In this document: piece by piece, positions 1-37,227 of the stretch | Layout of the letters: every line of letters begins with the position of its first letter | Position numbering within the stretch: position 1 is the first letter of the stretch | Virus record (IMG/VR): IMGVR_UViG_3300025011_000104 | Span: 1-37,227 of that record | From: a virus | Length of the DNA: 37,227 bases | Strand: one strand, 5' to 3' | Program-made: the position numbers and the translations under genes | The notes under the pieces: generated by a model | What the model was told of the DNA's origin: nothing | The model's database searches: none | The model's input: only the letters and a program-made list of their open reading frames with translations

Positions 1-195
1 GCTATCACCGGCGCGCCGTCTTTCAGGGCCAGGGCGCGTATCAGGGCGGCGGCGGCAATCCGCGACGATGCCCAGCTGTTCGAAGTGTCCAGCGGCCGGT
101 ATCGCGTGGCCATTGACGGCAAATACCTGATGACCGCCGACGGCAAACAGCCGCTGACGCTCGAAATCGGCGTGCATGACGGGAGTGGTTTCTAA
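1..195 (+). CDS. C-terminal end of internal virion protein (continuation of the gene at 35389)
   Basis: This open frame has no start inside the window and ends with TAA at 193-195, giving 64 codons. The last part (RYRVAIDGKYLMTADGK) looks like the beta-rich C-terminal tail seen on phage internal virion and ejection proteins. The gene at 35389 leaves the right edge exactly after a complete codon, and this frame begins at base 1, so the two join in phase into a protein of about 677 residues. The first ~55 bases contain three AGG arginine codons and read more naturally in the third frame, so the join may contain a small error. Joining assumes the molecule is circular, which is inference. Confidence 0.6.
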   Translation, partial: AITGAPSFRARARIRAAAAIRDDAQLFEVSSGRYRVAIDGKYLMTADGKQPLTLEIGVHDGSGF

Positions 196-353
196 TGCCG
201 GCGTGCCCCGATTGCGGCGCACCACTGCAACCGGACGGCGGCTGCTGGCTGTGTCCAATATGCGGCTTTTCATTTTGCGAGGTGAATCATGGGGAAAACG
301 AAGGGCGAGCGGCGCAGCTGCCTGACCTGCCGCCATCTGAACGAAGACATTAA
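195..353 (+). CDS. small zinc-ribbon protein, 52 aa
   Basis: The ATG at 195 overlaps the stop codon of the preceding virion gene (TAATG), which suggests translational coupling. The product has two cysteine knuckles, CPDCG at residues 4-8 and CPICG at residues 20-24, with a further Cys at 17 and at 28. This is a typical zinc-ribbon arrangement, and short zinc-ribbon proteins of this kind are common in phage late regions. The C-terminal half is low in recognisable structure and overlaps the next small gene in another frame. Function is unknown; metal binding is inferred from the cysteines only. Confidence 0.55.
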   Translation: MPACPDCGAPLQPDGGCWLCPICGFSFCEVNHGENEGRAAQLPDLPPSERRH

Positions 354-429
354 CGAGCCGGATTGTGTCTGCATTCCCTGCATTCAGTGTGCGGGTCATA
401 TCCATTGGGAACTGAAGGTGAAGCGATGA
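289..429 (+). CDS. small Cys-rich protein, 46 aa
   Basis: The ATG at 289 is preceded by GAGGTG at good spacing, and the stop TGA (427-429) overlaps the next ATG at 426 as ATGA. The product has CLTC near residue 11 and then a dense DCVCIPCIQC segment at about residues 25-34. Six cysteines in 46 residues imply metal binding or disulfides. It overlaps the previous zinc-ribbon gene by 65 bases in a different frame, so at least one of the two may not be made. The RBS and ATGA coupling favour this one. No family recognised. Confidence 0.5.
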   Translation: MGKTKGERRSCLTCRHLNEDINEPDCVCIPCIQCAGHIHWELKVKR

Positions 430-767
430 GCGCAATAAACCAGACCATCGAGAATGGCCGTTACATCCTGAACGAATCGATTGTCTATTACTCGCCGCGG
501 TACCGCAAAACCATCACCATTCCGGCTGGCCGCGTGTCGGACGGGGCAACCGGCGCCCTGGATATTACCACTCTTGCCTGGTGGGTGCATGACGAACTGT
601 GCCTGAAAGGGGCATGGGACGACGGCACGCCAATCAATAACTGGCAGTGCAGCCAGGTGCTGCAGGATGTGCTGAAATCGGAAGGGCGGAATTTTCAGGG
701 GATGTACTGGTTCTGGTTTACGTGGGCATTCGGCGGAGGAAAAGCGCGTGAAAACGGCCTTTGGTAG
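426..767 (+). CDS. DUF1353-like phage protein, 113 aa
   Basis: The start at 426 is chosen because it forms an ATGA overlap with the upstream stop; an in-frame upstream ATG at 363 would lie inside the Cys-rich gene. The segment IPAGRVSDGATGALD (about residues 33-47), followed by WWVHDELC, matches the pattern of DUF1353 phage proteins, in which a positively charged loop, a 'TDGAS'-like motif and a following H-D pair are conserved. Members usually lie near lysis or tail genes. Biochemical function is not established. The gene overlaps the following lipoprotein gene by 20 bases, consistent with one compact operon. Confidence 0.6.
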   Translation: MSAINQTIENGRYILNESIVYYSPRYRKTITIPAGRVSDGATGALDITTLAWWVHDELCLKGAWDDGTPINNWQCSQVLQDVLKSEGRNFQGMYWFWFTWAFGGGKARENGLW

Positions 768-915
768 CCTGTTGCTGCTGGTGCTGGCCGGCTGCACCGC
801 CGCCGTTCCCAAAACAGTAGGGCTGGAAGCCGGTACCGGCATTCGGCACGAAGTCGGGGAGTCGCCGGTAAAAACCAACACCGTGGCAGTCAAAATTCTA
901 TGGGAGTTGCGCTAA
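748..915 (+). CDS. small lipoprotein, possible outer-membrane spanin
   Basis: The gene starts with GTG at 748, preceded by GGAGG about 7 bases upstream, and encodes 55 residues. Residues 2-16 form a signal peptide ending in the lipobox LVLAGC, so the mature protein would begin with a lipidated Cys and sit on a membrane. The mature part is only about 40 residues. Its size, lipobox and place next to a small membrane protein recall Rz1-type o-spanins, which fuse inner and outer membranes during lysis, but it is not proline-rich. The endolysin lies 9 kb away, so the spanin role is a guess. Its TAA overlaps the next ATG (TAATG). Confidence 0.6.
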   Translation: MKTAFGSLLLLVLAGCTAAVPKTVGLEAGTGIRHEVGESPVKTNTVAVKILWELR

Positions 916-1103
916 TGAAAAAGACTAAAGTGGCATCGGCGGCAAGCGGAGCGGCAGGCATGGCCGCCATACCTGTGGGGATGGGAGTGTATGACTGGCG
1001 CGTACTGGCCGGCGCGGCAGCAGCCGGCGCTGTAGCCGGCTGGTTCGGTGTGGATCTGGCTAAACATATCAAGACAAAACTTCCGGCAAAAACGAGGCGT
1101 TAA
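915..1103 (+). CDS. small membrane protein, holin candidate
   Basis: The product has 62 residues, with Lys at the N-terminus, two Ala/Gly-rich hydrophobic stretches (about 7-24 and 30-48) and a basic C-terminal tail ending in KTRR. The start at 915 overlaps the lipoprotein stop as TAATG; an upstream in-frame ATG at 900 lacks this coupling. Two membrane passes with a charged tail fit a small class II holin or another accessory membrane protein. In T7 the holin gene also lies near the terminase genes. The stop codon again overlaps the next start (TAATG at 1101-1105). No family match can be asserted. Confidence 0.5.
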   Translation: MKKTKVASAASGAAGMAAIPVGMGVYDWRVLAGAAAAGAVAGWFGVDLAKHIKTKLPAKTRR

Positions 1104-4100
1104 TGTTTGATCTGTTTGGAGAAGGCGAACAACCGGTAACCGACCCGTTCACCGGGCCGAAACCGTCCACCCTGGAAGTAATCGGCAAGGGGCTTATGCG
1201 CGGCGGCGTCAGGGCGGCAAAGGGTGCGGCGATGCTGGCCGCGCCGCTGGTGCCGTGGGGCGACGAGGACGACCCGCAGGCATTCCTTGAGTCGGATCAT
1301 ATCCTGCCGCGCAAGGAAGATTTTTTTAAATTCGTTGACGACGACACTGCGGAAAAGTTTTGGCAGGTCAACCCTGAAATGCTGTCTACATCGCAGAAGG
1401 TAATAGGCGCCCTATCGGAACTGCCGCTGCAGCTTGTTGCCGGTGGTGCAGGCATGACCGGGATCATGGCCATGAACACCGGCGTTGAAATGGTGAAAGC
1501 CGATGTTGACGACGCCACCGCCACCGGGCTGGGGGTCGGCGCCGGCGCCACTATGGGCGCCATGATTGCCCTGCCGCAGGCGGGTAAAACCCTGGCGCAG
1601 ACTATCGGCCTTGTACTCTCCAACCCGGCCATGGGTGCGGCCACCGATTACCTGAACAAGAAAGTGCTGGAAGGGCGCAGCTATGACGATCAAGCCAAAA
1701 TGTTCGACCCGTTCGACCCGGTGGCCCGTTCGGTCGACGTGATCCTGGGGGGAGTGTTCGGCGGCATTCACGAATACGGCCGCTGGCGCCAGCAAGCGCC
1801 CACCGAAGTGGTGGACGCCATCGACACCGCCGAAACCGTAAAGCACCGCGAAAACCTGAACCCTTTCATGCCGGACACTGAGCAGGCAACGGCCCACGGC
1901 GCGGCGCTGGGGAAAGCGCTGGACGATATTGCCGAGGGGCAGCCGGTCGACGTTGCTGAACGTTTTGCCGACGCCGGGAAAACGATCAAGCCAAGCTATA
2001 CCGCCGACCGGCTGCGCACGGATATCAAGGAAGCATTCGGCACGACGGACGAACAAGCTGATGCAGCTGTTGCCCTGGTAGCAGCCCGCGCCAAGGTGGC
2101 CGGCGAGGCTCTGGACGCCTACGTGGGCAAACGCATCGCCGGCGTCCGTACTGATGAACCAATGCCGGGCGCAGCTTTGTTTCAGTCTGCCAACGAATCC
2201 CGAATCCCGAATCCCGAATCCCGAATAGTGCAGCCGTTCTATTCAAAAGTGCTGGCTGAAGTCGAAGGGCTGCAGCAGGAAAAGTGGAACGCGGGCGACC
2301 TGCTGAACAAGTTGCGCAAAACGCCGGGAGTGAAAGAGGAAGAGATTGCATTCACCGGGCTGGATGAGTTTTTGACAGTGCAGAAGCGGGTTACGAAAGA
2401 AGACGTGTGGAGTTTCCTTTCTGACAATCAGGTGCGGATTGAAGAAGTGGTGAAGGGAGAAGGGCTAACCGATGCGGAGTGGACACAGTATGAAGAACTG
2501 ATTCGGCCTATCTCTCCACTCACTGAAAAGCAGCGACTAGAACTAGCTTTCTTTAAAGAAAAAATTAAAGGCAAAGTTAAGTTTGACGGCTATGCATTGT
2601 CGGGTGGCGAGAATTACCGGGAACTTCTATTGACGCTGCCGGATAAAGGTTTTGGCAAAAATTACTACGGCGGACACTTTGATGAAAGCAACATCTTGGC
2701 TCACGTCCGTTTCAATGAGCGCACCGGCGGCGCGGGTGAGCGCATCCTGCACCTGGAGGAAGTGCAAAGCGACTGGCACCAGGACCGCCGCGCCGGCAAA
2801 GATGTGCCGGACGCTCCTTTTACCAAATCATGGCACGAACTGGCAATGAAGCGGATGCTGCGCTGGGCCGCCGAAAACGGTTTTGACCGCCTGACCTGGA
2901 CGACTGGCGAACAGCAGGCGGCACGATATGACATTTCCAAGGTTATGGACAGCGTGACTTATGGGCGAGTAGGCACCATTTATCATATCAAAGGCATGAC
3001 TGTTGACGGCGTAAAGCATGAGTTCGGCACCTTCAACGAAAGTGACCTTAACGCCGCAGTGGGTAAAGAGCTGGGCGAAAAGATGAAAGCCGATAAACGC
3101 CAAAAAGCCACCTATGAAGGATTAGAACTGAAAATAGGCGGCGAAGGGATGAAAGGCTTTTACGACAAGATCCTGCCGATCTACATGGAAAAGTTCGGCC
3201 GCAAGTTCGGCGCGCGCGTAGAGCAAGCAGAGATTCTCACGAATCCCGAATCCCGAATCCCGGTTCACGGCATTCCAATTACCGAGGGTATGAGGAATGC
3301 GGTTTTATACGAAGGCCAGCCCCTATTCCAGGGAGAAAAGGGCGCCGTGTCGTTCCTGGCCGATGGCCGCGCCATGATTCATGCGCTGGAAGCGCCCGAC
3401 TTTTCCACGGTAACTCATGAACTGGCCCATGTATTCGAAGCCGATCTGTCGGCGGCCGAGCGCCGCGACTTTGACACCTGGCTGCATTCAGTGGTGCCCG
3501 GTACCAAGTGGAGCACTCAGCAGCGCGAGCTTTTTGCCCGGGCGTTCGAACGGTACCTGGCAGAAGGTAAAGCCCCGGTAAAGGAGCTGCAGAACGTGTT
3601 CGACAAGTTTAAGACATGGTTGCTGGAAGTGTACCGGCGCATTGCCGGCACGGCCATTGACGTGAAGATGAACGATAACGTGCGTGCCGCGTTCGACCGC
3701 ATGCTGTTTGCCGACCAGCTGCGGCGGCCGGTCGATCCGGAAACAACCAGGGTGCAAACGGAAATGCAGGCCCGCGTTGCCGAACTGCGGGAAGAAATGA
3801 AGGACATTTGGGGCGAAGAGGCCGAGACTCGGGAACCGGGAACCGGGAACCGGGAAAACCTGGAAGAGGTGGGGACTGGGAACCGGGAGCCGGGAGCCGG
3901 GGAAGTCGTCATGGATGCGGAGCCGACGGACGGGCAGGCCAAGGTCGAGACGGCCGCTGACATCATCTTGAAAGAGCGCGGCGACTTCGAAATATACGAC
4001 GGCACCGACGCCGCCGGCGAACCGCGCATGCGTTCGGCAGCCGAAGTGCTGACCGAGGCCCGCGCCGCCGTGGCGGTAGAACAGCAGCGCCGGCCGCTCT

Positions 4101-4135
4101 ACCAGCGGGCGGCTGTGTGTCTGGGGCTGGGATGA
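1103..4135 (+). CDS. large polyvalent phage protein with HELAH zinc-metallopeptidase motif, 1010 aa
   Basis: This is a multi-domain late protein, probably packaged and injected with the DNA. About residues 85-175 are Gly/Ala-rich and hydrophobic, as in membrane-active internal virion proteins. About residues 490-620 contain YRELLLTLPD, HLEEVQSDWHQ and WTTGEQQAARYD, a set known from 'large polyvalent protein associated' domains of phages and conjugative elements. Residues ~772-776 are HELAH, the zinc-binding motif of a zincin peptidase. Three heptanucleotide-repeat arrays lie inside the gene (2195, 3241 and 3826) and stay in frame, apparently as linkers. It sits where T7 has gp16. Peptidase activity and injection are inferred; the motifs are seen directly. 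Confidence 0.7.
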   Translation: MFDLFGEGEQPVTDPFTGPKPSTLEVIGKGLMRGGVRAAKGAAMLAAPLVPWGDEDDPQAFLESDHILPRKEDFFKFVDDDTAEKFWQVNPEMLSTSQKVIGALSELPLQLVAGGAGMTGIMAMNTGVEMVKADVDDATATGLGVGAGATMGAMIALPQAGKTLAQTIGLVLSNPAMGAATDYLNKKVLEGRSYDDQAKMFDPFDPVARSVDVILGGVFGGIHEYGRWRQQAPTEVVDAIDTAETVKHRENLNPFMPDTEQATAHGAALGKALDDIAEGQPVDVAERFADAGKTIKPSYTADRLRTDIKEAFGTTDEQADAAVALVAARAKVAGEALDAYVGKRIAGVRTDEPMPGAALFQSANESRIPNPESRIVQPFYSKVLAEVEGLQQEKWNAGDLLNKLRKTPGVKEEEIAFTGLDEFLTVQKRVTKEDVWSFLSDNQVRIEEVVKGEGLTDAEWTQYEELIRPISPLTEKQRLELAFFKEKIKGKVKFDGYALSGGENYRELLLTLPDKGFGKNYYGGHFDESNILAHVRFNERTGGAGERILHLEEVQSDWHQDRRAGKDVPDAPFTKSWHELAMKRMLRWAAENGFDRLTWTTGEQQAARYDISKVMDSVTYGRVGTIYHIKGMTVDGVKHEFGTFNESDLNAAVGKELGEKMKADKRQKATYEGLELKIGGEGMKGFYDKILPIYMEKFGRKFGARVEQAEILTNPESRIPVHGIPITEGMRNAVLYEGQPLFQGEKGAVSFLADGRAMIHALEAPDFSTVTHELAHVFEADLSAAERRDFDTWLHSVVPGTKWSTQQRELFARAFERYLAEGKAPVKELQNVFDKFKTWLLEVYRRIAGTAIDVKMNDNVRAAFDRMLFADQLRRPVDPETTRVQTEMQARVAELREEMKDIWGEEAETREPGTGNRENLEEVGTGNREPGAGEVVMDAEPTDGQAKVETAADIILKERGDFEIYDGTDAAGEPRMRSAAEVLTEARAAVAVEQQRRPLYQRAAVCLGLG
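2195..2226 (+). repeat. heptanucleotide repeat (GAATCCC)4.5 inside a gene
   Basis: Four perfect tandem copies of GAATCCC followed by GAAT. The array is translated as NESRIPNPESRI within the 1010-residue protein and lies at a point between recognisable segments. Confidence 0.9.
3241..3262 (+). repeat. heptanucleotide repeat (GAATCCC)3 inside a gene
   Basis: Three perfect copies of GAATCCC, translated as NPESRIP. It is the second array in the same gene and has the same orientation as the first. Confidence 0.9.
3826..3902 (+). repeat. variant heptanucleotide repeats (GAACCGG/GAGCCGG) inside a gene
   Basis: GACTCGG followed by three copies of GAACCGG, a short unrelated stretch, and then a second run of GGGAACC/GGGAGCC units. 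The translation is rich in REPGTGNRE-like residues. These are degenerate relatives of the GGGATTC heptamer seen elsewhere in the window. Confidence 0.8.
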
Positions 4136-4139
4136 TGTT

Positions 4140-4170
4140 CCGAATCCCGAATCCCGAATCCCGAATCCCG
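4140..4170 (+). repeat. heptanucleotide repeat (GAATCCC)4 between two genes
   Basis: Four perfect GAATCCC units fill most of the 45-base gap between the 1010- and 866-residue genes. The array ends in CCCGAGG, and that GAGG is the likely ribosome-binding site for the GTG start at 4181. Confidence 0.9.
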
Positions 4171-4180
4171 AGGTTATAAA

Positions 4181-6781
4181 GTGGCCAAATGCATAGACGA
4201 TCTGATACGCGCCGCTAAAGGCGCCATTACCAAGAAGGAAGCAGCGGCGATTGTTGCCGCTGTTGAAAAGCGGTTCAATGCGCCGTTTCCGAAAAAGCCG
4301 CCCCAGGGTACCGCCAAGTATGACGCGGCCGGCGACAAGTCGCCCGAGCAGCTTATGATCGACGCGGCCGAAGAAGCGTTCAATGAGCAGGTGCAGAAAA
4401 AGGAGCTGGCGGCACGGCGCGCCGAACTGCAGATCGAGGCGGCGAACCGCAACCAGTACCAGATTATCCGCAACACCAAGGACGGCCAGTACAACAAGGG
4501 CCTGACTCACGTTATCAACGTGCAGACGGCCGGCCGCGTCAAGGCGATCCTTAATGATTACATGGCGGATCTGTACCGGGGGCTGGAACCGTTCCTGTCA
4601 AAAATAGGTTTCCGCAAGTTGACCGCCGACGAAGAACTGGAAATCACCACCCTATTGATGGATGAAAAAGCCGTTACCGCCAGCCTGTACAAGGATGTGG
4701 GGGATCTGACGGAAACGGAATACCTGGCGCAGCAGTACCGCCTGGTATCGAACAAGGCTTTTAATCGGGCCAACGAGGCGGGCGGCGATATCAAGTATCT
4801 GCAAGGCCGCTTGCCGCAATCGTGGGACAGCCGGGCCGTGCGGTTTTTCGGGCTGACCGGGCGCGAAAAGGCTGAAATGGCCATGCCGGGAGTAAAGCAG
4901 CCGCGCCGCGCCCGGCTGGCCGCGCGGGCCATGGGGCGCTGGGTCGACCAGGTGTTTCCCCTCGTCAACCGCGAGAAGTACACCGACCCCGAAACCGGCT
5001 TGCCGCTGGACGATGACCAGACCAGGGAAATGCTGGGGGCGGTATGGCGCACGCTGGCCACCCACGGCCTGGCCAAAGAACCGGACGGCCTGGTGACCGG
5101 GCGGGGCGCATCACTGGCCGACCAGCTGGGGGCGCACCGGGAACTGCATTTCAAGGATGCCGCCAGTTTCCTGGAAGCAAACCGCGCCTTTGGCAAGGGC
5201 GATATATACCAGGCGATGATCGGCGACCTGCAGCGCAAAGCGCAGGCAATCGCGCTTATGGAGCAATTCGGGCCGAATCCGGAAACCGGATTTAAAACGG
5301 CGGCAGCCTACGCCAAGAGCCAGCAGGCGCAGGCTACCAGCGACGGCCGCCACGGTTCGACTATCAACGACTTGATGTTCGAAGAGTTAATGGGGAAGAC
5401 TGCCAGCGCCCAGGAAGATCGGTTCGACCTGGTGAACCGTTTCATGCAAGGCACGCGCAACTATCTGACTGCTTCAAAAATGGGGATGCTGCTGCTGTCC
5501 CAGGTCAACGACGTTGCCACGTTCCGCACCATTGCGCAAACCGACGGGCTGGACACCGGCCGCGCTTTTCGCATCGCGCTGCAGCTTCTTAATCCAAAAA
5601 ACGGTGCCGACCGGGAAATCGCCCGCAAGCATGCCATCCTGGCGCAATCGATTGTCAACGATGTGGCGCTGCGCTATGGCGCCGAGCAGACGCAGGGGCT
5701 GTCCCGCAAAATGGCCAACTGGACCGTTACCCTGTCCGGCGCCGAGCACTGGACGAACGCCAATAAGATGGCCTTCCAGGCGCTGATTGGCTCGCACGTG
5801 GCAGATTACAAAGGGCTGCAGTTTGACCAGCTGCAGCCGGCGTTCAAGCGCATGCTGGAACGGTACGACATAGACAGCGCCGACTGGGACATTATCCGCC
5901 AGGCGGAAGCGGTAGGGCTGGCCGGCGTCGAGGTGGTAACCCCCCGGCTGGTAAACATGATTGTGACCGCCGACATGGCAACCGGCAAACGTGAAGCCGC
6001 CACGGCGGCGCGGCTCAAGGTACGGGACGCGGCGGCAAAATACGGCGCCATGCTGGCCGAGGAAGCCGACACCGGCATGTTGACACCGGACACCCGCACC
6101 CATGCGATCATCAACCAGAGCACCCGGCCCGGCACGTTGTGGGGCGAATTCGCCCGGTCAATGATGCTGTTCAAGACTTTTTCCATTGCCATCATTACCC
6201 GCGCCCTGCCGCGTATCTTTGCCGAAGGAGTGGGCTATTCCCGGGCATCGGTGGGCGCACAGTGGGCGCTGGGAATGATGATCGGCGGCGCCATCTCCAT
6301 GCAGCTAAAGGAAGTCGCCAAGGGGCGCAACCCGAAGGACATGGCCGACGCCGGTTTCTGGGGCGCCGCCATGCTGCAGTCTGGTGGCATGGGGATTTTC
6401 GGCGACTTCCTGATGGGCGATGTAAACCGGTTCGGCGGCGGGCTGGCGTCCACGGTGGGCGGCCCGGTGGTGGGATTTGCCGACGACCTGCGCCGGCTGA
6501 CCGTCGGCAACGCGCAGCAACTGGCTGAAGGCGAAGACCCAAAGTTTGCCGCCGAGTCGATGCAGTTTGCCAAGAATTACGCGCCCATGATGAACCTATG
6601 GTACACGCGCCTGGCGCTGGACCACCTGCTGTTCTACCACGCCCAGGAAGCGGCCAACCCCGGCTACCTGCGGCGCATGAAGCGGCGGGTGGAACGGGAG
6701 GGGCAGAGCTGGTGGTGGGCGCCTACCGACAACCTGCCGGAAAGTGGCCCCGATATCAAAGGCGCGTTTGGGGTGGAATGA
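4181..6781 (+). CDS. large internal virion protein, 866 aa
   Basis: This late gene starts at GTG 4181, with GAGG ten bases upstream directly adjoining a heptamer array. The product is largely helical, with charged coiled segments in the first ~110 residues, a long helical middle, and Gly-rich hydrophobic stretches near residues 690-780 (for example WALGMMIGGAISM) that could contact membranes. Position after the gp15-like and polyvalent proteins and directly before the terminase pair matches large DNA-ejection proteins of podoviruses. No catalytic motif was recognised. Its stop codon at 6779-6781 overlaps the TerS start. The injection role is inferred from size, composition and position. Confidence 0.6.
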   Translation: MAKCIDDLIRAAKGAITKKEAAAIVAAVEKRFNAPFPKKPPQGTAKYDAAGDKSPEQLMIDAAEEAFNEQVQKKELAARRAELQIEAANRNQYQIIRNTKDGQYNKGLTHVINVQTAGRVKAILNDYMADLYRGLEPFLSKIGFRKLTADEELEITTLLMDEKAVTASLYKDVGDLTETEYLAQQYRLVSNKAFNRANEAGGDIKYLQGRLPQSWDSRAVRFFGLTGREKAEMAMPGVKQPRRARLAARAMGRWVDQVFPLVNREKYTDPETGLPLDDDQTREMLGAVWRTLATHGLAKEPDGLVTGRGASLADQLGAHRELHFKDAASFLEANRAFGKGDIYQAMIGDLQRKAQAIALMEQFGPNPETGFKTAAAYAKSQQAQATSDGRHGSTINDLMFEELMGKTASAQEDRFDLVNRFMQGTRNYLTASKMGMLLLSQVNDVATFRTIAQTDGLDTGRAFRIALQLLNPKNGADREIARKHAILAQSIVNDVALRYGAEQTQGLSRKMANWTVTLSGAEHWTNANKMAFQALIGSHVADYKGLQFDQLQPAFKRMLERYDIDSADWDIIRQAEAVGLAGVEVVTPRLVNMIVTADMATGKREAATAARLKVRDAAAKYGAMLAEEADTGMLTPDTRTHAIINQSTRPGTLWGEFARSMMLFKTFSIAIITRALPRIFAEGVGYSRASVGAQWALGMMIGGAISMQLKEVAKGRNPKDMADAGFWGAAMLQSGGMGIFGDFLMGDVNRFGGGLASTVGGPVVGFADDLRRLTVGNAQQLAEGEDPKFAAESMQFAKNYAPMMNLWYTRLALDHLLFYHAQEAANPGYLRRMKRRVEREGQSWWWAPTDNLPESGPDIKGAFGVE

Positions 6782-7179
6782 TGATCAACCCAACTAAAAA
6801 AAAGAAGATCCAGGCCATACAGGAAAAGCTGCTTGACCTGTACATCATCGAGGCGGACCCGGCCAACTGGACGAGCGTGGAGCAGATCCGCGACGACCTG
6901 CTGCAGGAAGTAAACAGCGGCAAGCTGAAACTTGACCAGGTGGACCGGGAGCTAAAAAAACGCCTGGCGTCGTTCAATCTGTGGGAGAAAAAAAACGCCA
7001 ACGCCACCATGGCCATGCTGTGCCGGGTTAACACCTTCTTTGCCCAGGTCGAAGGCAACGGCACCCCTGCCGACGAGGAAGACGACGAGGCGACCCGCAA
7101 GGAAATCGCCCGCATGGAAAAGCAGGCTAAAAAACAGCTGCGGCTGGTCAAGCCGCGTATGGCCAATTCCCGCGACTGA
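6778..7179 (+). CDS. terminase small subunit, putative, 133 aa
   Basis: The start at ATG 6778 (or the adjacent ATG 6781) overlaps the preceding stop as ATGATGA. The protein is highly charged and helical: a Lys-rich N-terminus (PTKKKKIQAIQEKLLD), a middle segment suited to oligomerisation, and an acidic run (ADEEDDEATRKE, near residues 101-112) before a basic tail. Size and composition resemble podovirus small terminases, which bind packaging sites as rings and recruit the motor. It lies 13 bases upstream of the large terminase. The assignment rests mainly on this position, because small terminases diverge rapidly in sequence. Confidence 0.65.
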   Translation: MMINPTKKKKIQAIQEKLLDLYIIEADPANWTSVEQIRDDLLQEVNSGKLKLDQVDRELKKRLASFNLWEKKNANATMAMLCRVNTFFAQVEGNGTPADEEDDEATRKEIARMEKQAKKQLRLVKPRMANSRD

Positions 7180-7192
7180 AAGGCTGTGATCT

Positions 7193-8842
7193 ATGCCGCC
7201 GAAAGGCAAGGGGAGACAACCGGTAAGTTTTCCGGCCTTCTTTCTGAAATGGGGTGAACGGGTAGGCTGGCAGGTGCCCGATTTTCATCTGCAAGTATGC
7301 GACTTCCTGGAATGGCAGCGGGAACGCAAAGTCTTGAAAGTGTTCCGGGGCGGCAGCAAATCCACGCTGCTGGGGCGTTACATCCCCTGGCGGCTGCGCG
7401 GCGATTCCGATTATCGTTTCCTGAACATGAGCGCCACGGCGCCCGACGCCACCAAGATCAGCGTCGATGCGCAGTTCGTCATCGACCAGCACCCCTGGTG
7501 CAAGAACCTGCGCAGCACCCGGCGCGGCCAGTGGAAAGAACGGCGCTGGTTCGTGGAAGGTTCCACCGATGCGCGGAACCCGAACGTGGCCGCTTTCGGG
7601 GTTTTGTCAAACGTCACATCGAGCCGCGCCGACGAAGCGATTTTTGATGACGTGGAAGTGCCGAACACCATAGCAACACCGCCGCTGCGCGCCAAGCTGC
7701 GCACCAAGATGAGCGAGCTAACCCACATCCTGGTACCGGGCGGCAGCAAGCTGTACGTAGGCACCGATCACTGTGTCGATTCCATTTACAAAGAGCAGAT
7801 CGAAGACGGCGCCGATCACCTGGTAATCCCGCTCTTTGCTAAGATGGTGCTGCATACCCAGGACCAGAAGCAGCCGACCACCGATTTCATGTTTGACTGG
7901 CGCCTGCAGCAAGAAGCCGACCTGTATGTGGTGGTAGGCGGCAAGCTGCTGGACCCGAAACAGTACCAGGTGCACGGCGTGCGCGATTACCGGGGCGGGT
8001 TTGTCCGGTTGCCGTTCCGGCCGATGGAAGGCACGGTAATCGAGCTGTACAGCGGCAACACCTGGCCGGAGTATTTCACCCGGGCGGCCATCCGGTTCAA
8101 GCGGAACGAATGCAAGACCATCAACGAATGGTTAAGCCAGTACCAGCTGCTGGCGCGCAGCCTCAAAGACGTGCGCCTGAATCCGGAACGGTTGATCGAG
8201 TACCCCGGCGAACCGGAAATCAGGCAGGTTAATGGCCAGGTAACCCTGTGGATAAACGGCGTGCAGATGATCACCGTTGCCGCGCACTGGGATTGTTCGC
8301 TGGGAAAGGTGCACAGCGATGCCAACGCCTTCAGTGTCGTGTTTTCCGACATGAACGGTTACCTGTACTGGCACGTTGCCGAGGACGTGCGGGGGGAGAT
8401 AGACAGCCAGTGTCTGGAAATCATCAAAATAGTGCGACGCCTGAAACTGCCCGCCGTGACGGTGGAAACCAATGGACCCGGCGGCCACGTGCCCACGATC
8501 CTGCGCGGCGCCCTGCAGCGGGCCGGCGTCCGCTGCGCGGTCAAAGAAAGCTGGAAGCACACGCAGAAGAATACCCGTATTCTGAACGCATTCGAAACGC
8601 CGCTATCGGGCCTGTACCTGTACGCCCATTCATCGGTCAAGCACGGCCCGGCAGCCAAGCAGATGCGGGAATGGGACCCGATGCTGTTGGAGCAGCCCGA
8701 CGACTATCTGGACAGCGGCGCCGGCGCCATTGCCGACACGCCGGTGCGTATCGGCCTGGACCCGGACGGCGCCCGCACCGTGGGAGAATTCACCGACTGG
8801 CGCCAGGGCACCGGAACTGCCGACCTGGCAATGGATATATAA
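7193..8842 (+). CDS. terL: terminase large subunit (T7 gp19-like), 549 aa
   Basis: This is the ATP-driven DNA-packaging motor and headful or terminal nuclease. The N-terminal ATPase domain shows a Walker A-type loop RGGSKST at residues 52-58 and a Walker B-type strand EAIFDDVE at about 148-155. The C-terminal RNase H-like nuclease domain begins around VAAHWDCSLG (near residue 360), with later acidic positions such as the E of VTVETNGPGG. Length is close to T7-like large terminases. ATG 7193 follows the putative small terminase with a weak AAGG-type site (GAAAGGCTGTG). It is the most conserved protein in the window and supports the T7-like packaging assignment. Confidence 0.9.
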   Translation: MPPKGKGRQPVSFPAFFLKWGERVGWQVPDFHLQVCDFLEWQRERKVLKVFRGGSKSTLLGRYIPWRLRGDSDYRFLNMSATAPDATKISVDAQFVIDQHPWCKNLRSTRRGQWKERRWFVEGSTDARNPNVAAFGVLSNVTSSRADEAIFDDVEVPNTIATPPLRAKLRTKMSELTHILVPGGSKLYVGTDHCVDSIYKEQIEDGADHLVIPLFAKMVLHTQDQKQPTTDFMFDWRLQQEADLYVVVGGKLLDPKQYQVHGVRDYRGGFVRLPFRPMEGTVIELYSGNTWPEYFTRAAIRFKRNECKTINEWLSQYQLLARSLKDVRLNPERLIEYPGEPEIRQVNGQVTLWINGVQMITVAAHWDCSLGKVHSDANAFSVVFSDMNGYLYWHVAEDVRGEIDSQCLEIIKIVRRLKLPAVTVETNGPGGHVPTILRGALQRAGVRCAVKESWKHTQKNTRILNAFETPLSGLYLYAHSSVKHGPAAKQMREWDPMLLEQPDDYLDSGAGAIADTPVRIGLDPDGARTVGEFTDWRQGTGTADLAMDI

Positions 8843-8863
8843 CCACAGACAAAGGGGGCAGCC

Positions 8864-9598
8864 ATGCCGATTGACGTACAGGACATTTATTTCGCGTACA
8901 CCGCCGACGGCAACACCACGATATTCCCGTACCAGTGCCGCATTTTTGCCGCCGGCAACCTGCAGGTAAGCGTTGCCGGCGTGCTGAAAACTCTGGGGGT
9001 GGATTACACCGTATCGGGCGCCGGCGGCAACGAAGGGGGCGACGTTACCTTTGTGCCAGCCGCCACGCCGGCGGCAGCTGCCAAGGTGGAGATCGAGCGG
9101 GTGCTTACCTTCGACCGGTCGACCGACTACACCGGCGCCGGCAATTGGCGGCCCGACGTGGTGAATCAGGACCAGGATTACCAGACCGCGCTGCTGCAGC
9201 AGATGAATGCCGTGCTGTCTCGTACCATCAAATTGCCGGGCGATGCAGCCTATGCCCAGGTATTGCCGGACGCAGCCGGCCGGGCCAATACCTTGCTGGG
9301 ATTCAACGCCAACGGCGATCTGGAACTGAAAACCGCCAGCTATACCATCATCGTGCAGGCGGGCGCCGCTGGCGCCGCATCGCTGACCCTGGCCGATGCC
9401 AGCGCCGGCCCGGCCGTGGCACAGCTGCCGGCAGCCGGCGAAGTGATCGTCATCAAAACCGACGCCACCGAAAACGCGGTAACCGTCACGCCGCTGGAAG
9501 GGCACACCGTCTGCCGCGAAGCAACCATTGACCTGACACTGCAGGATGAAGCAATTCACCTGAAATTCAACGGTACCAACTGGTACCGGATTGGCTAG
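8864..9598 (+). CDS. tail-fibre/tailspike adaptor protein (T7 gp17 N-terminal-like), 244 aa
   Basis: The first ~130 residues follow the pattern of the podovirus tail-fibre N-terminal domain: an aromatic/polar beta opening (YFAYTADGNTTIFPY), then LGVDYTVSGAG, GGDVTF, KVEIERVLTFDRSTDY and a final helical QDQDYQTALLQQMNAVL. That domain attaches fibres or spikes to the tail tube. The remainder is a beta-rich Ala/Gly domain ending in NWYRIG. There is no receptor-binding region of normal length, so it probably serves as an adaptor for the separate tailspike encoded at 10125. It is preceded by AAAGGGGG and starts at ATG 8864. Confidence 0.75.
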   Translation: MPIDVQDIYFAYTADGNTTIFPYQCRIFAAGNLQVSVAGVLKTLGVDYTVSGAGGNEGGDVTFVPAATPAAAAKVEIERVLTFDRSTDYTGAGNWRPDVVNQDQDYQTALLQQMNAVLSRTIKLPGDAAYAQVLPDAAGRANTLLGFNANGDLELKTASYTIIVQAGAAGAASLTLADASAGPAVAQLPAAGEVIVIKTDATENAVTVTPLEGHTVCREATIDLTLQDEAIHLKFNGTNWYRIG

Positions 9599-9612
9599 GA
9601 AAGGGGCGACAC

Positions 9613-10128
9613 ATGCCGGAAATAAACCGGGCCAGGCTGCTGGCTCAACTGAAAGACGATGAAGGATTCAGGGCGAAAGCGTACCCGGATAAAAAACAAT
9701 GGTCGTACGGCTACGGCTGCCGCGCGCCCGGCAAAGACGCGACCATCACCGAACCGGCAGCGGCCGAACTGGTGAAGCAGCACATGAAAGATGCCATTGG
9801 CCATTTCAACCGGATCTTCGCCGGCCACCTGGACAAGTTCAACGACGTGCGCGCCGAAGCGTTCATCAACATGATCTTCAACATGGGACCCGGCCGCAAG
9901 GGCGACCCCGGCGCCGGCGGCATGCTGTCCTTTGTGAACACCCTGAACCTGATTTACAAAAACAAATACCCGCCCTGGCTGCAGGTGGCCGCCAACTTGA
10001 AACGCTCGCTATGGTTTCAGCAGGTGGACGACAGCGGCGACAGCGACGGGCCGGGACCGGACCAGGGGCGCGGCGAACGGATTGTCGAAGAAGTGGCAAC
10101 CGGCGTAAAGAAAGGAGTAATCACATGA
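9613..10128 (+). CDS. endolysin, T4-lysozyme type (glycoside hydrolase family 24), 171 aa
   Basis: This enzyme hydrolyses the glycan strands of peptidoglycan at host lysis. The catalytic Glu lies in DDEGFRAKAY (E17), and the second acidic residue is D26 in PDKKQWSYGYG, nine residues later as in T4 lysozyme (E11/D20). The third position of the usual triad appears to be Ser31 rather than Thr. The helical body includes RAEAFINMIFNMG, typical of GH24. No signal peptide or SAR segment is visible, so a holin is needed for export. AGGAAAGG precedes ATG 9613, and its stop overlaps the tailspike start (ATGA at 10125-10128). Confidence 0.9.
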   Translation: MPEINRARLLAQLKDDEGFRAKAYPDKKQWSYGYGCRAPGKDATITEPAAAELVKQHMKDAIGHFNRIFAGHLDKFNDVRAEAFINMIFNMGPGRKGDPGAGGMLSFVNTLNLIYKNKYPPWLQVAANLKRSLWFQQVDDSGDSDGPGPDQGRGERIVEEVATGVKKGVIT

Positions 10129-12272
10129 AACTGAAACGATACGATTTTATAGCGTTCCTGCTGGCGCTGCTGTTGGCCGTGCCGGCCATCGCTGCCGACG
10201 CGACCATGAAAACCAGCGACCTGATAACAAAAGGGCCATGGGTGGATGTGCGCGGCTTTTCCAGCCTTTCTGCAGCAAAATCATATGCCATAACAAACAG
10301 CAAGCCGCTGCACATAACGAAACAGGTAGCCATTACCACAGACACCGACCTTTCGGCAGTCCCTGAAATTGATGTGATTCAGGGGGGATCTTTCAATGTA
10401 AGCGCCGGCGCAACACTAACCTTGCCACTCAATTTTCACGCGGGGTATACCAAGGTTTTTTATGGCGACGGGTCGGTAACCGGATTGCAAGTTTATTTTC
10501 CAAATCATTGGGGAGCAAAAGGCGATGACTCGACCGACTGCACGGCAGCCATAAATAAGGCGGCAACTGCTGCCGGATCTGCCTGGACTGTCAAATTTCC
10601 ACAAGGGATATATCGTGTAACTGCAAGCGGCAGTAACTATGCAGTTACTTTTTATGGCGGGGTTCAAGGGGTGTCCCCCAAGGGAACCATTATTAAAAAT
10701 GTCGGCACCGGTCATGCTGTCAAAATTATTGGTGACAGCGATTCATCAGGCACTTTTTACTTTTCACGAATAGAAAACTTTTCAGTGGTCGGTAACGCAT
10801 CATCGGGAAACGGGATATCATTAAACCCCGATGCGGACACCGCCAATATTAATCGGGCGCCGGCTTACAGCCAGTTTACCAACGTCGATTCAACCGGTCA
10901 CGGCGGTCACGGTTTGGTGCATCGCTACGCGTGGGCAACTCGATATACTAACTGTAAATTCCGCGACAATGGCGGCTTGGGGGTCTTTCTCCATGACGGC
11001 CAGTACAGCGAGCACAATAATATTATTTTTCTTAATTGCGAGTCTCGATGGAATGGCGGCACGGGCGATGCTTCTGCAGACTTTACAAAGGGGGGGGTTC
11101 GGATTAGTGGCACGGCAGCGGGCGTATACTGGCTGGGTGGAGTGGTGGAATCGAACAACGCCTGGGGATTTATTGTCGGCGCAGATGCGAACTATGCCGC
11201 GCGAAAAGTCGTAATCCGCGACGTATACGGTGAAGGCAGCCCTAGTACCTCTGTTGCCTCAGCAACTGGCGGATTCTTATACTTGTCAGCAAAATACGAA
11301 GACGTCAGCGTGTCCAACTGTACTATTTACTATGGGGCACCGGTAGACAAAACCGGATATGCGTTCTATGTCGCAGATGTTTCAGACACTTCCCCCGGTT
11401 TCCGAGAATTTGACAACCAGGTTAAACCAGATGCCCGCGAGGGAACTGCTACCAGGGATTACGGGCTTATTTATGCAGAAAAGTGGAACGCATCTTTTGA
11501 AATTATCGACAAGGTTACCAACCGCGATTTTTCAGGGGCTAACAACTGGGTCAATGGAACCTTTAACGGTTACGATGCCGCCGGAGATTTGACGGTTGTA
11601 GCAGATGGCGCGGATCAGTACGCGTATCTTCCGATTACCAACATCAATAACGGCCAGGGGTTTGTGTACGGAAAGCGGTACGGTATTGTATATGACGCGA
11701 CCGCCAGCGGGCCGGTCTACCTGGCATCCTATACCAAGGCGACAAAACTGCCGCTTATCGTAAATGGAAATAACCAGGCCCATGAATTTGTCTGGATGGA
11801 AACGAACGCAAACCAAAACCTTTATATCTATGCCGACGATGCCGCAGTCGCCAACCTTGACAACATATCCATTTACGAGATCGGCGCCGGTAACCAGCCG
11901 CAAGGGCATCGTAATGGGCTATTAAGTGTAACGACCTTGCCATTCAACGCCAACTCCGACACGGCTCTGTTTATTGTGCCTGCGGGCAAGCAGTGCGTAT
12001 TAACCCATGCTATGATTGTTGCCGGTGCTGATGCCGGCGCCACTACCACAATCAGCATAGGATCGGAGGCGGCCACCTATGCCAACTTCATTCCAACTAA
12101 CACTTTAAGCAATCTTGACGCGGAAAACGACGCGGTAATACTGCACCCGGTGCCGAACACCACGCCGACAAAAGTAAAAAGCTACGCCGCAAACACGGTG
12201 ATTTATGCCCATGTTGCCAATCAGAGCGGAGGGGCAAGCAATAAGGTATACCTTTTTGGCATAGTCTATTGA
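10125..12272 (+). CDS. beta-helix tailspike / pectate-lyase-like protein with signal peptide, 715 aa
   Basis: The start at ATG 10125 has AAAGGAG ten bases upstream and an ATGA overlap with the endolysin. The N-terminus is a clear Sec signal peptide: basic MKLKR, a leucine-rich core, then AIAA before ADATM. Around residue 125, NHWGAKGDDSTDCTAAIN matches the opening of pectate-lyase-3 type right-handed beta-helix proteins, and the following ~350 residues look like beta-helix coils. The C-terminal ~120 residues form a separate beta domain that could be a trimerisation or adhesion cap. Codon use is more AT-rich than in the neighbours, suggesting exchange. A virion tailspike is the likely role, but a signal peptide is unexpected there, so a secreted lysogenic-conversion protein is possible. 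Confidence 0.7.
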   Translation: MKLKRYDFIAFLLALLLAVPAIAADATMKTSDLITKGPWVDVRGFSSLSAAKSYAITNSKPLHITKQVAITTDTDLSAVPEIDVIQGGSFNVSAGATLTLPLNFHAGYTKVFYGDGSVTGLQVYFPNHWGAKGDDSTDCTAAINKAATAAGSAWTVKFPQGIYRVTASGSNYAVTFYGGVQGVSPKGTIIKNVGTGHAVKIIGDSDSSGTFYFSRIENFSVVGNASSGNGISLNPDADTANINRAPAYSQFTNVDSTGHGGHGLVHRYAWATRYTNCKFRDNGGLGVFLHDGQYSEHNNIIFLNCESRWNGGTGDASADFTKGGVRISGTAAGVYWLGGVVESNNAWGFIVGADANYAARKVVIRDVYGEGSPSTSVASATGGFLYLSAKYEDVSVSNCTIYYGAPVDKTGYAFYVADVSDTSPGFREFDNQVKPDAREGTATRDYGLIYAEKWNASFEIIDKVTNRDFSGANNWVNGTFNGYDAAGDLTVVADGADQYAYLPITNINNGQGFVYGKRYGIVYDATASGPVYLASYTKATKLPLIVNGNNQAHEFVWMETNANQNLYIYADDAAVANLDNISIYEIGAGNQPQGHRNGLLSVTTLPFNANSDTALFIVPAGKQCVLTHAMIVAGADAGATTTISIGSEAATYANFIPTNTLSNLDAENDAVILHPVPNTTPTKVKSYAANTVIYAHVANQSGGASNKVYLFGIVY

Positions 12273-12305
12273 GCGTGGCTTTTTGTGGATGTTGAAAAAA
12301 CAAAA

Positions 12306-12334
12306 AAGGCTTCACGGAATCCCCGCGAAGCCTT
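12306..12334. terminator. bidirectional Rho-independent terminator beside attP
   Basis: The arms AAGGCTTC and GAAGCCTT form a hairpin. On the minus strand it is followed directly by a T-rich tract (TTTTGTTTTTTC), and on the plus strand by a weaker TGATTTT. It ends the late operon and also lies eight bases beyond the CCA of the tRNA-Phe copy in attP, so after integration it would terminate the restored host tRNA gene. Confidence 0.8.
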
Positions 12335-12342
12335 GATTTTAC

Positions 12343-12387
12343 TGGTGCCCAGGGACGGAATCGAACCGCCGACACGAGGATTTTCAG
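12343..12387 (-). other. attP: attP core: copy of the 3' half of tRNA-Phe
   Basis: The 45 bases, read on the minus strand, start with CTGAAAATCC (anticodon loop, anticodon GAA) and continue through the variable and T arms (GGTTCGATTCC) to the acceptor end GGGCACCA. Only the 3' half of the tRNA is present, with phage genes on both sides, as expected for attP rather than a tRNA gene or attL/attR. The integrase gene is immediately adjacent, and its stop codon lies inside the core. This identifies the host target as the tRNA-Phe gene. Confidence 0.9.
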
Positions 12388-13517
12388 ATTTTAGGGCGGG
12401 TTTGTGCAGCCTTGGCTGTGGCTGGTTTGCGCTTTTTTGAAACATCTGCTGTGGATTTCGCTTTTTTCTTTTCTGTTGCCGGCTTTCCTTCGGTGAAGAG
12501 GCTGAATTTTGCTGCTTCGTTGTCCAGGTAGTTAGCGACGTGGGTGTATCCTTCGGTTACGTGGCTGGTGCTGTGACCCATGATGTACTGTACCTGGCGC
12601 AGGCCGAGGCCGGCTACAATGGCATGCGTGCCGAAGTTGTGCCGCAATAGGTGGTGATATACCCTTTTGTCTATTCCGGCGGCGGCAGCGGCTCGTTTCA
12701 GCGCTTTTCGGATTCCTTGATAGGGTTTGTTCTTGTTTTTCGGGTTCAGGAACAGGTGCCCGCTTTTCACATTCTTTAACCGTTCTTCCAGCGCCTGGCG
12801 CAGTCGGCTGGTAAGAATTGGTACGATTCTTTCCTTGTTGCCCTTGCCTCGCACGTATATGCAGTTGAACTGCAGGTCTATGTCTTCGGCACGCAGGCCG
12901 AAGTATGTTTCATCACCCAGGGCTTCGGAGCGGCGTAGGCCGGCGTCATTGTACAGCAGGAAGATGGCGCGGTATTCCTGTTCAATAAAGCGCAGCATGG
13001 CGGTTACTTCGTTTGGGTGCAGGGGGCGCGGCTTGGGTGCTTTGGTCTGTTTGGCGGGAAAGAGGCGTACCTTGACGGGCTCGCAGTAATGGTGATCGGC
13101 GCACCAGCGGAGGAAGCCGGAGAAATAGGAGAGATGTTTGTTGATGGTCCGTTTGGATAGTTTCAATTCCAGCTGCCGGGCCTTGAATTGCTCGATGATC
13201 AGGCCGGATATTTCGGCCAGGTACATGGTGCCAAAGTAATTGACCAAATGCACCAGGGCGGTTTCCAGATCCTTGACGGTGCTGGCGGCATGGTCGTTTC
13301 GATATTGCGCTTTCCAGTCGGGCAGTAACTGGAAAACCTTGGGGTTGATGGTGGGTACCGGCTCGCGGCGGGAGACGCGCACCATCTCCATGTGGAAGGC
13401 GTGCGCGCCCGCTTCGGTTCCGGGAAAGTGGCGCTGGGGACGGCGGCCGTTGCGACCTTCGGGGCGCCAGTCTACCAGGTAGCAGTTTTCGTGTTTGGGG
13501 CATTTGCGGACGGCCAT
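12384..13517 (-). CDS. int: tyrosine integrase, 377 aa
   Basis: This site-specific recombinase integrates the phage at the tRNA-Phe gene. The C-terminal catalytic domain carries the tyrosine-recombinase set: Arg in NDAGLRRSE (~R195), Lys in VRGKGNKER, HHLLR (~H289/R292), GHST (~H315) and the nucleophile in EGYTH (~Y324). The N-terminal ~165 residues include a SAM-like core-binding domain with TVKDLETALVHLVNYFG. I prefer the ATG at 13517, which follows GGTGAT; an in-frame ATG at 13544 has no ribosome site and overlaps the upstream gene. The TGA stop (12384-12386) lies within the attP core, so it survives integration. The gene is co-oriented with the repressor. Confidence 0.9.
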   Translation of the reverse strand: MAVRKCPKHENCYLVDWRPEGRNGRRPQRHFPGTEAGAHAFHMEMVRVSRREPVPTINPKVFQLLPDWKAQYRNDHAASTVKDLETALVHLVNYFGTMYLAEISGLIIEQFKARQLELKLSKRTINKHLSYFSGFLRWCADHHYCEPVKVRLFPAKQTKAPKPRPLHPNEVTAMLRFIEQEYRAIFLLYNDAGLRRSEALGDETYFGLRAEDIDLQFNCIYVRGKGNKERIVPILTSRLRQALEERLKNVKSGHLFLNPKNKNKPYQGIRKALKRAAAAAGIDKRVYHHLLRHNFGTHAIVAGLGLRQVQYIMGHSTSHVTEGYTHVANYLDNEAAKFSLFTEGKPATEKKKAKSTADVSKKRKPATAKAAQTRPKI

Positions 13518-13521
13518 TAGA

Positions 13522-13977
13522 TCACCGTATTGTCTGGGGACCATAAATACGGTCTATGTAAAATAAAATTTCATTTAAAAAGTAATCATCTTTTGCTAAA
13601 TACGAATCAAAGGTTGCCTTCGCGGCATTGGCACCACTCATCATGTCATATTCATGTTTTTTGCTGTCTAGCTTAAAGTGTGAAAGTAGTTCTAGCGACG
13701 AAATTTCGTACAGCAAAGCCAAAACCTTCCATGACTTGTTAAGCATTTCAGTCTTATCTCGTTCTCCAAGCATGCAAATAAATTCAATCGATAGTCTTTG
13801 GCAATAGCCAAATAAATAATAATCACAGAATAAGTGTGTTGGGTATTTGCCGTTATTATGCTTTTTGATGTATTTAAAAAAAGGATAAATTTTTTTGTGT
13901 GCTTCAATAACATCTGGCTCGACTAAACCAAAGATGTTGCACATTATGTTTTTGCACATGGTCCGGAAAAAACCCAT
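13522..13977 (-). CDS. protein of unknown function between repressor and integrase, 151 aa
   Basis: The ATG at 13977 overlaps the repressor stop (GTGATGG), indicating coupling; a GTG three bases earlier is also possible. The product is rich in Phe, Tyr, Ile, Cys and Lys and largely helical, with no signal peptide or clear membrane span. Codon use is strikingly AT-rich compared with the integrase and the rest of the genome. Being in the lysogeny operon it should be expressed from the prophage, so an accessory 'moron' role such as superinfection exclusion or phage defence is plausible. That is inference from context, and no family was recognised. Confidence 0.65.
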   Translation of the reverse strand: MGFFRTMCKNIMCNIFGLVEPDVIEAHKKIYPFFKYIKKHNNGKYPTHLFCDYYLFGYCQRLSIEFICMLGERDKTEMLNKSWKVLALLYEISSLELLSHFKLDSKKHEYDMMSGANAAKATFDSYLAKDDYFLNEILFYIDRIYGPQTIR

Positions 13978-14393
13978 CACCCAGCCTCTTTGTCTTCGCG
14001 TTGTTTTAGTAAATCCCGCAGCAGTTTCTCTTTTTCAACACTAAGGCGAATATCTTTCTTAGTGTCGTCATCCATTGCCTCCATAACTTTTATCACCGCT
14101 TGTATCTGTGAATCGGGATGCAGAAATCCGTATTTTGTTTCCGGTTCTGCAACCAGGGAGGATCGAAGCATTTCACCTCTTCCAGTCCGCAGCCAATCCT
14201 CAGAAATTCCACGTTTTGTAAACACATTGTAGTCGGCAATCTTGCCGCGCGCTTTCCAGGCCGAAAGTGTTTTGTTGCTTACACCAAGCCAGTCCGCAAG
14301 TTCTTTGTCTTCGTGAAAACCAAAATGGTTTTTTAGTTCTGAGACTACACTGAAGACAGGATGTAGATTTTTTGTTGACATTTTGTAGATCAT
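13977..14393 (-). CDS. CI-type lysogeny repressor, 138 aa
   Basis: The N-terminal half contains a helix-turn-helix, KELADWLGVSNKTLSAWKAR (about residues 30-49), followed by GISEDWLRTGRGEM. This is the pattern of the phage CI repressor HTH family (as in phage 186-like repressors), in which a 'DWL.tG.G' segment closes the domain. The C-terminal ~60 residues are a charged helix (MEAMDDDTKKDIRLSVEKEK), probably for dimerisation. There is no S24 peptidase domain, so RecA-stimulated self-cleavage is not expected and induction must use another route. The start at 14393 has AAGG upstream. It is transcribed away from the early genes across a 71-bp operator region. Confidence 0.8.
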   Translation of the reverse strand: MIYKMSTKNLHPVFSVVSELKNHFGFHEDKELADWLGVSNKTLSAWKARGKIADYNVFTKRGISEDWLRTGRGEMLRSSLVAEPETKYGFLHPDSQIQAVIKVMEAMDDDTKKDIRLSVEKEKLLRDLLKQREDKEAG

Positions 14394-14418
14394 AATGTAG
14401 CCTTGGGTTTAAGTGAAT

Positions 14419-14433
14419 CCCGCGTTACGCGGG
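14419..14433. promoter_or_regulatory. perfect palindrome, candidate repressor operator
   Basis: CCCGCGTTACGCGGG is a perfect 6-bp inverted repeat with a TTA centre, placed in the middle of the 71-bp divergent region between the repressor and the rightward early gene at 14465. It would overlap promoters firing in both directions. Operator function is inferred from position and symmetry. Confidence 0.5.
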
Positions 14434-14464
14434 CAAAGAATACCACAACCGTGAGGAAATTGTC

Positions 14465-14689
14465 ATGCCGAAAAAAGCGGAACACAAAACACGGGAGCGT
14501 GACGAGAAGTTCAGGCTTTTGCTGGTGCGCATCCCGATTGAGCGTAACGACGAGCTAGAGGAGGCGTCGAAGGAGTTGGGACTTGATGCCACCAAGTATG
14601 TGCGGATGCAGGCGCTTGGCGCGCTGAACCGCCGTAAAGGCCCGGTGTTTCCGCATCAACAATACGCCGAGGCCATAAGTCAGCCATAG
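14465..14689 (+). CDS. small RHH-like DNA-binding protein, 74 aa
   Basis: This is the first rightward early gene, with GTGAGGA seven bases before ATG 14465. The middle of the protein (RLLLVRIPIERNDELEEASKE, abbreviated to its key features: a beta strand followed by a helix, then LGLDATKYVRMQALG) fits a ribbon-helix-helix fold of the Arc/CopG type, flanked by a basic N-terminus. It sits opposite the repressor, the usual place for a Cro-like antirepressor. A DNA-binding role is inferred from the predicted fold and position, because no diagnostic motif is conserved across RHH proteins. Confidence 0.55.
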   Translation: MPKKAEHKTRERDEKFRLLLVRIPIERNDELEEASKELGLDATKYVRMQALGALNRRKGPVFPHQQYAEAISQP

Positions 14690-14735
14690 GCAGTTAATGA
14701 GACAGCAGCACCACCAACCAAAGGAGGGAATGAAG

Positions 14736-15011
14736 ATGCCTGAAGAACAGAAAAACCAGGACGTGAGGATCGTAGTACTGCAACGCGGCTTTGTAGCGGT
14801 CGGCCGGTTCACCCAGGATGGCGAACAGTGCCGGCTGGAAGATGCTGCAATTATTCGCCGCTGGGGAACTACCAAGGGCTTGGGCCAGATTGCCGCCGAT
14901 GGCCCAACTTCAAACACGATTCTCGATAAATCCCCTGCCCTTCGTTTTCACGCGCTGACCGTCATTACCACAATCGATTGTGAGGCCGGAAAATGGAACG
15001 CCCATTTATAG
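14736..15011 (+). CDS. early protein of unknown function, 91 aa
   Basis: The ATG at 14736 is best spaced from the strong AAGGAGGG site (14721-14728); the ATG at 14730 would be too close to it. The product begins acidic (MPEEQKNQDV), continues with beta-type sequence (RIVVLQRGFVAVGRFTQDG) and contains IIRRWGTTKGLGQIA, which resembles short phage proteins encoded next to replication or regulatory genes. No catalytic motif is visible. The 3' end overlaps the start of the DG/YG-repeat frame at 14993. Function unknown. Confidence 0.6.
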   Translation: MPEEQKNQDVRIVVLQRGFVAVGRFTQDGEQCRLEDAAIIRRWGTTKGLGQIAADGPTSNTILDKSPALRFHALTVITTIDCEAGKWNAHL

Positions 15012-15202
15012 GCGAAAATAGCCAGAGTACTGGCGTAAAGGATGGCTATGGCGATGGCGATGGCTATGGCTATGGCGATGGCGATGGCTATGGCTATGGC
15101 GATGGCTATGGCTATGGCTATGGCTATGGCGATGGCGATGGCGATGGCTATGGCGATGGCTATGGCTATGGCGATGGCGATGGCTATGGCGATGGCTATT
15201 AA
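14993..15202 (+). CDS. repeat peptide of alternating DG and YG dipeptides, 69 aa, putative
   Basis: ATG 14993 opens a frame with a normal 16-residue lead-in (MERPFIGENSQSTGVK) followed by about 27 Asp-Gly or Tyr-Gly dipeptides up to TAA at 15200. The stop falls exactly at the end of the repeat and is followed by a terminator seven bases on, which favours this frame over the overlapping Met-Ala frame that runs past the terminator. There is only a weak ribosome site, and the start overlaps the upstream gene by 19 bases, allowing coupling. The peptide would be disordered, acidic and aromatic. Function unknown, and the expression itself is uncertain. Confidence 0.4.
   Translation: MERPFIGENSQSTGVKDGYGDGDGYGYGDGDGYGYGDGYGYGYGYGDGDGDGYGDGYGYGDGDGYGDGY
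15041..15199 (+). repeat. hexanucleotide tandem repeat, GATGGC/TATGGC
   Basis: About 26.5 head-to-tail hexamers, each either GATGGC or TATGGC, in an irregular two-letter order with no other variant in the array. Only the first base of each unit varies. Every reading frame across it stays open on at least four of the six frames. Six-base units keep the frame if copy number changes. Confidence 0.95.
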
Positions 15203-15208
15203 GAGCAC

Positions 15209-15239
15209 GGGAAGCGGGCAAGCCTGCTTCCCTGTTTTT
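15209..15239 (+). terminator. Rho-independent terminator after the hexamer repeat
   Basis: Hairpin GGGAAGC / GCTTCCC with an inner GGC-AA-GCC, followed by TGTTTTT. It would end the first early transcript after the repeat peptide, 20 bases before the next gene's ribosome site. Confidence 0.75.
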
Positions 15240-15259
15240 ACAGCAACAGGAGGGGGCAG

Positions 15260-15643
15260 ATGGAAAAGCTGATCGAGGTTAGCGCTGACATTATTCGTGA
15301 ACTGCCGGACATGCGGGCGACAATCCGTACTTGCATTCTGGTTTCCGGATTACCACTTAAAGCAGTTGCTTATGAGCTGGATATAAAACCCGATCATCTT
15401 AGCAAGATGATCAATCCTTCCGAAGATCCCCGCCACTTCCCCCCCAACAAGATCGAAAAATTAATGCAGGTGTGTAACAACCACGTGCCGCTTTTGTGGC
15501 TCTTGTTCCGTATGGGATTCGACCAGCCGCGCACCGTTGGCACGCTACAGGACGAAAACGCCCGCCTTAAATCTGAAATCAAGCGCCTGCAGAGCGACCA
15601 CAATCACGTCATGAATATTTTTAAAAACATCGAGGTTCGCTAG
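15260..15643 (+). CDS. CII-like helix-turn-helix regulator, 127 aa
   Basis: AGGAGGGGG lies six bases before ATG 15260. Residues ~33-50 (LPLKAVAYELDIKPDHLSKM) form a helix-turn-helix of the type found in CII/phage regulatory proteins. The following segment (SEDPRHFPPNKIEKLMQVCN...WLLFRMG) matches the 'minimum unit for regulator choice' arrangement seen in phage CII-like or DUF1804-like families. The C-terminal ~35 residues form a coiled coil (LQDENARLKSEIKRLQSD) suited to dimerisation. It probably controls lysogeny or early promoters. The stop overlaps the GTG of the next gene (TAGTG). Confidence 0.65.
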   Translation: MEKLIEVSADIIRELPDMRATIRTCILVSGLPLKAVAYELDIKPDHLSKMINPSEDPRHFPPNKIEKLMQVCNNHVPLLWLLFRMGFDQPRTVGTLQDENARLKSEIKRLQSDHNHVMNIFKNIEVR

Positions 15644-15897
15644 TGAGCATCGAGGAACAATTAGCGGCATTGACCGCCCGACTCGACGCCCTGGAACGGG
15701 AAAACGCCGTGTTGCGGGCAAAGGTGCCGCCTGAAACGCCGGCGGCTGGGCTGACGGCGCTGGAAGAAATGGAAATAAAGCAGCTTGCCCGGGACGTGCA
15801 CCGGATGATGAGCGTGCACGGCTCCAAGGGCTATGACATGGCGATGGCGCAGCACGGCCGCCGGACGTTGCGGCGCGGCTGGCAGATGGCCAATTGA
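15643..15897 (+). CDS. coiled-coil early protein, 84 aa
   Basis: This gene starts with GTG 15643, overlapping the previous TAG. The N-terminal ~32 residues are a leucine-heptad coiled coil (LAALTARLDALERENAVLR) and the C-terminal half is a second helical, basic region (AQHGRRTLRRGWQMAN). Size and composition suggest a nucleic-acid or partner-binding accessory protein coupled to the regulator upstream. No family was recognised. Confidence 0.6.
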   Translation: MSIEEQLAALTARLDALERENAVLRAKVPPETPAAGLTALEEMEIKQLARDVHRMMSVHGSKGYDMAMAQHGRRTLRRGWQMAN

Positions 15898-15914
15898 GCG
15901 AAAGGAGGGCGGGT

Positions 15915-16082
15915 ATGAAAGACCTTATCAAGGGGGCTGTTGGTTTGGGACTGACAATGGTGGTGCTGTATTGCCTGCTGATGGACACATTGCTGGCGAT
16001 CGATGAGCAGCTGTCCCGTCGGGAAGTGGATATGCCGGCTGGGCAGCGCGCCGAAGTGGTGGCGCGATGGGGGCAGCCATGA
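15915..16082 (+). CDS. small single-pass membrane protein, 55 aa
   Basis: AAAGGAGGGC precedes ATG 15915, a very strong ribosome site. Residues ~8-27 are hydrophobic (GAVGLGLTMVVLYCLLMDTL) and form one membrane span, followed by a charged ~28-residue tail. The stop overlaps the next ATG (ATGA at 16079-16082), so it is coupled to another tiny membrane protein. Function unknown; superinfection exclusion or a holin-like role would both fit. Confidence 0.6.
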   Translation: MKDLIKGAVGLGLTMVVLYCLLMDTLLAIDEQLSRREVDMPAGQRAEVVARWGQP

Positions 16083-16186
16083 TGCCGCAGTGGGTGGCCT
16101 TTGGAGTCGGGATGTTTTTTGGTGGCGCGATGGGGGTGCTGATCCTGTGGATGTTTCTGGTCAATAAGCGGGACGAGAAACCATGA
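16079..16186 (+). CDS. very small membrane protein, 35 aa
   Basis: The ATG at 16079 overlaps the preceding stop and its own TGA (16184-16186) overlaps the next ATG at 16183, so it is embedded in a chain of translationally coupled genes. Residues 5-28 are hydrophobic with GxxxG-like spacing (FGVGMFFGGAMGVLILW), followed by a charged NKRDEKP tail. It is almost certainly a single-pass membrane peptide. The coupling on both sides is the main argument that it is real. Confidence 0.6.
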   Translation: MMPQWVAFGVGMFFGGAMGVLILWMFLVNKRDEKP

Positions 16187-16635
16187 AAATCCATTTCAGC
16201 GAGGAACAGAACGAGCGAATCCGCCGCGCCTACCGGAACGAGACGGACGAAACGGCTAAGGCGATGGCGCTGGAATGGGGCGTGTCCCGCTATACGGTGA
16301 CTGAACAGGCCAAACGGCTGAAGGTTTGGCCACGGAAAGACACGCGGTCGGGGGATGACCGGCAGTGCGCGACGTGCGGGTACCCTATCTTTCAGTACGA
16401 AGACGAGCTGTTTAACGACTTTTTGGAGCGCCAGACGTGTCGCAACGATGCCTGCTGGAAGGAGCTGGCAAAGCATGGCCGGCGTTTTCCGGAGTACCGG
16501 CAGAAGCCTGTTGCAGTGGCGGTGCAGCCGCTTCGGCACGAACCATTTAACGACCCGTTGCTGCTGTTGATGCGGCTGCCGCGTTTCTTGTGGCCGGCTG
16601 TGGAAAAAGCTGTGGAAAACCCTGTAAGTAATTGA
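16183..16635 (+). CDS. HTH and zinc-finger-like regulator, 150 aa
   Basis: The first 50 residues carry a helix-turn-helix (AKAMALEWGVSRYTVTEQAK, about residues 27-46) after a charged helix. Residues ~63-92 contain CATCG and TCRNDACW, a four-cysteine pattern able to bind zinc. A basic Pro/Leu-rich tail follows. The arrangement suggests a DNA-binding protein acting on early or replication genes. ATGA coupling joins it to the small membrane genes upstream, and it is the last gene before a non-coding stretch preceding the replication pair. No named family assigned. Confidence 0.6.
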   Translation: MKIHFSEEQNERIRRAYRNETDETAKAMALEWGVSRYTVTEQAKRLKVWPRKDTRSGDDRQCATCGYPIFQYEDELFNDFLERQTCRNDACWKELAKHGRRFPEYRQKPVAVAVQPLRHEPFNDPLLLLMRLPRFLWPAVEKAVENPVSN

Positions 16636-16909
16636 TAAATAACCGCGCCCGACAAGTTGAGCATAGATTAGGTACCCATAAACAAACATCCACCAGGCGG
16701 GGGTCATACGACCACCCCGCCGCCTGGTGATAACGTCTAAAAGGTTCATGCCTGGGCATGCATGAAGGCAGTACATGCTGAGGGTGACACCGGCGGCAGC
16801 AGCCTAAACGGTGCAACGATTTCCCGATATGGTCTGGTGGCTGTAAAAGCGGTTGCGAAAGTGGCAACCCGCATGCCAACAGCGCCTGAAAATGAAAGGT
16901 TTTTTGCTT
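16636..16909 (+). other. non-coding stretch upstream of the replication genes, with hairpin
   Basis: This 274-base gap has no convincing gene. It begins AT-rich (TGATAAATAA), contains an imperfect hairpin at 16691-16729 with arms CACCAGGCGG / CCGCCTGGTG and no T-tract, and a short palindrome CATGCCTGGGCATG at 16748-16761. A frame opening at 16762 runs into the next gene in another phase and is probably not real. Its position in front of a winged-helix replication protein makes it a candidate for a promoter or replication origin. Confidence 0.4.
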
Positions 16910-17371
16910 ATGGCAACAGTTTATTTCGAGCCGAACCGTACCAGCCTGGCGATTATGAAACTGGTGCACGGCTATTTCTCCCGCACCCGCAAAGGCTGGA
17001 CGTTGATGGATCAACGCTGGATGCTGGAAAAGCTGCGCGAGTGGTACGGCGTCAAAATTCCGCGATCGACGCTGTGCTACAACCTGAAGATACTGCGCGA
17101 GCAGGGCATTGTCAGCACGGTTACCCGGCATTGCCGCGATCCGAAAACCGGTGAATTTATCCCCAAGATCACGCTGTATAAAATGACGAAGAAGCTGAAG
17201 CGGTATTTCAGCAAGCAGGCGACATATTTTAAGCGGTGCGGCTGGGTGCCGAGTATGCAACAGCTGAAAGCCGGCGTGCTGCCGGTGGTGGGTACGGTGA
17301 CAAGCCGCGAAGAGGCGCTGCGGGAGTACCAGCGGCTGAAAAAAGAGCAGGCACGAAGGGGCGCGGGATGA
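16910..17371 (+). CDS. winged-helix replication initiator-like protein, 153 aa
   Basis: Residues ~10-75 read as a winged helix: TSLAIMKLVHGYFSRTRKG, then RWMLEKLREWYGVKIPRSTLCYNLKILREQGIV with the recognition helix around PRSTLCYNLK, and a beta-wing (STVTRHCRDPKTG). The C-terminal part is basic (KKLKRYFSKQATYFKRCGW). Such proteins placed before a loader-like gene usually act as phage replication initiators (lambda O analogues). I chose ATG 16910, which has AAAGG upstream; in-frame ATGs at 16853 and 16892 have poorer sites. Its stop overlaps the next start (ATGA). The initiation role is inferred. Confidence 0.6.
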   Translation: MATVYFEPNRTSLAIMKLVHGYFSRTRKGWTLMDQRWMLEKLREWYGVKIPRSTLCYNLKILREQGIVSTVTRHCRDPKTGEFIPKITLYKMTKKLKRYFSKQATYFKRCGWVPSMQQLKAGVLPVVGTVTSREEALREYQRLKKEQARRGAG

Positions 17372-17850
17372 CGGCAGAAGAAGCATTGGCCGGCATCAGG
17401 GAGATTTCCCGGCATTTCGGCCAGGGGTACAAGTGGAGCGAGCTGGAACCAGTATGGTCGGCGCTGTTGTTATGCGCGCCGCAAGCGATGGTGCGGGCGG
17501 TGGGCGTCATCAAAAAGCATGGCAAGTGGCGGCCGGATCCTGATTATCTGCTGGCCCGGGTGCAGTGGTGGCACATGAATATGCGGCAAAAAATCGAGGC
17601 CGAAGAGATAGCGGCGACCGGCGCCGATCCAGGCGCGGAAGGAAAAGAGGCGCTGCAGTTGTTGAAGGATTATACGGGCGGGCAAACCAGTATTGAAGAG
17701 TACGCCCGGCGGCTGTACGCACTTAGCACGAAGTACGGAAAGCCTGGGTATGCGATTGAGGCGCAGGAGAAGGAAGAGAGGCGGGGCGGGAAGGATTGTA
17801 ACGGGTCTGTGAATGACCGGGGAGGAAATTATGAGCACAACGTGGGGTGA
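17368..17850 (+). CDS. helicase-loader-like (lambda P analogue) protein, 160 aa
   Basis: ATG 17368 overlaps the preceding stop and follows GAAGGGG. The first ~70 residues (EEALAGIREISRHFGQGYKW... PQAMVRAVGVIKKHGKWRPDPDYLLARVQWW) are helical. They resemble the conserved part of replisome organisers and P-type loaders, where a short domain ends in a 'W.P....L...' motif. The rest is charged and probably flexible. Pairing with the winged-helix gene is the classical O/P layout. No helicase or polymerase gene is present, so the phage must recruit the host replisome. The 3' end overlaps the gene at 17831 and lies close to the first cassette junction. Confidence 0.5.
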   Translation: MTAEEALAGIREISRHFGQGYKWSELEPVWSALLLCAPQAMVRAVGVIKKHGKWRPDPDYLLARVQWWHMNMRQKIEAEEIAATGADPGAEGKEALQLLKDYTGGQTSIEEYARRLYALSTKYGKPGYAIEAQEKEERRGGKDCNGSVNDRGGNYEHNVG

Positions 17851-18169
17851 GGGGATAGCGGATGTTGGCAGACCGGAGAGTAAAACACCGGTCGATTCAC
17901 TGGTTATGGCTGACCACCATCTGCAAGCCGCGATCGAGGCGGGACAACTCGTTATCAGGATCGGGGTTAAACGGCTGGCAGAATGTTCGACCGGTGATTA
18001 CCTCGGGGCACTACACGGTCGGAAGATCACCGACCCTGAAGAGTTTTGCGAGGACGTTATCAGGGAAATGATGATTGAGGATGAAGTGGGGAATACTCCG
18101 CTGATTCGATTTTTCGGTGAAATGGAATTTGCAGCATTTGAAAGCGGCTCTCTAGCTGTAGAGCCATAA
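17831..18169 (+). CDS. cassette 1 protein, unknown function, 112 aa (in-frame fusion with upstream start)
   Basis: ATG 17831 has GGAGG six bases upstream and reads in frame through the first cassette junction. The cassette itself opens with GTTATGGCT (17903), and its ATG at 17906 is Met26 of this frame, so the cassette gene proper is probably the 87-residue MADHHLQAAIEAGQ... protein, with the leader supplied by host-phage sequence. The product is acidic and contains VIRIGVKRLAEC and EEFCEDVIREMM. No family recognised. Its stop TAA is formed inside the closing box AGCCATAAC, a typical feature of integron cassettes. The fusion could either provide translation or be incidental. Confidence 0.6.
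   Translation: MSTTWGEGIADVGRPESKTPVDSLVMADHHLQAAIEAGQLVIRIGVKRLAECSTGDYLGALHGRKITDPEEFCEDVIREMMIEDEVGNTPLIRFFGEMEFAAFESGSLAVEP
17871..17911 (+). repeat. cassette junction 0 (3' part of an attC-like site)
   Basis: Hairpin arms GACCGG (17871-17876) and CCGGTC (17888-17893) are followed by GATTCACTG and the opening box GTTATGGCT (17903-17911). The 3' end matches that of junction 2 (GGTCGATACGCTGGTTATA) closely. A 5' box is not clear; CACAAC near 17836-17841 is a candidate. Confidence 0.55.
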
Positions 18170-18297
18170 CGATTTAGATCAGGAGGGGCTATGCCTCGAA
18201 TATGCAAAGACTGCGGGAATTACGTCCACCTTTACCACGACTGCACTCCGAAACCGGCAGGAGAAAAGTCCTCTCCCGCATCGGCTGGTTATGGCGC
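18162..18297 (+). repeat. cassette junction 1 (long attC-like site)
   Basis: It runs from the closing box AGCCATAAC (18162-18170) to the opening box GTTATGGCGC (18288-18297), 136 bases, within the size range of long attC sites such as Vibrio VCRs. The end CATCGGCTGGTTATGG resembles junctions 0 and 2. Its internal pairing is weak by eye, and it contains a well-placed start codon (18191). Confidence 0.5.
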
Positions 18298-18568
18298 GGA
18301 GGTGCTACGAAGAATGGACCCCAGAAAATGTATCCGTCAGGCTGAAAAGCATAGGCAACGGATGAATGCTGCACTTGCCCCACTCAACAATAAACTAACT
18401 GAATTTTTCAACGATGAAAATGCCCTAGTCTTCTACCAAATCGGGGATGGGTGGTGTTTGCTGTTTGACGATGACCGTAATACTCCCGTGGGTGATGTTG
18501 ATTTTGACGAACTTTTCCAAATGACACCGGAAGACGCTATTAAATATCTGACTCGGCGCGAAGTGTAG
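18191..18568 (+). CDS. cassette 2 protein, unknown function, 125 aa or 84 aa from an internal start
   Basis: Two starts are credible. ATG 18191 follows CAGGAGGGG and gives a Cys-containing leader (RICKDCGNYVHLYHDC) that spans the cassette junction. ATG 18314 follows GGAGG inside cassette 2 and gives the 84-residue MDPRKCIRQAEKHRQ protein. The latter part is acidic with FYQIGDGWCLLFDDDRNTP and ends SRREV-like, with no recognised family. The cassette boundary GTTATGGCGC at 18288 falls between the two starts, so the long form would be a junction fusion. Its TAG touches the closing box GCGCCATAAC. Confidence 0.6.
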   Translation: MPRICKDCGNYVHLYHDCTPKPAGEKSSPASAGYGAEVLRRMDPRKCIRQAEKHRQRMNAALAPLNNKLTEFFNDENALVFYQIGDGWCLLFDDDRNTPVGDVDFDELFQMTPEDAIKYLTRREV

Positions 18569-18624
18569 CGCCATAACGTTACAAGGATGACCCGCTAGAC
18601 GGGTCGATACGCTGGTTATACCGG
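18568..18624 (+). repeat. cassette junction 2 (attC-like site)
   Basis: Compact, 57 bases: box GCGCCATAAC, then hairpin GACCCG-CTAGA-CGGGTC at 18589-18605 with an extra G on the 3' side before AT, then CGCTG and box GTTATACCGG. AAC at 18575-18577 pairs with GTT at 18615-18617. The short palindrome, extra-helical base and AAC/GTT boxes are the clearest attC-like layout in the array. Confidence 0.65.
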
Positions 18625-18652
18625 CGTCAACTCAGGAAAAAGGAGATTTGAA

Positions 18653-18892
18653 ATGGTAAAAAGTTATCGGAAAAAACCTGTAGTAATCGAGGCACTTCAG
18701 TTCGATGGCAACTTCAACGAAATTGAAAAGTTTGTTGGGGGCGATGCAGAGTTCAGGCAGGGGGAGCTTATTGTTGCCACACTTGAAGGGCCTCTTCATG
18801 CCTCGCCTAAGGACTACATTATCAAGGGCATCAAGGGAGAATTCTACCCCTGCAAGCCTGATATTTTCGAAGCGACATACGAGCCGGTATAA
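18653..18892 (+). CDS. cassette 3: conserved phage protein of unknown function, 79 aa
   Basis: AAAAGGAG lies before ATG 18653. The sequence pattern [16 protein letters not shown]... then [28 protein letters not shown] is a widespread small phage protein seen in many temperate phages of Gram-negative and Gram-positive hosts; its role is not known. The fold is probably all-beta. The gene fills its cassette neatly: the unit starts with GTTATACCGG at 18615, the gene follows 29 bases later, and the TAA stop lies inside CCGGTATAAC (18884-18893). It is notable as a phage-type gene in an integron-like cassette. Confidence 0.75.
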
Positions 18893-18951
18893 CGGGGCGG
18901 CGGATGAGCGGCCCCCGGCTTGCCGGGGATCATGCTCCATCCGTTGGTTCC
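18884..18951 (+). repeat. cassette junction 3 (attC-like site)
   Basis: Box CCGGTATAAC (18884-18893), then GGGGCGGCGGATGAGC, hairpin CCCCGGC-TT-GCCGGGG, then ATCATGCTCCATCC and box GTTGGTTCC (18943-18951). GGATG-AGC pairs with GCT-C-CATCC, leaving one unpaired C. Bases 18891-18912 recur as an exact 22-bp reverse complement at 19640-19661. Confidence 0.65.
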
Positions 18952-19019
18952 GCATCGTTGCGCGGGTGACGGAGTGACCATGTTGTTAACGTCAACAAAA
19001 TGGTATCGGAGTTGAGGGC

Positions 19020-19064
19020 GGCACCAACGAACCGCCTGGGTGTAGGGGTTTAAATCCCGCGCGC
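19020..19064 (+). repeat. cassette junction 4 (short, degenerate attC-like site)
   Basis: Box GGCACCAAC (19020-19028), then about 19 bases, then opening box GTTTAAATCCCGCGCGC (19048-19064). It is shorter than a normal attC and folds poorly, so it may be a deletion remnant. Confidence 0.4.
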
Positions 19065-19106
19065 GGTTTTGACTTTACAGAATGGCCGCAGGCCATAGGG
19101 GGGAAC

Positions 19107-19301
19107 ATGTCGAGAAGGTATCAAGTTGAGGTTGTTGAGTGTGGCTCCGATTGTCCGGCCTTCCTGGAAGATGGATATGCCTATGGCATTCATTCTTGTT
19201 CGATGCATGAAGAGGATATGCCTGCTGAGATGTTTCAGGAGATGGCGCAAGAAGACAAGCAGTTTCCAGATTTCTGTCCATTGGTTGAGATGGAGGACTA
19301 A
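19107..19301 (+). CDS. cassette 5, first gene: small acidic Cys-containing protein, 64 aa
   Basis: GGGGGG-AAC precedes ATG 19107. The product has four cysteines (CGSDC, CSM and DFCPL), a beta-type start (RRYQVEVVECG) and an acidic methionine-rich C-terminal half. It may bind metal, but no family was recognised. It and the next gene, three bases away, sit in the long cassette bounded by GTTTAAATCCCGCGCGC and its reverse complement. Confidence 0.6.
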   Translation: MSRRYQVEVVECGSDCPAFLEDGYAYGIHSCSMHEEDMPAEMFQEMAQEDKQFPDFCPLVEMED

Positions 19302-19304
19302 GCG

Positions 19305-19589
19305 ATGAACGATATTTTCCCCGAAGATACAGCGTGTTGCTCTGTTGGATTCCCGGATTGCGGAGCATTTGGCCCCTGCACCACCAACGAAAGAGCCTTA
19401 CGGCGTTACATCCAGGGCGACCCAATGCCACCGCTTACTTTTGAACAGCGGGATGAATTGCTTGCGGACGCTGATTCATGCGGCGAAGGATCATTCCCTC
19501 GTGAAGAAGCAAAGGACTTTTCTGACAAAGACCTCTGCAAGTGGACGCTGGATGCATGGTGGGCATATGTGCGGAGTAACTGCTTATGA
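19305..19589 (+). CDS. cassette 5, second gene: unknown phage-type protein, 94 aa
   Basis: ATG 19305 follows GGAGGACTAAGCG and lies three bases after the previous stop. The middle, TNERALRRYIQGDPMPPLTFEQRDELL, followed by a conserved-looking DADSCGEGS and a C-terminal helix ending WAYVRSNCL, resembles a family of small proteins common in phages and integrative elements with no assigned function. It has six cysteines. Two genes in one cassette is less usual than one. Confidence 0.6.
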   Translation: MNDIFPEDTACCSVGFPDCGAFGPCTTNERALRRYIQGDPMPPLTFEQRDELLADADSCGEGSFPREEAKDFSDKDLCKWTLDAWWAYVRSNCL

Positions 19590-19618
19590 CCGATTCGGGC
19601 CAGGTTCATCGGCCCGAT

Positions 19619-19670
19619 GCGCGCGGGATTTAAACCTTAGCCGCTCATCCGCCGCCCCGTTCCTCATTCG
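19619..19670 (+). repeat. cassette junction 5 (short attC-like site)
   Basis: Closing box GCGCGCGGGATTTAAAC (19619-19635), then an arm identical to the reverse complement of junction 3's left arm (19640-19661), then opening box GTTCCTCATTCG (19659-19670). It appears to be the right half of a site whose left half resembles junction 3. Confidence 0.45.
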
Positions 19671-19745
19671 ACGAGCGTAGCGCGGCGAATGAGGAACGGC
19701 TTGAGTTGAGCCGTACTAAACGGCTCGAACGTTTTGTTATGATGC
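19659..19745 (+). repeat. gene-less unit 6 and cassette junction 6
   Basis: GTTCCTCATTCG (19659-19670) and CGAATGAGGAAC (19686-19697) form a 12-bp perfect inverted repeat enclosing only 15 bases. The following site AACGGCTTGAGTTGAGCCG, hairpin GAGCCG-TACTAAA-CGGCTC (19708-19726) and GTTATGATGC (19736-19745) is attC-like. The reverse complement of AACGGCTTGAGTTGAGCCG resembles the CTCAAGCGTTA end of classical attC sites. Confidence 0.6.
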
Positions 19746-19767
19746 GTTCGAGCCACGGAGGATAAGG

Positions 19768-20367
19768 ATGGAATCGGCAATTTTTATGATTGAAGGCGGG
19801 AAACCTTTGGAGATGGTTAAAGAGCACATTGCCGAACGCCTGCGGGTGAAAGCAGTAGCCAGGGCGTTGGCTGCGGAACTGGGTGTTGACGACATCTATA
19901 CCAACCGTTCCACCGGTATTCTGTCCGGCGTCTGTTTCAAAGGAAAACTGCACCCTGAGTTTACGAAAGCTCGCGGCAGAGAGGGTGTCAGCTATCCGAA
20001 GAAGGGGACAGAGTGGGATAAGCGGATCAAGGCACAAGTAGGGCATAAAGAAGTCAGCGGCTGGATAGCTAAAGAGTTCGGCATCCCATGCGGCATCAGA
20101 TACAAGGGTGATAACTGCAACGGTTCAAAGATGATCGGTTCACCGTTCAACGAATGCGGGTTCCTTTATTTGGGCGAGAGCGGCCCGTATGCAATGTGGA
20201 CTCCAGATGTCCCGGCAGAGGTAGTAAAAACAGAGGCCGATGGCTACGAGGTGGAAGAACCGGCAAAGTCCTTTGTCCTGGAGTTCGACGGATGCCGCAG
20301 AATCGAAAAAGAAGAGTGGGAAATACTGGTGCTTCAAAACAAGTTGGAGCAACGGCAAGCATCATAA
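19768..20367 (+). CDS. cassette 7: conserved phage protein of unknown function, 199 aa
   Basis: CGGAGGATAAGG precedes ATG 19768. The protein has an N-terminal segment (GGKPLEMVKEHIAERLRVKAVA), then YTNRSTGILSGVCFKG, a basic middle (KKGTEWDKRIKAQVG), and a C-terminal block CGFLYLGESGPYAMWTPDVP and AKSFVLEFDGCRRIEKEEWE. This combination is familiar from prophages of enterobacteria and relatives, with no known function. The cassette starts at GTTATGATGC (19736), 32 bases before the gene, and the TAA stop lies inside GCATCATAAC (20359-20368), so the gene fits its unit exactly. Confidence 0.75.
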   Translation: MESAIFMIEGGKPLEMVKEHIAERLRVKAVARALAAELGVDDIYTNRSTGILSGVCFKGKLHPEFTKARGREGVSYPKKGTEWDKRIKAQVGHKEVSGWIAKEFGIPCGIRYKGDNCNGSKMIGSPFNECGFLYLGESGPYAMWTPDVPAEVVKTEADGYEVEEPAKSFVLEFDGCRRIEKEEWEILVLQNKLEQRQAS

Positions 20368-20368
20368 C
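20359..20368 (+). repeat. last closing box of the cassette array
   Basis: GCATCATAAC is the exact reverse complement of the opening box at 19736-19745. No GTT box follows within the next 200 bases, so the terminal attC site appears truncated or lost. Confidence 0.6.
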
Positions 20369-20744
20369 AATGATTATGCAGCCACATCGTCTGTATAACC
20401 CAAATCTGTAAGCACGCGCCCACTAAGGGTCACAAAACGTAAGTAGGCAAAATTACCGTGGGAATAACGACGGATAAAAAAGCAGCAAAAGCAGCCAACA
20501 GGCAAAAAATTTTTTACTTTGAAACAGAGCGAAACTAAGTGGCAACAAATTGGAAAGATCCGCAGGTAAGCAGGTGAAAGAACAGCTATGTGCTTATGAA
20601 TTATTATTATCTGTATCCTTTGTGGTGGTGAATGGCAGAAACAGCGGAAGTTATTGGAATGAAGCAGGAAATTACCAAACAGAATAAAATGAGCTGTAAT
20701 GGTAACGGGCGCGCGCGGGTGTGCGCGTTGAAAAGGGGGAAGCC
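20369..20744 (+). other. mostly non-coding region right of the cassette array
   Basis: This 376-base stretch is more AT-rich than its surroundings and contains only very short frames. One is a GTG frame at 20458-20538 (VGITTDKKAAKAANRQK..., 26 residues) with no good ribosome site; another is the frame at 20632. CGCGCGCGGGTGTGCGCG near 20710 is a GC-rich near-palindrome. No promoter or terminator is convincing. Confidence 0.4.
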
Positions 20745-20748
20745 ATGA
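20632..20748 (+). CDS. possible small peptide, 38 aa
   Basis: The frame starts ATGGCAGAAACAG and its TGA (20746-20748) overlaps the ATG of the next gene (ATGA), the coupling used throughout this genome. The ribosome site is weak (GGTGGTG). The C-terminus is basic (CALKRGKP). It is included because of the overlap; it may simply be leader sequence. Confidence 0.3.
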   Translation: MAETAEVIGMKQEITKQNKMSCNGNGRARVCALKRGKP

Positions 20749-21017
20749 CCGGAAAGAAAACTGTAGGCGAGGCGCAGCAGCTGCCGGTGAAGCACTTTTT
20801 TATCATTGTCGACGGGAAGAAATATGGCCCTTACCTTGACGAGCGGCGCAAGGAGTTCAGCTCTTTGGAGCACAAGCGCGGGGTCGAGATCCTTACAATG
20901 TGGCTTAAGCCTGTGCCTAGCCCCCCCAAGCCGCGCAAAACAAAGCAACAGCACCCTTCTTTGCTAGAAGAAGTGGGATTTGTACCGCAGTCTAAACAAA
21001 AGGCATGGGGGTGGTGA
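20745..21017 (+). CDS. early protein of unknown function, 90 aa
   Basis: AAAAGGGGGAAGCC precedes ATG 20745. The product begins basic, contains a beta-type stretch (VKHFFIIVDGKKYGPYLDE), and has a Pro/Lys-rich segment (PSPPKPRKTKQQ) near residues 63-74 before a short helical tail. It could be a nucleic-acid-binding accessory protein, but no family was recognised. It is followed after three bases by the next gene. Confidence 0.55.
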   Translation: MTGKKTVGEAQQLPVKHFFIIVDGKKYGPYLDERRKEFSSLEHKRGVEILTMWLKPVPSPPKPRKTKQQHPSLLEEVGFVPQSKQKAWGW

Positions 21018-21020
21018 GAA

Positions 21021-21308
21021 ATGGGCAATACTGGAGAAACAATAAATTATGGCGGCACACCTGGGATAACTGAGGATTCACCTGAACAGCGGATAGCATC
21101 CGAGTTGAGGCTTAAACAGCGTGATGCAGATGTAGGCAAGATCGAGGCGTTTTGGAGTGTGGATATTCAGCGCAATCAGGCTGGGGAGCCAGTACCAACA
21201 GTCACTATAGTTGTGGACAGAAACGGCACAGACGAACAGCGAGAGACTATTAGGCAGCACTTGTGGGGCATTGCTGACGTCCTTCGCGCAATTTACAGCG
21301 GTGATTAA
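21021..21308 (+). CDS. early protein of unknown function, 95 aa
   Basis: ATG 21021 follows GGTGAGAA. The N-terminal third is polar and probably flexible. The rest reads as an alternating beta/alpha unit: KIEAFWSVDIQRNQAGEPV, TVTIVVDRNGTDEQRETIRQHLWGIADVLR. No catalytic motif seen. It is part of a run of small rightward genes leading to the second recombinase. Confidence 0.55.
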   Translation: MGNTGETINYGGTPGITEDSPEQRIASELRLKQRDADVGKIEAFWSVDIQRNQAGEPVPTVTIVVDRNGTDEQRETIRQHLWGIADVLRAIYSGD

Positions 21309-21331
21309 TAAAGCATGGGGGGGTGGTAGGC

Positions 21332-21604
21332 ATGACCAAAGAAGAGCAATACCGCGACATAATCATCGCGCTGATGATCGAGAACGCGCAGTGCGACGAG
21401 GCAGTCGGCGGGCCGTTGGCCATCGTGTCGCCTGCCGATCTGGGGCCGATGTTTGACCGGGCGGTGGACGAGATCAACCAGCTGCGCCTGGCCAACAAGA
21501 TCGGGCCGCTGGAACCGACTGTGTTTTACAAGGGGCAGGTGCTTGATTACTTTATGAAGCAGATGGAGCAGGCCGGCCGGCTGCTGCATTTGACGAGGCA
21601 CTGA
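21332..21604 (+). CDS. early protein of unknown function, 90 aa
   Basis: The ATG at 21332 is preferred over the in-frame GTG-type start at 21323 because GGTAGG lies just upstream. The protein is acidic and helical (EEQYRDIIIALMIENAQCDEAVGG, then FDRAVDEINQLRLANK and a C-terminal MKQMEQAGRLLHLTRH). Size and place directly before a recombinase gene (one base gap) would fit an accessory or directionality factor, although it is less basic than typical excisionases. That is speculation. Confidence 0.5.
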   Translation: MTKEEQYRDIIIALMIENAQCDEAVGGPLAIVSPADLGPMFDRAVDEINQLRLANKIGPLEPTVFYKGQVLDYFMKQMEQAGRLLHLTRH

Positions 21605-21605
21605 T

Positions 21606-22655
21606 ATGGCATCGATCCACAAGGTTATGCTGCAAAGCAACAAGGTGCGGTACCGGATCCGCGTGCGGACGTGCGGCCGATCCGCCAGCGCCACTATGCC
21701 GAACCGGGCCGAAGCACGGCGGTGGGCGGCCGAGAAGGAGCGGCAGTTCACGCTGTGCAGGCTGTCACCGCTGGGACGTTCCGAAGTGGTGACGGTGGGA
21801 CAGGTGATTGATCGGTATGTGCGCGAGGTGCTGCGCTACAAGAAGCTGAACACGCGCCGGCAACAGGAACAGCAGCTGGAATGGTGGAAGTGGCTGCTGG
21901 GCGAGGATACGGCGCTGGTGGATGTGACCACGCCGGTGGTGGCCCTGGCCAAGGAACGGTTGTTGCCCCGGGCGCCGTCGACAATCAACCGGTATCTGGC
22001 GGTGCTGTCGCACGTGTTCACGACGGCGGTCAAGGAATGGCAGCTGGCCGAGGTTAACCCGGTGACCAACGTGGTGAAGCTGCCGGAAGGGCGGGAGCGC
22101 ACGCGGGTATTGAGCCGGGATGAACGGGAAAAGCTGCTGTTTGCGTGCTCGACCAGCGGCAACCGGTACCTGTACACCATTGTCGTGCTGGCGCTGTCGA
22201 CCGGGGCGCGCAAGACCGAATTGCGCACGATCCGGCCCGCCCAGGTGAACATTGGGGCGAACCGGATTTATCTGGAAGAGACGAAGACGGACGAGGCGCG
22301 GGCGCTGGTTTTGTACGGTGAGGCGCTGCGGGTAATGACAAAGGTGATGGACGAGCTGCCGGCCGGTGCACGTTATTGCTTCCCGTCGCCGTTCGACCGG
22401 CACCGGCCGGTTGATTTTCGCACAGCCTGGGAAACGGCAGTGGAGAAAGCTGGCTTGCATAACTTCTGCTTTCACGACTTGCGGCATACTGCAGCATCGT
22501 ACCTGGGGGGGCAGGGGGCGAGCCTGGCGCAGATTGGCGCTATCCTGGGGCACTCGTCGGCAAAGACGACGAAGAAGTACACGCATTTCACTAACAGTGG
22601 CGTGGAGCACCTGGTGGAAAAGATGAATCGTTCAGTGTTCAGGGGGCGGGCATGA
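21606..22655 (+). CDS. second tyrosine recombinase, 349 aa
   Basis: All catalytic residues are visible: R202 in STGARKTE, K227 in EETKTDE, H290 and R293 in HDLRH, H316 in GHSS and the nucleophile Y325 in KKYTH. The N-terminal part has an arm-binding-like basic region and a SAM-like core-binding domain (about residues 65-150, with PSTINRYLAVLSHVFTTAV). It belongs to the phage/transposon integrase type. It lacks the additional helix between the patches that marks integron IntI proteins, as far as length and sequence show. It lies 1.2 kb from the cassette array and is unrelated in position to attP. Its stop overlaps the protease gene (ATGA). Confidence 0.85.
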   Translation: MASIHKVMLQSNKVRYRIRVRTCGRSASATMPNRAEARRWAAEKERQFTLCRLSPLGRSEVVTVGQVIDRYVREVLRYKKLNTRRQQEQQLEWWKWLLGEDTALVDVTTPVVALAKERLLPRAPSTINRYLAVLSHVFTTAVKEWQLAEVNPVTNVVKLPEGRERTRVLSRDEREKLLFACSTSGNRYLYTIVVLALSTGARKTELRTIRPAQVNIGANRIYLEETKTDEARALVLYGEALRVMTKVMDELPAGARYCFPSPFDRHRPVDFRTAWETAVEKAGLHNFCFHDLRHTAASYLGGQGASLAQIGAILGHSSAKTTKKYTHFTNSGVEHLVEKMNRSVFRGRA

Positions 22656-23044
22656 CACGGATTACGCAACAGAATTCATGGAGTTGCCTGGCGTGCTGCG
22701 CGGCGATGGTGACCGGCGAGCCGTTGCGGCGGGTAGTGGCTGATGTGGGACACGATGGCGGCCAGGTGGTGGAGAACAGCCGGTATCCCGACGGCCGGCG
22801 CGGGTTCACGTTGTGTGAGATCGTGCGGTATCTGGCCGGGCGCGGGTTCATCCTGGGCGTGCCACTTGACCAGACGGTGAGCATTACCGACCCGGCTATT
22901 TTGATCGTGCAGGGGCGAAAGTACAAACATGCGGTGCTGTGGACCGGGCTGGACGTGCTGGACCCGAACCCGACAGCGCCGGATAACCGGCAGCCGATGG
23001 ATTACCAGATTTTGCAATGGTGGCCGGTGGTGAGGGTAATATGA
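22652..23044 (+). CDS. papain-like (C39-type) cysteine protease-like protein, 130 aa
   Basis: ATG 22652 overlaps the recombinase stop. Residues 6-19 (QQNSWSCLACCAAM) give a Gln followed by catalytic Cys12 at the start of a helix. The later KYKHAVLWTG (H93) and VLDPNP (D104) complete the Cys-His-Asp order of C39-like/papain-fold peptidases. At 130 residues it is close to a bare catalytic domain. Possible targets are a virion or host protein; there is no signal peptide, so it would act in the cytoplasm. C39-like domains can also be inactive binders. Activity is inferred from motif spacing. Confidence 0.6.
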   Translation: MTRITQQNSWSCLACCAAMVTGEPLRRVVADVGHDGGQVVENSRYPDGRRGFTLCEIVRYLAGRGFILGVPLDQTVSITDPAILIVQGRKYKHAVLWTGLDVLDPNPTAPDNRQPMDYQILQWWPVVRVI

Positions 23045-23232
23045 ACAAAAACGACAGACTGAAATATATGAGAGTTTCTGAAATAGAGCATGAATACCAA
23101 CTTGTTATTCAGTTTGACGCATATGGCGTTTCCCAAATGTTTCGGCCAGTTGCTGATGTGCGGGAGGTAATCATCTGCTTAAAACTTATTACAGAGCGGC
23201 TAGAGCGGCGCACGCAATGCGTACAAAAATAA
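23041..23232 (+). CDS. small early protein of unknown function, 63 aa
   Basis: ATG 23041 overlaps the preceding TAA region (GGTAATATG) with GGTGAGGG as ribosome site. The product is mixed alpha/beta (YQLVIQFDAYGVSQM, then VREVIICLKLITERLERR) and moderately basic, without recognised motif. It overlaps the next gene by 16 bases. Confidence 0.5.
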   Translation: MNKNDRLKYMRVSEIEHEYQLVIQFDAYGVSQMFRPVADVREVIICLKLITERLERRTQCVQK

Positions 23233-23489
23233 CCGAAACCGAATTGAAAGCGGCGCGGCAAAAGCTGGGACTGAACCAGATCGAGCTGGCCCGGCGGCTG
23301 GCTACTCCGTACCGAACTTATCAGGATTGGGAAGGCGGCCGGCGCAGCATACCGGGTGTGGTTGCTGTGGCGGTGGAGCTGCTGATACAGCGTGATGCAA
23401 TTGTGATGCAGGCGATCATTGAAAAGATCGACCGTGACCTGGGAGGGTCCAATGTCAGAAAACGCGGAAGCGGTGGCCCGGCTGTTTGA
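23217..23489 (+). CDS. XRE-family helix-turn-helix protein, 90 aa
   Basis: The sequence LKAARQKLGLNQIELARRLATPYRTYQDWEGGRRSIP is a textbook Xre/Cro-like HTH, here residues ~10-46, with the recognition helix around TPYRTYQDW. The remaining helix (VAVAVELLIQRDAIVMQAII) may dimerise. The gene lies immediately upstream of the Mor-like activator and overlaps its start, so it probably takes part in the early-to-late switch. The C-terminal RKRGSGGPAV tail is short and basic. Confidence 0.75.
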   Translation: MRTKITETELKAARQKLGLNQIELARRLATPYRTYQDWEGGRRSIPGVVAVAVELLIQRDAIVMQAIIEKIDRDLGGSNVRKRGSGGPAV

Positions 23490-23712
23490 ACGTCTGCAGG
23501 CAGAATTTACCAACGGCGGGATGATCATTCAGGTGATCGTGCAGGAACTGGGCGACATGCGCGTGACCTTTCCCAGCGTCAAAGACTTGTACCGCATGGA
23601 GCGCAACCGCTGCATTGTGGCCGAATTCAACGGCGGCAACCTGGCCGAACTGGGGTTTAAGTATCGGCTGACCCCGCGCCAGGTGCGCAACATTGTGCTA
23701 GCCGAAAAATAG
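23452..23712 (+). CDS. Mor-family transcription activator, 86 aa
   Basis: ATG 23452 follows GGGAGGGTCCA. The C-terminal part YRMERNRCIVAEFNGGNLAELGFKYRLTPRQVRNIV fits the Mor/C activator fold of phage Mu, in which R-rich and 'FNG.N...LA..Y.LS.RQVY.I' helices form the DNA-binding helix-turn-helix; the core is near residues 45-82. Mor proteins activate middle/late promoters that lack a good -35 box, using host RNA polymerase. It is the last early gene, directly before the late operon, and no phage RNA polymerase is encoded, so it is the natural candidate for the late switch. That role is inferred. Confidence 0.75.
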   Translation: MSENAEAVARLFERLQAEFTNGGMIIQVIVQELGDMRVTFPSVKDLYRMERNRCIVAEFNGGNLAELGFKYRLTPRQVRNIVLAEK

Positions 23713-23901
23713 TGAAACGCTTTGCCGTATAGTTTCCTCCCTTCCGTTGTATATCCCCCTTGACCATTGGCAACTCCTCGGGAAAACCCGCCGCGTCCGT
23801 TCCCCCTCCTGTGCGGGCGCGGCGGGCAGACCTGGGGAAACGGGGGAAACGATGGACCACGCCAGCAGGACAATTTTTTCGACAATCAAGCAGGTGGCCC
23901 G
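23713..23901 (+). promoter_or_regulatory. late-operon leader / putative Mor-dependent promoter region
   Basis: This is 189 bases between the Mor-like gene and the portal. It has a pyrimidine-rich stretch (TTTCCTCCCTTCC), TTGACC at 23760 with no good -10, and a 9-bp hairpin CCCGCCGCG / CGCGGCGGG at 23787-23826. A tiny frame starts at ATG 23852 (17 residues) and its TGA overlaps the portal GTG start (GTGA at 23902), suggesting coupled translation. The promoter is inferred from context. Confidence 0.45.
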
Positions 23902-25524
23902 GTGACAGGGCAAGAGCTGTGCAAGCATCTTGAAGCGCTGAAGGCGTTGCGCATGCAGTGGGAGGTCTTCGCACAGCAGTGTTACCAATACAGCTGGCCG
24001 GTACGTGGCGTCATGTTTGGCCAGGAAGCGTCTCTTTCTCCCGACGAGGTGCAGGCGCAGGCTAAGAACCTGCTGGCGGCGATGATGGATTCCACCGCCA
24101 CCGACGCCGGCAACATCCTGGCAAGCAGCCTGGTGTCGGGCATGACCCCGGCGGCATCCCGCTGGTTCGGCTGGAAGTCGGTGGAGAAGGACGAGCCGGG
24201 CGAGCTGAAAGACTGGCTGGAAGATAAAGCCACGCAGATTCACGCCGAGATCCACGCCAGCAACTACGACCCTATCGGTTTCGAAGCAATGATTGACGTA
24301 GTGGCCGCCGGCATGGCCGCCATCTACATCGACGAAGGCACCGACACACCTTTTTCTTTTGAGCTGTGGCCGCTCCATTCCTGCTATTTCGCATCGACCC
24401 GCCGCGACGGCACCATTGACACCATTTTTTATTGCTACAGCCTGACCGCGCAGCAGGCGGTGAAGGAGTACGGCGGCCGCGTGTCGGAGGATATCCGCGA
24501 GGCGTTTGCCAAAGGTCCGTACAAGCGGTTCCAGTTCTTCCAGGCGATATTCCCCAAGGACGTGGACGGCAACGAGCCGCCGAAAAAAAAGGACGTGCTG
24601 CTGCCGTATGCGTCGTATCACGTGGAGCTGAACAAAAAGCGCATTGTGCGCAGCGGCGGGTATTCCACGTTTCCGGTTGCCGTGCCGTGCTGGCTGCGCC
24701 TGCCGAACAGCGTCTATGCACAGGGACCGATGGCTAGTTGCCTGGCAGATATCAAGACGTTGAACCGGGGCGAAAAGATCATCCTGGACAATGCCGAATG
24801 GCAGATGGCCGGCATGTGGGGCGGGGTGGACGATGGCGTGCTGAATCCGAAAACGGTACGGCTGGGGCCGAAAAAGCTGGTGATGATGAGCAGCAAGGAC
24901 AGCATGTTCCCGCTCAATCCCCCGGGCGATGTGCGCATTGGTGACGGCCTGATGGACAAGAAGCGCGCTTCGATCCGCCGCATACTGATGGCCGACCAGC
25001 TGGAACCGGCGGAAAAAGGGCCGGCCATGACGGCGACGGAGGTGCATTACCGCATCAACCTGCTGCGCCAGTTGCTGGGTCCCATGTTCGGCCGGATTCA
25101 AACGTTTCTGCCGACGCTGGTCACGCGCTGTTTTTTTATCCGGCTGAAGCAGGGCAAGCTGGGGCCGCTGCCGCCGGCACTGCGCGAACGCACCGTGCGG
25201 CTGCAGTACATTTCTCCGCTGGCCCGGTCACAGCAGCTGGAAGATGTGGCGGCAATGGATCGGCTTGAACAGGATCTGTTGGCGAAGGAAAAATTTGTCC
25301 CGGGCGCGGTGGATATTTACGACTGGGACGAGGCCGGGCGGAAAAAAGCGGAATTCCTAGGCGTGCCGCAGGTGCTGGTGTTGGATAAAAACAAGGTGAC
25401 CGAGATCCGCAAGATAAAAGAAGACCGCGCGGCGCAGGCGGCGCAGGCCAGCGGCAAACCGGCGGGGCAGTCGGGCGGCGGGATGGCGGGCATGGGTGAC
25501 ATGTCGGCGGCGATGGGGGCTTGA
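23902..25524 (+). CDS. portal / head-to-tail connector (T7 gp8-like), 540 aa
   Basis: The start GTG 23902 has AGGTGG upstream and gives the usual N-terminus TGQELCKHLEALKALRMQWE... YSWP. This family forms the dodecameric head-tail ring through which DNA enters and leaves. The mostly helical sequence contains DAGNILASSLVSGMTP near residues 70-85 and WPLHSCYFASTRRDGTIDTIF, typical of the collar-type 'Bacteriophage head to tail connecting protein' family. The C-terminal end is disordered, Gly/Met-rich. In-frame sequence upstream of 23902 is open back to about 23767 but reads as hairpin leader. The stop overlaps the next ATG (TGATG). Confidence 0.85.
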   Translation: MTGQELCKHLEALKALRMQWEVFAQQCYQYSWPVRGVMFGQEASLSPDEVQAQAKNLLAAMMDSTATDAGNILASSLVSGMTPAASRWFGWKSVEKDEPGELKDWLEDKATQIHAEIHASNYDPIGFEAMIDVVAAGMAAIYIDEGTDTPFSFELWPLHSCYFASTRRDGTIDTIFYCYSLTAQQAVKEYGGRVSEDIREAFAKGPYKRFQFFQAIFPKDVDGNEPPKKKDVLLPYASYHVELNKKRIVRSGGYSTFPVAVPCWLRLPNSVYAQGPMASCLADIKTLNRGEKIILDNAEWQMAGMWGGVDDGVLNPKTVRLGPKKLVMMSSKDSMFPLNPPGDVRIGDGLMDKKRASIRRILMADQLEPAEKGPAMTATEVHYRINLLRQLLGPMFGRIQTFLPTLVTRCFFIRLKQGKLGPLPPALRERTVRLQYISPLARSQQLEDVAAMDRLEQDLLAKEKFVPGAVDIYDWDEAGRKKAEFLGVPQVLVLDKNKVTEIRKIKEDRAAQAAQASGKPAGQSGGGMAGMGDMSAAMGA

Positions 25525-25835
25525 TGTACCAGTACCCGAACATACCCACCGATGTGAACAATCAGAAGCTGGCCGGCGCAGCTGTGTTTAATCCGAAAAG
25601 TGGGTTATGGGAACCGGCGCCATACGACCCGCTGGTGCATTACAAAAGGGCCAACGGCGATTCGTCCGGAGACCCGGCATATCACGGTTTCACCGCTGCC
25701 GATGGCTCGTGGTTTATTATGAAAATGAACCTGGTTGATGAAAACGAACGATTTGCCAGGGGAATGGCGGACTTCCCGACGGCATGGGCCAATCGGGCCA
25801 GCCTTGGTTATAACTATTTTCACGTGGTGTTTTGA
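25524..25835 (+). CDS. virion-region protein of unknown function, 103 aa
   Basis: The ATG at 25524 overlaps the portal stop (TGATG). The product is rich in Tyr, Asn and Pro, with YDPLVHYKRANGDSSGDPAYHGF and FIMKMNLVDENERFARGMADFP, suggesting a compact beta-rich protein that may decorate the portal or head. No family recognised. The stop again overlaps the next start, so portal to 26074 form one coupled run. Confidence 0.55.
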   Translation: MYQYPNIPTDVNNQKLAGAAVFNPKSGLWEPAPYDPLVHYKRANGDSSGDPAYHGFTAADGSWFIMKMNLVDENERFARGMADFPTAWANRASLGYNYFHVVF

Positions 25836-26074
25836 TGGAAGAAAGCCGAATTATCAAAGTTGATATTCGCCAGGGGGATATCGAACATACCGTGTCACTA
25901 GCCGATTTTGTTGAAAAGCTGGTGGCCGAACTGCGGCCAGTAACGTTTCGTTCACGAGTGTTTAGTACAAAAGGGGTGCCTGACCCGCAGGAAATGGAGC
26001 GGGAGCAGCGCAGCGCGATTGATCGGGTTATTCAGAGGATTCGAGATGATAAGGATGCTAGGCACGTAGAGTAA
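25835..26074 (+). CDS. small acidic-basic helical protein, 79 aa
   Basis: The ATG at 25835 overlaps the previous stop (TGATG). It is highly charged: EESRIIKVDIRQGDIEHTVS, a central VEKLVAELRPV and a C-terminal helix QEMEREQRSAIDRVIQRIRDDKDARHVE. There is no signal or membrane segment. Probably a structural accessory or chaperone for assembly. Unknown family. Confidence 0.5.
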   Translation: MEESRIIKVDIRQGDIEHTVSLADFVEKLVAELRPVTFRSRVFSTKGVPDPQEMEREQRSAIDRVIQRIRDDKDARHVE

Positions 26075-26090
26075 ACGGGGAGGCAATATA

Positions 26091-26492
26091 ATGCAACTAT
26101 CTATAGCAGTGCGCAACGCACGACTTGATGCAGTTGAAACAACTATCGGAGCAAATGCCATACTTGAAATCAGAACCGGTGCAGCCCCGGCGAACTGTGC
26201 GGCAGCTAATTCAGGGACCGTGCTTGTAACAATAACGCTTCCGGCTGATTGGATGGCGGCAGCAGATAACGGGTCGAAGGCAAAATCGGGCACATGGAGC
26301 GATGCCAGCGCTGACGCCACCGGGACTGCGGCACATTATCGCATATTTGCTTCGGATGGTACTACCTGTCACAAGCAGGGGACAGTAACCGTCACCGGCG
26401 GCGGTGGTGATTTGACTCTTGATAATACGTCTATTGCTGCGGGGCAAGCCGTGACAATCACAGGATTTGCCTGGACAGACGGCAACGCATAG
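26091..26492 (+). CDS. phage virion structural protein of the 'LEIRTGAAP' type, 133 aa
   Basis: AAACGGGGAGGCAATATA precedes ATG 26091. The protein begins QLSIAVRNARLDAVETTIGA, then LEIRTGAAPANCAAANSGT, LPADWMAAADNGSKAKSGTW and GTVTVTGGGGDLTLDNTSIAAGQ. The same succession is a common small virion or head-associated protein in many tailed phages of Gram-negative bacteria. It is all-beta and Ala/Thr/Gly-rich, and likely a head decoration protein, but the exact role is not established. Confidence 0.65.
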   Translation: MQLSIAVRNARLDAVETTIGANAILEIRTGAAPANCAAANSGTVLVTITLPADWMAAADNGSKAKSGTWSDASADATGTAAHYRIFASDGTTCHKQGTVTVTGGGGDLTLDNTSIAAGQAVTITGFAWTDGNA

Positions 26493-26503
26493 GAGAAACG
26501 TCT

Positions 26504-26917
26504 ATGAAGCGATATTATCTTGCAGAAATAGAAGAGTATGAATGGGAGCCTGGAGCAATTGGCTATAGGTGTCGTGCTTCCGCGTATCCTGGGTTACTGT
26601 TTGATGGTGGTGAGATACTTACAGACCCTGTGACAGGTAAGCCGACTAATCGCTTTGCTCTTGTGTTGGTTAAGGCGAAAGATCATGCGTTGTTAATCAA
26701 TGATCCAAAGATGAACCCTTTACCCATGGTTGATCTAGACGTGAAGATGTCTAGTGTCCACACACCAACTAAGAACGCTTTGATTGCAACCCTTAAAAGA
26801 CTCGGATTAGCTACGGAATTTATCAGCAATACTGATGGGTACAGGGAAGTGATTAGGGCGTTAGGGCGTGTCAATAATCCTGATTTTGATGAAAACAAAT
26901 TTGATGTAAACGAGTAA
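26504..26917 (+). CDS. protein of unknown function in AT-rich insert, 137 aa
   Basis: AGGAGAAACGTCT precedes ATG 26504. The protein is mixed alpha/beta (YYLAEIEEYEWEPGAIGYRC..., FALVLVKAKDHALLIND) with a C-terminal helix-rich region (NALIATLKRLGLATEF). Codon use is AT-rich and clearly different from the flanking structural genes, which suggests a recently acquired accessory gene between portal and scaffold. No family recognised. Confidence 0.55.
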   Translation: MKRYYLAEIEEYEWEPGAIGYRCRASAYPGLLFDGGEILTDPVTGKPTNRFALVLVKAKDHALLINDPKMNPLPMVDLDVKMSSVHTPTKNALIATLKRLGLATEFISNTDGYREVIRALGRVNNPDFDENKFDVNE

Positions 26918-26921
26918 GCCT

Positions 26922-27770
26922 ATGGCGTTTGTTTACGATACTTTTACAGATATAGACAGTACGGCGCTGGAAGACCATATCGGAGAGACTGGTGCAGTAT
27001 GGTCAAAGCATGGAAGCTATGGCACCGGAGTATCTTTAATAACGGCACAACGGTGCCGCGTTTCTAGTGCAGCATCCTGCTTTTATGCTGCAGGCTCCCC
27101 TGCTTCACCAGACTATACTGTTGAGACACCAGTGTATGTGGCTAGTAATTCAACCAATGCCGCAAATGGGGTGGCGGCTCGTATTAATACCACCGCAAAT
27201 ACTATGTATTTTGCAAGGTATATATACACATCCGGGTGGCAATTATTTAAGATAGTAAACGGTTCAGCAACACAACTAGGTTCTTCTGTATCGCAAACAC
27301 TTACAGTCGGAAGCACTTATGTTCTCAAGTTAAGTCTTATTGGTACAGCTATTGTTGTAAGCGTAGACGATGTACAAGTTATTAGCGTAACTGATTCAGC
27401 CATAACGGATGCAGGGAAAATAGGATTTAGGGCCGTCGTTGGCTCAGCCACAACTGGGTATCACTTAGACAGCATAATCGGTGCTGATCCTTCTGCCGTT
27501 TCAGTGGATGGTGAGATGACGTTAACTCTTGAACCAATGGTCCAAGAGTTAACGGGTATAGTGTTAGTATCAGGGGTGTCTAACCAGCTGTTTGACAATA
27601 TGCTGGTTGAATTTTATGGCAACGTGTTGATAGCCGGTATTCAAGATGTAGCATTTGCAGCCATGACGCAAGTAGCTACCGGCGGTAATATCGCTCCTTT
27701 GGATCGGACGAAATTGAAAACAATATTCAACCCATTTTCCCAAAAGTTTGATTACATTTACGTAAAATAG
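26922..27770 (+). CDS. beta-rich, possibly lectin-like, AT-rich protein, 282 aa
   Basis: This gene starts with ATG 26922, five bases after the previous gene. The first ~190 residues resemble a jelly-roll/LamG-type domain (DHIGETGAVWSKHGSYGTG, NTANTMYFARYIYTSGWQLFKI, TYVLKLSLIGTAIVVSVDDVQV and KIGFRAVVG), as used for carbohydrate contact. The C-terminal third is a second beta region ending FNPFSQKFDYIYVK. AT-rich codon use matches the gene before it. A head- or tail-associated adhesin is plausible but not proven. Confidence 0.55.
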   Translation: MAFVYDTFTDIDSTALEDHIGETGAVWSKHGSYGTGVSLITAQRCRVSSAASCFYAAGSPASPDYTVETPVYVASNSTNAANGVAARINTTANTMYFARYIYTSGWQLFKIVNGSATQLGSSVSQTLTVGSTYVLKLSLIGTAIVVSVDDVQVISVTDSAITDAGKIGFRAVVGSATTGYHLDSIIGADPSAVSVDGEMTLTLEPMVQELTGIVLVSGVSNQLFDNMLVEFYGNVLIAGIQDVAFAAMTQVATGGNIAPLDRTKLKTIFNPFSQKFDYIYVK

Positions 27771-27777
27771 GTATTTT

Positions 27778-27966
27778 ATGCCAGTCCCAAACGAAACCTA
27801 CAACCGCATATTCCAGACAGACCCGGACGGCCAGACGATCCTTACTGAACTGGCCGGCCGTTACGTGCTCGCACCTTTGGTGGTGCCGGGCGATATACAT
27901 GCAACGCTGGCCAACGCCGCCCGGCACGACCTGGTGCTGGAAATCATGGAGAAGGCCGGCCAATAA
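27778..27966 (+). CDS. small Bbp19-like head-region protein, 62 aa
   Basis: ATG 27778 lies eight bases after the previous stop. The pattern YNRIFQTDPDGQTILTELAGRYV...  ARHDLVLEIMEKAGQ resembles the short Bbp19-type family often found beside head genes of podoviruses, with an N-terminal 'F..t..G..vL..L' and a C-terminal helix. It may be a head assembly accessory factor. Identification is by pattern only. Confidence 0.55.
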   Translation: MPVPNETYNRIFQTDPDGQTILTELAGRYVLAPLVVPGDIHATLANAARHDLVLEIMEKAGQ

Positions 27967-27978
27967 CGGAGGAAAAAC

Positions 27979-28434
27979 ATGGACAACCGCACCACGTATA
28001 AAAAGGAATACGTCCCCGGGCAGGGACACGTCGTTACCACCGTTCCCCACGCCGGGACTATGCCCGGCCCTGTTCAGGTCGTGCCGGCAGTTCAGCAGGT
28101 AAATGGTTCTGTCAAACCGGAGCATTTCCCGACTGACGCCTTGATGCAGATTCTGGACGCGCAGGGACTGGCCTATATAAGCAAGGCCGAACTGCAGCAG
28201 CTGCGCGAGAAAGCGGCCATTGCCGACGGTGAAGCGTCCGACGAGGCAAGCGGCGACGGCATGACTACCGTCAGCATAGCCGGGCTCAGCATTGAGAAGG
28301 CAACCGAGATTATCATGCAGGTCGACAGCCTGGACGCGCTGACGCAGCTGATGAAGGACGAGGACCGCAGAGCGCTGTTAAAGGCTGGCGAAGCACGGGC
28401 CGAGCAGCTGAAAAGCCTGGAAGGGGGTAAGTGA
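27979..28434 (+). CDS. head-region protein of unknown function, 151 aa
   Basis: AACGGAGGAAAAAC precedes ATG 27979. The N-terminal third is Val/Pro-rich and probably unstructured (PHAGTMPGPVQVVPAVQQVNG). The rest is helical with charged segments (KAELQQLREKAAIADGEASDE, LTQLMKDEDRRALLKAGEARAEQLKSL). Its place just before the scaffold suggests an assembly factor. No family recognised. Confidence 0.5.
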   Translation: MDNRTTYKKEYVPGQGHVVTTVPHAGTMPGPVQVVPAVQQVNGSVKPEHFPTDALMQILDAQGLAYISKAELQQLREKAAIADGEASDEASGDGMTTVSIAGLSIEKATEIIMQVDSLDALTQLMKDEDRRALLKAGEARAEQLKSLEGGK

Positions 28435-28437
28435 TTG

Positions 28438-29328
28438 ATGAAATCGGATAACGCGCAAGCGCCCGACATGCGGTTTTTGATGATATGCGACCCGCTGGCC
28501 AGGGAAGGCGACGGCGATCAGGGCGGCGACGGTGGCGACCAGGGTAGCGATGGCGACCAGGGGCAAGGCGACGGCGGCAGCCTGCTGCAGAATCGCGGCG
28601 GCAATGCCGACGACCAGGGCGGGCAGAATAACGACGGCGACCAGGGTGGCGCGTTCGTTATTCCGGACAAGTTCCTGGTAAAAAACGCGGCCGGCGAGAT
28701 CGATCACAAGGGCACCCTTGAAAAGCTGGGGCAGTCGTACACGCACCTGGAAAAACGGCTGGGAGCCGGCGAAGCGCCACCGGAAACGCCGGACAAGTAC
28801 AAGCTGGACAAATACCTGCCGGACGGGTACGACGAAAAACCCGAAGCCATGAAGCCGATTATTGAGCGGTTTCACAAGGCAGGGCTGAACAACAAGCAGC
28901 TGCAGGAAGTTATGAACGTGTTTGGCGAGCAACTGGCCAACGGGCTGGCCCAGGAAAAGGCGGACATGACCGCCGCCATGGGCACCCTCAAGCAAGCATG
29001 GAAAGGCGCCGAGTACGACAAGAACATGGAACGCGCCAATGTGGCGTTGAATACGCTGGCCGCACCCGAAGAAGTGAAGGCGATCACCGGCGACCCGAAA
29101 CTGATGAACAACCCGAACCTCATACGGCTGCTGGCCGCCATGGGGCGCGAACTGGAAGACGATCACAGCGCCCGGGACAGCATCGACGCGGCCGAAATCG
29201 ACAGCCTGGACGAGCTGTACACGTCCGAAGCGTACACCAACGCCAAGCATAAGGATCATGACCGCGTAGTGACAAAGATGCAGGCCGCGTTTGCACGCGG
29301 CTACAAACCGCCGAAGTTGCGGAACTAG
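28438..29328 (+). CDS. scaffolding protein, putative, 296 aa
   Basis: ATG 28438 (GTGATTGATG) follows the previous gene by three bases. Residues ~23-70 are an extreme Asp/Gly/Gln-rich stretch (GDQGGDGGDQGSDGDQ and repeats), followed by an all-helical, charged region (LEKLGQSYTHLEKRL, KPIIERFHKAGLNNKQLQEVM, TKMQAAFARGYKPPK). High helix content, acidic character and position directly before the capsid gene are the hallmarks of podovirus scaffolds (T7 gp9-like), which guide head assembly and are then lost. The Asp/Gly stretch is unusual. Identification is by position and composition. Confidence 0.7.
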   Translation: MKSDNAQAPDMRFLMICDPLAREGDGDQGGDGGDQGSDGDQGQGDGGSLLQNRGGNADDQGGQNNDGDQGGAFVIPDKFLVKNAAGEIDHKGTLEKLGQSYTHLEKRLGAGEAPPETPDKYKLDKYLPDGYDEKPEAMKPIIERFHKAGLNNKQLQEVMNVFGEQLANGLAQEKADMTAAMGTLKQAWKGAEYDKNMERANVALNTLAAPEEVKAITGDPKLMNNPNLIRLLAAMGRELEDDHSARDSIDAAEIDSLDELYTSEAYTNAKHKDHDRVVTKMQAAFARGYKPPKLRN

Positions 29329-29451
29329 GAGCGGATAAGGCACGACCCCCGCACAATCGAAGACAGCAGTACAGGCCCGCCATGGCGGCGGACAACCTGG
29401 GAACCGGTAGCAGCAGTAACACACACCATACCCAAAAGGAGAACCGCCGCC

Positions 29452-30366
29452 ATGAAACGACTCATCGTGTTTCTCACCATTGCGGACCTTGGCGCCCGCG
29501 ACGACAGCACCATTCCCAACCACTTTGTAACCCAGTTCGACAGTGATGTGCAGCTGGTCATGCAGCAGACCAAAAGCCGCCTTGAAGACACCGTAACCCC
29601 TCACCCCGGCATCGTCGGCAGCAGCAAGGCCGTTGACCGCATGGGCGAAGTCGAGCCGGAAGAAATGACCGAACGGCACGGCGACACCCGCATTACCGAG
29701 GCTGACCACCAGCGGCGCTACATCGACCTGCGCGATTACAATGTGGCGCTCTTGCTCGACAAGGCCGACGAGTGGAAAATCCTGGCCGATCCGACCAACA
29801 AGTATACCCAGGGCAGCGTTGCCGGCATGAACCGCAAGAAAGACAAGGTCATCATTGCCGCGCTGTTCGGCAACGCCCGCAACGTGGCTAACGCCCTGGT
29901 AGCACTGCCGGCCGAACAGAAGGTGCTGGCCAATAACGAGCCGATCACCATGGCAAAGCTGCGCGCCGCCATTGAGATCCACAACGCCAACGAGATGGAC
30001 AGCCCCGAAGAAGGGGGCGAGCGCACCTTCGTGTTCAACTCCACCGTGCTGACCACCCTCATGGCCGAACCGCAGATCACCAGCGCCGATTATAACACGC
30101 TGCAGGCGCTCATGGATTTTAAGGTCGATTTCTTTATGGGCATGAAATGGAAGCGCGTTGAATTCCTACCGAAGACCGCCGCCGGCGTCCGTTCCTGCGC
30201 CATTTACGGCAAGAGCTACATCGGCTTCGGCACCGGCGCCCAGGTTAAAAACCGCCTGTCGGAGCGCGCCGACAAGAACCACGCGAAACAGACCTACACC
30301 GAAATGTCCATCGGCGCCGTACGCATCGAGGACAAGGGCGTGGTTGAGATCCAGTGCCAGGAGTAA
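29452..30366 (+). CDS. major capsid protein, 304 aa
   Basis: AAAAGGAG precedes ATG 29452 after a 123-base leader. The protein follows the scaffold, has the right size and contains RRYIDLRDYNVALLLDKADEWKILADPT, GERTFVFNSTVLTTLMAEPQITSADYNTL, and a beta end SIGAVRIEDKGVVEIQCQE, as in HK97-fold phage capsids of this podovirus group. Its N-terminus (MKRLIVFLTIADLGARDD) is nearly the same as that of the next gene (30432), at both DNA and protein level. The heptamer array at 30372 follows the stop. Confidence 0.8.
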   Translation: MKRLIVFLTIADLGARDDSTIPNHFVTQFDSDVQLVMQQTKSRLEDTVTPHPGIVGSSKAVDRMGEVEPEEMTERHGDTRITEADHQRRYIDLRDYNVALLLDKADEWKILADPTNKYTQGSVAGMNRKKDKVIIAALFGNARNVANALVALPAEQKVLANNEPITMAKLRAAIEIHNANEMDSPEEGGERTFVFNSTVLTTLMAEPQITSADYNTLQALMDFKVDFFMGMKWKRVEFLPKTAAGVRSCAIYGKSYIGFGTGAQVKNRLSERADKNHAKQTYTEMSIGAVRIEDKGVVEIQCQE

Positions 30367-30371
30367 CGGCC

Positions 30372-30401
30372 GGGACTCGGGATTCGTGAATCGGGATTCG
30401 G
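30372..30401 (+). repeat. heptanucleotide repeat GGGACTC-GGGATTC-GTGAATC-GGGATTC
   Basis: Four tandem heptamers between the capsid gene and the following head gene. This is the complement orientation of the arrays at 2195, 3241 and 4140. Confidence 0.85.
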
Positions 30402-30431
30402 TAACCCCAAACCTTTAAAGGAGCATTTACC

Positions 30432-30911
30432 ATGAAACGTTTATTTCTCACCATTGCCGACCTTGGCGCCCGCGCCGATGTGTACGGCACGCTGGCCACG
30501 GCCAACAACACCAACCCGCCGCAAAAGATTGACAGCCTGAACATGGGCACGAAAATCCGCTACCTGAACGAGGTCTACACCCAGGGCGCGGCAGACGGCA
30601 ACGTGGGGGACGTTATTAACCTGCCGCCGCTGCCGGTGGGGGCCAAGGTTATCGGACACCTGTCTACCTGCACATTCAGCGCCGGCAATGCCAATGCCAC
30701 TCTTGCCATTGGCAAGACCGGCGCGGCTACCGCGCTCAAGACGGCAACGGCCATAGCCGATGCGGGCACGTTCATCATGATCAACCCGGCAGCCGGCGTT
30801 GACGATGTGACCATCGGGGCCGACGAGCGGCTGATTGCCACCAACGCCACGGCAGCCATCAAGGCCGGCCAGGTGATCCGCTTCCGTATCGCCTACGTGG
30901 AACGGTCCTAA
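30432..30911 (+). CDS. head protein with capsid-like N-terminus, 159 aa
   Basis: AAAGGAGC precedes ATG 30432. The first 15 residues, MKRLFLTIADLGARA, repeat the capsid start MKRLIVFLTIADLGAR. The rest is beta-rich and Ala/Gly/Thr-rich (KVIGHLSTCTFSAGNANATLAIGKTGAATALK... AGQVIRFRIAYVERS), typical of small head decoration or stabilisation proteins. Place after the capsid supports this. A role in cementing the head is inferred. Confidence 0.6.
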   Translation: MKRLFLTIADLGARADVYGTLATANNTNPPQKIDSLNMGTKIRYLNEVYTQGAADGNVGDVINLPPLPVGAKVIGHLSTCTFSAGNANATLAIGKTGAATALKTATAIADAGTFIMINPAAGVDDVTIGADERLIATNATAAIKAGQVIRFRIAYVERS

Positions 30912-30914
30912 GTC

Positions 30915-30942
30915 GGGATTCGGGACTCGGGAACCGGGATTC
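30915..30942 (+). repeat. heptanucleotide repeat GGGATTC-GGGACTC-GGGAACC-GGGATTC
   Basis: Four tandem heptamers immediately after the head gene and before a terminator. The units are mixed, like those in the array at 3826. Confidence 0.85.
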
Positions 30943-30953
30943 GTAAAGGCTTT

Positions 30954-30986
30954 AACCCCGGCGGCATAAAACCGCCGGGTTATTTT
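30954..30986 (+). terminator. terminator-like hairpin between head and tail genes
   Basis: The arms AACCCCGGCGG and CCGCCGGGTT enclose CATAAAA, followed by ATTTTGAG. It would terminate or attenuate transcription from head genes into tail genes, as often happens after capsid genes. Confidence 0.7.
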
Positions 30987-31005
30987 GAGACAAGGAGCAC
31001 ACGCC

Positions 31006-31413
31006 ATGAAATATGCACTTCGCTTTTCCGTGACGTTTTTGATGATCATCGCCCTGTTGTGGGCGCCGGCGCTGGTGCTGGCCGCCAGCGTTACCGCGCC
31101 GATCACCTACAATTACCCGGCCCAGGACTGTAGACCGCAAACGGTAACCGCTGTTGCGCTGGCTGCAAAAACCGGCGCCTATGACCTGACTACTACCGGC
31201 ACGGCACGGTATCTGTTTTCCGTGTTGAACTCAAGCGATGCCGCCGCCAATGTCAACGTGACGTTTAATGACTACACATCGGCCGCTAGCCGGTTACGCA
31301 TTTCAAACGGCACCTTCGTGCCGAACGGCAACACCATCAGGTTCCGCAACCAGTCAACCGCCGCCGGCATTCCCAACGTAGCCAAAACCCTGTATCTGCT
31401 TAAATGCCACTAA
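31006..31413 (+). CDS. secreted small protein with signal peptide, 135 aa
   Basis: AAGGAGCACACGCC precedes ATG 31006. Residues 1-27 form a Sec signal peptide (basic MKYALR, hydrophobic FSVTFLMIIALLW, then LVLAA before SVTAPITY). The mature ~108 residues are beta-rich with two cysteines (AQDC near the start and KCH at the C-terminus) that may form a disulfide. It lies between capsid and tail genes behind its own terminator-like hairpin and ahead of another hairpin. A secreted protein inside a structural operon is unusual. It could modify the host surface. No family recognised. Confidence 0.6.
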   Translation: MKYALRFSVTFLMIIALLWAPALVLAASVTAPITYNYPAQDCRPQTVTAVALAAKTGAYDLTTTGTARYLFSVLNSSDAAANVNVTFNDYTSAASRLRISNGTFVPNGNTIRFRNQSTAAGIPNVAKTLYLLKCH

Positions 31414-31417
31414 CCGC

Positions 31418-31439
31418 CAGGGGGGAGTGATCCCCCCTG
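31418..31439 (+). promoter_or_regulatory. perfect GC-rich hairpin before the tail genes
   Basis: CAGGGGGGA and TCCCCCCTG form a 9-bp perfect stem with a GTGA loop, just after the secreted-protein gene and before the start at 31453. There is no T-tract, so it is more likely an RNA processing or mRNA-stability element than a terminator. Confidence 0.6.
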
Positions 31440-31452
31440 CAGTGAGGCCGTC

Positions 31453-32010
31453 ATGTTCACCAAGCTGGAAATCGTCAACAATGCGTTTGTAGAGCTGGGA
31501 ACAGCGCCCATAGACGACCTGGACGAAGGAACCGACCAGGCCAGGGCGGCGCGTGCCGTCTGGAAGCTGTCCCTGACTGCCACCCTGCGTGCGCACCCGT
31601 GGAATTTTGCGGTGAAGCGGGTCAAACTGTCGCCTACCACGACCGCGCCGGCGTTCGGGTTTACCTACGCCTACAACAAGCCGGCCGACTGCCTGCGCGT
31701 GCTTTCGGTGAACGTCCGCGATTATCACTTGGAAGGCAAGCAGATCGTCTGCAATGACGCTAGCCTGCAGCTGCGTTATATCGCCCTGGTAGAAGACCCG
31801 ACGTTTTTCGACGCCTGTTTTGCGCAGACCCTGGCGGCCAACATTGCCAGCAAGCTGGCCTACCCATTGACGCAGAGCACCAGCCAGCAACAGGCCATGT
31901 GGCAGATGTTCGTCGATTTTCTGCGCCAGGCCAAAAGCATCGACGCCCAGGAAGAACCGACCGAAGACTTTTTTGAAGAAGGCAGCATGGTGTCCGCGAG
32001 GTACGTATGA
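31453..32010 (+). CDS. tail tubular protein A (T7 gp11-like), 185 aa
   Basis: The sequence FTKLEIVNNAFVELGTAPIDDLDEGTDQARAARAVWKLSLTATLRAHPWNFAVKR, split here to its key parts, matches the opening of podovirus tail tubular protein A: 'A...LG...I.sl', then 'W.fa.kr..L'. A later LPLTQSTSQQQAMW helix also fits. It forms the ring joining connector and nozzle. GAGGCCGTC lies before ATG 31453. It overlaps the next gene by four bases (ATGA at 32007), the usual A/B arrangement. Confidence 0.85.
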   Translation: MFTKLEIVNNAFVELGTAPIDDLDEGTDQARAARAVWKLSLTATLRAHPWNFAVKRVKLSPTTTAPAFGFTYAYNKPADCLRVLSVNVRDYHLEGKQIVCNDASLQLRYIALVEDPTFFDACFAQTLAANIASKLAYPLTQSTSQQQAMWQMFVDFLRQAKSIDAQEEPTEDFFEEGSMVSARYV

Positions 32011-34175
32011 AATTCCGCACCATGCAAAGCGTGCTCAATGCCGGGGAGCTGGCGCCGAAACTGCGCGGCCGGTCCGATATTCCCCGCTATCAGCACGGAC
32101 TGGAAAAAGGCCGCAACGCCATCTGCATGGTAACCGGCGGCACGTTCCGGCGTGGCGGCACGCGCAAGGTAGCTATCGGCAGCGGCGACAACGTGCGCCT
32201 GATACCGTTCGTGTTGTCGCTGGCCGGCGTTCAGGTGGGGTACATGCTGGAATTCGGCAACCTACTGGTGCGCTTCTGTGTCAACAATGTTCAGGTTATG
32301 AACGGTGCAAACCCGGTGCAGGTGGCGACCCCCTACACGGCCGCCCAGCTCGCCGAACTGTCCTATGAACAGTACGACAACATGCTGTTTTTGTACCACG
32401 GCAGCCACCAGCCGCGCCGGCTGACCCGCACCAATGACCAGGCCTGGACCCTGGAAGAAGTACCATTCGCGGCGTACCCGTACATGCGGCCGCCCAATAC
32501 CGCCGGCATCGAGATAACACCGTCGGCCACCACCGGCGACATTACCCTGACCGCCAGCGCCGCGTATTTCGTCGCCGCGCATGTCGGGCTGACGTTACAG
32601 GTTAACGGCGGCCTGGTGGAGATAACTGCAGTCACCGACGCCACGCACGCTGCCGGCACCGTTACCAGGGGCATCGTACCGGTAGACGGCATCAACACCA
32701 TTGCCAACGCCATCACCGTCACGTACACGCCGGCCGATCCGCCGGGCACCGATCCGGTAACGTTCGGCATTGCCACCCTGGCAAACTTCACAGCCAGCAC
32801 CATGACCGTCACGCCCGACGACCCGCTGCCGGCCGGCATGGAGGTTACTGTTGCCACCACCGTCAACAAGCTGACCGGCACCGAACCGGACGCGGCCTGG
32901 AAAGAGATAGCCTGGTCCGATTATCGCGGCTGGCCGCGCACCGGCACGTTCCATGAGCAGCGCATGGTGCTGGCCGGCAGCGCCACCTATCCGGTCACCG
33001 TGTGGGGCAGCAAAACGGCCGAGATTTACGACTTCACCGGCGGCACTACCGACAACGACGCGTACACCTTCACGCCGGCCGTGGCCACCACGCCGATTAC
33101 CCAGATAGTCGCCACCGACGACATGCTGGTGCCGATGACATTCAATCGCATCATCACCATAAGCGGCGGCACCGACAAGTCGATAACGCCAACCACGCCC
33201 AAGATCAAGCGCCGCACGAACCACGGCTGTGCCGCCGGCGTGCGTCCTGTGGAGATTGCCGGGGAAATATTTTTCACGCCGCCGTCGTGCCGCAAGCTGC
33301 GCGCCTGGTCATACCGTGCCGACGTTGACCGCTTCGTAGCGCCTGACCTGGCCGTGTTGGCCGATCATCTGCTGTTGGGTGGCGACGGTGTTAAAGAAAT
33401 GGCGTATGCGGAAGAACCGGAACCGGTGTTGTGGACCGTGACGCGGGGCGGCCACCTGTTGACGCTGACCTACGACAGCGACCAGGACGTAAAGGGGTTT
33501 AGCCGGCAGTCCACCGACGATGCAGCCACTGTATATCTGAGCGTCGCCAAGATGCCCGACGCCCAGGGAGTGGACCAGGTATGGCAGGCAGCCAAGCGCA
33601 AGATAGCCGGCGCCTGGCAGACCTTTATCGAGTATTACGATTTTACCCTGGCGGCAGACGACACCATACTGCGGCAAACCGATTGCCACACGGTGGGTAC
33701 CGATGCCGCCGGCAAAACCGAATGGACCGTTGATTATCCAGACGGAACTATCGTTGATATCGTGGCCGACGGCTATGTGTCGCCGCCGCAGGTGGTGGCC
33801 GGCGGCAAAGTTACCCTGTGTTACCCGGCCCATGCCGTCGAAATCGGGCTGCATTACCGCACCACCATCAAGGATCTGCCGCCGGAGCTGGCCAACGAAC
33901 GGCAGACCATTCAGGGCGCTGCCACCAATGTGGCAAAGATCCGCGTGCGCCTGCTCAATTCCAAAGGTGCCAAGGTCAACGAAGAGCAGATACCGTTCCG
34001 CACTTTCGGGCCGGACGTGCTCACCTTGCCGGTGGAGCAGTTCACCGGCGACAAGGAAGTGCAGAACCTGAAACGAGGCAACGACCCCGAAGCCGGGCAG
34101 GTGACCATCATTCAGGACGAGCCGCTGCCGCTGACGGTCCTGGCGATCATCAAGGAGATATCGATAAATGGTTAG
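32007..34175 (+). CDS. tail tubular protein B / nozzle (T7 gp12-like), 722 aa
   Basis: The start KFRTMQSVLNAGELAPKLRGRSDIPRYQHGLEKGRNAICMVTGGTFRRGGTRK contains the typical 'N.G..sp.l.gR.D...y..gl....N.....G...rRpGt' series of tail tubular protein B. Long beta-rich domains follow (for example WPRTGTFHEQRMVLAG, then GCAAGVRPVEIAGEIFF and VTRGGHLLTLTYD), and a C-terminal QTIQGAATNVAKIRVRLLNSKGAK. It forms the nozzle that contacts the tailspikes. Length fits the family. The overlap with gp11-like and GNAT-like genes is as in other T7-like genomes. Confidence 0.85.
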   Translation: MKFRTMQSVLNAGELAPKLRGRSDIPRYQHGLEKGRNAICMVTGGTFRRGGTRKVAIGSGDNVRLIPFVLSLAGVQVGYMLEFGNLLVRFCVNNVQVMNGANPVQVATPYTAAQLAELSYEQYDNMLFLYHGSHQPRRLTRTNDQAWTLEEVPFAAYPYMRPPNTAGIEITPSATTGDITLTASAAYFVAAHVGLTLQVNGGLVEITAVTDATHAAGTVTRGIVPVDGINTIANAITVTYTPADPPGTDPVTFGIATLANFTASTMTVTPDDPLPAGMEVTVATTVNKLTGTEPDAAWKEIAWSDYRGWPRTGTFHEQRMVLAGSATYPVTVWGSKTAEIYDFTGGTTDNDAYTFTPAVATTPITQIVATDDMLVPMTFNRIITISGGTDKSITPTTPKIKRRTNHGCAAGVRPVEIAGEIFFTPPSCRKLRAWSYRADVDRFVAPDLAVLADHLLLGGDGVKEMAYAEEPEPVLWTVTRGGHLLTLTYDSDQDVKGFSRQSTDDAATVYLSVAKMPDAQGVDQVWQAAKRKIAGAWQTFIEYYDFTLAADDTILRQTDCHTVGTDAAGKTEWTVDYPDGTIVDIVADGYVSPPQVVAGGKVTLCYPAHAVEIGLHYRTTIKDLPPELANERQTIQGAATNVAKIRVRLLNSKGAKVNEEQIPFRTFGPDVLTLPVEQFTGDKEVQNLKRGNDPEAGQVTIIQDEPLPLTVLAIIKEISING

Positions 34176-34620
34176 GCCGGCATCGTACGAAGATATTCCC
34201 CGGCTGGTATGCCTGGGGAAAGAGTTTCTAGGCGCCACCATGCTGGCGCCGGTCATCGGCTATAACCCCGAATCGATCCGCCGCCTGCTTATGGCGTACC
34301 TGGAAGACGAGGAATGCGCGGTATTCGTACTGATGAAAGACGACCTGCTGGTTGGCGTCATTGGTGGCGCCATCGTGCCGGCCTACTGGAACGAGCAAGC
34401 GCGCATCTGCCAGCAGTTTTTTTACTACGTTGACCCGGCGCATCGCTCGTTCGGCGCGGTGGCCTTGTTCAACACCTTCGAAAAGTGGGGCATTGAGCGC
34501 CGCGCCGAGTGCATATTTTCCGGGGCAAAGCTGGGGGAACGGTTCGAAGGGATGCACCGCCTGCTGACCCGCAAGCAGTACGAACCGCTGGAAGTCGTGT
34601 ACATGAAGGAGGTGAAATAA
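34168..34620 (+). CDS. GNAT-fold internal virion protein (T7 gp13-like), 150 aa
   Basis: The protein reads as a GNAT acetyltransferase fold: RPASYEDIPRLVCLGKEFL, ECAVFVLMKDDLLVGVIGGAIVP, YVDPAHRSFGAVALFNTFEKW, then RAECIFSGAKLGERFEGMHRLLTRKQYEPLEVVYMK. Podoviruses carry such a GNAT-like protein between nozzle and gp14-like genes, where it is packaged or aids assembly. The acetyl-CoA loop (usually R/Q-x-x-G-x-G/A) is degenerate here (HRSFGA), so catalytic activity is doubtful. Its start overlaps the nozzle gene by eight bases. Confidence 0.7.
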   Translation: MVRPASYEDIPRLVCLGKEFLGATMLAPVIGYNPESIRRLLMAYLEDEECAVFVLMKDDLLVGVIGGAIVPAYWNEQARICQQFFYYVDPAHRSFGAVALFNTFEKWGIERRAECIFSGAKLGERFEGMHRLLTRKQYEPLEVVYMKEVK

Positions 34621-35186
34621 TGCCCGCCGCGACTGCAATAATTGCACTTGTTTCAACTGCAGCCAGCACCGCCTATACAGCCTATGTCGCCAACGACAAC
34701 GCCATCGACGCCAAGCACGCCGCCGGCCGGCAGGCCGACCGGGAAAACGCGGCGGCAACCGAAGAGGCTAACGCGATCCGCGAGAAGGCCCGCCGGCTGA
34801 AAGGGCAGCAGGTTGCCGAATTGGCAGCAGCCGGCGTCAAGCTCGACGGCAGCGGCGGCAGCGCCGACACGATACTGGAAGAAACCGACCGGTTGAGCGA
34901 ACAGGACGCCATGGCCGCACTCAGGGAAGGGCGCGAGCGGGCCGCCATCGTCCGCGACCAGGGTAATCTCACCGCCGGCAATTACCGCAGCCGCGCCGTT
35001 GCGGAATCGCTTAACGGTGTGTCCAGCATGATCGGGCAGGTTAACAGCTACCGCAGTGCCACCGCCGGCACCCGGTTCGCCAACCAGATCGACCAGGACA
35101 GCGCATCACAGAGTTTCGCCCGACGCAATGCGCCGCGGTATTCCCTGCTGGGTAGCGGTACCGGCCAGCAACGGGGGCTGAACTGA
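34620..35186 (+). CDS. internal virion protein B (T7 gp14-like), 188 aa
   Basis: ATG 34620 overlaps the preceding stop (TAATG) with AAGGAGG at good spacing. The N-terminal ~25 residues are Ala/Thr/Ile-rich and hydrophobic, suitable for outer-membrane insertion, and the rest is a charged Ala-rich helix (REKARRLKGQQVAELAAAGVKL) with a C-terminal polar tail. These are features of gp14-type ejection proteins, which cross the outer membrane during DNA entry. The place between the GNAT-like and gp15-like genes agrees. Confidence 0.75.
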   Translation: MPAATAIIALVSTAASTAYTAYVANDNAIDAKHAAGRQADRENAAATEEANAIREKARRLKGQQVAELAAAGVKLDGSGGSADTILEETDRLSEQDAMAALREGRERAAIVRDQGNLTAGNYRSRAVAESLNGVSSMIGQVNSYRSATAGTRFANQIDQDSASQSFARRNAPRYSLLGSGTGQQRGLN

Positions 35187-35392
35187 TGCACATGCCGGCC
35201 GAATTATGGGACTTTCTTAAACTGGCGTTCGGTATCTATCTGGCGTATTCGTTGAACCGTTTCAATAGCGGCCAGCGCGATCAGGCTAAGATCAATAAAG
35301 ACCTATACGAAAAGCACAATGAGCTGAATCAAGAATTTCACGAATTACGGGGCGAGCACCGGAACCGCATCAACTCGGGGAAATGCCAATGA
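35186..35392 (+). CDS. small membrane-anchored coiled-coil protein, 68 aa
   Basis: ATG 35186 overlaps the previous stop (TGATG). The N-terminal LWDFLKLAFGIYLAYSLNRF is amphipathic to hydrophobic, possibly a single membrane contact, and is followed by a highly charged helix (INKDLYEKHNELNQEFHELRGEHRNR). It may be part of the ejection machinery or a spanin-like helper; the small size and helix resemble i-spanins only loosely. No family recognised. Confidence 0.5.
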   Translation: MHMPAELWDFLKLAFGIYLAYSLNRFNSGQRDQAKINKDLYEKHNELNQEFHELRGEHRNRINSGKCQ

Positions 35393-37227
35393 AGATAGCT
35401 GACGCATATTTTGACGGCGGGTTCGGGCGACGCATTGCCGCGCCCCAGGGCGTCGTCATGCCGGACAACAGCGGCGCCGAAGCCATCGGCAACGCCGGGC
35501 AGCGGCTGGCCGGGTCTATTCAGGGCGTTTCCGACCAGTTGCTGGAAGAACAAGGCCGGCTTGACATGTACCGGACGCAGCAGAATATTTCCGAACGGGA
35601 CCGGCTGGCGCGTGAAGAGGAAGCGGAGTTTAAAAGGCTGGACCGCGAAAAGCAGAAGTCGGTAGCAATGACCGCCCTGGTGGATCACGAGAACACTCTT
35701 AACGAAGTGGTGGAAGAAATCCGCAAGGACCCGAAGATACCGACGGAGCAGTATCAAGATATATTCCGGCAGCAGGCAGAGAACGTCAAAGCCAGTTTCT
35801 TTAAACAGGTGCCGGAAGAATTCCAGTATGCGTTCGGCCCGACGTTTGACGAGCACGTGAACCGCGCCAACCAGACCTTGGGCGCTATCATCACGAAGGA
35901 AACCCAGGACACTATCAAGGCCAACCTGGTCAACATGATGGATGGCCTGGCGAAGTCGGGCAAGTCGGTGCGCGAGATGCGCGCTATTCTCGACGAGACG
36001 CCGGAAGAAACATGGCGGGCCGCCGGATACGGACCCGACGACCGGGCCAAGCAGATCGGGACGTTTTTGGAGCAGGCCACCGAAACCGAACTGCTGAATC
36101 GGATGAACAGCGCCGGCGAGAAGAAAGAGCCGGACCAGCTCAAAGCATTGATGACCGAACTGCACGCCACCAACGAAGACGGCAGTTACCAGAACTATCA
36201 GGACATGGACCCGAAGGCGCGGGAAACCTATTACCACACCGCTAAAAGCCGCCTGAACCAGCTGCAGGCGGAAGCGGAACGGGCGCGCAAGGAACGGGAA
36301 CGGGAACGAAAAGACGCGGCGCGGGATGCATACGACCTGTACAAGGAAAGCAAGGAAGGGCTGACCCCGCTATCGGTCAAGGAAGAAGCGCAACTGTTGC
36401 GCCGGATGCAGGGCACGATCTATTACGACCGCGCCAGAAACGTGCAGAAGCGGACCAGCGATATCGGCTTTGTGCTGGAAAAGGTCAAACAGGACCCGCT
36501 TACTTTCGGCGCCGCCAGTATGGGAGTAAGCGTGCCGCCGCTCGACCCGCGCACGCCGCAGAACTGGGCGGCGCAGCTGCAGCAGCGCGGCCAGGTGGCC
36601 GGAAAAATCAAGGGGAAGTATGGCTTGTCATACCTGCCGATCCTGACCAACCAGGAAGCCGGCGGCCTAGTGGATCTGCTCAAGATGCAATCTCCCCAGG
36701 GTATCGTGCAAACCGTGCAAGGGCTGAGAAACACCGGCATGCGCGGCGATACCCTAAACCGCATTTCGGCGCAGTTTGCTGCGCGCGATCCTGGCCTGGG
36801 GGCCGTGGTGGGACTGGTGGCGGCCGGCAAGGATACCACCGCGCTGCACGTGGCCACCGGGCTGCAGTTGATCCAGGGTGACAAGAAGACGGTGCAGATT
36901 GATAAGCTGACAGCTGGCGGAATGCAGACCCGGTTCGATAAATACCTTGGGGATGCGCTGGGCCACATGCCGCAACTGCGTTCCACCATGTTCGACGCGG
37001 CAACCGCCGCTTATGTTTCCTTGCAGGCGCAAAGTGGCCGGGTGGGCGAATTCGACCGCAAACTGTTTGACCAGGCAACCCGCGAAGTGGTGGGGGATAC
37101 GGTCAAGATCAACGGCCGCCACGTCGTTATTCCCGACGGCATGACTGAAGGGCGGTTCAAGGATTTCTTCAAGCGCATTGGCCCCGAGCAGGTCAAACAG
37201 TATGGCGGGGTGGCGGGATACGACGAC
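35389..37227 (+). CDS. internal virion protein C (T7 gp15-like), N-terminal 613 codons, runs off the window
   Basis: ATG 35389 overlaps the previous stop (ATGA at 35389-35392). The protein is long and almost entirely helical and charged, with heptads such as ERDRLAREEEAEFKRLDREK and RARKERERERKDAARDAYD, features of gp15-type ejectosome proteins that line the channel through the cell envelope. It is the largest gene at the right end, and its frame leaves the window at the end of codon 613. It continues in phase at base 1 (64 further codons to TAA 195), giving about 677 residues, if the molecule is circular. Confidence 0.75.
   Translation, partial: MKIADAYFDGGFGRRIAAPQGVVMPDNSGAEAIGNAGQRLAGSIQGVSDQLLEEQGRLDMYRTQQNISERDRLAREEEAEFKRLDREKQKSVAMTALVDHENTLNEVVEEIRKDPKIPTEQYQDIFRQQAENVKASFFKQVPEEFQYAFGPTFDEHVNRANQTLGAIITKETQDTIKANLVNMMDGLAKSGKSVREMRAILDETPEETWRAAGYGPDDRAKQIGTFLEQATETELLNRMNSAGEKKEPDQLKALMTELHATNEDGSYQNYQDMDPKARETYYHTAKSRLNQLQAEAERARKERERERKDAARDAYDLYKESKEGLTPLSVKEEAQLLRRMQGTIYYDRARNVQKRTSDIGFVLEKVKQDPLTFGAASMGVSVPPLDPRTPQNWAAQLQQRGQVAGKIKGKYGLSYLPILTNQEAGGLVDLLKMQSPQGIVQTVQGLRNTGMRGDTLNRISAQFAARDPGLGAVVGLVAAGKDTTALHVATGLQLIQGDKKTVQIDKLTAGGMQTRFDKYLGDALGHMPQLRSTMFDAATAAYVSLQAQSGRVGEFDRKLFDQATREVVGDTVKINGRHVVIPDGMTEGRFKDFFKRIGPEQVKQYGGVAGYDD

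What the first reader, a model, noticed from the sequence alone, without database searches (positions are those of the whole stretch)
15041..15199. Two-letter hexamer array coding for a DG/YG repeat peptide
About 26.5 hexamers are each GATGGC or TATGGC, in an irregular order. Only the first base varies, which points to selection for Asp or Tyr at alternate positions of a Gly peptide, or for a DNA or RNA feature. The stop codon follows at once and then a terminator. Hexamer changes keep the frame, so copy number and order can vary between phages without loss of the gene.
Basis: seen in the sequence. Interest (0 to 1): 0.6.

Follow-up and report, generated by a model that had tools for sequence, protein, structure and literature searches.

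The report
Hypervariable Tyr-Gly repeat phage gene pair
The hexamer run is the main body of a short, probably translated phage gene whose repeat chain is reshuffled in whole six-base steps between near-identical phages, and it almost always sits directly behind a gene for a small protein predicted to fold like RNA-binding LSm proteins; this looks like a widespread, undescribed phage gene pair of unknown function.

Summary
Positions 15041-15202 are 26 GATGGC/TATGGC hexamers plus TAT-TAA, at the end of a 69-aa ORF (14993-15202) that begins MERPFIGENSQSTGVK. A terminator-like hairpin follows.

The array belongs to a large phage class, (X-G)n with X mainly Tyr, Asp, Ser or Asn. Within an array the Gly codon and the third base of X are usually fixed, while X varies. 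Ser is TCY, one step from Tyr TAY, and the transition neighbours His and Cys are rare. This points to selection on amino-acid composition.

New here: the class is one half of a gene pair. A DUF6948-like gene ends about 20 nt before the array in 172 of 188 array loci with room. In reverse, 66 of 67 DUF6948-like loci found by sequence alone have an array within 1.5 kb downstream. The window's partner is 14736-15011 and overlaps the array gene's start. Its AlphaFold model (pLDDT 92) resembles Sm/LSm proteins. The leader motif GE[DNE]SQ is conserved in protein, not in codons.

In Rheinheimera and Pectobacterium phages with nearly identical flanks, arrays differ by whole hexamers and scrambled order, with the frame kept.

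The molecular role is unknown. Docking of the chain on an LSm-like ring is inference.

The parts
14736..15011 (+). Partner gene: DUF6948-like protein, 91 aa from ATG 14736 (the same frame also opens at ATG 14697, 104 aa); predicted Sm/LSm-like barrel
   Evidence: Profile built without the window hits it at E=1.5e-23; 39-53% identical to most of its subfamily; model pLDDT 91.8; Sm/LSm matches; below the Pfam cut-off
14980..14986 (+). Probable ribosome-binding site of the array gene (TGTGAGG, approximate), inside the partner gene
   Evidence: Sequence before ATG 14993; consensus match only
14993..15202 (+). Array gene: leader MERPFIGENSQSTGVK + (D/Y-G)26 + Y, stop TAA; its start overlaps the end of the partner gene by 19 nt
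   Evidence: leader motif conserved in relatives
14993..15040 (+). Conserved leader with the motif GE[DNE]SQ[STNA] (window GENSQS)
   Evidence: 14 loci with varied synonymous codons
15041..15199 (+). Hexamer array: 26 GATGGC/TATGGC units plus TAT
15209..15242 (+). Intrinsic-terminator-like hairpin (stem 15209-15232) and T tail
   Evidence: consensus scan

Best explanation
The array is the body of the second gene of a conserved two-gene phage cassette. Gene 1 makes a small DUF6948-like protein with a predicted Sm/LSm-like barrel. Gene 2 starts inside the end of gene 1, which suggests coupled translation. It makes a short leader followed by a flexible, acidic, Tyr-rich (X-G)n chain. Selection acts on the composition of the chain (Tyr plus Asp/Ser/Asn alternating with Gly), not on its order. 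Units are added, lost and shuffled as whole hexamers, probably by replication slippage or unequal recombination, so the frame survives. Inferred: the leader docks on an LSm-like oligomer, and the chain acts as a multivalent Tyr/Asp arm that either makes the complex a scaffold or condensate for nucleic acid or protein, or mimics RNA on the ring. Rough confidence by layer: pair, protein-level selection and hexamer shuffling 0.9; LSm-like fold of the partner 0.75; physical partnership of the two proteins 0.6; scaffold or RNA-mimic role 0.3.
For: Pairing both ways: 172/188 array loci have the partner directly upstream, and 66/67 partner loci found without using the array have an array within 1.5 kb downstream, 62 of them within 120 nt. 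PF22253 occurs in 14/21 genomes chosen for an array against 1/395 and 0/369 in two class samples. Start overlap, median 13 nt before the end of the partner's stop. One fused ORF in L029, and one PHROG (18306) matches both parts. Leader conserved in protein, not codons. Residue choice: D, S and N far above the transition neighbours H and C of TAY. Shuffling with nearly unchanged flanks and no frame break; block repeats in excess. Chain always acidic. Fold: AlphaFold pLDDT 91.8, Sm/LSm matches, 3BY7 Z 8.1.
Against: No interaction, expression or binding data. The partner is near neutral (median net charge +1), so electrostatic pairing is not obvious. LSm resemblance is by predicted fold only: no PDB sequence match, best Foldseek E-value 1.8e-3, and Z about 8 can mean a common arrangement. 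16 array loci with room lack the partner directly upstream. Array differences between isolates could partly be short-read assembly error.
Confidence: 0.55

Rival explanations
1. The two genes are co-inherited operon neighbours, but the chain works alone as a structural, adhesive or matrix-like peptide (silk- or lamprin-like), for example in the cell envelope or virion.
For: Alternating X-G resembles Gly/Tyr-rich matrix proteins (own knowledge); one phage record labels its array protein 'lamprin'. Arrays also occur as clusters of several paralogues, some without a partner directly upstream.
Against: Neighbours are early genes such as repressors, RecT, methyltransferase, HNH and primase rather than virion genes. 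The partner is nearly invariant. The leaders listed are short and none looks like a signal peptide by eye (not tested with a predictor).
Confidence: 0.15
2. The array acts as DNA or RNA (for example a packaging, recombination or RNA-structure element) and the peptide is incidental.
For: The window's array RNA folds to -112.5 kcal/mol, z -16.7 against dinucleotide shuffles. Gly codon and third bases are uniform within most arrays.
Against: Unit order does not matter to folding (z -0.02); C-type arrays fold less well, -0.35 against -0.54 kcal/mol per nt. The X residues follow amino-acid rules, not base rules. Codons differ between arrays while the peptide pattern stays. The leader is conserved as protein.
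Confidence: 0.1
3. A selfish or neutral expansion: slippage-prone coding repeats at the end of a gene, tolerated rather than selected.
For: Array turnover is fast relative to the flanks and repeats can grow by slippage; block repeats are in excess.
Against: Neutral expansion would not hold the same residue alphabet in phages of many hosts, nor keep X mixed while synonymous sites stay uniform, nor tie arrays to one partner family in 66/67 loci, nor conserve the leader.
Confidence: 0.08
4. A dedicated diversification system (targeted mutation or templated recombination) rewrites the X positions, as in hypervariable antigen or receptor-binding loci.
For: Arrays are scrambled while the 300 nt upstream are identical; only X positions vary; tandem paralogues could serve as donors.
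Against: Length changes are always whole hexamers and most pairs of arrays share no more common blocks than chance, which slippage and unequal exchange can explain; no dedicated machinery was identified. No search for a reverse transcriptase was made.
Confidence: 0.1

Closest known systems
DUF6948 (Pfam PF22253), for the partner
   Same: Several array partners score far above the Pfam cut-off; the window's partner belongs to the same wider family by an independent profile.
   Different: The window's own subfamily (VLQRGW...RxWGTTKGL) falls below the Pfam cut-off. Pfam gives no function; no paper in the library names it.
Sm/LSm-like proteins, e.g. PDB 3BY7
   Same: Predicted barrel; VIA Z 8.1, rmsd 2.1 over 67 residues to 3BY7; eukaryotic Sm proteins also carry Gly-dipeptide tails (Gly-Arg; own knowledge).
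   Different: No sequence match in the PDB; ring formation and RNA binding untested; here the repeat chain is mostly a separate protein, acidic and Tyr-rich.
In-frame tandem repeats of Borg elements (PMC9879509)
   Same: Unit length divisible by three keeps the frame; fast evolution; predicted disordered chains (paper).
   Different: Borg repeats are described as copied error-free, in many unrelated proteins; here one residue per unit is mixed and one partner gene is constant.
High glycine-tyrosine matrix proteins (lamprin, keratin-associated proteins)
   Same: Gly/Tyr-rich low complexity; one phage record carries the label 'lamprin'.
   Different: Animal extracellular proteins with different repeat units; no homology shown; the label is probably a low-complexity artefact.
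Slippage-based contingency (phase-variation) loci
   Same: Copy number of short coding repeats changes between close relatives.
   Different: Hexamers keep the frame, so there is no on/off switching.

Membership tests
DUF6948 (PF22253) | Whole-protein score over the Pfam cut-off of 27 bits (window partner) | tested here: not met
   No match at E<=1; nearest relatives 15-19 bits. It is therefore called DUF6948-like.
DUF6948 (PF22253) | Homology to accepted members | tested here: met
   Profile with accepted members and without the window: E=1.5e-23
Sm/LSm proteins | Sm-type barrel fold | tested here: met
   Predicted model only, pLDDT 91.8; Foldseek and VIA matches dominated by Sm/LSm
Sm/LSm proteins | Detectable sequence homology to solved Sm/LSm proteins | tested here: inconclusive
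   No PDB sequence at E<=10 with the profile; remote homology is often undetectable
Sm/LSm proteins | Ring oligomer and RNA binding | not testable with these tools
   Needs biochemistry
Phage X-G array class (this report) | DUF6948-like gene directly upstream on the same strand, overlapping start | tested here: met
   14736-15011 and 14993-15202, 19 nt overlap
Phage X-G array class (this report) | One Gly codon, fixed third base of X, mixed X residues | tested here: met
   All GGC, all T, 13 D and 13 Y in 26 units
Borg-type amino-acid tandem repeats | Perfect, error-free unit copies | tested here: not met
   X varies between units
Phase-variation (contingency) locus | Repeat changes switch the frame | tested here: not met
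   Unit of 6; array length differences are multiples of 6
Diversity-generating retroelement target | Reverse transcriptase and template repeat nearby, changes at template adenines | not tested
   No search for a reverse transcriptase was made.

The most novel reading that the evidence does not exclude
A previously undescribed phage system: an LSm-like ring protein and a co-translated, fast-shuffling Tyr/Asp-Gly chain that work together early in infection, as an RNA-protein condensate scaffold or a peptide mimic of RNA. In it, unit order is free and composition is what selection sees.
Probability: 0.35. Interest if true: 0.9.

Novelty: new variant of a known kind. Interest (0 to 1): 0.72.

Why it matters
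A gene pair found in hundreds of phage contigs, in cultured phages and in bacterial genomes including Neisseria gonorrhoeae seems to have gone unnoticed because its second gene is low-complexity: it is masked by searches, called in the wrong frame (Chlorobiaceae phage CV-1-33, MAMA), left out (Iodobacter phage PhiPLPE) or labelled 'lamprin'. If the pairing is functional, it gives a genetically simple phage model for two open questions: what LSm-like proteins do in phages, and how selection can hold the composition but not the order of a disordered chain. The cultured Rheinheimera phages make it directly testable.

Tried and rejected
RNA structure as the reason for unit order: rejected, z -0.02 against unit permutations. 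Chance or codon usage: rejected. Close relatives of the window: none found with the array. Terminase relatives L122-L126 lack it, though L122 and L123 are fragments; single-protein searches with the CII-like and partner proteins found none; no useful phage DNA match; nothing in 398 genomes of one order (uninformative without a positive control). Common blocks between scrambled Pectobacterium arrays: mostly no more than chance, so the path of shuffling cannot be reconstructed. Fused C-terminal domain (A4): confident model but no PDB match, so it gives no function. Literature by peptide strings, DUF6948 and DUF7666: nothing relevant in the library. The Rheinheimera phage paper holds no virion proteomics to check.

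Full report
What is there. The window is a 37,227-base virus record of a temperate phage: integrase 12384-13544(-), CI-like repressor 13977-14393(-), CII-like regulator 15260-15643(+). The array lies between the last two. 15041-15196 is 26 hexamers GATGGC/TATGGC, followed by TAT TAA. The frame opens at ATG 14993 with GAGG upstream and gives MERPFIGENSQSTGVK-(D/Y-G)26-Y, 69 aa. A terminator-like hairpin follows at 15209-15232. Third bases are uniform against the window's own codon usage.

A class, not a curiosity. A narrower one also hit the limit there, and gave 39 stretches in 84,980 bacterial and archaeal genomes. Reading the ORFs gave 268 distinct array ORFs from 221 loci, median 32.5 units. 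X is Y 3255, D 2218, S 1981, N 691, others rare. In the 99 arrays from the first pattern, which does not fix third bases, median heterozygosity is 0.54 and 0.36 at X bases 1 and 2, and 0 at the third base of X and of Gly; 55 of 99 are perfectly uniform at both. Ser is TCY, one base from TAY, hardly ever AGY. Of the six one-step amino-acid neighbours of TAY, the two reached by transitions (His, Cys) are the rarest. That points to selection on amino acids. The first pattern favours D and Y, so exact proportions should not be over-read.

The partner gene. The ORF upstream of arrays is one family. I collected it with an iterated HMM: 172 of 188 array loci with at least 500 nt upstream have it on the same strand, with its stop a median 20 nt before the array. 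The array gene's best-scoring start lies a median 13 nt before the end of the partner's stop. Several members are DUF6948 by Pfam. The window's partner was found by a profile built without it at E=1.5e-23 and is 39-53% identical to most of its subfamily, though it stays below the Pfam cut-off. The reverse test does not use the array: a search with the partner alignment returned 280 relatives, of which the best 80 were read. Of the 67 with 300 nt or more downstream, 66 have an X-G array within 1.5 kb, 62 of them within 120 nt; two of these arrays are Thr-Gly, and a few are degenerate. PF22253 is rare in genomes (1/395, 0/369) but present in 14/21 genomes chosen for an array. One array ORF, L029, is fused to the DUF6948-like domain, and PHROG 18306 matches both parts. 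Other arrays are fused to a C-terminal TGSC domain (22 cases), an N-terminal GAC domain (10 cases) or DUF7666. Sixteen array loci with room lack the partner directly upstream; some of these are clusters of array paralogues.

Fold. AlphaFold2 of the window's partner with 85 relatives gives pLDDT 91.8. Apart from the designed cage TIP60, nearly all top rows are Sm/LSm-type; VIA gives Z 8.1 to 3BY7, described as structurally similar to Sm/LSm proteins. No PDB sequence matches the profile. I call this LSm-like by predicted fold only.

Is the peptide made? In the window's subfamily the leader carries GE[DNE]SQ[STNA] or a close form in 14 loci, with Gly as GGG, GGC or GGA, Ser as AGC, AGT, TCG, TCC, TCT or TCA, and Gln as CAA or CAG. 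In the window this motif lies after the partner's stop, so the gene overlap does not explain it. This is protein-level conservation, short of proof of expression.

How the array changes. Barba phages (115 records, one host strain) have the pair. Barba1A and four near relatives have no difference in 300 nt upstream and 100 nt downstream but differ in array units, by an N/Y replacement, an N-Y swap or one inserted hexamer. Barba19A and 31A have 1 upstream difference and largely different arrays, 30 and 42 nt longer. Pectobacterium Ymer and Amona have identical flanks, but Amona's array is 18 nt shorter and scrambled, while all units are still TAC, GAC, TCC or TTC plus GGC except the constant end GAAGGT. 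Barba 10-9I is exactly 6 bases longer than the common 80,556-base genome, and among the rows listed the array length class follows genome length classes. That argues against random misassembly; short-read error in repeats is still possible. Across the class, block repeats exceed shuffles. Whole-unit slippage or unequal recombination fits; point mutation alone does not, since synonymous sites hardly move.

RNA. The window's array can fold into a long hairpin, but unit order does not matter and C-type arrays fold less well. It may promote slippage; it is not the conserved feature.

Context and function. Neighbours are early genes: repressors, RecT, HNH, methyltransferases, primase, Holliday junction resolvase. 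The chain is always acidic and the partner near neutral. My model, a leader-docked Tyr/Asp chain on an LSm-like oligomer acting as scaffold or RNA mimic, is inference. Shown: the pair, the overlap, protein-level conservation, hexamer-step variation. Predicted: the fold. Inferred: interaction and role.

Known or new. No relevant paper in the open library holds these peptide strings or names DUF6948. This is weak evidence, since most subscription papers and preprints are missing. Borg repeats (PMC9879509) are the nearest described behaviour. I rate the array as a new variant of fast-evolving in-frame coding repeats; the pair as a system may be new in kind, which is the novel case.

Noticed in passing
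window 12343-12387: A 45-base stretch 93.5% identical to part of a tRNA-Phe gene lies next to the integrase; ARAGORN finds no whole tRNA. Probably the phage attachment site.
   Followed up: partly
window 2194-2226, 3240-3262, 3830-3856, 3878-3901, 4140-4171, 30371-30401, 30913-30943: Several short arrays of seven-base units (CGAATCC, CGGGAAC, GGGAGCC and relatives), some inside ORFs, where they give ESRIPNP- or REPGTGN-like peptides.
   Followed up: no
window 7193-8842: Terminase like those of T7-like and related lytic phages (best matches Yersinia phages YeP4-6, 41-42%) in a genome with integrase and repressor.
   Followed up: no
L005, L009, L050, L182, L239, L245, L261: Clusters of 4 to about 10 tandem array paralogues with constant leaders or tails and scrambled arrays.
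   Followed up: partly
L076, L055, L128 and 19 others (alignment A4): C-terminal domain fused to arrays with conserved FAHGxT and WHxxLTGSCxxGR motifs; confident model (pLDDT 95) without a PDB match.
   Followed up: partly
L038, L112, L164, L178, L232: N-terminal domain with a GACxxGV motif fused to arrays.
   Followed up: no
L318 and L324, after the DUF6948-like gene: Arrays made of Thr-Gly instead of Tyr/Asp-Gly behind the same partner family.
   Followed up: no
L390 1446-1772 (Neisseria gonorrhoeae) and L391 1446-2228 (Monoglobus): DUF6948-like genes in bacterial records listed as plasmids are also followed by an array: no gene is listed for it in the N. gonorrhoeae record, whose listed gene table is incomplete, and in Monoglobus it is fused to the C-terminal domain.
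   Followed up: partly
L374 1843-2088 (Chlorobiaceae phage CV-1-33); L375 1173-1409 (Iodobacter phage PhiPLPE); L372 2749-3063: Public annotation of the array gene is wrong-frame (MAMA), missing, or 'lamprin'.
   Followed up: yes
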